The position numbers and the translations under genes were made by a program. From contig NC_013131.1 of NCBI RefSeq assembly GCF_000024025.1, forward strand, positions 5,394,001-5,458,000: a stretch of 64,000 bases of DNA. Reading direction: 5' to 3'. Positions 1-64,000 of the stretch are shown here, in pieces. The notes under the pieces were generated by a model. The model worked only from the letters and a program-made list of their open reading frames with translations, made no database searches and had not been told where the DNA came from. Each line of letters starts with the position of its first letter. Positions within the stretch are counted from its first letter, which is position 1. The DNA is from Catenulispora acidiphila DSM 44928. GTDB taxonomy: Bacteria > Actinomycetota > Actinomycetes > Streptomycetales > Catenulisporaceae.

Positions 1-1282
1 TCACCCCGATCGCCGCCGGGATCTCCCAGCCCAGCGGTCCGGCCTGGCCGCAGACCTGGTACCGGCGCGGCTGGTACGCCTTCTGATGCTGGCCGCCCCA
101 GATCTGGTAGAGCCCGATCGCGGTCACGAAGTAGGTCGAGGGGTCGAAGATCTCGTTGATCTCCTTGTAGACGCGCGGCGCCTTGATCGGCACGGAGTCG
201 AAGTCCTCACGCCGGGTCAGGGAGGTCTTCAGCGATCCGACCCGGGCGACCCATTGGGCCGGTCCGCGTCCCCCGACGCCCCGGGCCTTCGCCGCGGCGA
301 GCAGCGCCCGCAGGAACAGCTTCGCGTCCGACACGATCCCCAGGTCCGGCTCGAACACCCGGCCCAGCTGCGTGGACTCGATGTCGACGTGGATGAACGT
401 CCGCTCCCCCCGGTACACCTCCAGCGTCCCGGTGTGCCGGTCGCCGAAGCGGGCGCCGACGGCGAGCACGAGGTCTGATTCCAGGAACGAGGCGTTCCCG
501 TACCGCTGCGAGGTCTGCACGCCGGTCATCCCCGCGTACAGCGGGTCGTCCTCGTCCACGGCGCCCTTGCCCATCAGCGTCACCTGCACCGGGATCCCCA
601 GGTAGGCGACCAGCTCGCGCAGCTCCGGCGCGGCGTCGGCGATGATCACACCGCCGCCGGCCAGGATCAGCGGACGCTCGGCGGCCAGCAGCAGGTCCAG
701 CGCCTTCTCCACGCGCGGCGCGTGCGGCTCGACCACCGGCACCGGCAGCGGCGCGTCGAGCTCGGCGTCGTACTCGATGACCTGCTTGGCGACGTCCAGT
801 GGGATGTCGACGAGCACCGGTCCGGGACGTCCCGAGCGGGCGACGCGGAACGCCTCGCGGAAGATCCACGGCGCGGTCGCCGCCTCCTTGATCTGCACCG
901 CCCACTTCGTCACCGGCGTGGCGCAGCCGACGATGTCGACGGCCTGGAACGCCTCCTTGTCCAGCGCCGTGGACACGGCCTGGCCGGTGATCACGATCAT
1001 CGGGATCGAGTCGGCCATCGCCGTGTACAGACCGGTGATCATGTTCGTCCCGGCCGGACCGGAGGTGCCGATGGCCACGCCGACCCGGCCGTTGGTCCGG
1101 GCCCAGCCGTCGGCCATGTGCGTGGCGCCCTCCTCGTGGCGCACGATCAGGTGGTCGATGCCGCCCTCGTCCTCCATCGCCTTGTACAGCGGCAGGATCG
1201 CCGCTCCCGGGCAGCCGAAGGCGGCGTCGACGCCCTCGGACTTCAGGACCTGCACCACCGCGTTCATCACGGGCATCTTCAT
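1..1282 (-). CDS. gcl: Glyoxylate carboligase (tartronate-semialdehyde synthase), 3' end beyond the window
   Basis: ThDP-dependent enzyme that joins two glyoxylates to tartronate semialdehyde with loss of CO2. The first 427 codons are visible (family about 590), so the C-terminal ThDP-binding domain is missing only because the window ends. The start at 1282 reads MKMPVMNAVV. The N-terminal pyrimidine-binding domain has FGCPGAAILPLY, GTSGPAGTNMITGLY and SIPMIVITGQ, all typical of Gcl. One oddity: the ThDP-activating position reads RHEEGA, with the canonical glutamate, where E. coli Gcl has valine (RHVEGA). It is the last visible gene of the purine operon, 5 bases after glxR. An acetolactate-synthase-like paralogue is the alternative, but the neighbours glxR and hyi argue for Gcl. 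Confidence 0.88.
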   Translation of the reverse strand, partial: MKMPVMNAVVQVLKSEGVDAAFGCPGAAILPLYKAMEDEGGIDHLIVRHEEGATHMADGWARTNGRVGVAIGTSGPAGTNMITGLYTAMADSIPMIVITGQAVSTALDKEAFQAVDIVGCATPVTKWAVQIKEAATAPWIFREAFRVARSGRPGPVLVDIPLDVAKQVIEYDAELDAPLPVPVVEPHAPRVEKALDLLLAAERPLILAGGGVIIADAAPELRELVAYLGIPVQVTLMGKGAVDEDDPLYAGMTGVQTSQRYGNASFLESDLVLAVGARFGDRHTGTLEVYRGERTFIHVDIESTQLGRVFEPDLGIVSDAKLFLRALLAAAKARGVGGRGPAQWVARVGSLKTSLTRREDFDSVPIKAPRVYKEINEIFDPSTYFVTAIGLYQIWGGQHQKAYQPRRYQVCGQAGPLGWEIPAAIGV

Positions 1283-1287
1283 CGGAG

Positions 1288-2193
1288 TCAGTTCGCCTTT
1301 CGTGCGGAGCGGCCGGAACGGCCGGACAGGTTCTCGGCCACAGCCAGCAGCGCGGAGTGGTCCTGGTCGCCCAGGCCCTGAGCGCGCGCGGCCTGGATCA
1401 GCGCGGCGACCAGGCTGGTCAGCGGCAGCGCCACCTCGGCCTGCCGCGCCGCGTCCAGGGCGATGCCCATGTCCTTGTGGTGCAGGTCGATCCGGAATCC
1501 GGGCTTGAAGTCGCGGGCGAGCATCGAGGCCCGCTTCAGCTCCAGGATCCGGGAGCCGGCCAGGCCGCCGGCGAGCATGTCCAGGCCTGCGGCGGCGTCC
1601 ACGCCGGCGGCCTCCATCAGCACGATCGCCTCGGCGACCAGTGCGTACGTACCGCCGACGACCAGCTGGTTCGCAGCCTTGACCACCTGCCCGGACCCGG
1701 CCGGGCCGCACAGCGCCGCGACCTTGCCGACCGCGTCGAACACCGGACGCGCGGCGGCGAAGACCTCGGGCTCGCCGCCGACCATGATGGACAGGACCGC
1801 GTCGATCGCGCCCTTCTCGCCGCCGGAGACCGGGGCGTCCAGCACGCGCACACCCCGCGCCGCACCGGCCTGGGCGACCTCGATCGAGGTCTCGGGGCGG
1901 ATGGTGGAGAAGTCGATGAACAGCGTGCCGGGCTTGACGGTCTCGAACACCCCGCCCGCGCCGAGGACCGCCGCGGCGACGTGCGGATGCGCGGGCAGCA
2001 TGGTGATCACGACCTCGGCGCCCTCGATCGCCTCGGCGATCGAGGCCGCGCCGGTTCCCCCTGCGGCGGCGAGCTTGGCGACGTTCGGGGCGTTCAGGTC
2101 GTAGCCGGTGACCTCGAACCCGGCCTTGACCAGGTTCGCAGCCATCGGAGATCCCATGATCCCCAGGCCGATGAAGCCTGTCTTCGTGCTCAT
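1288..2193 (-). CDS. glxR: 2-hydroxy-3-oxopropionate (tartronate semialdehyde) reductase
   Basis: A 301-residue beta-hydroxyacid dehydrogenase that reduces tartronate semialdehyde, the Gcl product, to glycerate with NAD(P)H. The N-terminal Rossmann motif GLGIMG (residues 9-14) and the substrate motif DAPVSGGEKGA are clear, and the catalytic lysine lies in GQVVKAANQ. I chose ATG 2193 (MSTKTGFIG) rather than an in-frame ATG at 2211, because 2193 forms an ATGA overlap with the stop of hyi and has GGAA upstream. The gene lies between hyi and gcl, the classic glyoxylate-to-glycerate trio, so it is presumably expressed as part of the purine operon. Confidence 0.93.
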   Translation of the reverse strand: MSTKTGFIGLGIMGSPMAANLVKAGFEVTGYDLNAPNVAKLAAAGGTGAASIAEAIEGAEVVITMLPAHPHVAAAVLGAGGVFETVKPGTLFIDFSTIRPETSIEVAQAGAARGVRVLDAPVSGGEKGAIDAVLSIMVGGEPEVFAAARPVFDAVGKVAALCGPAGSGQVVKAANQLVVGGTYALVAEAIVLMEAAGVDAAAGLDMLAGGLAGSRILELKRASMLARDFKPGFRIDLHHKDMGIALDAARQAEVALPLTSLVAALIQAARAQGLGDQDHSALLAVAENLSGRSGRSARKAN

Positions 2194-3017
2194 GAAAGGG
2201 ATTCCATCCATTCGAAGCTGTCAGTGGTGATGCCGGTGGAGGGCTTGTACTCCAGCCCGATCCAGCCGCGGCCGGACTCGGCGGTGTAGCCGGCCTCGGT
2301 CAGGGCCTTGAACAGCGCCGAGAAGTCCAGGGCGCCGCTGTCGGGTTCGCCGCGCGCCGGGGTGTCGGCGATCTGGACGTGCCCGAAGCGATCGGCGTGC
2401 GCGGCGATGGTCGCGAACAGGTCCTCGTCCATGCGCGCCAGGTGGTAGAGGTCGCACAGGAAGGCCAGGTTGGTCGCGCCGGTCGCGGCTGAGACCCGGT
2501 CGATCTCGGCCAGCGCTGCCGCGCTGGAGGTGATCGGGTACGCCGGGGACTCGATCGCGTTCAGCGCTTCGAGCAGGACGGTCGCGCCGATCCGGGAGGC
2601 GGCGGCGGTGGCCGCGGCCAGGTTCTCCAGGGCGGCTTCCTGCTGCTGGAGGTCCGAACCGCCCTCGATCCTGTTGCCGTACAAGGCATTCAGGTTCCGG
2701 CAGCCGGTCCGCTCGGCGATCCCGACGGCCACGTCGATGCTGTCGCGGAAGCGCTTGGCGTGTTCGGGTACGGAGACCAGACCGCGCGCGCCGACCGACA
2801 GGTCGTCCAGGAAGTTCAGCCCGACCAGGCGGACCCCGGCGTCGTCCAGCGCGCCGGTGAACGCGTCCACGTCCTTATCGGAGGGAACCGCCTCGGTCCC
2901 GAACGGCCACCAGAACTCCGCGGCGGTGAAGCCGGCGGCGCGCGCCGCGGCGGGACGGTCCAGCAGCGGCAGTTCGGTGAACAGGATCGAGAGGTTGATG
3001 TCGAAGCGGAGCGTCAC
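2190..3017 (-). CDS. hyi: Hydroxypyruvate isomerase
   Basis: A 275-residue TIM-barrel enzyme (AP endonuclease family 2 / xylose-isomerase-like fold) that interconverts hydroxypyruvate and tartronate semialdehyde. The start MTLRFDINLSILFTELP and the segments AAEFWWPFG, LLEALN (metal-binding glutamate) and GLEYKPS fit Hyi. The length is close to the family norm of about 260. Its start overlaps the preceding gene's stop by ATGA and its own stop overlaps glxR in the same way, which suggests translational coupling through the glyoxylate branch of the operon. Confidence 0.9.
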   Translation of the reverse strand: MTLRFDINLSILFTELPLLDRPAAARAAGFTAAEFWWPFGTEAVPSDKDVDAFTGALDDAGVRLVGLNFLDDLSVGARGLVSVPEHAKRFRDSIDVAVGIAERTGCRNLNALYGNRIEGGSDLQQQEAALENLAAATAAASRIGATVLLEALNAIESPAYPITSSAAALAEIDRVSAATGATNLAFLCDLYHLARMDEDLFATIAAHADRFGHVQIADTPARGEPDSGALDFSALFKALTEAGYTAESGRGWIGLEYKPSTGITTDSFEWMESLS

Positions 3018-3403
3018 GGAGCTGCCTCCAGGCTGGCTTTGTACGCACGCCAGTCGGCGTGGTGGGAGATGTCGCGGTAGGTGTGGGGTTCGGCGTACGA
3101 GCGGCGCCGGACCATCGACAGGGTGCCGCCGCCGTCTTCGAGTTCGATGACGCCGAGTTCGAGTTCTTCCGGCTCCGAGGGCAGCAGCGAGCGCTCCAGC
3201 ACCTCCCAGGGCACGTCGTAGAGCTCGCCGACGACACTCACGCCGCCCGAGTCGACGGCCTCGATGGCGGGGAAGGCGTCGCCGACGGAGTAGAAGCGGT
3301 ACTTCGGCGCGGTTCGCACGACGCCTACCAGCGGCGAGTCCTTAAGGAGGTGGTTCAAGGGACCGCCACGCATGGCGCCGCCGTTGAGGAACATCAGGGT
3401 CAT
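3014..3403 (-). CDS. Small stand-alone protein like the allophanate hydrolase C-terminal / gamma-glutamylcyclotransferase-like domain
   Basis: A 129-residue protein beginning MTLMFLNGGAMRGGPLNHLL. The pattern G..MRGGPLNH, an AP(K/R)YRFYSVGD segment, VVGELYDVPWEVLERSLLPSEPEELELGVIELEDG and a basic C-terminus resembles the small domain at the end of allophanate hydrolase (AtzF) and the related gamma-glutamylcyclotransferase-like fold. No amidase domain is attached and none is seen nearby. ATGA overlaps on both sides (xdhC upstream, hyi downstream) place it firmly in the purine operon. I infer a role in the late ureide/carbamate steps; neither substrate nor activity can be read from the sequence. 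Confidence 0.65.
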   Translation of the reverse strand: MTLMFLNGGAMRGGPLNHLLKDSPLVGVVRTAPKYRFYSVGDAFPAIEAVDSGGVSVVGELYDVPWEVLERSLLPSEPEELELGVIELEDGGGTLSMVRRRSYAEPHTYRDISHHADWRAYKASLEAAP

Positions 3404-4851
3404 GCCGGAACTCCGCTCTCGACAGGGTGGGCCGCGGGGGTGTGGTGGATGGCGGTGGAGACGTCGGCGAGGCTGCGTCCGGTACCGCCGTGCCGAGCCG
3501 CGACGATCTCGGCGGCGATGGACAGCGCGGTCTCCTCCGAGGTGCGCGCGCCGAGGTCGAGGCCGATCGGCGCGTGCAGGTTCGCGATCTCGGCGTCGGA
3601 CAGACCGGCTTCGCGCAGCCGGTCCGCGCGCTGGGCGCAGGTGCGCCGCGAACCCATGGCGCCGACGTACCCAACGGGCAGTCGCAGCGCCTTGACCAGC
3701 AGCGGGACGTCGAACTTGGCGTCGTGGGTGAGCACCGCGATGACGGTGCGGGCATCGACGCGCGTGGTCTCCAGGTACCGGTGCGGCCAGGCGACCACGA
3801 CGTCGTCGGCTTCGGGGAAGCGGCGCCGGGTGGCGAACACCGGCCGGGCGTCGCAGACGGTGACGTGGTACCCGAGGTACTTGCCGACCCGCACCAACGC
3901 GGCGGCGAAGTCGATGGCGCCGAAGACGAGCATCCGCGGCGCGGTGACGAAGGACTCGATGAACACCGTGACCGCCTCGCCGCAGTCCTGACCCTCGCCC
4001 TCGGTGCCGACCGCGACGGTGCCGGTCGCGCCGGATTCGACCATCGCGCGGGCATGCCGGGCGACGACGCGATCCAGCGCCGGGCTGATGGCGCCGGTGG
4101 CCGACCAGGGATCACCATCCACTGCGATCGACGCCCCAGGCGGACCCCAGAGAATCTCAGGAGCCTGCGGGCGGACCGCCAGCGAACGCCCGACCAGCTC
4201 CGCCGGACCAGCGACCACCCGCGCCAACGCGACCGGCTCGCCTGCGGCCATGGCGGACAACACCACGCCGACAGCAAGGTCCGGCCGCGCGTTCGGCTCG
4301 CCGGCGATCATGGCAGGCAACGCTGTGCCGACAGCAAGTTCCGGCCGCGCACTCGGCTCGCCCGCGGTCATGGCAGGCAACGCTGTACCGACAGCAAGGT
4401 CCGGCCGCGCACTCGGCTCGCCCGCGGTCACGGCAGGCACCGCTGTGCCAACAGCAAGGCCCGGCCGCGCACTCGGCTCGCCGGCGGTCATGGCAGGCAC
4501 CGCTGTACCGATGGCCTGATCTGCTGTGGAACCCTGGTCCGGGAACACCGGCTGGATGAACACTTCGAGCTCCCCGCCGCAGGTCAGTCCCACCGCGAAA
4601 GCGTCGTCGTCGCTGTAGCCGAAGGTCTCCAGCACCGGCCGTCCGTGCTGCAGCGACTCGACGCAGAGCTCGTAGACCGCGCCCTCGACGCAGCCTCCTG
4701 ACACGCTGCCGACCACCGTGCCGTCGGTGTCCACGGCGAGTGCCGCGCCGAGTTCGCGCGGGGCGCTGCCCTTCACCGCGACCACTGAGGCGAGGGCGTA
4801 GGGCTTGCCGGCGGTGTGCCAGGCGTGCAGGTCCTCGGTGATGTCACGCAT
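3400..4851 (-). CDS. xdhC: XdhC family molybdenum cofactor insertion protein with an internal 20-residue tandem repeat
   Basis: XdhC-type chaperone that sulfurates and inserts Moco into xanthine dehydrogenase. The N-terminal XdhC/CoxI domain (residues about 10-105) contains GSAPRELGAALAV, GSVSGGCVEGAVYE and GLTCGGELEVFIQ. The C-terminal Rossmann domain (about 300-455) contains LVFGAIDFAAALVRVG, VCDARPVFAT, LTHDAKFDVPLL, VGYVGAMGSRRT and PIGLDLGARTSEETA. At 483 residues it is about 100 longer than usual. The excess is accounted for by five tandem 20-residue units (residues 113-212), the last of which looks like the ancestral segment ending AAGEPVALARV. It overlaps the molybdopterin subunit by 8 bases and the next gene by ATGA. 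It is equivalent to B. subtilis PucA. Confidence 0.92.
   Translation of the reverse strand: MRDITEDLHAWHTAGKPYALASVVAVKGSAPRELGAALAVDTDGTVVGSVSGGCVEGAVYELCVESLQHGRPVLETFGYSDDDAFAVGLTCGGELEVFIQPVFPDQGSTADQAIGTAVPAMTAGEPSARPGLAVGTAVPAVTAGEPSARPDLAVGTALPAMTAGEPSARPELAVGTALPAMIAGEPNARPDLAVGVVLSAMAAGEPVALARVVAGPAELVGRSLAVRPQAPEILWGPPGASIAVDGDPWSATGAISPALDRVVARHARAMVESGATGTVAVGTEGEGQDCGEAVTVFIESFVTAPRMLVFGAIDFAAALVRVGKYLGYHVTVCDARPVFATRRRFPEADDVVVAWPHRYLETTRVDARTVIAVLTHDAKFDVPLLVKALRLPVGYVGAMGSRRTCAQRADRLREAGLSDAEIANLHAPIGLDLGARTSEETALSIAAEIVAARHGGTGRSLADVSTAIHHTPAAHPVESGVPA
4216..4515 (-). repeat. Five 60-bp tandem repeats inside xdhC
   Basis: Five consecutive 60-base units encode variants of AVGTAVPAMTAGEPSARPDL. 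The first four are near-identical. The fifth (AVGVVLSAMAAGEPVALARV) has diverged and continues directly into ordinary XdhC sequence. The unit is a whole number of codons, so the reading frame is kept. This looks like a local amplification of a native 20-codon segment between the two XdhC domains. Confidence 0.95.
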
Positions 4852-7183
4852 CGGTGCGCGCCTCCGTCAGGTCCTCGGGTCGGATCGGGACCCGCCGCAG
4901 GTCCAGGCCGGTGGCGTCGCGGATCGCGGCGGCGATCGCCGGGGTGGAGGACAGCGTCGGGGGTTCGCCGGCGCCGCGCAGGCCGTAGGGGGCGCGGGGG
5001 TCGGCGTTCTCCAAGATCTCCATCTTCATCGGCGGCATGTCGAGGATCGTGGGGATCAGGTAGTCGGTGAAGGAGGGGTTGCGGACCTTGCTGTCGCGGA
5101 CCTGGATCTCCTCCATGACGGCGAGCCCGAGCCCTTGGGCGGAGCCGCCGTGCAGCTGCCCTTCCAGCGACAGCCGGTTCATGATCTTGCCGACGTCCTG
5201 GACCAGGTCCAGGGCGACCACCTTGATCAGGCCGAGTTCGGTGTCCACGTCCACGACCGCGCGGTGCACGGCGAAGGCGAGCTGCGTGTGCGAGTTCCCC
5301 TGGCCGGTGAAGGGATCCATGCGCTGTGTCTGGTGGTGGTGGTACTCGCGGGTCTCCTCGATCGGGCCCGCCGCCAGCACCTGCTCCAGGGTGGCGATCA
5401 CACCCTCGGACACCGACACGACCTTCCCGCCGACCAGCGACAGGTCGTCGTACTCACGGCCGCGGTCCTTCGCGATCCGCTCGAACACCGCGTGGCGGAC
5501 CGCCTCGCAGGCGGTCTTCACCGCGCCGCCGGTCATGTACGACTGGCGCGAAGCGGAACTCGATCCCGCAGTGCCGACCGAGGAGTCGGCGGGATGGATG
5601 ACCACCTGCTCGACGCCCAACTCGGTCCGGGCGATCTGCGCCTCCAGCGTGATCAGACCCTGTCCGACCTCGGCGGCGGCGGTGTGCACCAGGGCGCCGA
5701 CGGTGTCGCCGAGCAACTCCAGGCGCACCCGCGCGGTGGAGTAGTCGTCGAAGTCCTCGGAGAAGCAGATGTTCTTCACGCCGATGCCGTAGCCGACGCC
5801 GCGCACGACGCCCTCGCCGTGCGTGGTGTTGGCGGTCGAGCCCGGCAGGTTGCGCAGGTCCGAGGTGTCGGCCGGAGCCGGCATCGGCAGCGCCTTAAGC
5901 AGGTCCAGCATCTCGGCGACCGGCGCCGGCGCCTCCACGACCTGGCCGGTGGCGAGCTTGTCGCCCTGGGTCACGGCGTTGATCTGCCGGATGGTGACGG
6001 GGTCCAGGCCGAGGGCGGCGGCCAGCTTGTCCATCATCGACTCGTAGGCGAAGCACGCCTGGACCGCGCCGAAGCCGCGCATCGCGCCGCACGGCGGGTT
6101 GTTGGTGTAGACCCCGTACGCGTCGATCTTGATGTTCGGGACCACATACGGCCCGACGCCGAGCGAGGCCGCGTTGCCCACGACGTTCGGCGTGGCCGAG
6201 GCGTAGCCGCCGCCGTCCAGGACGATCTCCACGTCGGCGAACACCAGCCTGCCCTCGGCGGTGGCGCCGTAGGTGTACGTCATCGACGCCGGATGCCGGT
6301 GCACATGCCCGAAGAAGGACTCCTCGCGGTTGTAGACCATCTTCACCGGCTTGCCGGTGTGCAGCGCCAGCATCGCGGCGTGGATCTCCATCGAGAGGTC
6401 CTCGCGCCCGCCGAACGCCCCGCCGACGCCGGACAGCGTCATCCGGACCTTCTCCTCCGGCAGTCCCAGGCACGGCGCGATCTGCAACAGGTCCCAGTGG
6501 ATCCACTGCGTGGCGACATACAGGTCCACGCCGCCGTCCTCGGCCGGGACCGCGAGCCCTGATTCGGGCCCGAGGAACGCCTGATCCTGGATGCCGACCT
6601 CGTATTCGCCGGTGATGACCACGGCGCACTGCGCACGCACCGCCGCGTCGTCCGGATCCGCCCCGACCCGCACCGGCTGGTGCCGCACGACGTTGCCGTC
6701 GGGGTGGATGCGGGGGCACTCGGGGTCGAAAAGCGCGCGCCGGGCGTCGACGATCGGCTCCTGCACCTCGTAGTCGACCTGGATCAGCTTCAGGGCGCGG
6801 CGCGCTGTCTCCGGGTGGTCGGCGGCGACCAGCGCCACCGGCTCGCCCTGGTGCCGGACCTCGCCGATGGCCAGCACCGGCTGGTCACGGGTGTCCAGAC
6901 CGTAGAGCTTGTGCCCGGGGACGTCCTCCTGCGTGAGGACGGCGTAGACGCCGGGCAGCGCCAAAGCGGCGGCGAAGTCGATGGAGCGGATCAGAGCTCT
7001 GGGATGCGGGCTGCGCAGTGTCGCGCCCCAGATCATGTCGTCCATGAACAGGTCGGAGGAGTAGGCGAACTCGCCCTTGACCTTGAGGGTGCCGTCGGGG
7101 CGCGTCGGGCTGTCGCCGACGCCGCCGGTCACCGTGGACTGGTTCAGATCCCGGGGTGCGCGGTCCGGGGCGCGCGTGGGCAT
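4844..7183 (-). CDS. pucD: Xanthine dehydrogenase, molybdopterin-binding catalytic subunit
   Basis: A 779-residue large subunit of a three-subunit xanthine dehydrogenase that oxidises hypoxanthine/xanthine to urate. The start MPTRAPDRAPRDLNQ is followed by the a/b hammerhead domain (GTLKVKGEFAYSSD...HPRALIRSID). The Moco domains contain GVGGAFGGREDLSME, CGAMRGFGAVQACFA, AAAEVGQGLITLEAQI and GSSSASRQSYMTGGAVK. The catalytic glutamate is in YGLRGAGEPPTLSSTP near the C-terminus. The ATG at 7183 shares one base with the TGA of the deaminase gene (TGATG). It is equivalent to B. subtilis PucD. The Fe-S and FAD subunits and the XdhC chaperone are in the same operon. Confidence 0.95.
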   Translation of the reverse strand: MPTRAPDRAPRDLNQSTVTGGVGDSPTRPDGTLKVKGEFAYSSDLFMDDMIWGATLRSPHPRALIRSIDFAAALALPGVYAVLTQEDVPGHKLYGLDTRDQPVLAIGEVRHQGEPVALVAADHPETARRALKLIQVDYEVQEPIVDARRALFDPECPRIHPDGNVVRHQPVRVGADPDDAAVRAQCAVVITGEYEVGIQDQAFLGPESGLAVPAEDGGVDLYVATQWIHWDLLQIAPCLGLPEEKVRMTLSGVGGAFGGREDLSMEIHAAMLALHTGKPVKMVYNREESFFGHVHRHPASMTYTYGATAEGRLVFADVEIVLDGGGYASATPNVVGNAASLGVGPYVVPNIKIDAYGVYTNNPPCGAMRGFGAVQACFAYESMMDKLAAALGLDPVTIRQINAVTQGDKLATGQVVEAPAPVAEMLDLLKALPMPAPADTSDLRNLPGSTANTTHGEGVVRGVGYGIGVKNICFSEDFDDYSTARVRLELLGDTVGALVHTAAAEVGQGLITLEAQIARTELGVEQVVIHPADSSVGTAGSSSASRQSYMTGGAVKTACEAVRHAVFERIAKDRGREYDDLSLVGGKVVSVSEGVIATLEQVLAAGPIEETREYHHHQTQRMDPFTGQGNSHTQLAFAVHRAVVDVDTELGLIKVVALDLVQDVGKIMNRLSLEGQLHGGSAQGLGLAVMEEIQVRDSKVRNPSFTDYLIPTILDMPPMKMEILENADPRAPYGLRGAGEPPTLSSTPAIAAAIRDATGLDLRRVPIRPEDLTEARTDA

Positions 7184-8550
7184 CAGGACACCTCCGTCAG
7201 CGAGCGGGCGGCGGTCCGGCAGGCGCGCGCCAGCGCGTCCTCGTCGGCGGTGGTCAGCGCGCCGTCCTCGACGACCGGGCGCCCGCCGACCGCGAGCAGC
7301 CGCAGCGGCGCCGGCGGGCCGAAGACCAGGGCGGCGACCGGGTCGGCGATGCCGGCGTGGCCGAGCCCGGTCAGGTCCCACAGCGCGACGTCGCCGAGCT
7401 TGCCGACCTCCAGCGAGCCGATCTCGGCCTCGCGGCCCAGCACCCGCGCTCCCCCGGCGGTCCCCAAGCGCAGCGCGGCGCGGGCGTTCAGCGCCTCGGC
7501 CGGATCGGAGGACAGCGCGCGCAGCCGCGAGACGTACATCGCCTGCCGCAGCTCCTCCACCAGCATCCCCGACTCCTGCGACGCCGCGCCGTCCACGCCG
7601 AGTCCGACCGGCGCACCGGCGGCGAGCAGGTCCTTGATACGGGCGTGGCCCGAGCCGAGGCGGGCGTTGGAGGACGCGCAGTGCGCGGTCCCGGTCTGGG
7701 TGTCGGCGAAGCGGCGGATCGCCGCGTCCGACAGGTGCACGCAGTGCGCCAGCCACACGTCCGGTCCGAGCCAGCCGAGCTTGTCGGCGTATTCGGCCGG
7801 GGTGCAGCCGTGGGTCTCCAGACAGAACTTTTCCTCGTCGAGGGTCTCGGCCAGGTGCGTGTGCAGCCGGACGCCGTGTTCGCGCGCCAGCGACGCGCTC
7901 TGCACCATCAGGTCGGAGCTGACCGAGAACGGCGAGCACGGCGCCAGGCCGATGCGCAGCATCGAGTCGAAGGACGGGTCGTGGTACCGGGTGATCGCGT
8001 CCTGACTCGCCGCCAGGATGTCGTCGAGCCGCTCGACCACCTCGTCCGGCGGCAGCCCGCCGTCGCTGCGGCCGCGGTCCATCGAGCCGCGCGTCGGCTG
8101 GAAGCGCAGACCGATCTCGCGCGCCGCCTCGATCTCCGCGCCGAGCAGGTCGCCGCCGTCGCGCGGGAAGACGTAGTGGTGGTCGGCGGAGGTGGTGCAG
8201 CCGGTCTTGGCCAGCCAGGCCAGACCGCCGCGCGCCGCCGCGCCGAGGGTGTCCTCGGTCAGCCTGGCCCAGATCGGGTACAGCTCGACGAGCCAGCCGA
8301 ACAGCGCCGCGTCCTGCGCCAGCCCGCGGGTGATCCATTGGTAGAGGTGGTGGTGGGTGTTGACCAGGCCGGGGGTGGCCAGGCAGCCGGTGCCGTCCAC
8401 GACGCGCGCGCCCTCGATATCGCGCGGCGCGGGACCCGAACCCACGGCGGTGATCCGGCCGTCCTCGATGACCACATGTCCGGTCGCGTGTTCGGTGCTC
8501 GCGGCGTCGACCGTGGCGATCGCGGCGTTCTGGATGACGATCGTGCTCAT
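7183..8550 (-). CDS. 8-oxoguanine deaminase (amidohydrolase family)
   Basis: A 455-residue amidohydrolase that probably deaminates 8-oxoguanine (or a related guanine) to urate or xanthine. Metal-site signatures are NTHHHLYQW (HxH), LHTHLAET, AHCVHLSD and GLGVDGAAS (catalytic Asp). The conserved W-L-V-E-L-Y-P-I-W stretch after the first histidines is typical of the 8-oxoguanine/TrzN-like branch rather than of guanine deaminase GuaD. ATG 8550 (MSTIVIQNAAIATVD) overlaps the Fe-S subunit stop by ATGA. It is embedded between two xanthine dehydrogenase subunit genes, so it feeds purine bases into the same pathway. The exact substrate is inferred from family resemblance. Confidence 0.87.
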   Translation of the reverse strand: MSTIVIQNAAIATVDAASTEHATGHVVIEDGRITAVGSGPAPRDIEGARVVDGTGCLATPGLVNTHHHLYQWITRGLAQDAALFGWLVELYPIWARLTEDTLGAAARGGLAWLAKTGCTTSADHHYVFPRDGGDLLGAEIEAAREIGLRFQPTRGSMDRGRSDGGLPPDEVVERLDDILAASQDAITRYHDPSFDSMLRIGLAPCSPFSVSSDLMVQSASLAREHGVRLHTHLAETLDEEKFCLETHGCTPAEYADKLGWLGPDVWLAHCVHLSDAAIRRFADTQTGTAHCASSNARLGSGHARIKDLLAAGAPVGLGVDGAASQESGMLVEELRQAMYVSRLRALSSDPAEALNARAALRLGTAGGARVLGREAEIGSLEVGKLGDVALWDLTGLGHAGIADPVAALVFGPPAPLRLLAVGGRPVVEDGALTTADEDALARACRTAARSLTEVS

Positions 8551-9020
8551 GCCACACCGGCCTTTGTCGCGGCCGCCTCGCGGACGGCGTCCAGGATCTT
8601 CTCGTAGCCCGTGCAGCGGCACAGGTTCCCGGCCAGAGCCTCCCGGATCTCCGGGTCGCTCGGGGTCGGGTTGCTCTCGATGAGCGCGTGCGCCTGGACC
8701 AGCAGGCCCGGGGTGCAGAAACCACACTGGACGGCGCCGGCCTTGATGAAGCAAGCCTGGATCGGGTCCAGGACGTCGCCGTCGGCGAGCCCTTCGACGG
8801 TGCGCACCTGCCGGTCCTGCACCTGCCCGGCGGCCACCAGGCAGGAGCAGACCGGGACGTCGTCGAGGTAGACGGTGCAGGACCCGCATTCACCCTGCTC
8901 GCAAGCATTCTTCGAGCCGGGCAGACCGACGCGCTCGCGCAGGACGTACAGCAGGCTCTCGCCTTCCCAGACGTCGTCGGCCTCGGCGCGGCGGCCGTTG
9001 ACGGTGAAGGTCACTCTCAT
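8547..9020 (-). CDS. pucE: Xanthine dehydrogenase, 2Fe-2S subunit
   Basis: A 157-residue small subunit that carries two [2Fe-2S] clusters from the Mo site to FAD. The plant-ferredoxin-type cluster uses C40, C45, C48 and C60 (NACEQGECGSCTVYL...CSC). The second, CO-dehydrogenase-type cluster uses C99, C102, C134 and C136 (QCGFCTPG...NLCRCTGYEKI). All eight cysteines are present, so the subunit looks functional. The start at 9020 (MRVTFTVNGRRAEAD) overlaps the FAD-subunit stop by ATGA. It is equivalent to PucE of B. subtilis. Confidence 0.95.
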   Translation of the reverse strand: MRVTFTVNGRRAEADDVWEGESLLYVLRERVGLPGSKNACEQGECGSCTVYLDDVPVCSCLVAAGQVQDRQVRTVEGLADGDVLDPIQACFIKAGAVQCGFCTPGLLVQAHALIESNPTPSDPEIREALAGNLCRCTGYEKILDAVREAAATKAGVA

Positions 9021-9907
9021 GGCTGGTCCGTCTCTTCCGTCTCTGTCTGGCTGCTCTGATGCTCGGCCCAGGCCCAGGTCAGGGTGCGGCGCGCCATCAC
9101 CGACAGCGCGTGCCGGCGGTAGGCGGCGGTGCCGCGGACGTCGTCGATCGGCGCCGCGGCGGCGGCCACCAGCTCGCCGAACCGCCGGGCGACGCGCGGA
9201 TCCAGGTCGCCGCGGCCGTCCCAGGGCAGCGCGTCGGCGGCGAACAGCTCGGCCTCGAACGCCCGGCGCGGGGTCGGCGCGGCCGAGCCGATACCGGCGC
9301 CGACCTTGCGCGCGCCGACGTCCAGCGCGACGGCGAAGGAGCACACCGCGATCACCATCGCGTTGCGGGTACCGATCTTCGAGAACTGCTGCGGGCCCTT
9401 GGCCGGGGCGAGCAGGACCGCCTTGATCAGTTCGTCGGCTGCCAGGGCGTTGCGCTTGACGCCGAGGTAGAACTCGGTCGACGGGATCGTGCGCACGCCG
9501 CGGGCGGCGGACTCCACCTCGATGACCGCGTCGGTGGCGACCAGCGCCGGGTGCGTGTCCCCGGCCGGGGAGGCCGCGCCGAGATTGCCGCCGACGCCGC
9601 CGCGGTTGCGGATCTGCGGGGAGCCCACGGTGCGGGAGGCCATGGCCAGACCCGGCAGCTCGGTCCGCAGCTCGTCGATGATGCGCGTGTAGGGCACGGA
9701 CGCGCCGAGCCGGATCGTGCCGTCGGCGTCCCGGGACCACTGCCGCAGCGCCGGGATCCGGTTCAGGTCGATCAGGGCGCCGGGGCGGTGCCGGTCGAAG
9801 TTCAGCTCGACCATGACGTCGGTGCCGCCGGCGATCGGTACCGCGTCGGGCCGCTCGGCCCGGGCGGCGAGCGCCTCGGCCCACGAGGCGGGGCGTAGGA
9901 AGTCCAC
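9017..9907 (-). CDS. pucC: Xanthine dehydrogenase, FAD-binding subunit
   Basis: A 296-residue FAD-binding subunit of the molybdopterin dehydrogenase complex. It has the N-terminal motif AGGTDVMVELNFDRHRPG (FAD pyrophosphate binding), RNRGGVGGNLGAASPAGDTHPAL and the CO_deh_flav_C-like end. I chose GTG 9907 (VDFLRPASWAEAL) because a GGAGAG ribosome site sits about 8 bases upstream and the resulting length matches the family. It follows uricase by 29 bases, the widest gap in the downstream part of the operon, and is coupled to pucE by an ATGA overlap. Confidence 0.92.
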   Translation of the reverse strand: MDFLRPASWAEALAARAERPDAVPIAGGTDVMVELNFDRHRPGALIDLNRIPALRQWSRDADGTIRLGASVPYTRIIDELRTELPGLAMASRTVGSPQIRNRGGVGGNLGAASPAGDTHPALVATDAVIEVESAARGVRTIPSTEFYLGVKRNALAADELIKAVLLAPAKGPQQFSKIGTRNAMVIAVCSFAVALDVGARKVGAGIGSAAPTPRRAFEAELFAADALPWDGRGDLDPRVARRFGELVAAAAAPIDDVRGTAAYRRHALSVMARRTLTWAWAEHQSSQTETEETDQP

Positions 9908-9936
9908 AGGTGTGCTCTCCGGGTGCGTGGTCGGGG

Positions 9937-10800
9937 TCAGGTCCAGGCCGGACCGGCGGCGGGGGCGTCGTCGCGGCGGACGTCGCCTTCGATGAGGCCG
10001 TAGGGACGGTCCGCGGCGAGGAAGGTCTCGTTCGGGTTGTCCAGGCCGAACGGCGCCGTGTCGTAGCGGAAGTGGTGCTTGTTCGGCAGCTTCAGCCGGA
10101 CCTCGCACAGTTCCGGGCTCTCCTCCAAGACCCGGGTGCCCATCTCGAACAGCGTCTGTTGCAGCGAGCGGCTGTGCGTTCGCACGAACGCCTCCAGCAG
10201 CGCGGTCTTGGCGCGCTCGTAGGATTTGCCCCAGTCGCCGGAGGCGGCGGCGTGCCGCCACTGCGCGTGGATCTCCGTGGCCAGGACGCGGTCGTGGGCT
10301 TCGGCCAGCGTCGTGTACTCGTCCTTGACGTAGCCCCAGAACTCCGAGTCGGTGGAGTTCAGGACGGTCAGGTCCTTCACACCCGAGAGGACCCAGGCTG
10401 CGGTGCCGTCATAGTGCACGGTGCAGGTCCGGGTGCCGCCGCCGGTGCGGACGAAGGAGTGCGGACCCTGCCCGATGCGGTCCCAGGCGTGCTCGTCCAC
10501 CTCGACGCGGGCATGGCCGATGCTCGGCTGGGAGTCGACGAAGTGCCGCGCCAGCAGCAGCGCGTACTCCTCGATCTCGACCGCGCCGTGGCGCTGCGCG
10601 AAGGCGAAGCACGTGTTCTTCATGGTGTCGGTCGGCAGCACGCCGGAGTTGTCACCGGTCAGGTGGGTCGCGTCCAGATCGCCGGACAGCGCGACCGAGA
10701 CGGTGATGTCCTTGATCTGGTGCACCGGACCCTGCTTGGTGATCCGGACAATCCGGTTCTCGCACTTGCCGTAACGGTTGTCCCCCAAGACGATGGACAT
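9937..10800 (-). CDS. uox: Urate oxidase (uricase)
   Basis: A 287-residue cofactor-free uricase that oxidises urate to 5-hydroxyisourate. Both T-fold halves are recognisable: MSIVLGDNRYGKCENRIVRI with the catalytic lysine region, LPTDTMKNTCFAFA (catalytic threonine), and C-terminal LKLPNKHHFRYD carrying the conserved histidine. The length is close to the family norm of about 300. The gene starts 3 bases after the uraH stop. Uricase, HIU hydrolase and OHCU decarboxylase in succession give the complete urate-to-S-allantoin conversion. Confidence 0.96.
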   Translation of the reverse strand: MSIVLGDNRYGKCENRIVRITKQGPVHQIKDITVSVALSGDLDATHLTGDNSGVLPTDTMKNTCFAFAQRHGAVEIEEYALLLARHFVDSQPSIGHARVEVDEHAWDRIGQGPHSFVRTGGGTRTCTVHYDGTAAWVLSGVKDLTVLNSTDSEFWGYVKDEYTTLAEAHDRVLATEIHAQWRHAAASGDWGKSYERAKTALLEAFVRTHSRSLQQTLFEMGTRVLEESPELCEVRLKLPNKHHFRYDTAPFGLDNPNETFLAADRPYGLIEGDVRRDDAPAAGPAWT

Positions 10801-10803
10801 CGG

Positions 10804-11133
10804 CTAGCTCCCTCGATAGGTCGAGTAGGCGAACGGGCTGAGCAGCAGCGGGACGTGGTGGTGCGCGTCCGGGTCGGTGATCGTGAAGGCGATCGCGACC
10901 TCCGGGTAGAAGAAGTCGGCGACGCCGGCGGCCCGGAAGTAGGCGGCGGTGTCGAAGACCAGCCGGTGCGGACCGCCGAGCAGCTCGGCGGCGAAGCGGA
11001 TGCGGCCGTCGGCGTCGGTGCGCTCGCGCGCCACCGGGAGCCAGCCGTCGGGGCGGGCCACGTCCAGGCGGACCGGGACGGCGGCGGCGGGACGGCCGAG
11101 GACGGCGTCCAGGACGTGCGTCGACAGGCTCAT
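10804..11133 (-). CDS. uraH: 5-hydroxyisourate hydrolase (transthyretin-like)
   Basis: A 109-residue transthyretin-related enzyme that hydrolyses 5-hydroxyisourate to OHCU. The signature start MSLSTHVLD (active-site His), PLLLSPFAYSTYRGS at the C-terminus and FDTAAYFRAAGVADFFYPEV in the middle are diagnostic of the HIUase branch. No periplasmic signal sequence is seen, so it acts in the cytoplasm with uricase. Its start overlaps the uraD stop by ATGA. Confidence 0.96.
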   Translation of the reverse strand: MSLSTHVLDAVLGRPAAAVPVRLDVARPDGWLPVARERTDADGRIRFAAELLGGPHRLVFDTAAYFRAAGVADFFYPEVAIAFTITDPDAHHHVPLLLSPFAYSTYRGS

Positions 11134-11825
11134 CCGGCCGCTCCGATCGGCGTCCCGGGTTCGGGTGCGGGTGCGGGTGCGGCGGTGACTGCGGCGGGCG
11201 CGGCGGATGCAGGTGTGGCGGTGGCGGGCGCGGTGGATGCGGCGGTGGCTGCGGCGGCGGATTCGGCTGCGGCCGGTGCGGGTGCGGCTGCGGGCTCAGC
11301 AGCGGCTGCCGCTTCGGCGAGGCGTTCCAACCGCAGCAGCACGATCTGCGCGAGTTCGGCACGCACCTCCCGCTGCTCGGCGGCCGCGTCGTTGCCGAGC
11401 CGGCGCCGGGCTTCGGCGAGGATCTCCTCGGCGGAGCGGCCGGCCGCGCGGATCAGGAAGACGTGGCCGAAGGCCTGCTCATACTCCGCATTGGCGCGGG
11501 TGACCTCCTGCCGGACCGATTCGGCGCTGCCGGCAGCGGCCGACTGCTCGGCGCGCGACCACGCCGCCTCCCGCGACTGCCCCGCTGCCCGGTCGCCGAT
11601 CCGCGGGTGGGCGTCCAGCGCCTCCAGCACGTCGGACCACCGGAGCGCCTTGATCCCCGCGGTCGCGGCGGAGGCCAGCTCGGCCCAGCCGCCGTAGGGC
11701 CGTCCGTCCGCCACGGCCGCGGTCCAGCGGCGGCTCGCGCAGCAGGCCGACAGCTCCTGCGTCGCCTGCTCCGCGGACCACGCGTTCAGCGCGGCCACCG
11801 CCTCGCGGCGGGCGTCTTCGGGCAT
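11130..11825 (-). CDS. uraD: OHCU decarboxylase with an Ala/Pro-rich C-terminal tail
   Basis: It decarboxylates 2-oxo-4-hydroxy-4-carboxy-5-ureidoimidazoline to S-allantoin. The catalytic core (residues about 1-165) has LEALDAHPRIGDR with the active-site histidine, plus FGHVFLIRAAGRSAEEILAEARRRL. ATG 11825 is chosen because GGAAGGGAG precedes it; an upstream in-frame extension lacks such a site. After residue about 168 come roughly 60 residues of almost pure Ala, Pro and Thr, not part of the UraD fold and probably disordered. It is the first gene of the leftward purine operon, facing pucR across a 258-base gap. Confidence 0.92.
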   Translation of the reverse strand: MPEDARREAVAALNAWSAEQATQELSACCASRRWTAAVADGRPYGGWAELASAATAGIKALRWSDVLEALDAHPRIGDRAAGQSREAAWSRAEQSAAAGSAESVRQEVTRANAEYEQAFGHVFLIRAAGRSAEEILAEARRRLGNDAAAEQREVRAELAQIVLLRLERLAEAAAAAEPAAAPAPAAAESAAAATAASTAPATATPASAAPAAVTAAPAPAPEPGTPIGAAG

Positions 11826-11950
11826 CGGCGTCTCCCTTCCGGACTCCCGGGCTCCGGGGTGCCCCAGCGGCACGACGGTGAGTGAACCGGCGCCGGCCCG
11901 GTCGCGGCCACGGGCCGAAACCATGAAGCGGCGGCCGGCTGGCGGCCGGG

Positions 11951-11970
11951 TTTCGGAGGATCCTCCAAAG
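11951..11970. promoter_or_regulatory. Palindromic candidate operator between uraD and pucR
   Basis: A perfect 12-bp palindrome GGAGGATCCTCC (11955-11966) sits in an extended near-palindrome with TTTC on one side and AAAG on the other. It lies in the 258-base divergent gap between the purine operon (starts 11825) and pucR (starts 12084), about 130 bases from the leftward start and 115 from the rightward one. I infer a regulator site, most simply for the adjacent PucR-type protein. No experimentally known motif is being matched, and the rest of the gap shows no clear -10/-35 pair. Confidence 0.5.
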
Positions 11971-12083
11971 ACGCCGGTCACAGGGCGTTCCTAGGCTGCG
12001 CGGTGCGGAGGTAGCCTCATGGCGATCACGACCGCCCCGGCGGTCCCGACCGCCCCGGGCACCGGCGGCAGAAGGGAGCGAGG

Positions 12084-13631
12084 ATGCGGCTGCGCGACCT
12101 GCTGGACACCCCGATGCCCGGGCTGGAACTGCTGACCGGCACCGACCCCCTGCTGGAGCGCGAGATCAGCTGGGTCGCGACCACCGACCTGCTGGACCCG
12201 GGCCGCTATCTCAACGGCGGCGAGCTGGTGCTGACCGGGCTGATCTGGCGGCGCGAGCCAAGGGACTCCGAGCGCTTCGCGCGGGCGGTCGCCGAGGCCG
12301 GAGCCGCGGCGATAGCGGCCGGGGACGCCTCCGGCGCGCCGATCCCGCGCGACCTGATCCGCGCCTGCCGGGCACACCGCACGCCGCTGTTCCGCGTGCC
12401 GACCGAGCTGGCCTTCGCCACCCTCACCGAGCACCTGGCCCGGCACCTGTCCGCCGAGCGCGCCGCCGACATCGGCTCGGTCCTGGAACGCCACGGCCGC
12501 CTGGCCTCGGCCTCGGCCGCCGGCACCGCGCTCGCCCCGATCCTGGACCTGCTGGCGCAGGACCTCGGCATGCCCTGCTGGGTCCTCACCCCCGCCGGAC
12601 GCCCGGTCGCCGCCTCGCACGAGCCGCTGCCGCCCTCGGAGACCGAGGCGACCGTCCGCGAGGCGCTGCGCGCCGGGCAGCTCCCGGCCCGGATCCGCCG
12701 CCGCTCGGTGTTCGCCATCAGCTCCGGCTCGCCGCTGACCGACTGGTACCTGGTCTTCGACGGCGACTACGAACGCTGGGACCCCCGGCGCCAGGCGCTG
12801 GCCTCCAAAGCCGCGGCGGTCCTGGCGATCGAGCGCGAACGGCTGGCCGCGCGCCGCGAACCGCTGCGCCAGCTCGGCGCCGACCTGGTCCGCCTGATCG
12901 CCGAGGACGGCGGCGTCGCCGAGATCGCCGCCCGTGCCGACCTGGTCGGCGTCGGGGCGGACACCGAGGTGCAGGCGGTGGCGCTGGCCGGTCCGGCGCA
13001 CCACTCCGGCGCGATCCTGCGGGCACTGCTGGAGGACGTCACCGAGGAGCTGCGGCTGCGCGGGCAGCGCCGGGACGCCGCGGCCGACCACGACGTCCCG
13101 GTCGCGGAGTTCGCCGACCACGCGGTGGCACTGGTCCCGAACCCTCCGCCGGACGTCGCCGGGCACCTGCGCGACCTGCTCGGCGGCATGACCGCCGGGC
13201 TCGGCCGGGAACACCTGGCGATCGGCGTCGGCAGCCGCCGGGCGGCGGGACTGCGCGCGACCGTCGACGAGGCCCGGCACGCGCTGCGCATCGGACGCGC
13301 GCGCAGCGACCAGGTGAGCGTCATCGGGCACGAGGAGCTGGCCTCGCACGTGCTGCTGCTGTCCGGGCTGCCGGAGGACGTGCGGGTCGCGTATCGCGAC
13401 CGGCTGCTCGGGCCGCTGCGGGCGTACGACGCGCTGCACCGCTCCGACCTGGAGGCCACGCTGGAGGCTTTCCTGGCGTGCTCGACGTCCTGGACGCGGT
13501 GCGCCGAGCAGATGCACGTCCACGTCAACACACTGCGATACCGGGTGGCGCGCATCGAGGAGCTGACCGGGCGGAGCCTGGCTGACCTGGAGACGCAGGT
13601 GGATCTTTTTCTGGCGCTTCGGCTGCGGTAG
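12084..13631 (+). CDS. pucR: PucR family transcriptional regulator of purine catabolism
   Basis: A 515-residue regulator with three parts: an N-terminal PucR purine-sensing domain (MRLRDLLDTPMPGLELLTG...ISWVATTDLLDPGRYLNGGELVLTGLIW), a middle GGDEF-like/CdaR region, and a C-terminal HTH_30 domain (CAEQMHVHVNTLRYRVARIEELTG). The ribosome site GAAGGGAG precedes ATG 12084 at a good distance. It is divergent from the purine operon, the usual position for its regulator, and 10 bases upstream of a MobA-like gene. Whether it activates or represses cannot be told from sequence. Confidence 0.92.
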   Translation: MRLRDLLDTPMPGLELLTGTDPLLEREISWVATTDLLDPGRYLNGGELVLTGLIWRREPRDSERFARAVAEAGAAAIAAGDASGAPIPRDLIRACRAHRTPLFRVPTELAFATLTEHLARHLSAERAADIGSVLERHGRLASASAAGTALAPILDLLAQDLGMPCWVLTPAGRPVAASHEPLPPSETEATVREALRAGQLPARIRRRSVFAISSGSPLTDWYLVFDGDYERWDPRRQALASKAAAVLAIERERLAARREPLRQLGADLVRLIAEDGGVAEIAARADLVGVGADTEVQAVALAGPAHHSGAILRALLEDVTEELRLRGQRRDAAADHDVPVAEFADHAVALVPNPPPDVAGHLRDLLGGMTAGLGREHLAIGVGSRRAAGLRATVDEARHALRIGRARSDQVSVIGHEELASHVLLLSGLPEDVRVAYRDRLLGPLRAYDALHRSDLEATLEAFLACSTSWTRCAEQMHVHVNTLRYRVARIEELTGRSLADLETQVDLFLALRLR

Positions 13632-13641
13632 AGCGGGAGAT

Positions 13642-14286
13642 GTGGTGCGAGCCGATGTCGTCGTGGAAGCGGATGTCGTCGCAGTGATTCTGGCGGCCGG
13701 CGGCGGACGGCGGTTGGGCGGACGTCCCAAGGCGCTGCTGGCTCACGGCGGCGAGCTGCTCGTCGAGCGCGCGGTGCGGACGGCGCGCGCCGGCGGCTGC
13801 CGCGACGTGGTGGTGGTACTCGGCGCCGGGGCGATTGAGGTACAGCGGCGAGCGGAATTAGCCGACTGTGATGTGGTGGTGAATCAGGACTGGGAGACGG
13901 GGATGGGCTCATCGCTGCGTGCCGGGCTCGCGGCGGCACCGGGGTCGTGCCGGGCAGCCGTGATCTTGTTGGTGGATCAGCCTTTCGTGACCGCTGACGC
14001 GGTGCGCGCGGTGATCGCTTCCGGCGCGGACGTCGCGGCGGCGACGTACGACGGCCGACGCGGCCATCCGGTGCTGATCGCCGCCCGGCACTGGCCGCAG
14101 GCTTCGGCTGCCGCCGTCGGCGATCGCGGCGCCCGAGATTTCCTGGCGCGGCACGAAGTAATGTCCGTACCCTGCGACGGGTCGCTGGCGGACATCGATA
14201 TACCCGAAGACCTGAAGTTGCTGAACCCTGGCGCAGTTCTGACATTCCGAGGACAAGGGCACCGATGGCGCGTATCAGAAGACTGA
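13642..14286 (+). CDS. mocA: MobA-like molybdenum cofactor nucleotidyltransferase
   Basis: A 214-residue NTP transferase of the MobA/MocA group that attaches CMP or GMP to molybdopterin. The nucleotide loop LAAGGGRRLGGRPK (residues 18-30) and the acidic motif ILLVDQPFVTADAV are clear, as is a C-terminal DIDIPEDL. GTG 13642 follows GCGGGAG and starts 10 bases after pucR, suggesting co-transcription. It parallels B. subtilis PucB, which matures the cofactor for the purine hydroxylase; here it would serve the xanthine dehydrogenase encoded on the other side of pucR. CTP versus GTP specificity is not decided. Confidence 0.85.
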   Translation: MVRADVVVEADVVAVILAAGGGRRLGGRPKALLAHGGELLVERAVRTARAGGCRDVVVVLGAGAIEVQRRAELADCDVVVNQDWETGMGSSLRAGLAAAPGSCRAAVILLVDQPFVTADAVRAVIASGADVAAATYDGRRGHPVLIAARHWPQASAAAVGDRGARDFLARHEVMSVPCDGSLADIDIPEDLKLLNPGAVLTFRGQGHRWRVSED

Positions 14287-14735
14287 GGGACGTGCACCCC
14301 ACCCGCCGCGGACTCGTCCTCGCGTGGTGGTCGTTCACCGTCATGTTCGGCGGCCTGCGGCTGCTGACCTGGGCCATCCACGTGCATGTGGCGGGGTTGG
14401 GGAACGTCAGCGCGGGCGGCGTGCACATCCACCACTATCTGTGGGGGATCCTCATCCTGATCGGCGTGGGCGCGGCCGGGGTCGTCGAGCGCTCGCCGCG
14501 GTGGCACGCGTGGCTGGGACTGCTGTTCGGGATCGGGCTGGCGCTGGTGGTGGACGAGGCGGCGCTGCTGATCGAGTTGAAGGACGTCTACTGGACCGGC
14601 AACGGCGGGGTGAGCATCGCGATCGCGGTGATCATCATCGGGCTCGCCGGGAGCGTGCTCGCGCTGACCCGCGCGCCGGGCCTGGACGAGGAGCAGGAGA
14701 ATCAGAAATGGGACGCCGGCGCCGCGGGCGAATAG
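14265..14735 (+). CDS. Small integral membrane protein with a HIHHYLWG motif
   Basis: A 156-residue protein with about four hydrophobic segments (LAWWSFTVMFGGLRLLTWAI; LWGILILIGVGAAGVV; WLGLLFGIGLALVVDEAALLI; VSIAIAVIIIGLAGSVLAL). A histidine cluster GGVHIHHYLWG sits at the start of the second and an acidic VVDEAALLIELKD loop after the third, reminiscent of metal-binding residues in a membrane. It overlaps the mocA end by 22 bases in another frame. I know similar proteins only as hypothetical actinobacterial membrane proteins; no function is proposed. Confidence 0.75.
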   Translation: MARIRRLRDVHPTRRGLVLAWWSFTVMFGGLRLLTWAIHVHVAGLGNVSAGGVHIHHYLWGILILIGVGAAGVVERSPRWHAWLGLLFGIGLALVVDEAALLIELKDVYWTGNGGVSIAIAVIIIGLAGSVLALTRAPGLDEEQENQKWDAGAAGE

Positions 14736-14924
14736 GCGAAGCGAATAGGCGGATAGAGAACAAGAGTTCGTCAGCGCCTGTACGGACTTCCTGCGGAAGT
14801 ACACCGAGGGCTTTCCCTTTCTCGAGGCCCAGGCTCTCGAAAGCGGGCTCCGCGCGCGATAAAACAGAGCATTGAGTCACCTCGCGCCTGCGCTCAGCCC
14901 GCCCCACTCACCGAAGGAGCCCGC

Positions 14925-16298
14925 GTGACCCCCCAGCCCACCCCGCACTCCTGCGAGCCCGCGCGGCCGCGCCCGGCTCGCCCGCGCCGCGCCACCGCCG
15001 CCCTGGCGGTCGGCCTGCTCACCGCGGCCGCGCTGCCGACGCTGGCCGCCGGCGCGGCGCACGCGGCCGGCGCCGCGGCGCCGCTGCCGCCGGGGACCTA
15101 CGTCTACGTCGCGAACGCGGCGTCGAACTCGGTCTCGGTCATCGACACCGCGAGCCAGACCGTGGTCGCCACCGTGCCGGTCGGCAGCGCCCCGACCGGG
15201 ATCGCCGCCTCGGCCGACGGACACCGGGTCTACGTGACCGACTCCGGCTCCAGCTCGGTCTCGGTCATCGACACCCAGGCCGCCTCCGGTCCCGCGGTCG
15301 TGGCGAGCATCGCGGTCGGCCGGCAGCCGCAGTCGGCCGCGCTGTCCCCGGACGGCACGCGGCTCTACGTCGGCGACGACATCGCCGGCACGGTCTCGGT
15401 CATCGACACCGCCTCCGACACCGTGCTCTCGACCATCGCCGCCGGTCCCGGAGCGGAGGGCCTGGCCGTCTCGCCCGACGGCTCCCGGGTCTACGCCGCC
15501 GACACCGGCGGCTCCTCGGTCACCGTCATCGACGCCGCCACCGACACGGTCGTGACCACGGTCCCGGTCGGCCAGACGCCGGTCGGGCTCACGGTCTCCC
15601 CCGACGGCTCGCACGTCTACGTCCCCGACTACGGCAGCGGCCAGGTCTCGGTGATCGACACCGCGACCGAGACGGTCTCGGCGACGGTGGCGGTCGGCGC
15701 CAACCCGCACAGCGCGGCGGTGAGCCCGGACGGCGCGACGGTCTACGTCACCGACGCCGGCTCCGGTACCGTGTCGGTCATCAGCACCGCGACCGAGACC
15801 CTGTCCTCGACGTTCAGCGTCGGCGTGGCGCCGCACGGCATCGCGCTGGCCGTGGCGCCGACCGGCGGCTCGGCGTACATCGCCGAATACGGCGCGGCGA
15901 GCGTCTCGGCGGTGAACCTGGCCTCGGACGCCGTGACGGCGACGATCGGCGTCGGCACGAACCCGGTCTACCTGGCGGTGTCGGTCATCAAGCCGCTGCC
16001 GACGGCCCTGACCGCCGGCACCGCGCAGCTCTCCCTGCTGCCGCTCGGCGAGGCGAACCTGAACGCCAAGCTCACCAGCGACGGCGTACCGGTGGCCGGA
16101 CAGAAGATCACGTTCACCGCCTCCGACGGCCGGGTCCTGTGCACCGCGACCACCAACTCGCACGGCAAGGCCGTCTGCAACACCGCGCCCGGACTGCTGG
16201 AGTCGGTCGCCGTCCTGCTGACCGGCTACACGGCGACGTTCGCGGGCAGCACCTACTACCTGCCGTCGTGCGCACACGGCGAGACCGCACTGCTGTAA
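14925..16298 (+). CDS. Secreted YVTN-family beta-propeller protein
   Basis: A 457-residue secreted protein. The N-terminus has Arg-rich residues, a hydrophobic core (AALAVGLLTAAALPTLAAG) and an AHA-like cleavage region. Residues about 57-355 consist of repeated blades of about 42 residues with the pattern YVxNxxSNxVSVIDTxxxTVVATVxVGxxPxGIAxSPDGxxVYV, a seven-or-more-bladed propeller. The last 100 residues look like an Ig-like/beta-sandwich domain with paired cysteines (GRVLCTATTNSHGKAVC). GTG 14925 has GAAGGAG upstream. Probably extracellular or wall-associated; the ligand is unknown. Its stop overlaps the next start. Confidence 0.85.
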   Translation: MTPQPTPHSCEPARPRPARPRRATAALAVGLLTAAALPTLAAGAAHAAGAAAPLPPGTYVYVANAASNSVSVIDTASQTVVATVPVGSAPTGIAASADGHRVYVTDSGSSSVSVIDTQAASGPAVVASIAVGRQPQSAALSPDGTRLYVGDDIAGTVSVIDTASDTVLSTIAAGPGAEGLAVSPDGSRVYAADTGGSSVTVIDAATDTVVTTVPVGQTPVGLTVSPDGSHVYVPDYGSGQVSVIDTATETVSATVAVGANPHSAAVSPDGATVYVTDAGSGTVSVISTATETLSSTFSVGVAPHGIALAVAPTGGSAYIAEYGAASVSAVNLASDAVTATIGVGTNPVYLAVSVIKPLPTALTAGTAQLSLLPLGEANLNAKLTSDGVPVAGQKITFTASDGRVLCTATTNSHGKAVCNTAPGLLESVAVLLTGYTATFAGSTYYLPSCAHGETALL

Positions 16299-16966
16299 TG
16301 CCCGAAGACCACGACGAGGAGCGGGCCCTGGAGATCCCCGGGGCCCGCCCGCTGTCCCCCGCCGACATCGCAGCCCTCGACGACCAGTGGGCCCGTGCCT
16401 GGACCCCGGCAGAGGTCGCACGCCGCCTGGAGGGCGTCGACCTGCCCTGGTACGTCGCGGGCGGCTGGGCGCTGGACCTGTTCCGCGGACGGCAGACCCG
16501 GCGCCACGGCGACCTGGAGATCGGTGTCCCCGCCGCGCGCTTCGGTGAAATCAGCGACCGTTTCCCCGCCCTGGTGTTCGGAGGTGTCGGGCAGAACCGG
16601 CTGTGGGAGATCGCGACACCCGAAGTCCTGGCCGCCACACATCAGACATGGCTGCGCGACCCAGCGACCGGCGATTACCTCCTCGACGTCTTCCGCGAGC
16701 CGCACGACGGCACGACCTGGATCTGCCGCCACCGCCGGACAATCCGGCTCCCCTACGAGGAAATCATCTGCCACACCCCGGACGGCATCCCCTATCTGAC
16801 TCCTGAGTTGGTGCTGCTGTTCAAGGCCAAGCACGTGCGGCCGAAGGACCAAGGGGATTTCGAGGGAGTGGCGCCCGAGTTGAGCCCGGCGCAGCGCGCG
16901 AGGCTGGCCGAGCTCATCGGACAGGTGTATCCGGAGCACCCTTGGCTCGCGGAGTTGGACCGGTAG
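16298..16966 (+). CDS. Nucleotidyltransferase-fold protein of the aminoglycoside adenylyltransferase type
   Basis: A 222-residue protein whose ATG overlaps the preceding TAA (TAATG). The motif WYVAGGWALDLFRGRQTRRHGDLEIGV (residues 51-77 in part) matches aminoglycoside-2''-adenylyltransferase-like NTases: a GGW turn followed by the metal-binding D-x-E (D72, E74). The later segment YLTPELVLLFKAKHVRPKDQGDFEGV is also typical. Many such actinobacterial proteins are not proven resistance enzymes, so resistance is only a possibility. The stop codon lies inside the first unit of an 18-bp tandem repeat. Confidence 0.75.
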   Translation: MPEDHDEERALEIPGARPLSPADIAALDDQWARAWTPAEVARRLEGVDLPWYVAGGWALDLFRGRQTRRHGDLEIGVPAARFGEISDRFPALVFGGVGQNRLWEIATPEVLAATHQTWLRDPATGDYLLDVFREPHDGTTWICRHRRTIRLPYEEIICHTPDGIPYLTPELVLLFKAKHVRPKDQGDFEGVAPELSPAQRARLAELIGQVYPEHPWLAELDR

Positions 16967-17012
16967 CTCAAAGCTGACCGGTGGCTCAGTGCTGACCGGT
17001 GGCTCAAAGCGC
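16959..17012 (+). repeat. Three 18-bp tandem repeats across a stop codon
   Basis: Three near-identical units of the form ACCGGTGGCTCARWGCTG run head to tail. The first contains the TAG of the nucleotidyltransferase gene, and the last ends just before the HxlR remnant. A similar short array follows plsC at 37171. The role is unknown; slippage-generated 3' spacer sequence is the simplest reading. Confidence 0.85.
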
Positions 17013-17016
17013 TTCG

Positions 17017-17265
17017 ATGATGGTCGAACCCCTCCTGGCCGACCGCGAGAGCTGGAAGCCCGAGCGCTGCTCCATCGACAAGGCGATCAGCACGATCGGC
17101 ACCCGCTCGGCGATCCTGCTCCTGCGCGAGGCGTTCTACGACGACGGACCGCTGAAGGTGGTCGACACGCGGACCGGCTCGCCGGTGCGGGTCCGGATGC
17201 AGAACGCTGAGGGCGAGGATGTCGCGCTCGATGAGATGGGGCTGACGGTGCGGCGCGATGAGTGA
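17017..17265 (+). pseudogene. HxlR-type regulator remnant lacking the winged-helix core
   Basis: About 82 residues. The first part (VEPLLADRESWKPERCSIDKAISTIGTRSAILLLREAFY) matches the N-terminus and first helix of HxlR regulators, including the conserved cysteine. It then jumps directly to DDGPLKVVDTRTGSPVRVR...LTVRRDE, which matches the C-terminal tail of the same family. The 60-70 residues in between, holding the recognition helix and wing, are missing without loss of frame. I conclude an in-frame internal deletion and a probable non-functional gene. ATG 17017 or 17020 are possible starts (an upstream GTG at 16999 is in frame). Confidence 0.65.
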
Positions 17266-17335
17266 GTGACCACCAACCGGTGGCAGCCGGATCGCCGCTG
17301 ACTCCTTCGCTGACAAGGCGCGACAAGGCGCGCGG

Positions 17336-18493
17336 CTAAGACCCCACCGCCTGCCGCACCCGAGCCGCCTCCCGCGCCAGATAGTCCCGCTCCTGCACGC
17401 TCGTCGCAGCGTGCGAAGCCTCCGCGTACAGCCCGGCAGCCAGCGCCGAATCCCCCGCGCGCTCATGCAGATACGCCGCCACCGCACTGCGCCGCGGCAC
17501 GTCGGCGTCCACCTCGGCGAGCGCCGCCAGCCCCGCGCGCGCCCCGTCGGCCTCGCCGACCGCCACCGCGCGGTTGAGCCGCACCACCGGGCTGTCCGTC
17601 AGGGCCGTGAGTTCGTCGTACCACTCCACGATCTGCACCCAGTCGGTCTCCTCGACGTTCGGCGCGTCGGCGTGCAGGGCTGCGATCGCCGCCTGCGCCT
17701 GGTACTCGCCGAGCCGGTCGCGGGCCAGGGCGGTCTGCAGGATCGCGACGCCCTCGGCGATCAGCGCGGTGTCCCACAGCGCGCGGTCCTGCTCCGCCAG
17801 CGGGATCAGGCCGCCGCCGGGAGTGGTGCGGGACGCACGGCGCGCATGGTGCAGCAGCATCAGGGCGAGCAGGCCGCCGACTTCGGGGTCGTCGTCGGTC
17901 AGGGCGATGAGTTGGCGGGTCAGCCGGATCGCCTCGGCAGCCAGGTCGATGTCGCCGCCGTAGCCCTCGTTGAAGACCAGGTACAGGACGCGCAGCACGG
18001 TCGCCAGGTCGCCGTGCTGGTCCAGCGGCAGCCCTTCGATGCGGCGCTTGGCGCGAACGATGCGCTGCGCCATCGTCGCCTCCGGGACCAGGCACGCCTG
18101 CGCGATCTGGCGCGTGGTCAGGCCGCCGACCGCGCGCAGGGTCAGGGCGACGGCCGCCGCCGAGGACAGCGTCGGGTGCGCGCACAGGAAGTACAGGCGC
18201 AGGGTGTCGTCGCCTGCCGGCGCCGAGCCTGCCGGCGGCTCGGCGTCGACGGCCAGCTCGCGCCGCTGCCGGGAGGCCTCGGCGCGGGCGGCGTCGACGA
18301 ACTTGTGCCACGCGGCGGTGACCAGCCAGCCCTTCGGGTCGCGCGGCGGGTCCTCCGGCCAGAGCTGCAGGGCTCTGATCAGCGCCTCCTGCACGGCGTC
18401 CTCGGCCGAGGCGAAGTCCGCGCCGCGCCGGACCAGAACGCTGATCACCGCCGGGACCAGATCCCGGAGCCGGGACTCGTCGAACTCGTTCAC
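17336..18493 (-). CDS. ECF sigma factor with a long C-terminal extension (ECF42-like)
   Basis: A 385-residue RNA polymerase sigma factor. Sigma-2 (SAEDAVQEALIRALQLWPEDPPRDPKGWLVTAAWHKFVDAAR) and sigma-4 (LTTRQIAQACLVPEATMAQRIVRAKRRI) occupy the first 180 residues. A helical extension of about 200 residues follows (NEGYGGDIDLAAEAIRL...LLALMLLHHARRASR...LTDSPVVRLNRAVAVGE), typical of the YCII-associated ECF42 group. GTG 18493 overlaps the YCII stop as GTGA. No anti-sigma gene is present, as expected for this group, in which the C-terminal extension and the YCII/DGPF partner are thought to matter for control. Confidence 0.92.
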   Translation of the reverse strand: MNEFDESRLRDLVPAVISVLVRRGADFASAEDAVQEALIRALQLWPEDPPRDPKGWLVTAAWHKFVDAARAEASRQRRELAVDAEPPAGSAPAGDDTLRLYFLCAHPTLSSAAAVALTLRAVGGLTTRQIAQACLVPEATMAQRIVRAKRRIEGLPLDQHGDLATVLRVLYLVFNEGYGGDIDLAAEAIRLTRQLIALTDDDPEVGGLLALMLLHHARRASRTTPGGGLIPLAEQDRALWDTALIAEGVAILQTALARDRLGEYQAQAAIAALHADAPNVEETDWVQIVEWYDELTALTDSPVVRLNRAVAVGEADGARAGLAALAEVDADVPRRSAVAAYLHERAGDSALAAGLYAEASHAATSVQERDYLAREAARVRQAVGS

Positions 18494-18900
18494 GCGGTCG
18501 TCTTCGGCGCCTCGGCGCCGAGGAAGGGACGCACCTCCAGCCACTCGTTCAGCGGCTCGCCGCCGGGACCGGGGACGGCGGACAGCTCGCCGGCGATCTC
18601 GACCGCGCGGTCCCAGGAGTCGACGTCGATGATGTACCAGCCGGCGATCAGGTCCTTGGTCTCGGCGAACGGCCCGTCGGTCACCGGCGGGCGCCCCTGG
18701 CCGCCGTGCCGGACGAAGGCGCCCTCGGCGGACAGCGCCTGCATGTCGACGAACTCCCCGGCCTCCTCCAGCCGGGAGGCGAAGTCGCGCATGAACCGCA
18801 CGTGCGCGTCGACCTCTTCGGGCGTCCACTGGTCCATCGGCGGGAACTCGACGGCCGGGGTCGGGCCGCCGCGGTAGTGCTTCAGCAGCAGGTACTTCAT
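18490..18900 (-). CDS. YCII-related (DGPF) protein, sigma-factor partner
   Basis: A 136-residue protein starting MKYLLLKHYRGG. It has the diagnostic TDGPFAETKDLIAGWYIIDVDSWDRAVEIA of the YCII/DGPF family, a dimeric alpha-beta fold. A strong GAGGAG precedes the ATG. Its stop overlaps the ECF sigma start (GTGA), giving the standard YCII-ECF42 pair. Catalysis is unproven in this family; a link to the sigma factor's activity is inferred from the constant gene pairing. Confidence 0.92.
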   Translation of the reverse strand: MKYLLLKHYRGGPTPAVEFPPMDQWTPEEVDAHVRFMRDFASRLEEAGEFVDMQALSAEGAFVRHGGQGRPPVTDGPFAETKDLIAGWYIIDVDSWDRAVEIAGELSAVPGPGGEPLNEWLEVRPFLGAEAPKTTA

Positions 18901-18969
18901 GGTGGTTCTCCTCAGCGATCAGGGTGTGCGGGACTGGACGGCAGCGCGAGCAGGCAGCCTCATACAGCC

Positions 18970-19425
18970 TCAGGCGGCCTGCTTCGCGCTGATGTCCTCG
19001 GCCAGCTCGACGATGATCCCCTCCGGGCCGCGCAGGAAGCACAAGAGGTACACGTCCTCGTAGTTCTCGACCGTCCCGAGCGGGTCGTAGCCCAGGGCGT
19101 GCAGCTCGGCGAGCAGATCGCGCAGATCCTCCACCTGGAAGGCGACGTGGATCAGGCCCAGCCGGTTCGACGCCGGCGCGGCCGGACCCTCCGGGTCGGG
19201 AGCGGCGAGGTGCTTGACCAGCTCGATCTGGCTGTGCCCGTCGGGCGTGCGCACGAACACGACGTCCGACATCGGATCCTGGAGCCCGATGACCCGGCCG
19301 ACCATCGGGCCGCCGACCTTCGCCTCGCCGGCGAACTCCATACCGAGCGCGAAGAAGAACCGCTTCGCGGCGTCCAGGTCCTCGACGTTGATGCTCACGT
19401 GGTCCATGCGGCGGATCCTCGGCAC
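18970..19425 (-). CDS. VOC-superfamily (glyoxalase-like) protein
   Basis: A 151-residue protein with two beta-alpha-beta-beta-beta halves: MDHVSINVEDLDAAKRFFFALGMEFAG and LGLIHVAFQVEDLRDLLAELHALGYD. The metal-ligand positions read H9 (DHVSIN), E (SQIELVKH), H (LIHVAF) and E (GIIVELAED), so a metal site could form. It lies 69 bases upstream of the YCII/ECF pair on the same strand and may be a target or member of that unit. The substrate is unknown (methylglyoxal, a thiol adduct or an antibiotic are all possible). Confidence 0.85.
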   Translation of the reverse strand: MPRIRRMDHVSINVEDLDAAKRFFFALGMEFAGEAKVGGPMVGRVIGLQDPMSDVVFVRTPDGHSQIELVKHLAAPDPEGPAAPASNRLGLIHVAFQVEDLRDLLAELHALGYDPLGTVENYEDVYLLCFLRGPEGIIVELAEDISAKQAA

Positions 19426-19519
19426 GGCGGTTCTCCCTCAGTTTCGCGCGGTCCCTCGTGGCCGCGTCCACCCCTGGGACGGAGCCGGTTCGGCGTTCTC
19501 GACACCCGACCGGACCCCA

Positions 19520-19909
19520 CTATCGTCCAACGCACACCACCACAGCCAGCAGGCACAACACGAGAGTCACGCCGACCCCCAGCCATTCGCCGCGCTTGAA
19601 GTGCGCCAGCGCCCCGAGCAGCATCATCACCGCGATCCCCACCGCCGCCAACGGCGTCAGCACGGTCGCGACGCCGAGCGCCCTGGGCAGCACCAGCCCG
19701 ATCGCCCCGGCCAGCTCCGCGGCGCCGATGAAGCGGATCGTCCCCGGTGCGTAGTTCTCCAGCACCGGGGCCTTGACCAGCACCTTCTCCTTCGACTGGA
19801 ACGCCTTGCCCAGTCCGGACAACGCGAAGAAGGCGGCCAGCACCGCTTGCAGGATCCACAAGAAAATGTTCACGTTCCCGGGACGAGACAGCCCGCCCGG
19901 GCGTGACAC
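19520..19909 (-). CDS. DoxX-family membrane protein
   Basis: A 129-residue protein with four hydrophobic helices: IFLWILQAVLAAFFALSGLGK, FIGAAELAGAIGLVLP, VLTPLAAVGIAVMMLLGA and VTLVLCLLAVVVCV. The GxxK and E positions of the first and second helices are those of the DoxX/DoxX-like family. The frame can start at GTG 19909 or at GTG 19873 (VNIFLW); neither has a strong ribosome site. It lies 12 bases downstream of a DUF574 methyltransferase on the same strand, so the two are probably co-transcribed. Confidence 0.82.
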   Translation of the reverse strand: MSRPGGLSRPGNVNIFLWILQAVLAAFFALSGLGKAFQSKEKVLVKAPVLENYAPGTIRFIGAAELAGAIGLVLPRALGVATVLTPLAAVGIAVMMLLGALAHFKRGEWLGVGVTLVLCLLAVVVCVGR

Positions 19910-19921
19910 GCCCCCGGACGC

Positions 19922-20755
19922 TCAGCGTTTGAAGGCGAGTCCGCCCTCGAGCCAGATCGTCTCCCAGTCCTCGCGCACCGGGCCGTCCGGACGCCATCGC
20001 GGCAGCTGCACCACGCCGGGCTCGATGAGGTCGAAGTCGCCGAAGAACGCCTCGATCGCGGCGCGCTCGCGCACCACGAGGTTGGACTTCGCGTTGTCCC
20101 AGCCCTTGCGGGCGGCGGCGGAGACCTCGGGCTGGCCGCCGTCGGTGCCGTGGGAGATCACGAGGGCGCTGCCGGGCGCCAGGGCGTCGCGGAAGGCCGC
20201 GACGATGCCGGCGGCGTCCTCGTCGTGCCCGACGAAGTGCAGCAGCGCGACCATCAGGACCGCGACCGGCTGGTCGAAGTCCAGCAGCTCCAGGACCTGC
20301 GGGTGGCCCAGGATCTTCTTCGGCTCGCGCACGTCGGCGAGCACCACCGCCGTGCGGGTCTCATCGCCGGAGAGCAGCGCGCGGGAGTGGACGGCGACGA
20401 TGGGGTCGTAGTCGACGTAGGCGACCCGGGCCTCGGGCTGGACCGCGCGCGCCACCTCGCCGGTGTTGCCCACGCCGGGCAGCCCGGTGCCGATGTCGAG
20501 GAACTGTGTGATGCCCGCCTCGGCGAGGTGGCGGACGGCACGGCCGAGGAAGGCCCGGTTCTCCGTGACCATGGCGCGCGCGGCCGGGGTGGCCCGCATC
20601 ACCACCTCGGCGGCCTCGCGGTCCACCTCGAAATGGTTCTTGCCGCCGAGCATGTAGTCGTACATGCGCGCCGGATGCGCCTTGGTCTGGTCGATCTCCG
20701 GGGGCAGCCAGTCCGGCAGCAGCGGACCGGTGCCCGGTCCCAGTTCCTCGGTCAT
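19922..20755 (-). CDS. SAM-dependent methyltransferase, DUF574 family (copy 1)
   Basis: A 277-residue protein of the actinobacterial DUF574 (PF04672-type) group. It has the family's opening DxTKAHPARMYDYMLGGKNHFEVDREAAE, then GITQFLDIGTGLPGVGNTGEVAR (SAM-binding glycine loop), VAYVDYDPIV (acidic residue binding ribose) and AVLMVALLHFV. The substrate is not known for these proteins, which are highly multiplied in Streptomyces-like genomes. A paralogue sits at 23491-24333, and both carry the same 26-bp upstream element. Confidence 0.92.
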   Translation of the reverse strand: MTEELGPGTGPLLPDWLPPEIDQTKAHPARMYDYMLGGKNHFEVDREAAEVVMRATPAARAMVTENRAFLGRAVRHLAEAGITQFLDIGTGLPGVGNTGEVARAVQPEARVAYVDYDPIVAVHSRALLSGDETRTAVVLADVREPKKILGHPQVLELLDFDQPVAVLMVALLHFVGHDEDAAGIVAAFRDALAPGSALVISHGTDGGQPEVSAAARKGWDNAKSNLVVRERAAIEAFFGDFDLIEPGVVQLPRWRPDGPVREDWETIWLEGGLAFKR

Positions 20756-20819
20756 ACGGTATGGCCCTCCCAGGTCGGTGGCAGCCGAGTGGCGGCGGGT
20801 GGTCCGTGCCGCGTCAGGT

Positions 20820-20845
20820 TATCCGATCGTCGTCGTGCTCTGATA
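20820..20845 (-). promoter_or_regulatory. Upstream element shared by both DUF574 genes (copy 1)
   Basis: A 26-bp stretch beginning TATCCGAT and ending CTGATA on the + strand, 65 bases upstream of the methyltransferase start. The same ends at the same spacing occur at 24389-24414 before the paralogue, with CGTCGTCG versus GATCATCG in the middle. Read on the coding strand it is TATCAG-N12-ATCGGATA, a possible promoter or operator. Confidence 0.45.
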
Positions 20846-20950
20846 TGGCGCCCCCGATACCGCTCCGCCGCCCGCGGTGGCAGCCCGAGCAAGGGGGTCC
20901 AATAAGGTGGCAGGGTAATTTCGGGGAACGTATGTTCAAGGAGGAGTGCG

Positions 20951-21598
20951 ATGGAAATCGTGCTGTTCGGCGCGACCGGCATGGTCGGCTCACGGATCGC
21001 GGCGGAGGCCGCGGCGCGCGGCCACACCGTCACCGCGGTCTCGCGGTCCGGAGGGCAGCCGGACGGGGAGGGCGTCCAGGTCTCCCCGGCGGTGGGCGAC
21101 GCGGCCAACCCGGCCCAGGTCGCCGAGCTGGTCAAGAACGCCGACGTGGTGGCCGCCGCGCTGGTGCCGCCGCGCGACGGCTCGGACCCGCGCGCGCCGT
21201 TCGCGCAGCTGTACGCGGACTTCATGGCCGGCGTCCGCGACGGCGGCGCGCCCCGCACGGTGATCGTCGGCGGCGCCGGCACGCTGCTGGTCGCCCCGGG
21301 CACACGCCTGGTCGACCTGCCGGACTTCCCGGCCATGTACAAGCCCGAGGCGCTGGCGCACGGCGACGTCCTGGACGCCCTGCGCGCCGACCCGACGCTG
21401 CCGACCTGGACGTACATCTCCCCCGCCCCGGAGGTCGGGCCCGGGGAGCGCACCGGCAGCTTCCGGCTCGGCGTGGGCGACGAGATCCTGCCCGACGCGA
21501 GCAGCATCAGCGCCGAGGACTACGCGGTGGCGTTCGTGGACGAGCTGGAGTCGGGAGCGCATCCGCGCGAGCGGCTGTCAGTCGCCCAGACGGCGTAG
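20951..21598 (+). CDS. NAD(P)-binding epimerase/reductase-like protein
   Basis: A 215-residue short atypical SDR (NmrA / NAD(P)H-binding-like) with the nucleotide loop GATGMVGSRIA (residues 7-17), AVGDAANPAQVAELVKNADVV and the segment TVIVGGAGTLLV. The family fits NADH-flavin-reductase-like proteins such as BlvRB/YwnB. GGAGGAG upstream of ATG 20951 is a strong ribosome site. It is divergent from the DUF574 gene, and its last 92 bases overlap the end of the convergent MFS gene. The substrate is unknown. Confidence 0.85.
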   Translation: MEIVLFGATGMVGSRIAAEAAARGHTVTAVSRSGGQPDGEGVQVSPAVGDAANPAQVAELVKNADVVAAALVPPRDGSDPRAPFAQLYADFMAGVRDGGAPRTVIVGGAGTLLVAPGTRLVDLPDFPAMYKPEALAHGDVLDALRADPTLPTWTYISPAPEVGPGERTGSFRLGVGDEILPDASSISAEDYAVAFVDELESGAHPRERLSVAQTA

Positions 21599-22790
21599 AC
21601 CGGGAACTCACGACGGCAGCCGCCGCGCAGACCACGGCGCACAGAGCGAAGAAGGCTCCTGTCCCCCACGCCTCGGCGGCCACGCCGACGAGCGGGAACA
21701 GCAGAGGGCTCAGACCCAGCGTGCACAGGGTCGTCACGGAAGTGACGCGGCCGAGGAACTGCGGGGCGGCTGCCGTTTGCAAGCGTGCGTTGGCCACGAC
21801 GGTGGTCACGCCGGTCGTGGCGCCGAGGCAGGCGGAGATCGCGATCGCGCCGGCTCGGCCGAGCGTGGTCCACGCGAGCAGGAGCGCTGCGGTGAGCGCC
21901 AGGGATGCGGTCAGGGTCAGGCGCGCTCGGCTTGCGCTGCCGGTGTCGCTGACGCTGCCGCTGTCGCTCGCACGATGCGCAAAGGTGGTCGCCATGATCC
22001 CGGCGACCGCAGCGCCGCCGACGCTGAACGCGCCGAGGATCCAGCCGGCGGTCGTGCTGCTCCAGTGCCGCTCGGCGACGAGCAGGACCACGGCGACGGC
22101 GATCGGGCCGCTGAAGCACATTTCGCTGAGCCCGATGACGATCACCAGGCGGCGCAGTTCCGTGTGCTGCCGGACGTAGCGCAGCCCTTCGCCGAACTGC
22201 TCCCATAAGCTGAGTCCGGCTTCCGGCGCTACAGCAGTGCGCGGTATTCGCAGCGTCATGAGCAGCACCAGCGACGCGCCGAACAGCGCGGCGGCTCCCA
22301 GGAACGACCCGGACGCGCCGCCGACGCCGAGCATCACTCCTGCCAGCACCGGACCGGCGAGGTTGGCGGCCCGCACTCCCAGGACCCGCATTCCCTGCAC
22401 GCGCGCCAGCTCATCCGGCGCGACAAGCACCGGCGGAAGCGCGCCGACCGCCGGCATGAACAGCGCGTCGACCGTGCCGAAGCCGACGGCGAGCGCCACC
22501 AGCACGCCCAGCTGGACCCGGTCAGCGACCGCGAGCGCCGCGCCCACCACCAGGACGCACCGGACCAGGTCGCTGCCGATCAGCACGCGCCACGGCCCGA
22601 ACCGGTCGGCGACCACCCCGCCGCCGAGCATCAGCAGCGCCCTCGGAACCGCTCCCACGGCGAGCACGACGCCTGCCGCCACCGGCCCGAGCGAGCGCGA
22701 GGCGGCCCACGACAGGGTGACGAAGTAGACGGAGTCGCCGCTGACCGAGCACGTATATGCGCAGACCCAGCGCAGGACGCTGCCGTTCAT
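21507..22790 (-). CDS. MFS transporter (drug-exporter type)
   Basis: A 427-residue permease with about 12 hydrophobic segments. The signature AGVVLAVGAVPRALLMLGGGVVADRFGPWRVLIGSDLVR is the loop 2-3 region of the multidrug/macrolide-export MFS branch. A poorly conserved loop rich in Ser/Gly (ASDSGSVSDTGSAS) lies near the centre of the second half. ATG 22790 shares its A with the TGA of the regulator gene (TGATG), so the ArsR regulator and exporter form one operon. The C-terminal 30 residues are basic and Pro-rich and are encoded where the gene overlaps the convergent reductase gene. Confidence 0.87.
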   Translation of the reverse strand: MNGSVLRWVCAYTCSVSGDSVYFVTLSWAASRSLGPVAAGVVLAVGAVPRALLMLGGGVVADRFGPWRVLIGSDLVRCVLVVGAALAVADRVQLGVLVALAVGFGTVDALFMPAVGALPPVLVAPDELARVQGMRVLGVRAANLAGPVLAGVMLGVGGASGSFLGAAALFGASLVLLMTLRIPRTAVAPEAGLSLWEQFGEGLRYVRQHTELRRLVIVIGLSEMCFSGPIAVAVVLLVAERHWSSTTAGWILGAFSVGGAAVAGIMATTFAHRASDSGSVSDTGSASRARLTLTASLALTAALLLAWTTLGRAGAIAISACLGATTGVTTVVANARLQTAAAPQFLGRVTSVTTLCTLGLSPLLFPLVGVAAEAWGTGAFFALCAVVCAAAAVVSSRSTPSGRLTAARADALPTPARPRTPPRSPRR

Positions 22791-23410
22791 CAGCGTTCCG
22801 GCGGCGGCAGGGCGTGGATGTGGACGGACACCGGCTGCGCGGCGGGCTGTTCGGGCAGGTCGGGCAGGTCCGGCTGTTCCGGCAGGTCGCGGTAGCGGTC
22901 GATGACGGCGACGAGGTCCCGCTTGAGGTCGGTGAGCTGGTCCGGCGTCAGGCGCAGGGAGCGTTCGCTGGTCATGGTGACGTTCAGCCATGCCTGGCTC
23001 AGGTGCGGGACGTCGGCGGTGTAGCGGCGCAGGGCGTCGCTGTAGGCGAGGAGGGTCGAGTGCAGGTAGGCGCGGCTGTCGTCGCCCTCGCGCGTGGCAG
23101 GGTCGTGATACAGCGCCTGGCGGGTGACGCGCCACCAGCGGTCGCGCCGCGTGCCGCGCCCGACGTCCTCCTCGATCAGGCCGCCGGTCGCGAGTTTGCG
23201 CAGGTGATAGCTGACCGCGCCGGAGTCGAGGCCGAAGTGCGCGGCGAGGCGGCGGCCGGTCGCGGGACCGTGGTCGCGCAGGTAGTGCAGGAAGCTAAGC
23301 CGCATCGGGTGCGCCAGGACGCGCAGCGCGGCGGTGTCCAGGACGGCGTCGCGCTCGGGGTGCGGCGCCAGGGGGTCGGTGCGTTCGGGGTCGGTGCGTT
23401 CGGCGGGCAT
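22790..23410 (-). CDS. ArsR-type (HTH_20) transcriptional regulator of the MFS exporter
   Basis: A 206-residue helix-turn-helix protein. The winged-helix domain covers residues about 22-100: AALRVLAHPMRLSFLHYLRDHGPATGRRLAAHFGLDSGAVSYHLRKLATGGLIEE. The C-terminal half is helical and of the YdfF/HTH_20 type, without metal-binding cysteines. It is translated from ATG 23410 (a GTG at 23419 is also in frame). It is translationally coupled to the exporter, and the promoter region just upstream holds repeated GTTCGC/GCGAAC half-sites, which suggests autoregulation. Confidence 0.85.
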   Translation of the reverse strand: MPAERTDPERTDPLAPHPERDAVLDTAALRVLAHPMRLSFLHYLRDHGPATGRRLAAHFGLDSGAVSYHLRKLATGGLIEEDVGRGTRRDRWWRVTRQALYHDPATREGDDSRAYLHSTLLAYSDALRRYTADVPHLSQAWLNVTMTSERSLRLTPDQLTDLKRDLVAVIDRYRDLPEQPDLPDLPEQPAAQPVSVHIHALPPPER

Positions 23411-23423
23411 GCACGGCACGATA

Positions 23424-23475
23424 AAAGGCGAACGCCTCTGTGCGAACCCCCGTTCGCGAAGAAGTGTTCGCCTTT
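23424..23475. promoter_or_regulatory. Nested inverted repeats, candidate ArsR-family operator
   Basis: AAAGGCGAAC (23424-23433) and its exact inverse GTTCGCCTTT (23466-23475) enclose a second inverted repeat GCGAAC-CCCC-GTTCGC (23442-23457). Four copies of a GCGAAC half-site in 52 bases, immediately upstream of the regulator start, look like a double operator for the encoded HTH protein. The DUF574 gene ends only 16 bases to the right, so the site could double as its terminator region. Confidence 0.6.
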
Positions 23476-23490
23476 CGTGCCGGCGGCCGA

Positions 23491-24333
23491 CTACCTCTTG
23501 ATCCCGACCGCCGCGTGTCCGTAGTCCAGCGACCGTTCCTCGTCGGTGAGGTCGTGGTCCGGGCGCCAGCCGGGGATGATCACGACGCCGGGCTCGAGCA
23601 GCTCGGTGCCGGTGAAGAACCGCTCGATCTCCTCGCGGTCGCGCAGCACCAGCTGGGAGGTGGCGTTGTTCCAGCCCGAGCGGGCGGCGCCGAACTTGCC
23701 GGGCTCGTGGCCCTCGGAGGCGTGCGAGACGACCAGGGCACTGCCGGGCGCCAGGGCATCGACGAACGTCGCGGCGATGGCGTGGGCGTCCTCGGCGTCG
23801 GAGACGAAGTGCAGCAGCGCGACCATCAGGACCGCGACCGGCCGGTCGAAGTCCAGGATCGCGTGGACGGTGCCGTTGTCCAGGATGGTCTTCGGTTCGC
23901 GGACGTCGGCCTGCACGATCGCGGTCAGCGCCGGGTCGGCGCCGGAGAGCAGGGCGCGGGAGTGCGCGGAGACGATCGGGTCGTAGTCGACGTAGACCAC
24001 GCGGGCGTCGGGGTGGACCTGGCGGGCGATCTCGCCGGTGTTGCCCGGTCCGGGAATGCCGGTGCCGATGTCGAGGAACTGGGTGATGCCGGCCTCGGCG
24101 AGGTGGCGCACGGCGCGGCCGAGGAAGGCGCGATTGACCCGGGCCATGCCGCGCAGCTCGGGCATCAGGCCCAGGGCGACCTCGGCGGCCTCGCGGTCGA
24201 CGTCGAAGTTGTCCTTGCCGCCGAGCAGGTAGTCGTAGATCCGCGCGGGATGGGCCTTGCTGCGGTCTATCTCCGGGGGTTCCCAGTCCGGCAACAGCGC
24301 GCCGCCGTCCTCGCTGATCGACTCGTCGGTCAT
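23491..24333 (-). CDS. SAM-dependent methyltransferase, DUF574 family (copy 2)
   Basis: A 280-residue paralogue of the gene at 19922, with the same order of motifs: DRSKAHPARIYDYLLGGKDNF, GITQFLDIGTGIPGPGNTGEIAR, VVYVDYDPIVSAHSRALLSG and AVLMVALLHFVSD. ATG 24333 (MTDESISEDGG) has GGAAGG upstream; the open frame runs further but without a ribosome site. The target is unknown. The ArsR/MFS operon and the reductase gene lie between the two paralogues, so this is not a simple tandem duplication. Confidence 0.92.
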   Translation of the reverse strand: MTDESISEDGGALLPDWEPPEIDRSKAHPARIYDYLLGGKDNFDVDREAAEVALGLMPELRGMARVNRAFLGRAVRHLAEAGITQFLDIGTGIPGPGNTGEIARQVHPDARVVYVDYDPIVSAHSRALLSGADPALTAIVQADVREPKTILDNGTVHAILDFDRPVAVLMVALLHFVSDAEDAHAIAATFVDALAPGSALVVSHASEGHEPGKFGAARSGWNNATSQLVLRDREEIERFFTGTELLEPGVVIIPGWRPDHDLTDEERSLDYGHAAVGIKR

Positions 24334-24388
24334 CTTCGACCCTTCCGGTGGCAAGTGGCGCGGTGGACGTGCCGCGCGTGGATCAGAG

Positions 24389-24414
24389 TATCCGATGATC
24401 ATCGAGGACTGATA
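24389..24414 (-). promoter_or_regulatory. Upstream element shared by both DUF574 genes (copy 2)
   Basis: Same 26-bp layout as at 20820-20845: TATCCGAT at one end and CTGATA at the other. The middle here forms a perfect palindrome CGATGATCATCG (24393-24404). It lies 56 bases upstream of the start codon. Conservation of both ends and spacing between paralogues suggests a common regulator or sigma factor. Confidence 0.45.
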
Positions 24415-24520
24415 CCTGGTCCGGGGACGGGTCCGCCCTCCGGGCCCGGCAGCGGGGCGCCATCCGGTGCTAAGTTCACCTGTCGAATGATTCGCCGTGT
24501 CACGCCGGGAGTTCCTGTAA

Positions 24521-26008
24521 ATGACCCGCAATGCCTTGGTCGCCGGTGTCGATTCCTCGACGCAGTCGTGCAAGGTCGTCATCCGCGACGCCGTCACCGG
24601 CGACCGGATACGGCAGGGCAGGGCGCAGCACCCCGACGGCACCGAAGTGCACCCCGCCGCCTGGTGGGAGGCGCTCGGCCAGGCGGTCGCCGAGGCCGGC
24701 GGGCTGGAGGACGTCGCCGCGATATCCGTGGCCGGGCAGCAGCACGGCATGGTCTGCCTGGACGACGAGGGCGCCGTGGTGCGCCCGGCGCTGCTGTGGA
24801 ACGACACGCGCTCGGCGCAGGCGGCGGCGGATCTGGTCGCCGAGCTCGCCGCTGAAGTCAGCGAGACCGGAAATCACGTCCCGACCGGCGAGGCGGCCTG
24901 GGCGGACGCCGTCGGCACGGTCCCGGTCGCCTCGCTGACCGTCGCCAAACTGCGCTGGCTCGCCGAGCACGAACCGGCGCGCGCCAAGAGCACCGCAGCG
25001 GTCTGCCTGCCGCACGACTGGCTGACCTGGCGCCTGACCGACGGCCGCGACATCAGCACCCTGACGACAGACCGCAGCGACGCCTCCGGGACCGGCTACT
25101 ACTCCCCCGCGACCGGCGCCTACCGGCCGGACCTGCTCCAGCTGGCGTTCGGACGTCAGCCGCTGCTCCCGACAGTCCTCGGCCCGGCCGAACACGCGCG
25201 CATCCTGCAGCCCTCGGCCGGCTTCGCACCGGCGGACTCCCCGCGCATGCGCCTGGGCGCCGCGGAGCTGAACCCGCTCCTGATCGGCGCGGGCGCCGGC
25301 GACAACGCGGCGGCGGCCCTGGGCCTGGGCGCGCGCCCGGGCGACGTGGTGGTCTCGATCGGCACGTCCGGCACGGTCTTCGCCTGCTCCGACGCCCCCA
25401 CCGCCGATCCGACCGGCGCCGTCGCAGGCTTCGCCGACGCCACCGGCCGCCACCTCCCGCTGGTCTGCACCCTGAACGCGGCCCGCGTCCTGGACGCCGC
25501 AGCCGCACTACTCGGCGTCAGCCTCGGCGAACTGTCACGGCTGGCCCTGTCCGCCCCAGCCGGCGCCGACGGCCTGACGCTGATCCCCTACCTGGAAGGC
25601 GAGCGCACGCCGAACCGCCCCGACGCCACCGGCACCCTGCACGGCCTGCGCCTGACGAACTCAACCCCCGCGCACCTGGCACGCGCGTACATCGAGGGCA
25701 TGCTCTGCGGCCTGGCCGACGGCCTCGACGCACTGACCGCCATCGGCGTCCCGGTGGAGCGCATCCTGCTGGTCGGCGGCGCGGCGCAGTCGGAGGCGGT
25801 GCGGACAATGGCGCCGGCGGTGTTCGGGCGACCGGTACTGGTGCCGAGCGCCGGGCAGTACGTCGCGGACGGCGCGGCGCTCCAGGCGGCGTGGGCGCTG
25901 AGCGGGGCAGCCGAGCCGCCGACGTGGGGCACCGGCAAGGCGGAGCGGATCGAGGCGGAGCCGGTGCCGTGGCTGCGGGAGCGGTATCACGAGTATCGGG
26001 ATGCCTGA
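24521..26008 (+). CDS. xylB: Xylulokinase (FGGY family)
   Basis: A 495-residue FGGY carbohydrate kinase that phosphorylates D-xylulose. The N-terminal domain has [14 protein letters not shown] (phosphate-1), [14 protein letters not shown] with the QQHG typical of Xyl[10 protein letters not shown] and [11 protein letters not shown]. The C-terminal domain has [24 protein letters not shown] and [16 protein letters not shown]. No xylose isomerase or transporter gene is next to it, so it stands alone here. It starts at ATG 24521 after a TGTAA stretch with no strong ribosome site. Confidence 0.9.
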
Positions 26009-26070
26009 GCGGCTTACACCGTCGCATAAATCTGATCGGGTTCCGCGGCACCGGCGCTAGGCTCGCCAGA

Positions 26071-27033
26071 ATGCGCATTCTGATGTTGGGCGGTACCGGG
26101 TTCGTGGGGCGGGCTGTGGTCGAGGATGCCCTCGCTCGTGGCCATGATGTGACCATCTTCAGCCGCGGGCGCTCCGGCGCTGGCTTGTTCCCGCAGGTGG
26201 CGCGGCTGGTCGGTGATCGGGACGGCGATGACTACGCCGCTTTGGCGACCGGCGCTTGGGACGCCGTCGTGGATTCCTCCGCCTATGTGCCGCGGCACGT
26301 CAACAACGCCATGGACGCCCTGGGCGACCGCGTCGGCCGCTACGTCTTCGTCTCCAGCCATGCCGTGTATCCGCGCCGGGGGGTCGCGGCCGGCTCGACG
26401 GAGGACACTCCGCGCCGGGCGCCGGTGCGCGATACCGAGGAACTCCTTGAGGAGACCTATGGTCCGCTGAAGGTCGCGTGCGAGGACGACATCCAGGCTC
26501 GGTTCGGCGAGCGTGCCAGCATCGTGCGGCTGGGGAAGGTCGCCGGCCCGCATGATCCGCAGAACGGCCTCACCTACTACGTCCGCCGCGCCGCTGCCGG
26601 CGGCCGCCTTGCCCTGCCGGGGCGCCCCGAGCAGCCGGTCCAGCTCATCGACTCGCGCGACGCCGCCCGCCTGATGGTCCGCCTCATCGAGGACGACCGC
26701 GGCGGTGCCTTCAACGCCGTCGGGCCGGGCACGCCGATCACCCTGGCCGACACGATCCACATCTGCGCCCGCGTCGCCGGCACCGAGGTGGAGATCGTGC
26801 CGGTGCCGGAGCAGGACGCGCAGGGCACCTTCTTCCCTCTGATCCGCGACCCGGCCGAATGGAACGTCATGCAGCGGGACCCGGCGCGCGCCGTGGCGGC
26901 CGGGATGCCGCAGACGCCGTTCGAGACGACGGTCGCCGACGTCCTGGCCTGGGACCGGGAGCGCGGAACGCCGCCGCTGAAGTTCGGCTTCACGGCAGAG
27001 GAAGAGGCGAAGGCGCTGGCTGAGGCGAAATAG
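26071..27033 (+). CDS. NAD-dependent epimerase/dehydratase-like protein
   Basis: A 320-residue extended SDR. MRILMLGGTGFVGRAVVEDALARGHDVTIFSRG gives a GxxGxxG nucleotide motif near the N-terminus, followed by VVDSSAYVPRHV and YVFVSSHAVYPR. The catalytic YxxxK of classical SDRs is replaced here by YGPLKVACED. The C-terminal half has IDSRDAARLMVRLIEDDRGGAFNAVGPG, as in reductases of the WcaG/isoflavone-reductase-like group. The start ATG 26071 gives the canonical loop at residue 7; an open frame upstream is non-coding. It probably acts on a nucleotide sugar or small carbonyl; no closer assignment. Confidence 0.82.
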   Translation: MRILMLGGTGFVGRAVVEDALARGHDVTIFSRGRSGAGLFPQVARLVGDRDGDDYAALATGAWDAVVDSSAYVPRHVNNAMDALGDRVGRYVFVSSHAVYPRRGVAAGSTEDTPRRAPVRDTEELLEETYGPLKVACEDDIQARFGERASIVRLGKVAGPHDPQNGLTYYVRRAAAGGRLALPGRPEQPVQLIDSRDAARLMVRLIEDDRGGAFNAVGPGTPITLADTIHICARVAGTEVEIVPVPEQDAQGTFFPLIRDPAEWNVMQRDPARAVAAGMPQTPFETTVADVLAWDRERGTPPLKFGFTAEEEAKALAEAK

Positions 27034-27139
27034 CCCCACCTTTTGCCCGGTTTCTCACCGTCGTTCCCCCGCACGTCGCACCGCGGCCACCCCAAACCGA
27101 TAACTCGCAGGTGCGCAACCCATTTTTGCCTTCAATCGA

Positions 27140-27169
27140 TTGGACTCCACGCGCCGTCTCCCTTATAAT
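27140..27169 (+). promoter_or_regulatory. Consensus-like promoter for the 41-residue protein
   Basis: A -10 box TATAAT (27164-27169) lies 18 bases after TTGGAC (27140-27145), within an AT-rich patch that stands out in this GC-rich window. The start codon of the small basic protein is 47 bases downstream with AAGGAG before it. This is the most sigma-70-like promoter visible in the window. Confidence 0.7.
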
Positions 27170-27215
27170 TAAAGGCATACAGCCGACGCGATCACAAGGA
27201 TCCAAGGAGTCAACG

Positions 27216-27341
27216 ATGAACTTCGCCTCGACCTACGAACTGGCCGCCGCCAACGCCCGTCTCGCCGAGCTCCACAAGCAGGCCGCCGACGCCCGCATCG
27301 CGCGCCTGGCCAAGAAGGAGCGCCGCCGCAAGGCCGCGTGA
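27216..27341 (+). CDS. 41-residue basic, helical protein of unknown function
   Basis: Starts MNFASTYELAAANARLAEL and ends ARLAKKERRRKAA. The sequence is alanine-rich and amphipathic, with a strongly basic tail of Lys/Arg over the last 10 residues, so it probably forms one long helix that could bind nucleic acid, ribosome or membrane. A consensus promoter, AAGGAG ribosome site and 16-bp-stem terminator frame it as a monocistronic, probably well expressed gene. Similar short proteins occur in actinobacteria as unannotated hypotheticals. No function is known to me. Confidence 0.75.
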   Translation: MNFASTYELAAANARLAELHKQAADARIARLAKKERRRKAA

Positions 27342-27366
27342 GCCGAGCCGCACCACACCTCGACAT

Positions 27367-27405
27367 CCGAACGGGCCGCCCATTTGATCTGGGCGGCCCG
27401 TTCGG
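27367..27405. terminator. Strong hairpin terminator between convergent genes
   Basis: A perfect 16-bp stem CCGAACGGGCCGCCCA with the 7-base loop TTTGATC. It sits 25 bases past the small gene's stop and about 40 bases before the end of the convergent SDR gene, so it may serve both directions. There is no clear U-tract, as is common in high-GC actinobacteria. Confidence 0.85.
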
Positions 27406-27446
27406 CATGTTCGGCGTTCAGCGCGCTACCAGCGCGCGACCAGCCG

Positions 27447-28130
27447 CTACCAGTCGATCGCCTTCCGGTCCCGGAAAAACCCGCCGCTCGGCCCGCCGTC
27501 CGGCAGCGTCGCCGCCCACACGATCCCCGCAGCGCCCTCCCGCACCGGCCGCCCGCCGGGACCGCCCATATCGGTGGCGACCCAGCCCGGGCACACCGCG
27601 TTGACCAGGATCCCGTCGCCGCGCAGATCGGCGGCGAGCATGCGGGTCAGGGCGTTGAGCGCGGCCTTGGTGATGCTGTATGCGGGAGTGGAGCCACTGG
27701 TCATCTCGGTCAGCGACCCCGCGCCGCTCGAGACGTTCACGATCCGCTGATGACTCCCGGCCCGCAACAAAGGCAGCATCGCCTGAACCAGCTGCCAGGG
27801 CCCATAGACGTTCGTCTCCGCGGCCTCCCGCACCACCATCAGATCGGCGCCGATCGCGTGCTGCCAGGTGTCGTAGTGAATCGCGGCGTTGTTGACCAGC
27901 ACGTCCAAGTGCCCGAAGTGCTCGCGCACCTCCTCGACCGCAGCGGCGATGTCCTCGGTGCTGGTGACGTCCAGCCGCACCGGATACGCACGCTCCCCCA
28001 GCTCAGCGGCGGTATCGCGGGCAGCAGCCTCCTGCCGAGCACCGATCAGGACACGGTGACCGGCGGCGACCAGCTGCCGCGCCGTCTCCCGCCCCAGACC
28101 CCGGTTCGCCCCGGTCACCAGCGCGATCAC
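27447..28130 (-). CDS. Short-chain dehydrogenase/reductase
   Basis: A 227-residue classical SDR with TGANRGLG (cofactor loop, residues 6-13), NNAAIHYD, the catalytic serine region IVNVSSGAGS, YSITKAALNALTRM (YxxxK) and VNAVCPGWVATDMGG. The GTG start at 28130 overlaps the stop of the upstream methyltransferase (GTGA), so the two are coupled. It is slightly shorter than usual (about 240). The substrate is not evident; carbonyl reductase-like proteins have this form. Confidence 0.88.
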   Translation of the reverse strand: MIALVTGANRGLGRETARQLVAAGHRVLIGARQEAAARDTAAELGERAYPVRLDVTSTEDIAAAVEEVREHFGHLDVLVNNAAIHYDTWQHAIGADLMVVREAAETNVYGPWQLVQAMLPLLRAGSHQRIVNVSSGAGSLTEMTSGSTPAYSITKAALNALTRMLAADLRGDGILVNAVCPGWVATDMGGPGGRPVREGAAGIVWAATLPDGGPSGGFFRDRKAIDW

Positions 28131-28906
28131 GCCTGCCGCCCGATGACGACCGTCGCGTCCAGCTCCTGGTCCTGCGCTATCCACGCCTTGAGCCCGGCCT
28201 CCCCGAACGCCTCCAGCATCGCCTCGGCCTGCGCCTCGCTGGTCTCGATCAGCAGATGCCCGCGCGGCGCCAGCCACTGCGGCGCCCCGTCCGCGACCCG
28301 CCGGTGCACCGCGAGCCCGTCGGCGCCGCCGTCCAGACTCGCCGCCGGCTCGAAGACCCGCGCCTCGGCGGGCAGCGTCGACAACGCGTCGGTCGGCACG
28401 TAAGGCGCGTTCACCACCAGCAGATCCACCTTCCCCCGCAGCCGCTCTGGCAGCGCCTCATACAGGTCGCCTTCGTGCGTCGAGCCACGGCGGCCGAGAT
28501 TCTCCCGCGCGTAGGCGAGCTGCGCGGGGTCGATGTCCGCGGCGTGCACCTCCGCGCCGGAAAGCCGTGCCGCCAGCACCGTGGCGAACGGCGCCGACCC
28601 GCAGCACAGGTCCACCACCACGCGCGCCTCGCGCCCGAGGTCGAGCGCCAACTCGACCAGGAACTCCGAGCGCCGCCGGGGCACGAACACGCCCGGCCCG
28701 ACCCCGATCCGCAGCCCGCAGAACTCGGCCCACCCGACGACGTGCTCCAGCGGCTCGCCGGCGCAGCGCCGGGCCACCAACGCCTCCAGGCGCCGCGCCG
28801 GCTCGGCGTCCTCCTTCACGGCCTGCGCCAACAGCTCCGCCTCGTCCTCGGCGAACACACACCCGGCGGCGCGCAGCCTCGCCACGACGTCCTCACTCAT
28901 GATCAC
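28127..28906 (-). CDS. PrmC/HemK-related protein N5-glutamine methyltransferase-like protein
   Basis: A 259-residue SAM-dependent methyltransferase. The N-terminal helical region is followed by RRCAGEPLEHVVGWAEFCGLRIGVGPGVFVPRRRSEFLVE (PrmC-like). The SAM loop is VVDLCCGSAPFATVLA and the catalytic motif is NAPYVP in place of NPPY. The A-for-P change and the divergent N-terminus put it in the PrmC-related side group rather than with true release-factor methyltransferases. The target is unknown. It sits 5 bases after the recombinase gene and is coupled to the SDR gene. Confidence 0.8.
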   Translation of the reverse strand: MIMSEDVVARLRAAGCVFAEDEAELLAQAVKEDAEPARRLEALVARRCAGEPLEHVVGWAEFCGLRIGVGPGVFVPRRRSEFLVELALDLGREARVVVDLCCGSAPFATVLAARLSGAEVHAADIDPAQLAYARENLGRRGSTHEGDLYEALPERLRGKVDLLVVNAPYVPTDALSTLPAEARVFEPAASLDGGADGLAVHRRVADGAPQWLAPRGHLLIETSEAQAEAMLEAFGEAGLKAWIAQDQELDATVVIGRQA

Positions 28907-28911
28907 GCCGC

Positions 28912-29976
28912 TCAGTCTCGCGCAAACACCCCGGACAATGCGTAGGCGGGCGATTTATCAAGGTGTTGGCGCCCAAGGTCGTACCGTTCCGTAGTGGCCG
29001 AATTCGCGTGCCCCATGTAGACCTGGATGTCGCGCAGCGGCACCCCGGCGTCCAGCAGCATCGTGGTGCAGGCGTGCCGCAGCGAGTGCGGACTGATCTT
29101 CTTCTCGACCCCGGCCGCCCGCGCGCAGGACTCGACGATCCACTCGACCTGATACCGCGTCAGGCGCGCGCCCTCGGGACCGACGAACACCGGCCCGGAG
29201 GCAGGAACCGCGCCGAAAGCGGAGTCCCGAGCACGCTCAGCGAGCCAGGCGTCCAGGCAGCCGGCGGCGGGCGGCGCGATCGCCTGGTCCTGCTCCTCGC
29301 CGCCCTTGCGCCGCAGCCGTACGACCCGGTGCCCGCGCTGGCTGGACAGGTCTTCCACGTTGATCCCGCACAACTCCGACACGCGCAGTCCCTGATACAG
29401 CAGCACAGCGACCACCGCCTCGTCCCGCACGCCGCGCTGCGCCGCCGCCTCCAGCATCGCCGCCGACTCCTCGCGATCGGGCCCGAGCGTCTGCGACTTG
29501 CGCGAGACACGCGGCAGGTGCAGCGCCTTGTCCTTGATCGGGACCGGGCTGCTGGACGTGTAGCCGGAGTCGACGGCGTAGGCGTAGAAGTTCCGCACGG
29601 CACTGATCTTGCGAGCGAGCGTGGCGGGGCGGGCCCGTCCTTCGTCGGCCAGATGCACGGCCCAGGTGTCCACATGAGCCCGCACCGCGTCGAAGGGATC
29701 GACGTCGAACAGCGCGCACCAGGCGAACCACTGCTTCAGATCGACCGCGTACGCCGACGCGGTCGTGGACTTGTAGGTGAGCAGGAACAGCGCCGCGACC
29801 TGCTCAGCCCGAGGACCGGCGCCGCCGTGACCGAGCGCTGCCAGAGCGCCGGGGATGACGGAGACGACGACAGCCGAACCCGGCTCGGAGGGCCCGGAAG
29901 GCTCGGAGGGCTTGGCAGACCCGGAACGCCCGGCGGGATCAGTGGGCTCAGCCTCGGGGCTCAGGGGATTGCTCAC
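28912..29976 (-). CDS. Tyrosine recombinase (XerC/integrase type)
   Basis: A 354-residue site-specific recombinase. After a Pro/Ser-rich N-terminal tail of about 55 residues comes the SAM-like arm/core-binding domain (YKSTTASAYAVDLKQWFAWCALFDVDPF...RARPATLARKISAVRNFYAYAVDSG). The catalytic domain holds R (YQGLRVSELC), K (RLRRKGGEE), HxxR (SPHSLRHACTT), a second H (YMGHANSATTERY) and the nucleophile Y (TTERYDLGR). All are present, so it should be active. No tRNA, excisionase, replication gene or attachment repeat is adjacent; a chromosomal recombinase or an element remnant are both possible. Confidence 0.9.
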   Translation of the reverse strand: MSNPLSPEAEPTDPAGRSGSAKPSEPSGPSEPGSAVVVSVIPGALAALGHGGAGPRAEQVAALFLLTYKSTTASAYAVDLKQWFAWCALFDVDPFDAVRAHVDTWAVHLADEGRARPATLARKISAVRNFYAYAVDSGYTSSSPVPIKDKALHLPRVSRKSQTLGPDREESAAMLEAAAQRGVRDEAVVAVLLYQGLRVSELCGINVEDLSSQRGHRVVRLRRKGGEEQDQAIAPPAAGCLDAWLAERARDSAFGAVPASGPVFVGPEGARLTRYQVEWIVESCARAAGVEKKISPHSLRHACTTMLLDAGVPLRDIQVYMGHANSATTERYDLGRQHLDKSPAYALSGVFARD

Positions 29977-30006
29977 GACTTCATTGTCACTGTTGATCCG
30001 TTGCCG

Positions 30007-30417
30007 CTACTTGCTTTCGCGCGCCTGCCGCCACACGGCGACGGCCTCTTCGGTGTCGACGCGCGGGATCACCACCGACGGTCCGGGTTGCGGCGTCCGC
30101 CGAGCGACATCGGAGCGCACGTCGTAATCCGCGATCGCGGTCCGCAAAGCAGTCTCGGAAACAGCGAGCCGATCCTCGATCAGTCCTTTGCGCAGGTCCT
30201 GCGCCTCCCGCCGCAAAGCCAGCGGCAACGGCAGCGCGTGCACCCCGACGCGTTCCGCGGCGACCTTCTGCGTGATCCACCAGTCTTCGCGATAGGGCTG
30301 GCCGTCGCCGGGCAACGGCTTGCCCACCAAGGGGTTGTCCTCGAAGGCTCCGGCCTTCTCGGCGTTCTCGACCTGCTGGTCGATGCCGGCAGCGAATCGC
30401 TCTTGCCAGGTGCTCAT
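30007..30417 (-). CDS. DUF1992 (DnaJ-homologue-subfamily-C-28-like) protein
   Basis: A 136-residue protein with the DUF1992 signature at the N-terminus: MSTWQERFAAGIDQQVENAEKAGAFEDNPLVGKPLPG, then WWITQKVAAERVGVHALPLPLALRREAQDLRKGL. In eukaryotes the domain occurs with a J-domain; here it stands alone, as in many actinobacteria. The function is unknown, and a membrane- or chaperone-related role is only guesswork. It lies between the recombinase and a MarR gene on the same strand, with 28 bases before the MarR stop. Confidence 0.82.
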   Translation of the reverse strand: MSTWQERFAAGIDQQVENAEKAGAFEDNPLVGKPLPGDGQPYREDWWITQKVAAERVGVHALPLPLALRREAQDLRKGLIEDRLAVSETALRTAIADYDVRSDVARRTPQPGPSVVIPRVDTEEAVAVWRQARESK

Positions 30418-30445
30418 ACCCCATTATCGCAAAAGGGTTACGGGC

Positions 30446-30946
30446 TTATCCCAGGGAGGTATCCCCCAGGCTCGCCGCCAAGGTGCGCAGCAGGTCAGCG
30501 AGAGTGTCCTGGTCACCCTCGCCGAGTTCGGCCAACAGCCGCTGCTCGTTGGCGACGTGCAGGGGCATCAGCTTATCGATCAGCGCCAGACCGTCCGGAG
30601 TCAGTCGGATGCGCACGCCGCGACGATCGTCGGGGTCGCGCACGCGCAGCACCAACCCCTTGGTCTCCATACGATCCACGCGGTTGGTGATGGCGCCGGA
30701 GGTGACCATCGCGGTCTTCAACAACGCGCCGGCGGACAGCTCGTACGGCGCCCCGGAGCGGCGCAGGGTCGCCAGGACGTCGAACTCCCAGAACTCCAAG
30801 CCGTGTCCGGCGAAGAAGTCCTTCAGCTCCTTGTCCAGCAGGCGTGACAGGCGGCTGATGCGCCCGACGATGCCCATGGGCGTGGCGTCGAGATCCGGCT
30901 TCTCCCGGGCCCACATCGCGATGATCTCGTCGACCGCGTCAACCAC
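30446..30946 (-). CDS. MarR family transcriptional regulator
   Basis: A 166-residue winged-helix regulator: FEVLATL-like FWEFDVLATLRRSGAPYELSAGALLKTAMVTSGAITNRVDRMETKGLVLRVRDPDDRRGVRIRLTPDG holds the helix-turn-helix and the DxRxxR wing typical of MarR. The GTG start at 30946 has GGAG upstream. It is divergent from an EamA exporter with a palindrome in the shared 97-base gap, so it most likely represses the exporter and itself, with a small-molecule inducer. The ligand cannot be predicted. Confidence 0.9.
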   Translation of the reverse strand: MVDAVDEIIAMWAREKPDLDATPMGIVGRISRLSRLLDKELKDFFAGHGLEFWEFDVLATLRRSGAPYELSAGALLKTAMVTSGAITNRVDRMETKGLVLRVRDPDDRRGVRIRLTPDGLALIDKLMPLHVANEQRLLAELGEGDQDTLADLLRTLAASLGDTSLG

Positions 30947-30997
30947 GCTGTACCGCTCCGTTCCAAGGAATGTGCTAGCTTCTCTCAGCGTTGACTA

Positions 30998-31011
30998 TCT
31001 TAATGTTAAGA
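30998..31011. promoter_or_regulatory. MarR-type palindromic operator
   Basis: TCTTAATGTTAAGA is a 14-bp palindrome with a TG centre. It lies in the 97-base divergent gap between the MarR and EamA genes, flanked by the outer inverted pair CTTCTCT (30979-30985) and AGAGAAG (31009-31015). The AT-rich core in a GC-rich context and the position between regulator and transporter favour an operator. Confidence 0.6.
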
Positions 31012-31043
31012 GAAGTTGGCGCAGAAGACCAGGGGAGACTCCG

Positions 31044-31988
31044 ATGACCGCCACCACCGTATCGACCACAGCACCCGCCACGTCGCCGGCACGCGCCGGC
31101 GGCACCGGCAGCGGCGCGGGCACTGGCACCGCGCGCGACCTGCTGCTGTCCGTCCTCGCCCCGGCGAGCTGGGGCACCACCTACGTCGTCACCTCCGAAT
31201 TCCTCCCCGACCACCGCCCGATGCTCGCCGCGACCATGCGCGCGCTGCCGGCCGGGCTGATCCTGCTGGCGTTCGTGCGCCGCCTGCCGAAGGGCAGCTG
31301 GTGGTGGAAGACCGCCGTGCTCGGCACGCTGAACTTCGGCGCCTTCTTCCCCCTGCTGTTCTTCGCCGCCTACCGGCTGCCCGGCGGCGTCGCCTCCACG
31401 CTGGGCTCGGTGCAGCCGCTGCTGGTCGCCGGGTTCAGCATCCTGATCCTGCGCCAGCGGCCGCACAGCGCCGTGCTGGGCGCGGCGGTGGTCGGTACCG
31501 GCGGCGTGGCGCTGATGACGCTGACGGCGAAGGCCCGCCTGGACGCGCTCGGCGTGCTGGCGATGCTGGTCGCCACGGCGCTGATGGCGCTGGCCGTGGT
31601 GCTGGGCCGCAAGTGGGGACGACCGGAGGGCGCCACGCCGATGGTGCTGGCGACCTGGCAGCTGGTGTTCGGCGGGCTGGTGCTGCTGCCGATGACGCTG
31701 CTGTCCGAAGGGCTGCCGGACACGCTGACCGCCAGGAACCTCGCCGGGTTCGCCTACATCGGCGTCGTGGGCACGGCCGTCGCCTACACGCTGTGGTTCC
31801 GCGGCATCGAGCGGCTGGCTCCGACGTCGCTGTCGCTGCTGAGCCTGGCGAACCCGATGGTGGCCACGGTCGCCGGGTTCGTGGTGCTGCACCAGTCGCT
31901 GACGGCGCCGCAGGCGGCCGGGTTCGCCGTGGCGCTGGGCGCGCTGGTCACCGGGCAGATGCTGGTCGCGCGCAGGCGCGCGGCCTAA
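31044..31988 (+). CDS. EamA/DMT-family exporter
   Basis: A 314-residue transporter with about ten hydrophobic segments in two EamA repeats. The first contains LAPASWGTTYVVTSEFLPDHRPMLAATMRALPAGLILL, the second GFAYIGVVGTAVAYTLWFRGIERLAPTSLSLLSLANPMVA. It begins with a Thr/Gly/Ala-rich cytoplasmic tail of about 30 residues. ATG 31044 follows AGGGGAG. It is probably a metabolite exporter controlled by the divergent MarR protein. Substrates of this family range from amino acids to drugs, so none is assigned. Confidence 0.9.
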   Translation: MTATTVSTTAPATSPARAGGTGSGAGTGTARDLLLSVLAPASWGTTYVVTSEFLPDHRPMLAATMRALPAGLILLAFVRRLPKGSWWWKTAVLGTLNFGAFFPLLFFAAYRLPGGVASTLGSVQPLLVAGFSILILRQRPHSAVLGAAVVGTGGVALMTLTAKARLDALGVLAMLVATALMALAVVLGRKWGRPEGATPMVLATWQLVFGGLVLLPMTLLSEGLPDTLTARNLAGFAYIGVVGTAVAYTLWFRGIERLAPTSLSLLSLANPMVATVAGFVVLHQSLTAPQAAGFAVALGALVTGQMLVARRRAA

Positions 31989-32036
31989 GGTGGGACCGAC
32001 AAGGTTACCGACCGGTAGTAAGAAAGGCGGGCGGCG

Positions 32037-33269
32037 ATGGCCGACACCTCCCAGGACGCGTCCCGGACCAGCTACGACGTGGTGCTGTTCGGCGCCACCG
32101 GCTTCACCGGATCCCTGGTCGCCGACTATCTCGCCGAGCACGCCCCGGAGGCCGTGCGCTGGGCGCTGGCCGGTCGCTCGGCGGCGAAGCTGCAGGCGGT
32201 GCGCGACCGGCTGGCCGCGCGCCGTCCGGAGCTCAAGGACCTGCCGCTGGTGATCGCCGACGCCGGCGACCCGGTGTCGCTGCGCGAGCTGGCCGGGCAG
32301 ACCCGCGTCGTGATCAGCACGGTCGGACCCTACCTGCACCACGGCGAGGCGCTGGTCGCGGCGTGCGCCGAAGCAGGATGCGACTACGTGGACCTGACCG
32401 GCGAGCCAGAGTTCGTCGACACCATGTATCTGAAGTACCACGCGCGCGCCGTGGAGACCGGCGCGCGGCTGGTCCACTGCTGCGGGTTCGACAGCATCCC
32501 GACCGACCTCGGCGTGCTGTACACGATGCGCGAACTCGGACCGCAGACCGGACCGGTGCGGGTGTCGGGGTTCATCCGGGTGCGGGGCGCGTTCTCCGGC
32601 GGGACGCTGGCCTCGGCGATGCTCGCGATGTCCCGGCCCAAGGCGATGGCGCGCACCTCCAAGGCCCGGCGCGCCGCCGAGCCGAAGCAGCCGGGACGCC
32701 GCTTCGGGGTGCTGGCCGGACCGCCCCGGCACGACAAGACCGCGCACGCCTGGATCGCGCCGCTGCCGGTGATCGACAACCAGGTGGCGCTGCGCAGCGC
32801 CGCCGCGCTGCCGGAGTACGGGCCCGACTTCCGCTACGGGCACTTCGCCGCGGTGCGCCGCCTGCCGATCGCGCTCGGGGCGCTGGCGCTCGTCTCCGGA
32901 CTGGCGATCTCGGCGCAGGTCAAGCCGCTGCGAGCGGCCGTGGGCAAGGTGGTCAAGCCCGGTCAGGGCCCTGACGAGCGGCGCCGCGCCGGCAGCTGGT
33001 TCACGCTGCGGCTCAAGGCCGAGGCCGGCGGGCGCACCCTGGTCACCGAGGTCTCCGGCGGCGATCCCGGCTACGGCGAGACGGCGAAGATGCTCGCCGA
33101 GTCGGCGCTGTGCCTGGCCTTCGACGATCTGCCGCCGACCGCGGGGCAGCTCACCACCGCCACGGCGATGGGAGACGCGCTCATCGCGCGGTTGAGCCGG
33201 GCGGGCATCACGTTCCGCACGCTGTCCGCACCTCCGACGAGCGCCCCGGGACCCGCCGCGCGCCGGTAA
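32037..33269 (+). CDS. Saccharopine-dehydrogenase-like (trans-acting enoyl reductase family) protein
   Basis: A 410-residue oxidoreductase. SYDVVLFGATGFTGSLVADYLAEHAPE supplies the GxxGxxG NAD(P) loop, followed by ALAGRSAAKLQAV, VVISTVGPYLHHGEALVAACAEAGCDYVDLTGEPEFV and LVHCCGFDSIPTDLG, all characteristic of the family that includes mycobacterial trans-acting enoyl reductases. A short membrane-compatible stretch (LPIALGALALVSGLAIS) lies in the C-terminal third. The substrate is unknown; a lipid is plausible. The 48-base leader contains TTACCGACCGGTAGTAA (32005-32021), which resembles a TetR-type site, but no TetR gene is adjacent. Confidence 0.85.
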   Translation: MADTSQDASRTSYDVVLFGATGFTGSLVADYLAEHAPEAVRWALAGRSAAKLQAVRDRLAARRPELKDLPLVIADAGDPVSLRELAGQTRVVISTVGPYLHHGEALVAACAEAGCDYVDLTGEPEFVDTMYLKYHARAVETGARLVHCCGFDSIPTDLGVLYTMRELGPQTGPVRVSGFIRVRGAFSGGTLASAMLAMSRPKAMARTSKARRAAEPKQPGRRFGVLAGPPRHDKTAHAWIAPLPVIDNQVALRSAAALPEYGPDFRYGHFAAVRRLPIALGALALVSGLAISAQVKPLRAAVGKVVKPGQGPDERRRAGSWFTLRLKAEAGGRTLVTEVSGGDPGYGETAKMLAESALCLAFDDLPPTAGQLTTATAMGDALIARLSRAGITFRTLSAPPTSAPGPAARR

Positions 33270-33398
33270 CGCAGTGAGTTGACGGCTATACGTCATATAC
33301 CGTACTTCAACCGATATCAGGGGTGTCTCGAACCATCGCAAGGGTAGGGCTCTGCTTTGACACAGCAATGCCCGACGGGGCGGGAGATGGTGACAAAG

Positions 33399-33896
33399 AT
33401 GAAGAAACGACTGATCGGCCTGGCGGTTGCGCTCATCGCACTGCTGGGCGTCGTGCCCGCGGCGTCCGCGTCGACGACGCGGGCCGCGGCGAAGACCGCC
33501 GTCACAGCGACAGTGGCGGCGGCTGTGCCGGCGGCACCGGCGGCCGGCAACCCCTGCGGCGGTTCGGCGTACGCCTGCGCCGACGGCAACTTCTACGCCT
33601 GGAACGGCAATAACGGGAGCCGCTGCCAGTGGGCGGGCAACGCGCCCACCTTCGGCAACTGCCGGAACACGGACTACCTGATCGCCAACTACGGCTACAA
33701 GTGCGCCGGCTGTGACTGGATCCACCTGTTCTACAGCCCGAACTACTCCGGCGCCTACTTCTGCCTTCCGCCCGGCTACGCCTACGGGCAGGCGACGTCT
33801 CCCGGCCTGACCTTCAACAAGGGCGCCGGTCGACCCGGATACGGGCAGTCGATCTGGTACAACGCCGCTTCGGCGTCGTGGGGCGCAGCCTGCTGA
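33399..33896 (+). CDS. Secreted cysteine-rich protein, possible I36-type peptidase inhibitor
   Basis: About 165 residues. MKKRLIGLAVALIALLGVVPAASA is a clear signal peptide; in-frame upstream starts at 33387 (ATG) and 33390 (GTG) are also possible. After an Ala/Thr/Pro linker, the mature domain has about eight cysteines (NPCGGSAYACADGNFYAWNG, RCQWAG, GNCRN, YKCAGCDW, FYSPNYSGAYFC) and ends SIWYNAASASWGAAC. The FYAWNG/YSPNYSGAYFC pattern and the SIWYN end resemble secreted family I36 inhibitors, but this is a weak match. Exported and probably disulfide-bonded. Confidence 0.65.
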   Translation: MKKRLIGLAVALIALLGVVPAASASTTRAAAKTAVTATVAAAVPAAPAAGNPCGGSAYACADGNFYAWNGNNGSRCQWAGNAPTFGNCRNTDYLIANYGYKCAGCDWIHLFYSPNYSGAYFCLPPGYAYGQATSPGLTFNKGAGRPGYGQSIWYNAASASWGAAC

Positions 33897-33949
33897 GGTT
33901 GCTGTAGCGGTCCCGCAGCGGTCCCACAAAACACCTGCAGAACACGCGC

Positions 33950-33983
33950 GGCCGGCCGGGACACTGTGCCCGACCGGCCGCCG
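33950..33983 (+). terminator. Hairpin terminator after the secreted protein gene
   Basis: GCGGCCGGCCGGG pairs with CCCGACCGGCCGC across an 8-base loop, a 13-bp stem with one mismatch, 54 bases past the stop codon. It also lies 70 bases beyond the end of the convergent PEBP-like gene, so it may terminate transcription from both sides. Confidence 0.75.
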
Positions 33984-34052
33984 CCGTTCTCCGGTGCTGG
34001 CACTGGCGCCGGCGCGCCTATGCGCCAGCGCCTGTACGCCTGTCTCCCGCGC

Positions 34053-34598
34053 CTACTCGTCCGCGCTGGCCCAGCCCTGCAGCACGCCGCGGGCCAACTC
34101 GTGGCCGCGCATCATGAAGTGCAGCACCGCCGGGGTGGTCTCCGGGGTGACGCCGAGGTCGCGCACCGAGTCCACGTCCAGGGCGTGCACCGCGAAGTAG
34201 TAGCGGTGGCGGCCGGTGCCGGGCGGCGGCCCGAAGCCGACGTACTGGTGCATGCCGAGCTCGTTGGGGACGTGGAACGCTCCGCCCGGCAGCGAGTCGT
34301 CGCCGGCGCCGGCGCCCGCGGGCAGCTCGGCGGTGTCGGCCGGCAGGTCGGCCAGACCCCAGTGCCAGAACCCTGAGGGGATCGGGGCGTCGGGGTCGAA
34401 CATCGTCACCGAGATGCTCTTGGTGCCCTCGGGAACCGGACCCCAGGAGAGCTGCGGAGAGATCTCGCGGCCGCCGGGGACCTCGAAGATCGCCGAGCCG
34501 TGCTCCGGTGCCAGGCGCTCCCCGGCCTTGAATTCGGAGGAGGCCACGTCGAACGACGGCACCTGCTCGGAAGTGTCATATGGGGACGACACTCGCAT
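34053..34598 (-). CDS. YbhB/YbcL-type phosphatidylethanolamine-binding-like protein
   Basis: A 181-residue PEBP-family protein. DxxxR-type ligand-site motifs are visible: the TMFDPDAPIPSGFWHWGLADLP segment (family D-P-D-A-P...HW) and the GMHQYVGFGPPPGTGRHRYYFAVHALD segment, the bacterial GPxPPxGxHRY signature. No signal peptide is present, so it is cytoplasmic. Bacterial members bind phosphate-like or small anionic ligands, but their physiological role is unclear. It is divergent from the next gene with a 43-base gap. Confidence 0.9.
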   Translation of the reverse strand: MRVSSPYDTSEQVPSFDVASSEFKAGERLAPEHGSAIFEVPGGREISPQLSWGPVPEGTKSISVTMFDPDAPIPSGFWHWGLADLPADTAELPAGAGAGDDSLPGGAFHVPNELGMHQYVGFGPPPGTGRHRYYFAVHALDVDSVRDLGVTPETTPAVLHFMMRGHELARGVLQGWASADE

Positions 34599-34641
34599 TC
34601 ACTCCCATCCCACAACATCATTGTCGGGTATTGATTGATCC

Positions 34642-35367
34642 GTGCAACCCTCAACCCTACCCAATGGCCGGCCGGCTTCCCCGGACACCACCGCCGGAGA
34701 GCACTACCGCGTCATCCGCAGCCAGCTTGTTGACATGGCCGCGCACATGTCGCCCGACCAGGCCGCCGCCGAGGTGCCCGCGCTGCCCGGCTGGAGTGTG
34801 CAGGACACGTATGCGCACATCACCGGGATCAGCGCCGACATCCTCGCCGGCGTCCCCGGCAATCCGCACGACCCCGGCTGGACCGCCGGGCACCTCTCCA
34901 CGCGGCGCGGGCACAGCCTGGCCGAGATCTGCGAGGAGTGGGAGGCCAACGGTCCGGGCGTGGAGGCCGCCCTGGACGACCCGGCCCGGCGGCGCTCGGT
35001 GTCCGCCGTGCTCGACGCCTTCCACCACGGGCACGACATCCGCGGCGCGCTCGGCCGGACCGAGGAGCGGCACACGCCGCAGGCGGCGTTCGCCACCGCG
35101 CTGACGATCAAGATCAGGAGCGGGCCGTGGGCCGAGGCCGGGAACCCGCCGATCGAGTTCGCGACCGGTTCGGGCGGCTGGCGGCTCGGTGCGCCGGACG
35201 CGGCGCCGGTCGCCGCGCTGAGCACCTCCGACTTCGAACTCTCCCGGCTGCTGATCGGCCGGCGCTCGCGGGCGCAGATGCTCGCCGCCGGCTGGAGCGG
35301 GGACCCGGAGCCGATCGTGGACCTGCTGCCGGCGTTCGGGCCGCCCGTGACCGACCTCACCGAGTAG
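34642..35367 (+). CDS. DinB/maleylpyruvate-isomerase-N-terminal family protein (TIGR03083-like)
   Basis: A 241-residue protein with the four-helix DinB_2/MDMPI N-terminal domain: HYRVIRSQLVDMAAHMSPDQAAAEVPALPGWSVQDTYAHITG, where W and H of PGWSVQDTYAHI match the conserved start of this family. A second histidine pair (DAFHHGHDIRGALG) would complete the metal site. The C-terminal third resembles the sterol-carrier-like MDMPI_C domain. It is often linked to mycothiol-dependent chemistry; here that is inferred. Translation starts at GTG 34642. Confidence 0.8.
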   Translation: MQPSTLPNGRPASPDTTAGEHYRVIRSQLVDMAAHMSPDQAAAEVPALPGWSVQDTYAHITGISADILAGVPGNPHDPGWTAGHLSTRRGHSLAEICEEWEANGPGVEAALDDPARRRSVSAVLDAFHHGHDIRGALGRTEERHTPQAAFATALTIKIRSGPWAEAGNPPIEFATGSGGWRLGAPDAAPVAALSTSDFELSRLLIGRRSRAQMLAAGWSGDPEPIVDLLPAFGPPVTDLTE

Positions 35368-35455
35368 CCCTCCCGACGAGGACGCCGCGCGGCGCCTAAA
35401 ATCGATCCGCACGCCACCGTCCGGTGAGAAGAAATCCGCCCCCGGGAGTCGCCCC

Positions 35456-36289
35456 TTGGCCACCTTCGAGTCCCTCATGGACCTGCTCGAACTGGAGCGG
35501 ATCGAGGACGACCTGTTCCGGGGCGCCTCACCGGACACCGACGTGCAGCGCGTCTTCGGCGGACAGGTCCTGGGACAGGCGCTGTCCGCCGCCACCGCCA
35601 CGGTCGAGCCGGACCGGAACGTGCACTCCCTGCACGGCTACTTCCTGCTGCCCGGGGACCCCGCGGCGCCGATCGTGTACGAGGTCGACCGCTCGCGCAC
35701 CGGGCGGTCGTTCTCCACGCGGCGGGTGGTGGCGCGCCAGCACGGCCGGAACATCTTCGTCATGTCGGCGTCCTACCAGATCCCCGAACCGGGCCTGGAC
35801 CACGCCGACCCGCGCCCGGACGCCCCCGACCCCGAGTCGCTGCCGGCGATCCCGCCGAGCCCGGCCGACGACGGGGAGGACGCGCTGTGGAACATCCTCT
35901 ACCGGCGCTGGACCGCCTTCGACATCCGCCGGGTCCCGGACACCGGGCCGGAGCGGCGGCAGGTGTGGCTGCGCACCTCCGCGCCACTGCCCGACGACCC
36001 GCACCTGCACACCGCGGTGCTGGCGTACGTCTCGGACCTGACGCTGCTGTCCACGACGCTGATCCGGCACAAGCTGCTGCCGCACAAGGAGGTGCAGATC
36101 GCCTCGCTGGACCACGCGATCTGGTTCCACCGCCCGGCGCGCGCCGACCAGTGGCTGCTGTACGACCAGGCTTCCCCGTCGGCCTCGGGCGCCCGCGGGC
36201 TGGCCACGGGGCGGCTGTTCACACGAGAGGGGACGCTGGTGGCAACTGTCGTGCAGGAGGGACTGCTGCGGGTCAACCCGGCACCCTGA
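35456..36289 (+). CDS. tesB: Acyl-CoA thioesterase II
   Basis: A 277-residue double-hotdog thioesterase that hydrolyses medium/long-chain acyl-CoA. The first hotdog shows DVQRVFGGQVLGQALSAATATV, and LHGYFLLPGDP lines the substrate tunnel. The second shows AYVSDLTLLSTTL with the catalytic Asp, and DHAIWFHRP. The catalytic Gln/Ser area appears as SPSASGARGLATGRLF, near consensus. The start is TTG 35456 after CCGGGAG. It is followed by an inverted repeat and then a PlsC-like acyltransferase gene on the same strand. Confidence 0.93.
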   Translation: MATFESLMDLLELERIEDDLFRGASPDTDVQRVFGGQVLGQALSAATATVEPDRNVHSLHGYFLLPGDPAAPIVYEVDRSRTGRSFSTRRVVARQHGRNIFVMSASYQIPEPGLDHADPRPDAPDPESLPAIPPSPADDGEDALWNILYRRWTAFDIRRVPDTGPERRQVWLRTSAPLPDDPHLHTAVLAYVSDLTLLSTTLIRHKLLPHKEVQIASLDHAIWFHRPARADQWLLYDQASPSASGARGLATGRLFTREGTLVATVVQEGLLRVNPAP

Positions 36290-36295
36290 CACGCG

Positions 36296-36348
36296 CAGGT
36301 CGTGTACGTCCCCGTGCGCACCCCGCATCCGTCCTTGTACACGACCTG
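36296..36348 (+). terminator. 12-bp inverted repeat after tesB
   Basis: CAGGTCGTGTAC (36296-36307) and its exact inverse GTACACGACCTG (36337-36348) are separated by 29 bases, starting 6 bases past the tesB stop. The loop is long for an intrinsic terminator, so an operator for the downstream plsC-like gene is the alternative. Confidence 0.5.
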
Positions 36349-36475
36349 ACATATGCCCCGAACCACCCGGTGCCGGCCCGCTCGCGGCCGACACCGACCG
36401 CCTGGCGGCGATCCGCTAGTCTCGACAGCGTCCCCACCGACCCGCCGCCCGATGAAGAATGAGGTCAGCGCGCAG

Positions 36476-37165
36476 ATGTCCGTGTACCAGGCGGCGAAGT
36501 TCTTCGTCGAGCCCCTCGTGAAGGTCGTCTACCGCCCGAGGGTCGAGGGCCTGGAGAACATCCCCGCCAGCGGCGCCGCGATCCTGGCCGCCAACCACCT
36601 GTCCTTCTCAGACTCCTTCTTCATCCCGGTGGTGGTCCCCCGCCACGTCACCTTCATCGCCAAAGTGGAGTACTTCAACACCCGCGGCCTGAAGGGCATG
36701 TGGAACAAGTACTTCTACGCCCGCTTCGCCGGCGCCGTCCCCATCGACCGCTCCGGTACCCGCAACGCCACCACCGCCGCCCTCGAGGGCGCCGTGGCGG
36801 TCCTCCAGGCCGGCGGCCTGTTCGGCATCTACCCGGAGGGCACCCGCTCCCCCGACGGCAAGCTCTACCGAGGCCGCACCGGCATCGCCGAGATCGCCCT
36901 GCGCTCCGGAGCCCCGATCATCCCCATCGGCATCGTCGGCACCGACCGCGTCCAACCCCCCGGCAAGAAGTTCCCCCGCCTGAGCCGCGTCACCATCCGC
37001 ATCGGCGCCCCCCTGGACCTGGCCGAGGCCAAGGCCCTGGCCAAGCCCGCCCTGGTCCGCCGCGCGATCACCGACGAGGTGATCGAGCAGATCCAGAAGC
37101 TGTCGGGGCAGGAGTACCGGCCGGTGTACGCCTCGGACGTCAAGGAGGGGAAGGCGGCGGCTTAG
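36476..37165 (+). CDS. plsC: 1-acyl-sn-glycerol-3-phosphate acyltransferase (PlsC-like)
   Basis: A 229-residue phospholipid acyltransferase that acylates lysophosphatidate. It has the catalytic HxxxxD motif NHLSFSD (H41, D46), the glycerol-phosphate site PEGTRS (residues 120-125) and IIPIGIVGTDRV. ATG 36476 (MSVYQAAKFF) is preferred because GAGG lies upstream and it matches the usual family start; ATG 36452 is in frame 8 codons earlier. It is a membrane-associated enzyme with a hydrophobic N-terminal helix. The stop is followed directly by a short tandem repeat. Confidence 0.9.
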   Translation: MSVYQAAKFFVEPLVKVVYRPRVEGLENIPASGAAILAANHLSFSDSFFIPVVVPRHVTFIAKVEYFNTRGLKGMWNKYFYARFAGAVPIDRSGTRNATTAALEGAVAVLQAGGLFGIYPEGTRSPDGKLYRGRTGIAEIALRSGAPIIPIGIVGTDRVQPPGKKFPRLSRVTIRIGAPLDLAEAKALAKPALVRRAITDEVIEQIQKLSGQEYRPVYASDVKEGKAAA

Positions 37166-37170
37166 GGTCG

Positions 37171-37238
37171 CGGCTGGTCGGTGGTCGGCGCTGATCAGTA
37201 GTCAGCGCTGGTCAGTACTCAGCGCTGATCGATGGCGC
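37171..37238 (+). repeat. Four 17-bp degenerate tandem repeats
   Basis: Units of the form GCGCTGRTCAGTASTCA follow one another just after the plsC stop codon; the outer two are degenerate. They share the CTG-RYC-GT-N-TCA pattern with the 18-bp array at 16959-17012. The remaining bases to 37376 show no gene. Confidence 0.75.
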
Positions 37239-37376
37239 GCGCCCGGGCTGCGCCGGCAGAAAACCAGGGCCGGTACACGCAACCATCGCGCGCACCGGCC
37301 CTCACCTTGTCTCAGCCTCGGCTTCAGTTCTGAAGTCCCGGCCGCAGCCTCAGTTACCTCAAACCATCACGCCGTC

Positions 37377-38528
37377 TCAAGCCGTGGCGACGCCTCCGGC
37401 GTCCCCGCCCGGCTGCACCGAGATGGCGCCCGACAGCACCGCCTGGGCCTCCGGGTGTCCGGCGGCGGCCGCCGCCTCGAACCACGGCAGTGCCGCCTCG
37501 GTCTTGCCGCTCTGCTGCAGCAGGACGGCCGAGTTCCACATCGCGGGGACGTGGCCGGCGTTGGCCGCGGCGAGGAAGAGGCGCTCGGCGTCGATCAGGG
37601 CGCCGGTCTGGGCGGCGACCACGCCGAGGGCGTAGGCGCCGGAGGGGTCGCCGGCGTTCATCGCGCGCTGGAAGGCTTCGGCGGCGCCCTGCTGGTCGCC
37701 TGTGGCGAGCAGGACCTGGCCGTAGACGACCTCGGCGCCCGGGGCGTCGGATCGGCGGCCGCGTTCGGCGGCTGAAAGGGCCTCCTCGACCTCGCCGCGA
37801 GCCAGGGACAGCAGGGCGAAGTTCACCTGCGCGTGGCCGTCGCCGTCCTCGGCACCGCGCTTGAAGCAGTCCATCGCCTCCTCGACCTCGCCCTGCATCA
37901 GCAGGACGTTGCCGAGGTTGTTCACCGCGCGGACCTCGCCGGCCTGGACCGCCTTGCGGTACCACTCGGCGGCCTGGGCCAGGTCGCCGCGGCGCTGGGC
38001 CAGGACGCCGATGTTCGCCATCGCCGAGCCGACCTCGGCCTCGGCGCCGCGGCGGTACCAGAACTCGGCCTCGGCCGGGTTGTCCCAGTGGTTCATGCGG
38101 CCCAGGTTGACCGCGGCCTCGGAGGAGCCGAGCGCCACCGCCTGGCTGAGCCAGGCCACCGCGGCGTCGTTCTCGCCGCGCACCGCGAGCAGGGTGCCCA
38201 GGTTGTTCGCCGCCTCGGCCTCGCCGAGTTCGGCGGCCGCGGCGTACCAGCGGACCGCCTGGTCGAAGTCGTCACGGGCCTGATACACCAGGCCCAGCCC
38301 GAACATCGCGGCGCGGCCGCCGCTTTGCGCCGCCGGCCCGAACACCGCCTCGGCGGCCTCCAGGTTCCCGGCCTCGAAGGCCACGAAGCCCGCGGCCACC
38401 ACCGGGTCGGCGTCGAACGCCGCCGCCGGCGCCTGGGTCTCCAGTTCCGTCACCGCATCGGCGCCGCCGACCTGGAGCCCGTCGGCCTCATTCGCCCCGC
38501 CGCCGATCTGCTGCTCTACCTCGGCCAC
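37377..38528 (-). CDS. Sel1-like/TPR repeat protein
   Basis: A 383-residue helical-repeat protein. Residues about 50-370 consist of repeated 34-36-residue units with alternating patterns such as AVRWYAAAAELGEAEAANNLGTLLAVRGENDAAVAWLSQA and AAEWYRKAVQAGEVRAVNNLGNVLLMQGEVEEAMDCFKRGAEDG, i.e. Sel1/TPR hybrids. GTG 38528 (VAEVEQQIGGG) follows GGGAGAGG. No signal or membrane segment is present, so it is a cytoplasmic scaffold or adaptor. Partners are unknown, and it is divergent from a GNAT gene across 525 bases. Confidence 0.87.
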   Translation of the reverse strand: MAEVEQQIGGGANEADGLQVGGADAVTELETQAPAAAFDADPVVAAGFVAFEAGNLEAAEAVFGPAAQSGGRAAMFGLGLVYQARDDFDQAVRWYAAAAELGEAEAANNLGTLLAVRGENDAAVAWLSQAVALGSSEAAVNLGRMNHWDNPAEAEFWYRRGAEAEVGSAMANIGVLAQRRGDLAQAAEWYRKAVQAGEVRAVNNLGNVLLMQGEVEEAMDCFKRGAEDGDGHAQVNFALLSLARGEVEEALSAAERGRRSDAPGAEVVYGQVLLATGDQQGAAEAFQRAMNAGDPSGAYALGVVAAQTGALIDAERLFLAAANAGHVPAMWNSAVLLQQSGKTEAALPWFEAAAAAGHPEAQAVLSGAISVQPGGDAGGVATA

Positions 38529-39053
38529 GCTAGCCTCTCCCAAAATTCGAGCCACTATCCCCACCCGGCGACCGTCCGCCGAGGAACCACCAAAGAAAAT
38601 CACACCGGCCGACAACCGGACGACAACGGGAGTATCCGGCACGACCCCCGCCGCACGCCAGTCACCACACCGGACCGGATCCGGACAGCGGCCCGCGCGC
38701 GCCCTCCGCGAGCCCCGCACGAGACCCGCACGAGACCCGCCCCGACCCCGCCCGAACGCCGAGCAGGACCCGCGCGGCACTGTATCGGGCGCCGCGATCA
38801 CCCCCGACTCACACCGGCGGACACCGGCCGAACACCAGCCGGACACCGGCCGAGCACCGGCCCGACGCCCGCCGGAAACCGGCGCGACAGACCCCCGCCG
38901 ACGCGCCGCGCGACACGGTGTGCTTCCAAGCCGCGCCGAGCCCGGAATTCCTCCGCGACCGACCCCCGAACCAGCGCTCTGACCTGCACCGTTACCCCGC
39001 ACGAGTGCCAACCTGGAGTGTCGCGCGCCGAAGACCGTCAGGTCGTGGATGAT
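38529..39053. other. 525-base intergenic region with short CACCGG repeats
   Basis: The gap between the divergent Sel1/TPR and GNAT genes is unusually long for this window. It shows no convincing coding frame. At 38811-38866 an imperfect array of about five ACACCGGCCGG-like units of 10-12 bases is visible. A slightly AT-richer patch near 38590-38620 could hold the leftward promoter. Nothing else is recognised. Confidence 0.6.
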
Positions 39054-39866
39054 ATGCGCATGCGTTCCCCCGTCACGCTCCACGGCAACCTGTGCCGCCT
39101 GGAGCTCATGCGACCGGACCACATCGACGGCCTGCTGTCCGCGGCCACCGCCGACCGGTCCACTTTCGACTTCACCTACGTGCCGCGCGACCACGACGCA
39201 GTCGTCCGGTACGTGGCCCTGGCGTCCTCGGACTTCGCCGCCGGTGTCGCCGTCCCGTTCACCACCATCGCGATCGATCCGCTGACCGGCGAGGAACGCA
39301 TCGTGGGCACCTCCCGCCTGCGCGAACTCGAATACTGGCGGGCCGGGGTCTGGCCGCCCCGGCACGGCCACGTCAACGCCGACGGCCGCCCCGACGCCGC
39401 CGAGATCGGCTCGACCTGGCTGCACCCCTCGGCCCAGCGCACCGGGATCAACACCGAGGCCAAGCTGATGATGCTCACGTACGCCTTCGAGACCTGGGAC
39501 GTGCACCGCGTCAGCCTCAAGACCGACGTGCGCAACACCCGCAGCCGCGCCGCGATCAGCGCCCTGGGCGCGCAGTTCGAGGGCATCAAGCGGGCCCACT
39601 TCCCGGCCGCCGACGGAGGCGTGCGCGACAGCGCCCTGTTCTCCATCGTCCGCGCCGAGTGGCCGGCGGCCAAGGCGAACCTGGAGGCCCGCCTGCTGCG
39701 CTACCTGGACCGCGCCACCACCGCGGCGCTGGAGCCGGCCCTGGAGCCGGCCGCGGCCGTCACGACGGTCGAGCCGCACCTGGTCGAACCGCTCCCGCTC
39801 GACACCGCGATCGAGACCGCCCCGGTGGCCCCGGTAGTACAAGCGCCAGCCATCCCGGCGGCTTAG
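39054..39866 (+). CDS. GNAT family N-acetyltransferase (RimJ/RimL-like) with acidic/Pro tail
   Basis: A 270-residue acetyltransferase. MRMRSPVTLHGNLCRLELMRPDHIDGLL begins the RimJ-type fold; EIGSTWLHPSAQRTGINTEAKLMMLTYAFE is the acetyl-CoA site (a relaxed R/Q-x-x-G motif, AQRTGIN). VHRVSLKTDVRNTRSRAAISALGAQFEGIKR is the classical C-terminal part. The last 60 residues (about 210-270) are Ala/Pro/Glu-rich low complexity and not part of the fold. Protein or small-molecule N-acetylation is likely; the target is unknown. Confidence 0.87.
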   Translation: MRMRSPVTLHGNLCRLELMRPDHIDGLLSAATADRSTFDFTYVPRDHDAVVRYVALASSDFAAGVAVPFTTIAIDPLTGEERIVGTSRLRELEYWRAGVWPPRHGHVNADGRPDAAEIGSTWLHPSAQRTGINTEAKLMMLTYAFETWDVHRVSLKTDVRNTRSRAAISALGAQFEGIKRAHFPAADGGVRDSALFSIVRAEWPAAKANLEARLLRYLDRATTAALEPALEPAAAVTTVEPHLVEPLPLDTAIETAPVAPVVQAPAIPAA

Positions 39867-39899
39867 AGCTCGACGCACCAGCGGCAAGACCGGCGAGCC

Positions 39900-40253
39900 T
39901 CACAGAGGTTCGTACACGACCACCGACCACCCATCCGGCCCGGTCACCGAGAACCGCACCTCATGCGGACCGGCGACCGGGCCGGCGACGTCGTAGCCGC
40001 TCCGCGCCAGCCGCTCGGCGACCCCCGCGGCGTCCGCGACCTTCACCATCACCCGCGCCGCGCCCGAGGACTCCGCGCCGGAGGCCAGCGCCAGCCGCGC
40101 GCCGCCGAGGTCGAACTGCGCCCAGCGCTCGCCGTCCACGAAGGTCGGCTCGATGCCCAGGACAGCGGCCAGGAACGTCACACCGTCGGCCATCCGTGCC
40201 GTCGGGAACACCGACGCCAGACCCAACGCCTTCTCATCCGCCACATCCGCCAC
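39900..40253 (-). CDS. Glyoxalase/bleomycin-resistance-like (VOC) protein
   Basis: A 117-residue single VOC module: ALGLASVFPTARMADGVTFLAAVLGIEPTFVDGERWAQFDLGGARLALASG, then ARVMVKVADAAGVAERLARSGYDVAGPVAGPHEVRFSVTGPDGWSVVVYEPL. The usual first metal histidine is absent (the first strand reads SVFP), so a binding rather than catalytic role is likely. It ends 34 bases from the convergent GNAT gene. The substrate is unknown. Confidence 0.82.
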   Translation of the reverse strand: MADVADEKALGLASVFPTARMADGVTFLAAVLGIEPTFVDGERWAQFDLGGARLALASGAESSGAARVMVKVADAAGVAERLARSGYDVAGPVAGPHEVRFSVTGPDGWSVVVYEPL

Positions 40254-40308
40254 CGCGGCCTCCTTGATCTGGCTCCTCTGACGGCCCGTCAGATTACCGG
40301 ATCCGCCG

Positions 40309-41118
40309 CTACTTCGGAGCCCCCGGGATGCCGAGGTAGTGAGCCCAGTACAGCCACCCGACGAACGTCACGGTGTCGATCAGCCCGTGCGCGATCACCA
40401 GCGGCATGACCCGCCCCCAGCGCCGGTAGGCCCGGCAGAAGATCAGGCCCATGACCAGGTTCCCGACGAACCCGCCGAAGCCCTGGTAGAGGTGGTACGA
40501 CCCGCGCACGACCGAGGACATGACCTCCGACTTGGTCCGCGAGAACCCCAGCTGCTCGAAGCGCCGCAGCAGATACCCCAGAACCACGACCTCCTCGGTC
40601 ACGCCGTTCCGGAAGGCGTCGAGCACCAGGATCGGCACGCGCCACCACACGTCCGGCAGCGTGGTCGGGATCACCGTCGCGTTGAGGTTCAAGGCGTGCG
40701 CGCTCACATACAGCGCCAGCCCCGCCCCGCCGATCCCGGCTGCCACCACCGCGCCCCGGGCCCAGTCCCGCCAGCCGCCGGCGAGGTCGAACCCGATCGT
40801 GCGCAGCGAGGCGTTCTCCCGCATCAGCAGATACGCCACCAGCGCCACGATCACCAGGCTGAACCCGAGGTCGAGCACCTGGTAGGTGAAGTCCAGCCAC
40901 GGCCGCGAGGACTCCGAGGCGTTCAGCCCGGCGGACTGCTGGTTCAGCGCCTGCTTCGCGGTCAGCTTGGCGATGATCGACACGAGCGAGTAGACCGCGG
41001 ACTGGCCGAACGACAGCGCCAGCACCACCAGGACCTCGAACCGCAGCAGCGTCCGCCACCGCGCCTCCGGAACCGGTCCGCCCCCCGCGGGCGCCACGCC
41101 CTCGTCCACCACCGCCAC
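40309..41118 (-). CDS. CPBP-family intramembrane metalloprotease
   Basis: A 269-residue membrane protein with about seven hydrophobic helices. Catalytic motifs are in the C-terminal half: FRNGVTEEVVVLGYLLRRFE (EExxxxR-like motif 1), SSVVRGSYHLYQGFGGFVGN (motif 2 with His) and PLVIAHGLIDTVTFVG (motif 3, HxxxD). All metal ligands are present. Members process prenylated or other membrane proteins, or act in immunity to bacteriocins; the substrate here is unknown. A start at 41118 gives MAVVDEGVAPAGGG. Confidence 0.9.
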   Translation of the reverse strand: MAVVDEGVAPAGGGPVPEARWRTLLRFEVLVVLALSFGQSAVYSLVSIIAKLTAKQALNQQSAGLNASESSRPWLDFTYQVLDLGFSLVIVALVAYLLMRENASLRTIGFDLAGGWRDWARGAVVAAGIGGAGLALYVSAHALNLNATVIPTTLPDVWWRVPILVLDAFRNGVTEEVVVLGYLLRRFEQLGFSRTKSEVMSSVVRGSYHLYQGFGGFVGNLVMGLIFCRAYRRWGRVMPLVIAHGLIDTVTFVGWLYWAHYLGIPGAPK

Positions 41119-41276
41119 GCCGGCTCCTCACCCTCGCCGTCGGCCCGCACCGACCAGACCACTTCCCGAACGCCGCTTCCCGTCCGGCTCTGACGTACCG
41201 CATCATCGCAGCCGAACCCCAGAAGTAGCTGAAGCGCGCGATCGATCGACCGGGCGTCACCGTCTCCGAGCGGTGA

Positions 41277-41339
41277 GTTACCTTCGGGTAACAAAGTGGG
41301 TGTGGACACCGGGTAAACCCTGGTGCTCTCTTGTCCACA
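41277..41339. other. Hairpin cluster in the 344-base gap between CPBP and GCS2 genes
   Basis: GTTACC-TTCG-GGTAAC (41277-41292) is a stem closed by a UUCG-type tetraloop. Next, TGTGGACA (41301-41308) pairs with TGTCCACA (41332-41339) around an inner ACCGGG-TAAA-CCCTGGT stem with one wobble. The gap holds the CPBP promoter and follows the GCS2 stop, so the structures could be a terminator or a 5' leader element. No gene is seen in 41119-41462. Confidence 0.5.
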
Positions 41340-41462
41340 GGTTCACGACAGAACTACTGTTCCGCAGCAGCGGGACATATACGTCACGCACACCCCTTGA
41401 CCACGGCAAACGATGACAGGAACGGCGCGATGATCGGACGGTGGACCACCAGGGGTGCGGGC

Positions 41463-42950
41463 TCAGCCCACCTTCCAGGTGTGCGCCGGGGCGCCGGTGA
41501 TCATCAGGTCCGCGTACTCGATCGTCAGCCGCTCGAGCGCGGCGGCGCGGTCCAGGCCTTCCTCGCCGACCAGTCGGTGGAACCGGCCGGACAGCCATGT
41601 GGACCCGTTGCGCCCGGTCTCGCACCGGCCCTCGATGATCCCCAGGAACTCGTCGCGGTCGCGCGGATCGATGCCCAGGGCGTCCAGTCCGCGCCGCGCC
41701 GCCGGCAACAGCTCGGTCAGCACCAGCTCGCGCACCGGGAGCGAGCCCTCGTGCTCGTCCCGGCGCCACTCCAGCTGCGCGGCCAGACCGTGGCGCGCCG
41801 CGTTGTGCAGATTGCGGGCGGCGTCCTCGAAGCTCAGGTGGGCCCAGACCGGATCGGGATCCTCCATCAGCGCCTTCACGCAGCCGTAGAAGAACGCGGC
41901 GTTGGCCAGCACGTCGACGACCGTCGGCCCGGCCGGCAGCACCCGGTTCTCCACGCGCAGGTGCGGCTTGCCGCGGGCGACGTCGTAGACGGGCCGGTTC
42001 CAGCGGTAGACGGTCCCGTTGTGCAGGCGCAGCTCCGGCAGGTGCGGAATCCCGCCCTCGGCCAGGACCTTCTCCGGATCCTCGTCGGAGGACACCGGCA
42101 GCAGTGCCGTGAAATACCTCAGGTTCTCCTCGAACAAGTCCAGCGGCGAGGAGATCCACCGCTCCCCGAACCAGACCCGCGGCCGCACGCCCTGCGCCGC
42201 CAGCTCCTCCACGCGGAAGTCGGTGGCCTGCTCGAACAGCGGGATCCGGGTCTCGGCCCACAGCTCCCGGCCGAACAGGAACGGCGAGTTCGCCCCCAGC
42301 GCCACCTGCACCCCGGCCAGGGCCTGCGCGGCGTTCCAGGCCGGCGCGAAGGTCTCCGGGGAGACCTGCAGGTGGAACTGCACCGAGGTGTTGCAGGCCT
42401 CGGGCATGATCGAGGCGAACGTGGTCCGCAGCCGCTCCACGCCGTCGATCTCCACCAGGAAGTCCTCGCCCCGGACCTGCGCGATCTCGTCGTTCAGCAG
42501 GAAGTAGCGGTCCTCGGCGGAGAAGTTCTCGACCACCATGTGCGCCTCGTCCAGGGTCGGCAGGATGCCGATCATCAGGATCCTGGCGCCGGCGGCGCGC
42601 GCCTGCCGGTCGGCGTAGGCCATCGAGGTCCGCAGCTCCTCGGCGAGCTCGGAGAACACCGTGCCGACCAGCTTGTGCGGGGCGATGTTCACCTCCAGGT
42701 TGAACTGCCCCAGCTCGGTCTGGAAATCGCGGCTGGCGATGCGGGAGAGCACGTCCTGGTTCACCATCACCGGGCGGCCGAACGGATCGACCAGGTCCAG
42801 CTCGAGCTCCACGCCCATCAGGGTGCGGCCGCGCTCGAAGCGGTCCTCGGCGAGCATGCGGCGGAAGACTTCGAACCCTGCGCGCAGCCGTTCCCTGAAC
42901 CGCGTCCGATCCGCCCCGGTGAACTCGGTCGCGACCACACGCTCGCCCAC
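41463..42950 (-). CDS. Glutamate-cysteine ligase family 2 protein
   Basis: A 495-residue GCS2-family carboxylate-amine ligase. Key segments are TLMGVELELDLVDPFGRPVMVNQDVL (ATP/Glu-binding strand), TELGQFNLEVNIAPHKL, TSVQFHLQVSP, NSPFLFGRELWAETRIPLFEQATD and HLRVENRVLPAGPTVVDVLANAAFFYG. These are typical of GCS2 proteins found next to other redox genes in actinobacteria. The product need not be gamma-glutamylcysteine, because actinobacteria use mycothiol; ligation to another amine is equally possible. It is divergent from the VWA-protein gene with a 114-base gap. Confidence 0.88.
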   Translation of the reverse strand: MGERVVATEFTGADRTRFRERLRAGFEVFRRMLAEDRFERGRTLMGVELELDLVDPFGRPVMVNQDVLSRIASRDFQTELGQFNLEVNIAPHKLVGTVFSELAEELRTSMAYADRQARAAGARILMIGILPTLDEAHMVVENFSAEDRYFLLNDEIAQVRGEDFLVEIDGVERLRTTFASIMPEACNTSVQFHLQVSPETFAPAWNAAQALAGVQVALGANSPFLFGRELWAETRIPLFEQATDFRVEELAAQGVRPRVWFGERWISSPLDLFEENLRYFTALLPVSSDEDPEKVLAEGGIPHLPELRLHNGTVYRWNRPVYDVARGKPHLRVENRVLPAGPTVVDVLANAAFFYGCVKALMEDPDPVWAHLSFEDAARNLHNAARHGLAAQLEWRRDEHEGSLPVRELVLTELLPAARRGLDALGIDPRDRDEFLGIIEGRCETGRNGSTWLSGRFHRLVGEEGLDRAAALERLTIEYADLMITGAPAHTWKVG

Positions 42951-43064
42951 AGGCGCGCCCCCTTGCCATCTGTCGCCCGCGGTCGCGCGGGACGCTTACT
43001 CACGCCGTCTTCGCACCTCACATTACTGTCGGACATTCAGCAACGAAAGGGATCGTGACCCCCC

Positions 43065-44912
43065 GTGGCAGGCAGGCATCGGTCCTATGAGGGCCCCGGC
43101 AACACCCCCCGCGGCCGCGGCGGCGGCTCCGGCGGATCGTCGTTCCCGACCGGGTTGGTCGCGATCGGCGCGGTCCTCGTGCTCGCCGCCGGCGGCGGCT
43201 ACGTGTATTACACGAAAAAACACGACACCACGGCGACCGCGGGCAACAGCGGCACGTCCTCGGCGGCCAACGGCTCGTGCGCGGCGCCCACCACGCTGAA
43301 CGTCGACGCCAACCCCGACGTCTACACCGCGGTCAAGGCGGTCGCCGACGGCATGGCGGACCCGTGCGTGCACGTCAACGTCAGCAGCGCCGAGGCCTCG
43401 GCGGTCGAGGCGTTCCTGGCCGGCAGCGCCAAGGGCGGGGACGTCACCAGCGCTCCGGACGTGTGGATCCCGGACAGCAGCATGTGGATCGACATCGCGC
43501 ACACCGGTGGCGTGAAGTCGCTGGCCGCCAACCCCGCGCCGGTGGCGACCAGCCCGCTGGTGATCGGGATGCCCAAGCCGGTGGCCGCAGCCGCCGGCTG
43601 GCCGGCCAAGCCCTTCGGCTGGGCGGACCTGCTGGCCAACTTCAAGACCACCAAGCTGCAGACCGCCGTTCCGGACCCGACCACCTCAGGGCCCGGACTC
43701 GCGGCGATCACCATGCTGCGCGCGGCCGTGCTCGGCCCGGCCGGGACCGACAAGGCCAAGCAGAGCCAGGCGCTGCAGAACCTCACGCTGGTCTACCGGG
43801 TCATGAGCACCTCGGTCTCCAGCTCGATGAGCGCCCTGCTCACCGGGCTGCCGACGCAGGGTGCCACCGCGGCCGGAGCCGGCGGTATAGCGGCGTTCCC
43901 GTCCACCGAGCAGAAGATCGCGGCGTACAACACGGCCAGTCCCGCCACGCCGCTCGTCGCGCTGTATCCCTCGGATATGGGCACGATGATGATGGACTAC
44001 CCGTACACCATCAGCTCCACCCTGGACGCCGCGCACGCCAAGGCCGCAGCGGACTTCCAGACGCTGTTGCACAGCCCTGCGGCCGTCAACACCCTGCAGA
44101 AGGCCGGCTTCCGCGATCCCAAGGGCGCCGCCGCAGGAATCCTCACCTCCGCGAACGGCGTCAACCCGGCGGTACCGGCGCTGGCTCCGGCGGACACCAC
44201 CCACACCGCCGCCGGCTCGGCGCTGTCGGTGTGGAAGGTGACCAGCGAGCAGACCCGCGGCCTGGTGGTCATGGACGTCTCCGGCTCGATGGGCCTGACC
44301 GTGGACGGGCAGGTCGACCCGAATACCCACACCCCGCTGAGCCGGCTGCAGATCACCGCCGCGGCGTGCCTGACCGGGCTGCCGCTGTTCGGCGACAGCT
44401 CGCAGCTGGGCCTGTGGACGTTCACCACCAAGAACACCGCGGACGGCGGCGGGACCGTGCACAAGGAGCTGGTCCCGATGGGCCCGCTGTCGGCACCGGT
44501 GGGCGCCTTCCCCAGCCGGCGCGCGGCGCTGAACGCGGCGCTGGGACAGCTGAGCATCCAGCCGGGCAGCCGCAACGGGCTCTACGACACCATCCTGGAC
44601 GCCTACCAGACGGTGCTGACCGGCTGGGCGCCGAACGAGTCCAACGCGATCGTGGTCTTCACCGACGGCAAGGACGACGGCCTGAACTCGATGAGCGCCG
44701 ACCAGCTGATCACCAAGCTGAACGCGCTCAAGGCCGCGAACCCGAACCACCCGGTCCGGGTCATGATCGTGGCCCTGGGCAGCGGCGTGGACCTCACCAC
44801 CCTGTCGAAGATCACCGGCGCCGCCAACGGCCAGGCGCTGCACGCCGACACCCCCGCCGACATCGGCTCGGCGGTGATCGCCGGCTTCGCGGGCCGCCTG
44901 TCCGACCAGTGA
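43065..44912 (+). CDS. Substrate-binding-like plus von Willebrand factor A domain protein, membrane-anchored
   Basis: A 615-residue exported protein. Gly-rich N-terminal residues 1-27 precede one transmembrane helix (GLVAIGAVLVLAAGGGYVYY). Residues about 70-370 resemble a bacterial extracellular solute-binding protein (APTTLNVDANPDVYTAVKAVADGM...DVWIPDSSMWIDIA). Residues about 405-605 are a VWA domain with the MIDAS motif DVSGSMG, the T of the second motif and TDGKDDGL. The fusion is known in actinobacteria but its function is not. It starts at GTG 43065. A hairpin follows 33 bases after the stop. Confidence 0.88.
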   Translation: MAGRHRSYEGPGNTPRGRGGGSGGSSFPTGLVAIGAVLVLAAGGGYVYYTKKHDTTATAGNSGTSSAANGSCAAPTTLNVDANPDVYTAVKAVADGMADPCVHVNVSSAEASAVEAFLAGSAKGGDVTSAPDVWIPDSSMWIDIAHTGGVKSLAANPAPVATSPLVIGMPKPVAAAAGWPAKPFGWADLLANFKTTKLQTAVPDPTTSGPGLAAITMLRAAVLGPAGTDKAKQSQALQNLTLVYRVMSTSVSSSMSALLTGLPTQGATAAGAGGIAAFPSTEQKIAAYNTASPATPLVALYPSDMGTMMMDYPYTISSTLDAAHAKAAADFQTLLHSPAAVNTLQKAGFRDPKGAAAGILTSANGVNPAVPALAPADTTHTAAGSALSVWKVTSEQTRGLVVMDVSGSMGLTVDGQVDPNTHTPLSRLQITAAACLTGLPLFGDSSQLGLWTFTTKNTADGGGTVHKELVPMGPLSAPVGAFPSRRAALNAALGQLSIQPGSRNGLYDTILDAYQTVLTGWAPNESNAIVVFTDGKDDGLNSMSADQLITKLNALKAANPNHPVRVMIVALGSGVDLTTLSKITGAANGQALHADTPADIGSAVIAGFAGRLSDQ

Positions 44913-44944
44913 CCGCGGGTACCCGCCCGATCACTGCGAGATTC

Positions 44945-44969
44945 CTCTTAGGGAAGCCGTCCCTAAGAG
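44945..44969 (+). terminator. Hairpin terminator after the VWA gene
   Basis: A perfect 10-bp stem CTCTTAGGGA / TCCCTAAGAG with a 5-base loop AGCCG, 33 bases downstream of the stop codon. It stands out for lower GC than its surroundings. No U-tract follows. Confidence 0.75.
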
Positions 44970-45028
44970 CAAACACCGACACCCGGAAAGCTCAAACAGA
45001 GCTCAGCGCGACGAACCGCTGACAGCCC

Positions 45029-45060
45029 GGTCACGTCTAGTCAGTAGTGACTACGTGACC
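45029..45060. promoter_or_regulatory. Two-part inverted repeat upstream of the DUF5999 gene
   Basis: GGTCACGT and ACGTGACC form the outer arms, AGTCA and TGACT the inner arms, with GTAG at the tip and a 2-base bulge on one side. It lies about 180 bases before the DUF5999 start. The 326-base gap (44913-45238) contains this element and the VWA terminator and no other recognisable gene. It may be an operator or a leader hairpin. Confidence 0.5.
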
Positions 45061-45238
45061 GGGCTCGCGCGCCACACCAGAGCACTACATTCCCCGAATG
45101 CCCGAGTCACCTCACCGGATTTCCCTGCGCAGTGGCGTGTGACGCGCGACACTAGTGAGCAATGGTTCAGACCACAGGATCAGACCACGCCACGGCGACC
45201 CCACCGAAGGGCCGCCCCGAGAACGAAGAAGAACGACC

Positions 45239-45472
45239 ATGACGACGATGACCGCCTCCCGACCGGGCTCCGCGCACGCGTGCCACCACCATCCCTGCTG
45301 TCCGGGCGCCGCCGCCAGCGACCGCGACGCGGCGCTGATCGTGGTCGCGCACCCCGAGCAGGGCTGGTCGCTGCTGTGCAACGGGATCGTGCTGTTCGAC
45401 GACACCGGCGAACTCCTCCCCGACGGCCAGGCGATCGCCCCGCACCGCCCGACGGACCGCGGCGCGGCCTGA
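45239..45472 (+). CDS. DUF5999 family small protein
   Basis: A 77-residue protein widespread in Streptomyces-like genomes. The family core is evident: CHHHPCCPGAAASDRDAALIVVAHPEQGWSLLCNGIVLFDDTGELLPDGQAIAPHRP. The clustered Cys/His at the N-terminus (HACHHHPCCP) suggest metal binding. ATG 45239 is chosen because the common family start falls there; a longer frame from 45155 is open but not conserved. The function is unknown. It is monocistronic and has an inverted repeat upstream. Confidence 0.85.
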   Translation: MTTMTASRPGSAHACHHHPCCPGAAASDRDAALIVVAHPEQGWSLLCNGIVLFDDTGELLPDGQAIAPHRPTDRGAA

Positions 45473-45648
45473 GGCCGGACCGATCAGTTCGGGGATCCCC
45501 GGGTCCGGCCGCACCGGACCCGCACTGGCACCGGATCCGCACTGACACCGAACCCGCACAGTCCTCGACCGAGACGACACACCCTTAACCCGCCCCCTCA
45601 CACCCGTCGGCAGCTATTCCGCCCCACGCCGCCGACTCAGGCATGCAC

Positions 45649-45687
45649 CGCCGGATCCCGGATCCACCGGCGATCCGCGAGCGGATC
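45649..45687 (-). terminator. Paired hairpins after the phosphotransferase gene
   Basis: GATCCGC-GA-GCGGATC (45672-45687) has perfect 7-bp arms 5 bases beyond the APH stop. CGCCGGATCC and GGATCCaCCGGCG (45649-45672) form a second imperfect hairpin next to it. The rest of 45473-45692 shows no gene. Confidence 0.55.
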
Positions 45688-45692
45688 CACCG

Positions 45693-46538
45693 TCACGATG
45701 AGTTCCCTGAGGAATCCCGCCCCGCCAGCGCCGCGTCGAACGCAGCGCGATGCCGCTCGACATAGGCGATGTTCCGCAGGTAGTAGCCGTCGTGCCCCTC
45801 GGCGACATGCCGGCCGAACCCCGGATGCCCCGCAGCCGCTTGGCGCCGCATAAATCCGATCAGATGCCTGAGCCGCGCCACCACCATGCCGACCACCGCA
45901 GCCCGGTCCCGCGCGCCGAGACCGTAGGCGTCAGCGAAGAGCGCCAGGCGCCGCGCTTGCTCACCGACAACCGCTTCCGCCTCCGCATCCTCGTCGACGA
46001 GCTGCACGAAGCGGTAAGCCGCATAGGCGACGTCCCAGACACGAGGCGCGGGATGCGCGGTGTCGAAGTCGATCAGGGCCACCGGACGACCGTCACGGAA
46101 GACAGTGTTGTACGGCGCCACATCCCCGTGGCAGATCACTTCGGCCGGCTCCCGAGGCTCGAAGTACCACGAGGCACCGGCCGGCGGCACGAAGTCAGTG
46201 CTCGCATCATGCAGGCCACGCAGCAGGAGAGCCATGTCGGCAAGCGCTTCGTCGGAGACGACGACCTCGGACCCCGGCACATCACCGACCACGAAATCGA
46301 CCACCTCCCGACCCTCGGCATCGAAGCCATGAGCACGCGGCGCAGCGGTGAAGCCCTTCGACGCCAGGTGCGCCAGCAGGGCGTGCACAGTCGGAGTCCA
46401 CTCCCCCGCTGGCCGGTGGACCCGGTCGCCGATTCTCAGGACCGTGTTGACGCCGCCAGCCATCACCTCGCCAGCCGTTTGCTCGCCAGACGCTTCCTCG
46501 CGAAGCATCTCTTCGCCGGCCACCGAGTCCGAACTCAT
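45693..46538 (-). CDS. Aminoglycoside-phosphotransferase (APH)-fold kinase
   Basis: A 281-residue kinase-like protein. The catalytic loop HGDVAPYNTVFRDGRPVALIDFDTAHPAPRVWDVAYAAYRF has the Brenner-type HxDxxxxN and the metal-binding IDFD of APH enzymes. The N-lobe is short (VNTVLRIGDRVHRPAGEWTPTVHALLAHLASKGF). ATG 46538 follows GGGAGGG and overlaps the stop of the preceding gene as ATGA. Many such proteins are not resistance enzymes (macrolide, homoserine or other kinases), so resistance is not claimed. Confidence 0.87.
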   Translation of the reverse strand: MSSDSVAGEEMLREEASGEQTAGEVMAGGVNTVLRIGDRVHRPAGEWTPTVHALLAHLASKGFTAAPRAHGFDAEGREVVDFVVGDVPGSEVVVSDEALADMALLLRGLHDASTDFVPPAGASWYFEPREPAEVICHGDVAPYNTVFRDGRPVALIDFDTAHPAPRVWDVAYAAYRFVQLVDEDAEAEAVVGEQARRLALFADAYGLGARDRAAVVGMVVARLRHLIGFMRRQAAAGHPGFGRHVAEGHDGYYLRNIAYVERHRAAFDAALAGRDSSGNSS

Positions 46539-47109
46539 GCCGTCCCTCCCAATTCCGTCAGGATGCCGCGCGCCGTCGGATGGATCCACCGCAGCCATTC
46601 GACGACCTTTCCGACTGTGCGCCTCGCCAAATCATCGCGAAGGAGCAGGAGCTTGATCGCCGCGGCGAGCCGGACCAGCGGCAGGTCGTGAGTGGCCAGG
46701 ATGAGGTCGAGTTCGGTGCCAGATGAGAAGGTCTCTCCCTCCGCCACGTCACCGCGGGCAGCTCATGACCCGGCACGGAAGTCAGCGGAGCTTCGGCCTC
46801 ACCACAGTCGCGGATCACCATCACCCGCGACGCCTCGCCGCGATCGTCCACGCGTACCGTGATCCGGTGATCGCCCCAGGTGCCGACGTTCCTCCGCACC
46901 GTGTTGATCTTGTCGAACTCCGAGACGGTCAGGATCCCGTCGGGCAGATTCACGATCCCGACATGGCTGTCCGACCACGACGCCGCCCGCTCGCGGTCGC
47001 CCAGTATCGCGAACAGCTCGTCGTCGTTCAGTGGATCACCGGTGGACCCCACGAACAACAGACCTCTGTTGAGGTAAAGCTCTAAGCTCGCGTCCTTGGA
47101 CACCGACAT
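46535..47109 (-). pseudogene. Hypothetical protein gene, broken by a frameshift
   Basis: The frame from ATG 47109 (MSVSKDASLELYLNRGLLFVGS) is coding-like for about 120 residues up to GHELPAVT (near 46749). It then turns into Ser/Arg-rich nonsense. A different frame from the same point (VAEGETFSSGTELDLILATHDLPLVRLAAAIKLLLLRDD) continues as a sensible protein to 46535. There it overlaps the APH start by ATGA, as expected for an intact operon gene. The two parts join if a single base had been lost at about 46745-46750. Alternatives are two overlapping genes or a sequencing error. The family is unknown to me. Confidence 0.6.
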
Positions 47110-47358
47110 TCCCGTTCCACCGACTCGCGCGTGTGCGAGCCCAGATCCTAGATCTTGGTGCCCGGGTCTGACGAGTTCGCTATGGGCCCGTTATCTGTCC
47201 CCGGAAACCAGTTCTCATCCCCGCCGGGCCTCCGCTACGATCACCCCCATGTTCGTCACCTCACGTGCGTAAGGACCCACGGTGACCGCCGCGGCCATGG
47301 GCCGTGTCGCGGTCCTTCGGTGTCCCCGCAAGTGATCCCACGGTGAGGAACTACTCCC

Positions 47359-48654
47359 TTGTCTTCGTATATGGCGGTACTCCGCCTGCCCTCTGCCGCG
47401 CGCACGTTCGCCACGGCTCTCATCGGGCGCCTGTCCTACGGCACGGTCTTCCTGTCCTTGACTCTCGCCCTCGCCACCGGTCACGGCTCGGTCAGCCGCG
47501 CCGGGGAGGTGGTCGCGGTGTTCGCGGTGGCCCTGGCGGGTCTGGCGCCGTTGCGTGCTCGGCTGATCGACCGCCACGGCATCCGCCGCGTCCTGCTTCC
47601 CCTGGCTCTGTCCTACGCGACGGCGCTGGTCGGCCTGGCTGCGGCCACCTGGCGCCCGGCAACCCCGCTCTGGCTTCTGGAGTTGCTGGCGGTCGCCGCC
47701 GGGTCCGCCGCTCCCCCGCTCGGTCCGACCATGCGCACGCTGTGGCGGACGATGTGTGGCGAGGATCAGGCGCTGATGCAGCGCGCGTTCAGCCTGGACA
47801 CCGTCGCCGAGGAGGTCATCGGCATCAGCGGTCCGCTGCTCGTCGGCCTGCTGATCCTGGTCGCGAACCCGGCGACCGGCGTGCTGCTCAGCGCGGTCCT
47901 GGTCGCGGTCGGGACCGTCGCGATGATGACGTCGCCGGTCATCGGCACCGTTTCGGCGCGGGCCGCGGCTCAGGCCTCGGCCGGGAGCACCGAAGGCGGG
48001 AACGGCGAGCGCCGAAAGGGCTCGGGCCGCACTATGTCCCGCAGCCTGTCCCGCATTCTCGACATCCTCGACCCGGTGTCCGCCGCCGCCGGCGTGGGCA
48101 TCGGCCTCGGCGCGCAGAGCCTGGCGATCGTGGCGTTCGCGGTGCGGCATCATCAGCCCTCGGCGATCGCCTGGGCCGACGCCGGGATGTCCGCCGGCAG
48201 CATCCTCGGCGGTCTGGCCTACGGCGCGATCAGCTGGCGGATCTCCAGCCGCGCGCGGCTGCCGCTGCTGACCGCCGCGCTCGGGCTCAGCGTCGCGGTC
48301 GCGGCTCTCGCCCCGAACGTCTGGGTCCTGACCGCGATCACCACGGCCTCCGGCGTGTTCGTCTCGCCGCTGATGGCGTGCGCGTACCTCGTCGCCGACG
48401 AACTCGCCGACGAGCGCTCGCGCACCAGCGCCGGCATGTGGGTCAACAACGCCTTCAACGCCGGCTCCTCCGGCGGCTACGCGGCGATGGGCCCGGCGAT
48501 CGCCCGCATGCCGCTGAGCTGGTGCTTCGTGGTCGCCGCCGCGCCGGTTGTGGTGGGTGCCGGTGTCGCGCAGGCTTGGCGTTCGCGAACCGGCAGCCGC
48601 CAGGCACAGCCGCTTAGCGACGCTACAGCCGAGACCGAAGCGCTGTCTGTCTAA
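47359..48654 (+). CDS. MFS transporter
   Basis: A 431-residue permease with about 12 hydrophobic segments. The opening LPSAARTFATALIGRLSYGTVFLSLTLALATGHGSVSRAGEVVAVFAVALAGLAPLRARLIDRHGIRRVLLPLAL has the loop 2-3 R-x-D-R-x-G-x-R-R MFS motif. A long loop between helices 6 and 7 is Gly/Ser-rich (STEGGNGERRKGSGR). TTG 47359 (MSSYMAVLRL) with GAGG 12 bases earlier or ATG 47371 may be the start. It probably effluxes a small molecule. No regulator gene is next to it. Confidence 0.85.
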   Translation: MSSYMAVLRLPSAARTFATALIGRLSYGTVFLSLTLALATGHGSVSRAGEVVAVFAVALAGLAPLRARLIDRHGIRRVLLPLALSYATALVGLAAATWRPATPLWLLELLAVAAGSAAPPLGPTMRTLWRTMCGEDQALMQRAFSLDTVAEEVIGISGPLLVGLLILVANPATGVLLSAVLVAVGTVAMMTSPVIGTVSARAAAQASAGSTEGGNGERRKGSGRTMSRSLSRILDILDPVSAAAGVGIGLGAQSLAIVAFAVRHHQPSAIAWADAGMSAGSILGGLAYGAISWRISSRARLPLLTAALGLSVAVAALAPNVWVLTAITTASGVFVSPLMACAYLVADELADERSRTSAGMWVNNAFNAGSSGGYAAMGPAIARMPLSWCFVVAAAPVVVGAGVAQAWRSRTGSRQAQPLSDATAETEALSV

Positions 48655-48669
48655 GCGGAACACATATAG

Positions 48670-48715
48670 AAGGGGCGTCCCGCAGACCACGAACTCGGTC
48701 TGCGGGACGCCCCTT
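48670..48715. terminator. Very strong bidirectional terminator
   Basis: A perfect 19-bp stem (48670-48688 paired with 48697-48715) with an 8-base loop. The stem begins AAGGGGCGTCCC, and CCTTC follows the far arm. It sits 16 bases after the MFS stop and 22 before the gcvP end, between convergent genes. Confidence 0.9.
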
Positions 48716-48737
48716 CCTTCAAGCGTCAGCCGCGCTC

Positions 48738-51827
<3,090 letters not shown>

Positions 51828-51904
51828 TGTTGTGGCCTCTCAGGCGGACGCTCTTAGACGTCGGGTGGTGGATTCGCGCCTCCCGCGGATCCGTCCTCCC
51901 CCTC

Positions 51905-52093
51905 TGTCATGGAACCTGAGAGTTTCACCGCGGGCGGGCAGGCGCACCTGTCCGACCCGGCGGCTTACACCGTCGGTGAGGGCTGCACTCCAGCTCAGCC
52001 CTGCTTTCCAGAGTTGCCTGCTCGAACGGTCCGTTTGCCTGAGAGTTTCCGGGGAGGGTTGCTCCTTCGGCGCCTGTGAGAGGTCTCTCCCGT
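51905..52093 (-). promoter_or_regulatory. Tandem glycine riboswitch of gcvP
   Basis: On the gcvP strand two aptamers follow one another. The first has CGGGAGAG (52092-52085), GGCGCCGAAGGAGC (around 52073-52060) and ACTCTCAGGCA (52046-52036). The second has CAGGCAACTCTGGAAAG (52020-52003), CTCACCGACGGTGTAAGCC (51980-51962) and GGTGAAACTCTCAGG (51929-51915). These are the conserved boxes of the cooperative glycine riboswitch. It ends about 75 bases before the start codon, leaving room for an expression platform. Glycine presumably switches gcvP on. Confidence 0.93.
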
Positions 52094-52194
52094 TCGAGGT
52101 AGTCGGCACCTACGACGGTATCAGCGACACCAGCACCAGTTCTAATCCCGTTAACCGTTTGCCGTACCGCCGCGGCCGATGATGGGCTGACCCC

Positions 52195-52995
52195 GTGACC
52201 TCCCCCACCACCGACAAAGCCCTCCTCGCCCTGTTCGACCACCGCATGCGAGCCACCGCCGACCCCGACGAACCCGCAGCCCGCGTCGAACACATCGACG
52301 GCATCGTCCGCCAAATAGGCGCACACCCCACGGACTGGCACGGCATCGTCTACGCAGACATCGACGCCACCACCGCCGACGCCGCGATCCAGGCCCAAAT
52401 CGCCCACTTCCGCACCCTCGGCGCCGACTTCGAGTGGAAGCACTACAGCCACGACGAACCCGCGGACCTCCCCGCACGCCTCCAAGCCGCCGGCTTCGAA
52501 GCAGACGAACCGGAAACCCTCTTCGTGGCAGAGATCACACAGCTATCAGGCGCAGGCCTCACCGAAACCCTCCCCGAAGGCATCACCCTCCGCCCCGTCA
52601 CCACCGAAGCCGACGCCGACCTGGTAGCCGAAGCCGCGAACGCCGCCTTCGGCAGCGGAGGCGACCGAGCCCGAGCCCGCGTCCTAGCCCGCCTGGCAGC
52701 CGACCCCGAAACAGTCTGGACCTGGCTCGCCATGGCAGGCGACCGCCCAGTCAGCGCAGCCCGCATGCTGATCCACCCCGGCACCGCCTTCGCCAGCCTC
52801 TGGGGCGGCGGTACCGCACCCGAGTGGCGCGGCCGCGGCATCTACCGCGCACTAGTGGCCCGCCGGATGCAGGTCGCAGCGGAGCTGGGGTGCGAATACT
52901 TGCAGGTGGACGCCACGGATATGAGCCGGCCGATTCTGGAGCGGCTGGGGTTTCGGGCTTTGAGTGTGACGACGCCTTATGAGTATCGGTTCTGA
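52195..52995 (+). CDS. GNAT family N-acetyltransferase
   Basis: A 266-residue protein with an N-terminal helical region of about 120 residues and a C-terminal GNAT domain: GITLRPVTTEADADLVAEAANAAFG, then ASLWGGGTAPEWRGRGIYRALVARRMQVAAELGCEYLQVDATDMSRPILERLGFRAL, which has the acetyl-CoA loop R/Q-x-x-G-x-G (RGRGIY). Translation begins at GTG 52195. The gene is divergent from the glycine riboswitch. The acceptor is unknown. Confidence 0.88.
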   Translation: MTSPTTDKALLALFDHRMRATADPDEPAARVEHIDGIVRQIGAHPTDWHGIVYADIDATTADAAIQAQIAHFRTLGADFEWKHYSHDEPADLPARLQAAGFEADEPETLFVAEITQLSGAGLTETLPEGITLRPVTTEADADLVAEAANAAFGSGGDRARARVLARLAADPETVWTWLAMAGDRPVSAARMLIHPGTAFASLWGGGTAPEWRGRGIYRALVARRMQVAAELGCEYLQVDATDMSRPILERLGFRALSVTTPYEYRF

Positions 52996-53167
52996 TCAGA
53001 GGCTGCTTCGAAGTGATCAGCGTCTACCGGGACCAATCCGTTGTCCGCGAGGCTAGGCCAGGTCGACATTCGCCACCCCGCCCCATGTATCAGACCCCTG
53101 TAACCGGGTAGGGCAGTGGCGGGCAGGATGCGGCATGCGCATCCGGGGGTGGGTCAGGGGGCTAGCG

Positions 53168-55003
53168 TTGAGGACGAATCCACGGCAGCACATCCTGGAT
53201 ACCTGGCGGGCGTTCGCGCGCGAGACGTTCAGCAGCGGGGAGTGGGCTTGGGGCGGTCGCTACCCGTCGAACAGCATTAGCGACGCCGAGCAGATCCTCG
53301 TGCTCCTCTACCCCGCGACCGAGGTGCCCGGCTTCCGGCTGGACCGCCCGGACGCCATCGAGGACGACGTGCTCGCGGTGCTCAAGCCCATGGGCAGCGG
53401 GCTGGACATCCCGATGCGGATGCTGGAAGCCCTGGAGGACTATCTGGCTCGCTATGCCGACGAGGAGGGCCGCCCGACCTTCGGCGGCGGCTCCTACCTG
53501 CTGACGGAGGAGCCCGGCGCCGAGGTGAAGCCGGAGCAGGCGGAGTATGACATCACCGAGTCGTATTCGATCTCCGTCACCCTGTGTCTGTCGGCGAAGG
53601 GCTTCCTGCGCGAGTTCCAGCGCACGGTCGAGCGGCGGGAGCTGCAGAGCCGGATCGACGTGGCGGTCACGGCCCTGGACCTGCGCCTGACCGCGGCCAT
53701 GGTCGGACTGCTGCGCTCCTTCGTCGTCAACGTCCTGAGTCCGGACACGCCGGCCGAAGCCGTGCTGCTGCGCACCGTCAGCCAGGGCAGGGCCGTGGGA
53801 CGGACCCTGACTCAGGACCTGCGCGGCCAATTGCAGCCGGTCCGCGACAAGCTGCCGGAGCTGACCTTCGGTCTCCCGCCGGAGAACGAGCAGATACTGC
53901 GCGACGATCCGGAGCGCTTCTTCGAATGCGGCTGGACCTGGGGGGTGGCGCAGGACGCCGCCGACATCGACCTGCCCGCGGCCGAGGACGTGCGGCAGCC
54001 GCAGGGCGTCGCCGAGTCCCGTCCAGTGCTGCACTTCACGGTCAACGCGCTCGACGGCCTGGCCGACCTCTTCTCCATCCGCACCTCCCGGCAAGGCCTG
54101 CTGACACCGGAACAGCAGCCCTTGCGTGAGGCGCTGAACCTGCGCTGGGGTCTAGCGTTGCAGTACTGGTCCACGATCGCGACCTTCGGCTCCGCCCGCT
54201 GGCCGATCGAGGACGTGCCGTGGCAGTCCACCGACGGCCAGAGCTCGCCCTACTTCTCCGAACTGGTCGTCTCGATCGTCGCCTTGGCCCAGCAGGGCGG
54301 CGGCGCCGACGGCACCATCGGGCGCAGCGTGGCGGTTCTCGAAGAACTCGGACAGCGCGGGCTGGTGAGCCGCCGCGCGACCGACGACGACCGCGGCGTG
54401 CTGCTGCACGATCCGGGCGTCCTGATGGCCTTGCGGGGATCGGAGGAGGAGGGCCCGCCACTGGCCCGGTCCTACAACGGCTACGCCGCCACCCTGGCCA
54501 AGACCGCGCTGCGGGTGGCGAGCGTCAGCACCAGTCGACGCAACCGGGCGCGCCTGATAGAGGTCGCGGACACGGCGGTGGACCATCTGCTCGCCCGGCG
54601 GCAGCAGCCTGACGGGCTGTGGGACCACCCGGACAACATCTTCCATCGGTCCGACCCGGCACCCTCCACACCCGCCTGGGACATGACCCACAACGTCGTC
54701 GAGGTCTTCGTCGCAGCGTCCTCCCTGGTCAGCGCCCCGCCGCTGGCCGACCAGGGCCAGGTCGACCAGGCCAACGCCAAGATCGCCGAAGCCCGCCACA
54801 TCCTGGACCAGGAGCGGCTGACCGCGCCCACGGCCGGCGGCTCCCTGCTGCAGAAGCTGCTCCGGGAGGCCGAACAGTCGCTGAACCGCGCCGACTCGCT
54901 GGCCTCGAAGCGACCGGCGACCGCTGCGGCGCTCGCCGACAAGGTGCTCAGAGATCTGGACGAACTGGCCTTCGCCCGCCAAGCCGCGAGCAGGAGCGCA
55001 TGA
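53168..55003 (+). CDS. SCO2524-like large helical protein, cassette 1
   Basis: A 611-residue protein of unknown function. From memory it resembles the uncharacterised SCO2524 family; I could not check this. The N-terminus TNPRQHILDTWRAFARETFSSGEWAWGGRYPSNSISDAEQILVLLYPATE is the most conserved part between the two cassettes. The middle has FECGWTWGVAQDA, LHFTVNALDGLADLFSIR and PYFSELVVSIVALAQQGG. The C-terminal part, AVDHLLARRQQPDGLWDHPDN, recalls alpha/alpha-toroid repeats of prenyltransferase- or squalene-cyclase-like proteins. TTG 53168 with AGGGGG 6 bases upstream is preferred; ATG 53135 is in frame. The next gene starts 1 base after the stop. Confidence 0.8.
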   Translation: MRTNPRQHILDTWRAFARETFSSGEWAWGGRYPSNSISDAEQILVLLYPATEVPGFRLDRPDAIEDDVLAVLKPMGSGLDIPMRMLEALEDYLARYADEEGRPTFGGGSYLLTEEPGAEVKPEQAEYDITESYSISVTLCLSAKGFLREFQRTVERRELQSRIDVAVTALDLRLTAAMVGLLRSFVVNVLSPDTPAEAVLLRTVSQGRAVGRTLTQDLRGQLQPVRDKLPELTFGLPPENEQILRDDPERFFECGWTWGVAQDAADIDLPAAEDVRQPQGVAESRPVLHFTVNALDGLADLFSIRTSRQGLLTPEQQPLREALNLRWGLALQYWSTIATFGSARWPIEDVPWQSTDGQSSPYFSELVVSIVALAQQGGGADGTIGRSVAVLEELGQRGLVSRRATDDDRGVLLHDPGVLMALRGSEEEGPPLARSYNGYAATLAKTALRVASVSTSRRNRARLIEVADTAVDHLLARRQQPDGLWDHPDNIFHRSDPAPSTPAWDMTHNVVEVFVAASSLVSAPPLADQGQVDQANAKIAEARHILDQERLTAPTAGGSLLQKLLREAEQSLNRADSLASKRPATAAALADKVLRDLDELAFARQAASRSA

Positions 55004-55004
55004 C

Positions 55005-55925
55005 GTGCTGATATTCGCCACCTCCGACAAGGGAGGCACGGGGCGCTCGGTGACCAGCTGCAACATGGCCTACCGGCGGGCACTGCAAGGCGAGGCGGTC
55101 GCCTATCTCGATTTCGACTTCGGATCGCCGACCGCGGGCGCGATCTTCGACGTTCCCAAGGCCGAGCGCGGCGTGGACGCCTCCGGCCTGCACTCCTACT
55201 TCACCAAGCACACCGAGGCCCAACAGCTCGACACGGCCCTGCACTCCGACAGCGACACGCTGCGCGACCTGCCCCGCATCTCCGGCGCCAGCCGCTTGGT
55301 CCTGCTGCCGGGAGACAGAGACGGCGGAGAGTTCTCGATCAGCGCGGACATGCCCGCCCGGTGCGCGCAGCTGTTCCTCAAGCTGGACCGCGAGTTCGAC
55401 TTATGCATCGTCGATCTGTCGGCCGGCCGCTCCTACGCCGTCGACCTGGTCCTGGAAGCCACCGCCCGGCCCGAGCTGGCCGCGCTGACCAGCCGCTGGC
55501 TGGTCTTCCACTGCTGGACCAAGCAGCACATCCTGGCCGCGCACGGCCTGGTGTTCGGCGAGAAGGGGCTGCTCAAGGCTGGCGAGCGCCGCGGCCACGA
55601 CCCCCAGAGGCTGAACAACTCCGTGCGCTACGTGCGCACCGCGGTAGTGGACCTGGGAGTTGATCAGGAGTCAGTGACCCGGCCGGCCCAGGGCGCGTGG
55701 CTGCGCGCCTATGACCAGAAGCTGAGAGAGCAGGCTGACAAGCTCCGGATGGGCCGGGCCCGCCTGGCCGGGCAGATCCCCTACGACCCGATGCTCCAAT
55801 GGAGCGAGCAAGTGATCGACGACTCCGACGTAAGCGGGTTGAAGATCGCCAACCAGGCCACCGTACAGGCCTTCGAGGACCTCGCCGCGAGACTGTCGGA
55901 CGAGAGATTCTGGGAAGGGCTGTGA
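55005..55925 (+). CDS. SCO2523-like ParA/MinD-fold ATPase with variant P-loop, cassette 1
   Basis: A 306-residue protein. MLIFATSDKGGTGRSVTSCNMAYR has the deviant Walker A of ParA/MinD ATPases with the signature lysine K9 kept, but arginine (R14) instead of the second, phosphate-binding lysine. VAYLDFDFGSPTAGAIF (residues about 30-46) and FDLCIVDLSAGRSYAVDLV follow, as in MinD-like proteins. No membrane amphipathic helix is obvious at the C-terminus. It resembles the SCO2523 'variant P-loop' family. The GTG start lies 1 base after the SCO2524-like gene, and its stop overlaps the next start (GTGA), giving a tight operon. Confidence 0.85.
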   Translation: MLIFATSDKGGTGRSVTSCNMAYRRALQGEAVAYLDFDFGSPTAGAIFDVPKAERGVDASGLHSYFTKHTEAQQLDTALHSDSDTLRDLPRISGASRLVLLPGDRDGGEFSISADMPARCAQLFLKLDREFDLCIVDLSAGRSYAVDLVLEATARPELAALTSRWLVFHCWTKQHILAAHGLVFGEKGLLKAGERRGHDPQRLNNSVRYVRTAVVDLGVDQESVTRPAQGAWLRAYDQKLREQADKLRMGRARLAGQIPYDPMLQWSEQVIDDSDVSGLKIANQATVQAFEDLAARLSDERFWEGL

Positions 55926-56959
55926 CGGCCGTGGACGTGAGCTACGACGAAGTGACCCAGACCGCGAAGGTGGACGCGGTGCCGCTGGGCCACCTCTCCG
56001 TCGAGACCGGGCACCTGTACCTGGACGACTTCGCCGAGGGGGACCGCAAGATCGCCCGACAGCTCGAGCAGGCCGCGCCCTGGCTGGAGGCGGCGGGCAA
56101 GCGGATCCGCAAACGGTTCGGACGCAATGCCCGGATCAGCACCTGCTTCCTGGTCGACGACTACACCCCGACTCGTTCAAGTCTGGACCAGCCCACGCCT
56201 TCGGAGGTGGTGGACATCGTCACAGCCGCCGCCGACCAGGCCGGATTCAAGATCGACTACCTGGCCAGGGAGGCCGGCTGCGCGGTCGCCTGCGAGCGCC
56301 CTTATTCAGGGCCGCGCGACCAGAGCGCGCTGGCGGACATCGTCGCCGGGCTGATCGTCGAGGAAGCCGCGGTCGGCGCCAACGGCTCCCGGCCGCCGAC
56401 GGTGCAGACCGGGTGGCTGTCCAACGGCGAGCGCTCGCCGGCCGTCGCCGTGGCGATGGACGCGCCGGACTGGGAGCCGCCGGAGGAGTTCGGAAGGTAC
56501 CGGCATTCGGTGTTCGTCGACGTCGAACTGTGGAACCTCGACAGGTCCCTTTCAGACTCCGAGCGGCAGTACTCATCCGCGCTGCTGTCCTCGGTGTGGC
56601 ATCTCCTGCGGCTGGGCCTGCTGCGCGATGCTGGAAAGGCCGTCGCCAAGCCATACCGATTCGGTCCTGGCGAGGCCTTCCCCGACCTGTGGTCGCAGCT
56701 GCCGAGCATCACGCAGCTGACCCAGGACGCCGCGCCCTTCGCCGCCTATCAGGTCTTTTCCATACTCCCGCCGTACTTCCGCGCGGCCGAACACGCCGCC
56801 GAGATCATCATCGACCACCTGCGGTTTGACGGAGCAGTTCTGAAGCAGACCGCCGACCGCGCCCGGGACGAGACGAACCCGGTCACACTGCCCGACAATC
56901 CGGTGGGCCGAATCAGCCATCTGTTCTTCGATGACGTCCATGTCACGCACAACGACTGA
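55922..56959 (+). CDS. SCO2522-like protein, cassette 1
   Basis: A 345-residue protein of unknown function, coupled to the P-loop ATPase gene by a GTGA overlap (GTG 55922). Blocks shared with the copy in cassette 2 are HLSVETGHLYLDDFAEG, ISTCFLVDDYTP, IDYLAREAGCAVAC, GSRPPTVQTGWLSNGER, HSVFVDVELW, RQYSSALLSSVWHLLRLGLLR and a closing GRISHLFFDDV. The conserved Asp/Glu pairs in the first two blocks could form a metal or nucleotide site, but no known catalytic motif is recognised. Resemblance to the SCO2522 family is from memory. Confidence 0.8.
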   Translation: MTAVDVSYDEVTQTAKVDAVPLGHLSVETGHLYLDDFAEGDRKIARQLEQAAPWLEAAGKRIRKRFGRNARISTCFLVDDYTPTRSSLDQPTPSEVVDIVTAAADQAGFKIDYLAREAGCAVACERPYSGPRDQSALADIVAGLIVEEAAVGANGSRPPTVQTGWLSNGERSPAVAVAMDAPDWEPPEEFGRYRHSVFVDVELWNLDRSLSDSERQYSSALLSSVWHLLRLGLLRDAGKAVAKPYRFGPGEAFPDLWSQLPSITQLTQDAAPFAAYQVFSILPPYFRAAEHAAEIIIDHLRFDGAVLKQTADRARDETNPVTLPDNPVGRISHLFFDDVHVTHND

Positions 56960-57929
56960 CTACGGCGCGCGTCTGGCCCAGCCCGAGGACGCCACGCGAC
57001 CGTTCCTGGCCTTGGGCGAGATCCGCACCTGCCTGATCCAGAACCGGGGAACGTTGTCCCAGCCGACGAGCGTGGCCCTGATGCAGCTGACCCCCGGCTC
57101 CCCGGTGAGCAAGGTGGACCGGCCGGTGCGGCGCGTGGTTTCTCCGGAGCAGGTCACCGGCGTCGACTGCCGACTCCAGATCGCCCGCGAGGGCCGCGGC
57201 CGGGCGATCGGCACGGTGCTGAGCCACGCCGTGGTCACCAACGGCCGGATCCTGCAGGGCACCGCGCATGCCGCGCTCACCAAGGCGACCTCCGACGAGC
57301 GCCGCGAGTGGCAGCATTACCTACGGCGCCGGGGCGCGCTGGAAGTACTCGGCTCGCCGAAGCCACAAAACGTCATCGACGGCTACCTGACCGACCTCTC
57401 CCCGGCTCGCGGCCTTGACCTGACCTCGATCAGCGACCGCATCATCGACACGGTGCAGCAGAGCAACCTGTTGAACCACAGCACGGCGCTGCGCGCCAGC
57501 ACCGCAGTGGTCCGCTGGGCCGCCACACTGGCGCCGGACGCCAAGCCGACCGTGGGGATACTCAAAAGCGACCTGTCGAACTTCCACGTCATCCGGCTGA
57601 GCGGGACGCCGGAAGACCTGCCGATGCTGATCCGGTTCTGTCAGGAGTTCGCGCTGCACGAGTGGCTGCTCACCACCGTGCAGGACGTCATCATCCCCCG
57701 CGCCGAGACGGACATCGCCCGGGACCGGGACCCCCTGGACGCCCTGCTGTTCGCGCTCAACGAGTTGGTGCCGCTATGGATGCCGCCCACCTACTTGAGC
57801 CCGGGAATGAAGGCGTTGTGGGACGCCCTCGAGAGCCGGACGCACTTCTCACTCCTGTTCGGGCGTCAGGTCTCGCGGATACGGGACCTGCGAGACCAGG
57901 TGAGAATCAGGCCACTGCGGAGGTCCTGA
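56931..57929 (+). CDS. SCO2521-like protein, cassette 1
   Basis: A 332-residue protein of unknown function. It overlaps the SCO2522-like gene by 29 bases from ATG 56931 (ATG 56940 is also possible). The shared features with the partner gene at 59425 are an N-terminal LGEIRTCLIQNRGTLS-type strand, IGTVLSHAVVTNGRILQGTAHA, LPMLIRFCQEFALHEWLLTTVQD and a C-terminal SPGMKALWDALESRTHFSLLFGRQVSRIRDLRDQV. No signal peptide, membrane helix or known enzyme motif is seen. It is the last of four tightly packed cassette genes; the next gene starts 151 bases on. Confidence 0.78.
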   Translation: MTSMSRTTTDYGARLAQPEDATRPFLALGEIRTCLIQNRGTLSQPTSVALMQLTPGSPVSKVDRPVRRVVSPEQVTGVDCRLQIAREGRGRAIGTVLSHAVVTNGRILQGTAHAALTKATSDERREWQHYLRRRGALEVLGSPKPQNVIDGYLTDLSPARGLDLTSISDRIIDTVQQSNLLNHSTALRASTAVVRWAATLAPDAKPTVGILKSDLSNFHVIRLSGTPEDLPMLIRFCQEFALHEWLLTTVQDVIIPRAETDIARDRDPLDALLFALNELVPLWMPPTYLSPGMKALWDALESRTHFSLLFGRQVSRIRDLRDQVRIRPLRRS

Positions 57930-58048
57930 GACTCGCGCCGCACCGCACCGGTAATATCACGAACGTTCATATCAATTGTCACTACAGCGTGTTCACCATT
58001 GCTTTGCTGCGACACAATCGCAGGAGCAGCAGGTCACAGGGGGAATCG

Positions 58049-58084
58049 ATGGACAGGCCGCGCCGGGCGGAAAAGCTGTGGTGA
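58049..58084 (+). CDS. 11-residue leader peptide frame overlapping the pore-like gene start
   Basis: ATG 58049 encodes MDRPRRAEKLW and stops at TGA 58082-58084. AGGGGGAATCG immediately before it is the best ribosome site in this region. Its stop overlaps the GTG start of the membrane protein (GTGA at 58081-58084). It may be a leader ensuring translational coupling. The alternative is that it is the original N-terminus of the membrane protein, separated by a one-base change. Confidence 0.45.
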   Translation: MDRPRRAEKLW

Positions 58085-58923
58085 TCGCCGGACCCGCCGG
58101 GGAGGACGCGGCGCCGCTCGAGACGTTCAAAGACAGCCTGGTCTCCGCGGCGAACGCCATCGCCGAGGAACTGGCGCGCGCTGGGCGCCAGGGTCGGCTG
58201 GCCGAGGTCGAGAAAGGCATCCTCGAGCGGTACGTCAAGCGGTCCAAGCTGGCACGGCAGCGGTTCATCAAGGCCGGTGGATCGGCGTCGGTGATGCTGG
58301 CCCTGGAGGAGTTCCACCAGGCGGACGTCGAGTTCGAACAAGTGCTGGCTCCCGAGGTCGCCGCGTTGCTGGCGGCATATGTGGAGGCCAACGGTCAGAA
58401 GTGGCTCAGCGAGAGCGACGCGACCATCATCGGCGGCTCTCTGGAGACGACCGGTGCCGCCCTGCTGGCCGCCGGGCTGCCGCTGTTCGCCGAGAACGCG
58501 TTCCGGCAGGCCGGGACGCTCTACCGGAGGTTCAACGACTCCTCGGGTGAAGACCGCTGCAAGTACCTGGCGGCAGCGGCACACCGGGTCTCGCTCCCCC
58601 GCTGGAGCGGCAAGCGGCTGTTGGCGGACCTGCAGGCGGTGCTGTTCGGGTACGGATACCGGCCGCTGCGGCTGCTGGTGTGGATCCTGGTCCTGGTCGC
58701 CGGCTTCACGGTCTGGCTGCTCGCCCTGCCCCGCACCGGGGGCGCGAACGAGTCCGAGGCCTTCTATGTCGCCGTGCAGAATTTCGTGAACCCGATGGGC
58801 CTGGGCGACGTCAGGCTGCTGTCAGGCCCGTGGAAACCGGTCCTGGAAATCGAGACTTATACCGGCGATGTCTTCCGGAACCTGTTCTTCGTGCTGCTCA
58901 TCCGCCGGCTCTTCCGGCTGTGA
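58081..58923 (+). CDS. Membrane protein with a degenerate pore-loop-like C-terminus
   Basis: About 280 residues from GTG 58081. Residues 1-170 are helical and soluble (ETFKDSLVSAANAIAEELARAGRQGR...). A transmembrane helix (LVWILVLVAGFTVWLLAL, about 199-216) follows, then AFYVAVQNFVNPMGLGDVRLLSG and a second hydrophobic helix VFRNLFFVLLIRRLF. This order (helix, pore loop ending GxGD, helix, basic end) resembles two-helix ion-channel modules appended to actinobacterial soluble domains, with NPMGLGD where a K+ channel has TVGYGD. Function unknown. It follows cassette 1 and its last 102 bases overlap the convergent GNAT gene. Confidence 0.65.
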   Translation: MIAGPAGEDAAPLETFKDSLVSAANAIAEELARAGRQGRLAEVEKGILERYVKRSKLARQRFIKAGGSASVMLALEEFHQADVEFEQVLAPEVAALLAAYVEANGQKWLSESDATIIGGSLETTGAALLAAGLPLFAENAFRQAGTLYRRFNDSSGEDRCKYLAAAAHRVSLPRWSGKRLLADLQAVLFGYGYRPLRLLVWILVLVAGFTVWLLALPRTGGANESEAFYVAVQNFVNPMGLGDVRLLSGPWKPVLEIETYTGDVFRNLFFVLLIRRLFRL

Positions 58924-59397
58924 CGCCGCGAGCACAGTGGGCAGCAGCAGAGTGAGGATCTTGCGCGGCATGCCGTCCCCGATGTCACCCTCCTTGATCT
59001 GGCCGGTGTCCTGGAATCCGGCCTGGATGTACAAGGCGTAGGCCGCCAGATTGCCCGGCTCGACGGTGAGCTTGATGGTGTCCATGTCACGGCTGCGCAG
59101 CTCCACGATGGACTCGTCGAGCAGCGCGCGCCCGATGTGCTCGCCGCGCCGCTCGGAGTGGACCCCGAGCGCCAGGATCCAGCCCACGCGCGGGTCGTCC
59201 ATGGCCCGCGTGGTCAGCGCGTAGCCCCAGACCCCCTCGAGGTCCTCGGCGACCAGCCATGCCTCGCCCGAGGTGCCGTAGAGTTGAAGAAGCGCGGAAT
59301 GGGAGAAACCCAGGTGGCCGAACAGCTGGCTTTCGAGTTCTGCGATACGGTACAGATCTCCCGGGCGCGCCGTTCTCACTGACAGAGGCTCCCCCAC
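58822..59397 (-). CDS. GNAT acetyltransferase (RimI-like) between the two cassettes
   Basis: A 191-residue protein: MGEPLSVRTARPGDLYRIAELESQLFG (GNAT start), ILALGVHSERRGEHIGRALLDESIVELRSRDMDTIKLTVEPGNLAAYALYIQAGFQDTGQIKEG (acetyl-CoA loop RRGEHIG and the RimI-type N-x-x-A-x-x-L-Y-x-x-x-G-F). The C-terminal 35 residues are encoded where it overlaps the pore-like membrane protein gene tail to tail. It may modify a cassette protein or be unrelated. Upstream of its start, 27 bases separate it from the end of cassette 2. Confidence 0.85.
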   Translation of the reverse strand: MGEPLSVRTARPGDLYRIAELESQLFGHLGFSHSALLQLYGTSGEAWLVAEDLEGVWGYALTTRAMDDPRVGWILALGVHSERRGEHIGRALLDESIVELRSRDMDTIKLTVEPGNLAAYALYIQAGFQDTGQIKEGDIGDGMPRKILTLLLPTVLAASQPEEPADEQHEEQVPEDIAGISLDFQDRFPRA

Positions 59398-59424
59398 CCC
59401 GTCCCCTGACTATCGATCTAACCC

Positions 59425-60396
59425 TTACGCGAACTCCTTGTGCAGAGTCCCGTCGATCGCTTTTAGTGTCAACAGCGACACTTCATCCCTTACCCGCGTC
59501 AAAGTGGACTGCCACCCCCGACTCAGTTGCGCGTCACGCTCCAACGCCTTCCAGATCCACTGGGTCGGCTCTGACAGGTAGGCCGTCGGATTCCACATGT
59601 GGCCCAGGTAGCTCAGCGCCGGACCCAGCTCGTCGATGGGCCGGGGCGCGCGTCCGGACCGGTCGAAGGCGTTCTTCAGCGCCGCCAGCAGCCAGTGGTG
59701 CAGCGCCAGCGTCTCGCAGAACTCGACGATGCTCGGGAGCAGGGCGGTCGGCGCGGTCATGCGCACCCGGAACCCGCCGTCTTCGCCGGCGACGACCTCT
59801 GCCTGCATCTCGGCGTCGTCGCGAACCAGCACCGCCCAGCGCAGCCGGCCGGCCTCGGTGCGCATCCGGGCACGGCGGTCCACCTGCGGCACCGCGTCCA
59901 GCCGGGACATGATGTGCGCCCCTATCCCGGCGAGGTCCAGCAGACCGGCGCCGGACTCAGTGGTGAGGAACCCGGCTACAAGGTCGGCCGGGTCGGCCTT
60001 GTTCACCGCCTCGACAGTTCCGGTGCGCGCGGCGTAGTACGACCACGGCATGCGGCGCGTGGAAGCGTCCAGGACCACGTCCACGCGCGCGGAGCCCTGC
60101 AGCACATGACCGGCGGTGAGCAGGGCGCGGGCCCGGACCGTGCCGACGACGCGCGGCTGGGTGCGGCTGGTGGCCAGGGCGCAGTCCACCCCGTAGAACA
60201 GGTCGGGGGACACCACCTGGTCCTCCGGGTAGCGACGCGTGGCGGCGCCGACGCCGGGCAGCAGCTTGAGCGCCTGCCGGGCCGCGTCGAGCGGCAGCGG
60301 CCCGGAGGTGTTCAGCAGGTTGGTGACGACCACTCCCAGGACCACGGCCGGCGAGTGCCTGGCGGGGGGGTCCAGGGGCGCGCCGGAGCGCGCCAT
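59425..60396 (-). CDS. SCO2521-like protein, cassette 2
   Basis: A 323-residue counterpart of the gene at 56931. It shares VVGTVRARALLTAGHVLQGSARVD, DLVAGFLTTESGAGLLDLAGIGAHIMSRLD, LLPSIVEFCETLALHHWLLAALKNAFD and WNPTAYLSEPTQWIWKALERDAQLSRGWQSTLTRVRDEV with it in the same order, although the sequences have diverged strongly. The function is unknown. ATG 60396 shares a base with the TGA of the SCO2522-like gene (TGATG). It is the last gene of cassette 2, pointing toward cassette 1. Confidence 0.78.
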   Translation of the reverse strand: MARSGAPLDPPARHSPAVVLGVVVTNLLNTSGPLPLDAARQALKLLPGVGAATRRYPEDQVVSPDLFYGVDCALATSRTQPRVVGTVRARALLTAGHVLQGSARVDVVLDASTRRMPWSYYAARTGTVEAVNKADPADLVAGFLTTESGAGLLDLAGIGAHIMSRLDAVPQVDRRARMRTEAGRLRWAVLVRDDAEMQAEVVAGEDGGFRVRMTAPTALLPSIVEFCETLALHHWLLAALKNAFDRSGRAPRPIDELGPALSYLGHMWNPTAYLSEPTQWIWKALERDAQLSRGWQSTLTRVRDEVSLLTLKAIDGTLHKEFA

Positions 60397-61409
60397 CAGT
60401 CGACGCCGTCGAGGAAGTGGTGGCTCACCCGGTCGGCCACGGCGCTCGGCAGCGGCACGCTCTTCTCCGCCGCCCGCACCTGGAGCGACTCGTCCACACC
60501 GGGATCGACCAGGAAGTGGTCGACGATGGTGCGCACGGCGTGCTCGATGCCGAGGAAGTCGCTCGGCATGATACTCAGCGCACGATAGGCGTAGAAGGGC
60601 TTGGCCGCCGGATTGACCTTCACGATGTCCGGGAACACGGTCCAGTCGTTGGACCACTCCGCCGGCTGGTCGGCGACCGCGAGGGCCGGCGCGCCGTCGT
60701 GGCGCAGCAGCCCCAGCCGAATCAACTGCCAGACCGCCGCCAGAAAGGGACAGGAGTACTGCCTCCTCGCCAGCACGACATCATCGTCGGCGCCGGGCTC
60801 GGCGAAGTCCCGCCACAGCTCGACGTCGAGGAAGATCGAGTGGTTCAGCTTGCTGAACTCGACCGCGGGCTCCCAGGCGTGGCCGCGCATGGCGGACAGG
60901 ACCTTGCCCTCGCGCGCCGGCTTGCCGTTGGCCAGCCAGCCGGAGCGCACCGTCGGCGGACGGGAACCGGTGGTGATCTCCGGCTCCGGCTCCTGCAACA
61001 GGCGCCGCGCGACGAGCTCGGCGATCCGGGTCCCGTCGGCCCGGACCGCACAGGAGGACTCGCGGGCGAAATAGTCGATCCGCACCCCGGCGTCGGCCGA
61101 CAGACGCAGCAGTTTCTCGATTATGTCCTTGGCATCCGGCCAGCGCTGGAAATAGTCGTCGATCAGGAAGCAGGTACTCACTCGCGGCTTCTCAGTCCCG
61201 CAGACCACTGAGGCCTCGGCGGCGGCCAGCCACGGCCGGACCCGCTCGAACTGCGCCCTGATCGGGTCCTCGCCGTTCTCCAGGTCCTCCATGTAGAAGT
61301 GGCCGACTTCCACCGACAGGTGCGACAGCGGCAGGTTCTGTACCGTGGTGCCCTGACTGAGCTCCTGGAAGACCGGTGTCAGGGGCGCGCTTTGCGCTGT
61401 CGCAGTCAT
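60396..61409 (-). CDS. SCO2522-like protein, cassette 2
   Basis: A 337-residue counterpart of the gene at 55922. Shared blocks in order: HLSVEVGHFYMEDLENG, VSTCFLIDDYFQRW, VRIDYFARESSCAVRA, GSRPPTVRSGWLANGKPAREG, HSIFLDVELW, RRQYSCPFLAAVWQLIRLGLLR, ALSIMPSDFLGIEHAVRTIVDHFL and DRVSHHFLDGVD. The acidic pair in the VEVGHFYMED/LIDDY blocks is conserved in both copies. ATG 61409 overlaps the ATPase stop (TGATG). An unknown family; no enzyme is assigned. Confidence 0.8.
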   Translation of the reverse strand: MTATAQSAPLTPVFQELSQGTTVQNLPLSHLSVEVGHFYMEDLENGEDPIRAQFERVRPWLAAAEASVVCGTEKPRVSTCFLIDDYFQRWPDAKDIIEKLLRLSADAGVRIDYFARESSCAVRADGTRIAELVARRLLQEPEPEITTGSRPPTVRSGWLANGKPAREGKVLSAMRGHAWEPAVEFSKLNHSIFLDVELWRDFAEPGADDDVVLARRQYSCPFLAAVWQLIRLGLLRHDGAPALAVADQPAEWSNDWTVFPDIVKVNPAAKPFYAYRALSIMPSDFLGIEHAVRTIVDHFLVDPGVDESLQVRAAEKSVPLPSAVADRVSHHFLDGVD

Positions 61410-62335
61410 CAGAAACCCTCCCAGGCGTGGTCGTCGACGACCCTGATGGCCAACTTGTCGAAAGCCTGGGTGGTCGCGGGCTTGGCCAGCCTGCGGTTGA
61501 CGTCCAGGTCCATGATCACCTGCTCGCGCCACAGCAGCATCGGCTCCAGCGGCGTGGTCCCGGCCAGCAGGTCCTGCCCCAGTCCCCGGCCCTGTGCCAG
61601 GGCCTTGAGGTGGTCGTCGCTGCGGACCACCCAGCGGGTCTGCTCCGCGGTGGTCTTCTCCCCGAACGCCGAGGCGTCCGGGACGGCGGTGCGGACCGTG
61701 CGCACCAGCCGCATGAAGTCCGCCTGGGCGAAACCTGCCTCCACGGCGCACGGCAGGATGCCGTTCTGCTCGAACAGCAGACCGCCGGCGGCGATCACGT
61801 GCTGCGTGGTCCAGCGGTGGAACAGCAGCCAGCGGACGCGGTCGTTGCCCTCCCTGGTCTTCTTGCGCACCCGGGGGGAGATGGCGTTCAGCGACATGTC
61901 CAGCGCCGAGGACCGGCCCGCGCTCAGGTCCACGATGCAGACGTCGAACTCGCGCTCGACGGTCTGGAACAGGCTGATGGCCGCCTTGATGTGGTCGTCG
62001 CTCAGGTGGAACTCCGCGCCTCCGACGTCCCCGGGGAACAGGGTCAGCTTGCCGGAGCCGGAGGGCCGCTCCTGCAGCGCCGGGCGCTCGGTGACCTTCC
62101 GGACGTCGACCCGGGTCGGCACGGTGGTCTGGCCCAGGATGAAGGAGTGCAGGCCGCCGTCCTGGGTGCCGCGCTCCAGCTTCGGGATCTCGAAGATCGC
62201 CCCGGCGGTCGGCGACCCGAAGTCGAAGTCCAGGTAGGCCACGTCCCGACCCAGCAGCGACAGCCGGTAGGCCATGTTGCAACTGGTCACCGACCGTCCT
62301 GTGCCGCCCTTGTCGGAGGAGGAGAAGATCAGCAT
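61409..62335 (-). CDS. SCO2523-like ParA/MinD-fold ATPase with variant P-loop, cassette 2
   Basis: A 308-residue counterpart of the gene at 55005. MLIFSSSDKGGTGRSVTSCNMAYRLSLLG repeats the K9/R14 variant P-loop exactly. VAYLDFDFGSPTAGAIFEIPKLERG and FDVCIVDLSAGRSSALDM also match. The C-terminal part shares LLAGTTPLEPMLLWREQVIMDLDV with cassette 1's IPYDPMLQWSEQVIDDSDV. Persistence of the lysine-to-arginine change in both diverged copies argues it is functional. The ATG starts directly after the SCO2524-like TAG. Confidence 0.85.
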   Translation of the reverse strand: MLIFSSSDKGGTGRSVTSCNMAYRLSLLGRDVAYLDFDFGSPTAGAIFEIPKLERGTQDGGLHSFILGQTTVPTRVDVRKVTERPALQERPSGSGKLTLFPGDVGGAEFHLSDDHIKAAISLFQTVEREFDVCIVDLSAGRSSALDMSLNAISPRVRKKTREGNDRVRWLLFHRWTTQHVIAAGGLLFEQNGILPCAVEAGFAQADFMRLVRTVRTAVPDASAFGEKTTAEQTRWVVRSDDHLKALAQGRGLGQDLLAGTTPLEPMLLWREQVIMDLDVNRRLAKPATTQAFDKLAIRVVDDHAWEGF

Positions 62336-64000
62336 CTAGCGGCTCCGCCCGGCGTCCAGATCGGCTTCCTCGAGAGCGTCCAGCAGGCGAAGCGCGCGCT
62401 CGGACAGCGCGATCGCGGTACTGGTACGACGGTTGCGCAGTTCACGGGCCCGTTTGATGAGCTGCCCGATCTCCTCCAGGCGCTCGCGCAGCGTGGAGCG
62501 GTCGTCCACGTTGGAGCGCATCAGTTCCTGGTTGTAGACGTGGTCGGCCTCGTTGAGCAGGCGCAGCAGATGGTCGTACATCCGGGAGCTGCGCGGCGGT
62601 TCCTGCTCGAAAGCCGTCGCGGTGGCGACCAACGCCTCGACCACGCGCTCGGTGAGGTACCAGGAGGGCCGCTCGAAGGCGTACGTCTCCAGGCCCGGCA
62701 GGTGGCTGAGGTCGTCCCAGAGCTCGACGGACTCCCCGTCGCGGGTCAGGCGGCGATCGTCCAGGTGGTCCATGGCGGCCTCGGCGACCGCCATCAGCGC
62801 CTCGCGCGCCTCGACGTTGTCGGTCAGCTGCGCCGCCTGCAGGGACCGCTTGATGATCAGGGGCGAGTAGTCGGCGGTGTACAGCGCCAGGTGCGAGCCC
62901 ACCGCCTCCTCGCTGCCGACCAGTCCCTGGCGGACGCCGGGATAGTGCAGCGTCGCGGCCGGGTCGTCCTCGGTCATCCGGCTGGTGATGCGGCCGCGGC
63001 GGGCCAGTTCCTGGATGATGCCGACGGCCTTGATCAGGTCGGCGTCGTTGGCGGTCCTGTTGATCAGGTCCTGGATCAGCACCGAGACGACCAGCAGGGA
63101 GTAGTAGTCGGACTCCTCGCCGTCGCTGGTGCGCCAGGGGATGTCCGCCAGCGGCCACTGCTCGTCGTCGAAGCGCGCGACCGCGGACCAGTACCGCTGG
63201 GTGAGGTCCCAGCGCAGACCGAGGGCTTCGGACAGCGCGCGCTGCTCGGTGGTGAGGATGTTCAGGGCCCTGATGCGGCGGGAGGTGAGGTCGACGATGC
63301 CGTCCAGGGCGGACACCGTGAAATACAGCCAGGGGCGGGCCATGGCGTATCCGGGCCTGGAGGACATGTCGTAGTCCGCCGCGTACTCGACGATCTTCCG
63401 CGCGTCCTTGGCGATGCCCCAGGTCCAGCCGCACTCGAAGAGCTGGTCCTCGTCGGGCTTGCTCTCGTCGGCCACGCCGAGGCGCACGTCGGTCTTGAGC
63501 TGGTTGCGCAGCCGGTCGAACCGGGTCTTCAGACCCTGCTGCAGCTCGGCGTCGGTGGTGTCGCCCTGGCGGAGCATCCCCAGGATCGCCCGGCCCTGGT
63601 CGGAGTCCGAGCCGACAGAGTTCACCACGAAGCTGCGCAGCAGGCCGACCATGGCCGCGGTGAGACGGCGGGACGCCTTCTCGTTCAGGTCGACGAGTTT
63701 CTCGCGCTGCTTGGGCTGCGCTTCCCGCTCCAGGCGGTCGTTCGCGAAGACCATCAGGGTCAGGCACAGCGTGATCGACATCGAGTAGCCGTCGACGACC
63801 TCGAGCTGCAGCAGGATCGCGTCCTCCGGCAGCGGGGTCTCCGGGGACATCGCCCGCAGATAGCTGCCGGCGGCGAAGTTCGGCTCGCCCCGGCCGTCGG
63901 TGTGCTTCTCGAAGTACTCCAGCGCCACGTCCACCAGCACCCGCGGGATCCTGGTGGCCTCCCCGAGCGGTCTGAGCGCGCGGAGCACGTCCTGCTGCGT
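62336..64000 (-). CDS. SCO2524-like large helical protein, cassette 2 (5' end beyond window)
   Basis: 555 codons visible, running off the right edge. The last bases read QQDVLRALRPLGEATRIPRVLVDVALEYFEKHTDGRGEPNFAAGSYL, matching cassette 1's DVLAVLKPMGSGLDIPMRMLEALEDYLARYADEEGRPTFGGGSYL, so roughly 75 N-terminal residues lie outside. Shared blocks are SMSITLCLTLMVFANDRLER, RRLTAAMVGLLRSFVVNSV, FECGWTWGIAKDA, LYFTVSALDGIVDL and LGLRWDLTQRYWSAVARFDDEQWPLADIPW. An ATG at 63988 is internal and not the true start. Function unknown. Confidence 0.8.
   Translation of the reverse strand, partial: TQQDVLRALRPLGEATRIPRVLVDVALEYFEKHTDGRGEPNFAAGSYLRAMSPETPLPEDAILLQLEVVDGYSMSITLCLTLMVFANDRLEREAQPKQREKLVDLNEKASRRLTAAMVGLLRSFVVNSVGSDSDQGRAILGMLRQGDTTDAELQQGLKTRFDRLRNQLKTDVRLGVADESKPDEDQLFECGWTWGIAKDARKIVEYAADYDMSSRPGYAMARPWLYFTVSALDGIVDLTSRRIRALNILTTEQRALSEALGLRWDLTQRYWSAVARFDDEQWPLADIPWRTSDGEESDYYSLLVVSVLIQDLINRTANDADLIKAVGIIQELARRGRITSRMTEDDPAATLHYPGVRQGLVGSEEAVGSHLALYTADYSPLIIKRSLQAAQLTDNVEAREALMAVAEAAMDHLDDRRLTRDGESVELWDDLSHLPGLETYAFERPSWYLTERVVEALVATATAFEQEPPRSSRMYDHLLRLLNEADHVYNQELMRSNVDDRSTLRERLEEIGQLIKRARELRNRRTSTAIALSERALRLLDALEEADLDAGRSR

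Follow-up and report, generated by a model that had tools for sequence, protein, structure and literature searches.

A P-loop arginine typical of the SCO2523 family in two predicted MinD/ParA-like ATPases of Catenulispora acidiphila

The window analysed, a stretch of 64,000 nucleotides from Catenulispora acidiphila DSM 44928 (contig NC_013131.1, positions 5,394,001 to 5,458,000), contained two copies of a four-gene module encoding proteins of the SCO2524, SCO2523, SCO2522, and SCO2521 families. An ATPase gene was the second gene in each cassette, and all eight module proteins scored over their NCBIfam cut-offs, including the one that was cut by the window end. The genes and motifs were located as follows.

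53135..55003, + strand: SCO2524-family protein, first gene of module copy 1 (NF040567, 674.4 bits, cut-off 300)
55005..55925, + strand: SCO2523-family variant P-loop protein, copy 1, 306 aa, predicted MinD/ParA fold (NF040564, 440.9 bits)
55029..55049, + strand: P-loop of copy 1, K9-G-G-T-G-R14-S15, read from the sequence
55110..55118, + strand: A' motif of copy 1, D36-F-D38, invariant in the 138 homologues with R14
55413..55430, + strand: Walker B/switch II of copy 1, D137-L-S-A-G-R142, with D137, S139, G141, and R142 invariant in the 138 homologues with R14
55922..56959, + strand: SCO2522-family protein, third gene of module copy 1 (NF040566, 339.1 bits, cut-off 200), with an uncertain class I aaRS/HUP-like model match
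56931..57929, + strand: SCO2521-family protein, fourth gene of module copy 1 (NF040565, 268.6 bits, cut-off 150)
59425..60396, - strand: SCO2521-family protein, module copy 2 (NF040565, 298.3 bits)
60396..61412, - strand: SCO2522-family protein, module copy 2 (NF040566, 369.6 bits)
61409..62335, - strand: SCO2523-family variant P-loop protein, copy 2, 308 aa (NF040564, 413.0 bits)
62291..62311, - strand: P-loop of copy 2, KGGTGRS, read from the sequence
62336..64000, - strand: SCO2524-family protein, module copy 2 (NF040567, 585.3 bits for 62336-63988), extending beyond the window end into locus L207

Between the paired modules lay a gene at 57976-58923 (+) without any Pfam, NCBIfam, or PADLOC match, for which 28 of the 96 wide loci had a relative, and a GNAT acetyltransferase gene at 58822-59397 (-). 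A relative of this GNAT or of the one at locus L111 was present in 82 of the 96 wide loci (E <= 1e-10; genome repeats included), and the gene may be an accessory gene or may just represent a common fold. The window also harbored tandem glycine riboswitch aptamers at 51894-52102 (-; Rfam RF00504, 72.2 and 43.5 bits), with a gene for the P-protein of glycine cleavage (48738-51827; PF02347, 634.4 bits) located downstream of them.

Both ATPases contained the motif DKGGTGRS near the N terminus, in which the signature lysine K9 was present and R14 occupied the position of the Walker A lysine. Copy 1 starts with GTG at 55005, and its K9 is encoded by AAG (55029-55031) and its residue 14 by CGC (Arg; 55044-55046); copy 2 starts with ATG at 62335, with AAG (62311-62309) for K9 and CGG (Arg; 62296-62294) for residue 14. 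The codons of both copies thus confirmed the original prediction that each ATPase keeps K9 and carries R14 in place of the second lysine. D36, D38, and D137 were present in both proteins, which shared 49-50% identity. On sequence grounds, both are members of NCBIfam NF040564, "SCO2523 family variant P-loop protein," as they exceeded its curated cut-off of 200 bits. The P-loop variant is already named in this curated family and is therefore not new as a sequence feature. The literature searched yielded no paper on the SCO2523 P-loop variant, almost nothing on the SCO2521-SCO2524 operon, and no biochemical datum for any member of the SCO2523 family. The present analysis adds the count of R14 across the family, the intact state of the rest of the site, the tie between R14 and the module, and a paralogue in a VMAP-type operon.

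Homologues were defined as reading frames that matched copy 1 at E <= 1e-30, which gave 173 frames corresponding to 140 distinct proteins and to 160 loci that include repeats of the same genome. The loci came from the profile searches described below and included 17 from the named genome collection, one of which (an Omnitrophota MAG) matched only residues 3-48. Two truncated frames that lack the P-loop (L005 and L007; one of the 173 and one extra found by profile, for a total of 174) were excluded. Position 14 was arginine in 138 of the 140 distinct homologues, glutamine in one, and threonine in one, whereas position 9 was lysine in 138, asparagine in one, and glutamine in one. With lysine at position 14 in none of the 140, the proposed variant P-loop withstood the comparison with its homologues. 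The 138 arginines were specified by five arginine codons (CGC 98, CGT 17, CGG 13, CGA 7, and AGG 3), and a chance event, sequencing error, or neutral drift in the window is for all practical purposes ruled out by these codons and by the near-uniform R14 of the homologues. The description "both cassette ATPases" understates the trait, since R14 is, from the aligned homologues, typical of the whole family. The family profile was searched against overlapping draws from the phylum (396 genomes), the order (391), and the class (394), and an SCO2523 match over the cut-off was detected in 7, 90, and 37 genomes, respectively.

Conservation of the active site was tabulated for the 138 R14 proteins, the Q14 and T14 proteins having been dropped beforehand. 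K9 was found in 137 of the 138, and T12, G13, S15, D36, D38, G40, D137, S139, G141, and R142 were each found in all 138. One full-module copy, at locus L126, carried N9 instead of K9. In the Q14 protein (L104), K9, D36 and D38 of the A' motif, and the aspartate of Walker B were retained, and the T14 protein (L107) had Q9 and a glycine for D38. Because the other site residues are near-invariant, the SCO2523 site is altered at one residue and held there. The family is a natural lysine-to-arginine experiment: a slow switch may be able to do without the lysine, or the arginine may have a specific role of its own. The original prediction had argued for a working but altered nucleotide site from its retention in two diverged copies. 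The altered site is consistent with the near-invariance of its other residues, but retention in two copies fails as an argument, because R14 is a family-wide, already curated trait and the two copies in the window are not independent observations.

The families NF040564-NF040567, named after Streptomyces coelicolor SCO2521-2524, follow the same four-gene order as the window and nothing essential differs, and the genome of C. acidiphila carries the SCO2524-2521 module twice. Gene order was assessed, with intervening genes allowed, for distinct SCO2523 genes that had no less than 2.0 kb of sequence upstream and 2.6 kb downstream, of which there were 99. The order 2524-2523-2522-2521 on one strand was observed in 97 of them, and the two genes that lacked it were those at L104 (Q14) and L107 (T14). 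As the only exceptions to the order are the Q14 and T14 proteins, the arginine goes with an intact module wherever this could be tested. When SCO2524 genes with 1 kb or more of upstream sequence were examined, 56 of 103 were directly preceded by an SCO2525-type methyltransferase gene (genome repeats included); none was found in the C. acidiphila genome, and the same search gave no match in a control genome either. The S. coelicolor operon sco2521-sco2526 is described in PMC11472566 as being among the genes that seem to be controlled by HupS; with reference to Gehring 2004, SCO2525 is there said to be needed for growth to be normal. The paired modules were convergent in the window and in some relatives (L125, L129, L130, and L131), and divergent in others (L124, L126, L127, and L128), so that the arrangement of the pair has changed between species. 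At L115, 2523 and 2522 were separated by an additional gene that matched DUF6879 (L115:7405-8358), and L135 and L136 had a gap of about 1.1 kb at this place, which is similar in size to the L115 insert. The module is widespread, with its ATPase family in 90 of the 391 genomes searched in the order, and the literature found on it is scant.

The Q14 paralogue is the third SCO2523 copy of the C. acidiphila genome (match at 4391659-4392567), and its gene (L104:7654-8577, -; P-loop KGGAGQT) lies at a locus spanning G000:C1:4384000-4400000, within an operon at L104:6638-15985. The genes of this operon are ordered as hydrolase, caspase-VMAP-C, MoxR-like, SAV_2336-CHAT, SCO2523-like, and SCO2521-like. 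Support for these assignments included an alpha/beta hydrolase match of 21.2 bits that was below the cut-off of 26.3, PF20028 (113.7 bits) and PF00656 (31.6 bits) for the gene encoding the caspase and VMAP-C domains, AAA_5 (32.4 bits) for the MoxR-like AAA gene, which reached only 69.1 of 475 for MadB, NF041121 (374.3 bits) and CHAT (28.7 bits, cut-off 24) for the SAV_2336-CHAT gene, and 171.1 bits (cut-off 150) for the SCO2521 homologue that follows the SCO2523-like gene. The SCO2523-like gene overlaps the end of the SAV_2336-CHAT gene by four bases. MoxR, VMAP-C, and vWA genes would be expected of a VMAP/vWA-MoxR ternary system, and of these MoxR-like and caspase-VMAP-C genes are present at L104; caspase-type VMAP ternary systems with a neighboring alpha/beta hydrolase are described in passages of Kaur et al. 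(2020; PMC7159879). The correspondence is incomplete, because Pfam detected no vWA domain in the L104 SAV_2336-CHAT protein.

VMAP genes were sought around L104, around the window modules and, less closely, around L107, which had WD40-AAA_16 and LCAT-like genes as neighbors. Unlike the VMAP/vWA-MoxR systems, the window modules had no MoxR, vWA, VMAP, or caspase match among nine window proteins and eight further scanned neighbors. The nearest of these eight were GcvP, two GNATs, a luciferase-like monooxygenase, and an aldo/keto reductase, and the others were a RecD2-type helicase domain, a GDSL lipase, and MurJ. The context of the one paralogue points to a role in conflict or stress. For the window modules, the case for a conflict role is weak, because the VMAP-type context is a single instance and the neighbors scanned around them are of other kinds. 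An anti-phage label was rejected, as PADLOC returned only P-loop-sized matches to PDC-M28B in the two ATPases (19.1 and 20.1 bits, residues 7-47) and no match for the other seven of the nine window proteins.

The AlphaFold2 model of copy 1, which was based on 53 aligned sequences, had a pLDDT of 93.8 and a pTM of 0.92. Foldseek with this model gave FleN, FlhG, and MinD as the best matches, and VIA gave a Z of 24.2 to ParA-ATP (8ray_B; rmsd 2.5 over 239 residues) and of 24.0 to the E. coli MinD-ATP dimer entry (3q9l_A; rmsd 3.0 over 241 residues). The SCO2523 profile matched Mrp/ApbC-type and MinD-type chains, with R14 falling on their lysine in the three alignments examined. The SCO2523 family is thus predicted, from the model and the profile, to consist of SIMIBI NTPases with the deviant Walker A MinD/ParA fold, and it has the signature lysine and the A' and Walker B aspartates of this group, but not the Walker A lysine. 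MinD, ParA, FlhG, and FleN share the predicted fold and most motifs with SCO2523, although they have KGGxGK(S/T) in the table of PMC9178275, where SCO2523 has arginine. No MinE- or ParB-like protein was recognized among the scanned neighbors of the window modules. BcsQ, which is involved in cellulose secretion, resembles SCO2523 in being MinD-like with a replaced Walker lysine. On the other hand, BcsQ has threonine at the Walker lysine and arginine for the signature lysine, its P-loop reading RGGVGTT in the table of PMC9178275, and belongs to another operon with other partners. The title of structure entry 6ybb describes a complex of BcsQ R156E, a mutant protein, with ATP bound and, going by this title, a MinD-like protein with a replaced lysine can be crystallized with ATP. 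The precedent is imperfect, because the signature lysine of BcsQ differs too.

The C. acidiphila genome also encodes three proteins over the cut-off of NF047398 (KGGVGR), with the P-loops KGGTGRS, KGGTGRT, and KGGCGRT. All three follow genes for TIR-like FxsC proteins, and two run on into FxSxx TPR proteins, in one of which NB-ARC was over the cut-off and in the other just under it. Three other ParA/MinD/Mrp-like proteins sampled from this genome had lysine at the P-loop. The statement in the original prediction that GRS/GRT variants occur in some actinobacterial conflict-type proteins is borne out by the three NF047398 proteins, which lie by FxsC genes in the very same genome. According to passages of Kaur et al. 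(2020; PMC7159879), MinD/ParA-like effector domains in VMAP-type systems and MinD/ParA-like domains in the AP-ATPases of related peptide-processing systems are predicted to be inactive. NF047398 proteins, which belong to FxSxx-COOH/FxsC systems, share with SCO2523 the arginine at the Walker lysine, the signature lysine, and a D-x-D A' motif, whereas they have further domains and the window ATPases are stand-alone proteins of 306-308 aa. Assignment of the window ATPases to NF047398 was rejected, since their scores of 38 and 34.3 bits lay far below its cut-off of 90. A quick tree was calculated from 55 ATPase domains with column 14 omitted, including 16 SCO2523-family rows from 51 representatives and the window copies. 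The SCO2523 and KGGxGR groups each formed one side of a branch and the free search kept them apart; a constrained tree that joined them was 11.57 log units better than the free search (p-AU 0.851). A single origin of the arginine in SCO2523 and NF047398 is thus possible from the sequences compared.

Two lysines contact the nucleotide in this superfamily, that of the P-loop touching its phosphates in cis and the signature lysine coming in trans from the other subunit; water is held in position by the A' aspartate. The prevailing view of MinD/ParA proteins is that they are positioners with a fast ATP cycle, and a domain without the Walker lysine is often judged dead. Walker A lysine-to-arginine mutants often bind ATP but barely hydrolyze it. 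The reading that we favor, and to which we give an even chance from sequence conservation and the model, is that SCO2523 acts as a nucleotide-binding, slowly hydrolyzing dimer switch that is gated by a partner. ATP would be bound in a sandwich dimer by the P-loop backbone, R14, S15 with Mg2+, D137, and K9 in trans. With R14 instead of lysine, the transition state would be poorly stabilized, so that hydrolysis would be slow or would wait for a partner; as only the cis lysine is changed, binding and dimerization are expected to persist. SCO2523 may then serve the SCO2524, SCO2522, and SCO2521 proteins as an assembly clamp or as an on/off switch with long-lasting states, and not as a fast-cycling positioner like MinD. 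Support for the slow switch comes from R14 (138/140, five codons), K9 (138/140), D36, D38, D137, G141, and R142 (each 138/138 of the R14 proteins), the confident predicted fold, the module order (97/99), and the BcsQ precedent. Against it stand the lack of R14 in both paralogues outside the full module, one of which also lacks K9 and D38, the N9 of the full-module copy at L126, and the prediction of Kaur et al. (2020) that related MinD/ParA-like domains of conflict systems are inactive, and the conservation of SCO2523 could serve protein contacts and not nucleotide.

The same paralogues, with Q14 at L104 and without K9, R14, and D38 at L107, are in line with a pseudo-ATPase, in which the site no longer binds nucleotide and the MinD-like fold is a structural or dominant-negative effector domain, as are the MinD/ParA-like domains of related systems that are predicted to be inactive in passages of Kaur et al. 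(2020; PMC7159879). However, the retention of K9 in 137 and of T12, G13, S15, D36, D38, and D137 in each of the 138 R14 proteins exceeds the needs of a scaffold, and a dead site would not be expected where the A' and switch residues are so tightly held; we consider a pseudo-ATPase rather unlikely. An ordinary ATPase with normal stimulated turnover, in which arginine stands in for lysine and compensation is provided elsewhere (for example, by the invariant R142 in switch II, R164, or R211), seems a little more doubtful still. Arginine does keep the positive charge, and the other catalytic positions and the three further arginines are conserved. Lysine-to-arginine replacement usually cripples P-loop NTPases, which counts against such an ordinary enzyme. 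The table of deviant Walker A motifs in PMC9178275 is without arginine at the catalytic lysine. The slow switch is favored over both the pseudo-ATPase and the ordinary ATPase.

A broader version of the slow switch, which we offer as a speculation of low probability, would make the obligate P-loop arginine the mark of a distinct MinD-like class that has one origin and comprises the stand-alone SCO2523 proteins and the KGGxGR domains of FxSxx/NB-ARC conflict proteins. ATP would not cycle but lock a dimer that holds SCO2524, SCO2521, and a possibly nucleotide-binding, synthetase-like SCO2522 armed or silenced. Break-up of the module, for which the VMAP-type operon at L104 would be an example, would free the arginine from selection.

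Among the partner proteins, SCO2522 (55922-56959) had invariant R71, D79, D112, R116, N168, H195, and D200 in 41 sequences. Its model was of moderate confidence (pLDDT 81.7), and VIA gave a Z of 11.2 to ArgRS (rmsd 3.5 over 209 residues) and of up to 9.8 to MetRS. Foldseek with the same model returned nothing at E <= 0.001, the best synthetase having an E of 0.18, and there was no synthetase among the four Pfam families listed for the 41 members and no match to PDB sequences. The HIGH motif of class I synthetases is expected at the helix following the first strand, and the GH pair of SCO2522 (residues 30-31) lies within the predicted first strand. In view of the moderate model, the lack of Foldseek, Pfam, and PDB support, and the misplaced GH pair, assignment of SCO2522 as a class I aminoacyl-tRNA synthetase was rejected and is left as a lead. 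Against PDB sequences, the SCO2524 profile gave two weak matches and the SCO2521 profile none. Nine of 42 SCO2524 proteins matched DUF6829 (best E 9.1e-06), and one of 38 SCO2521 proteins weakly matched VMAP-M0 (E 0.0072).
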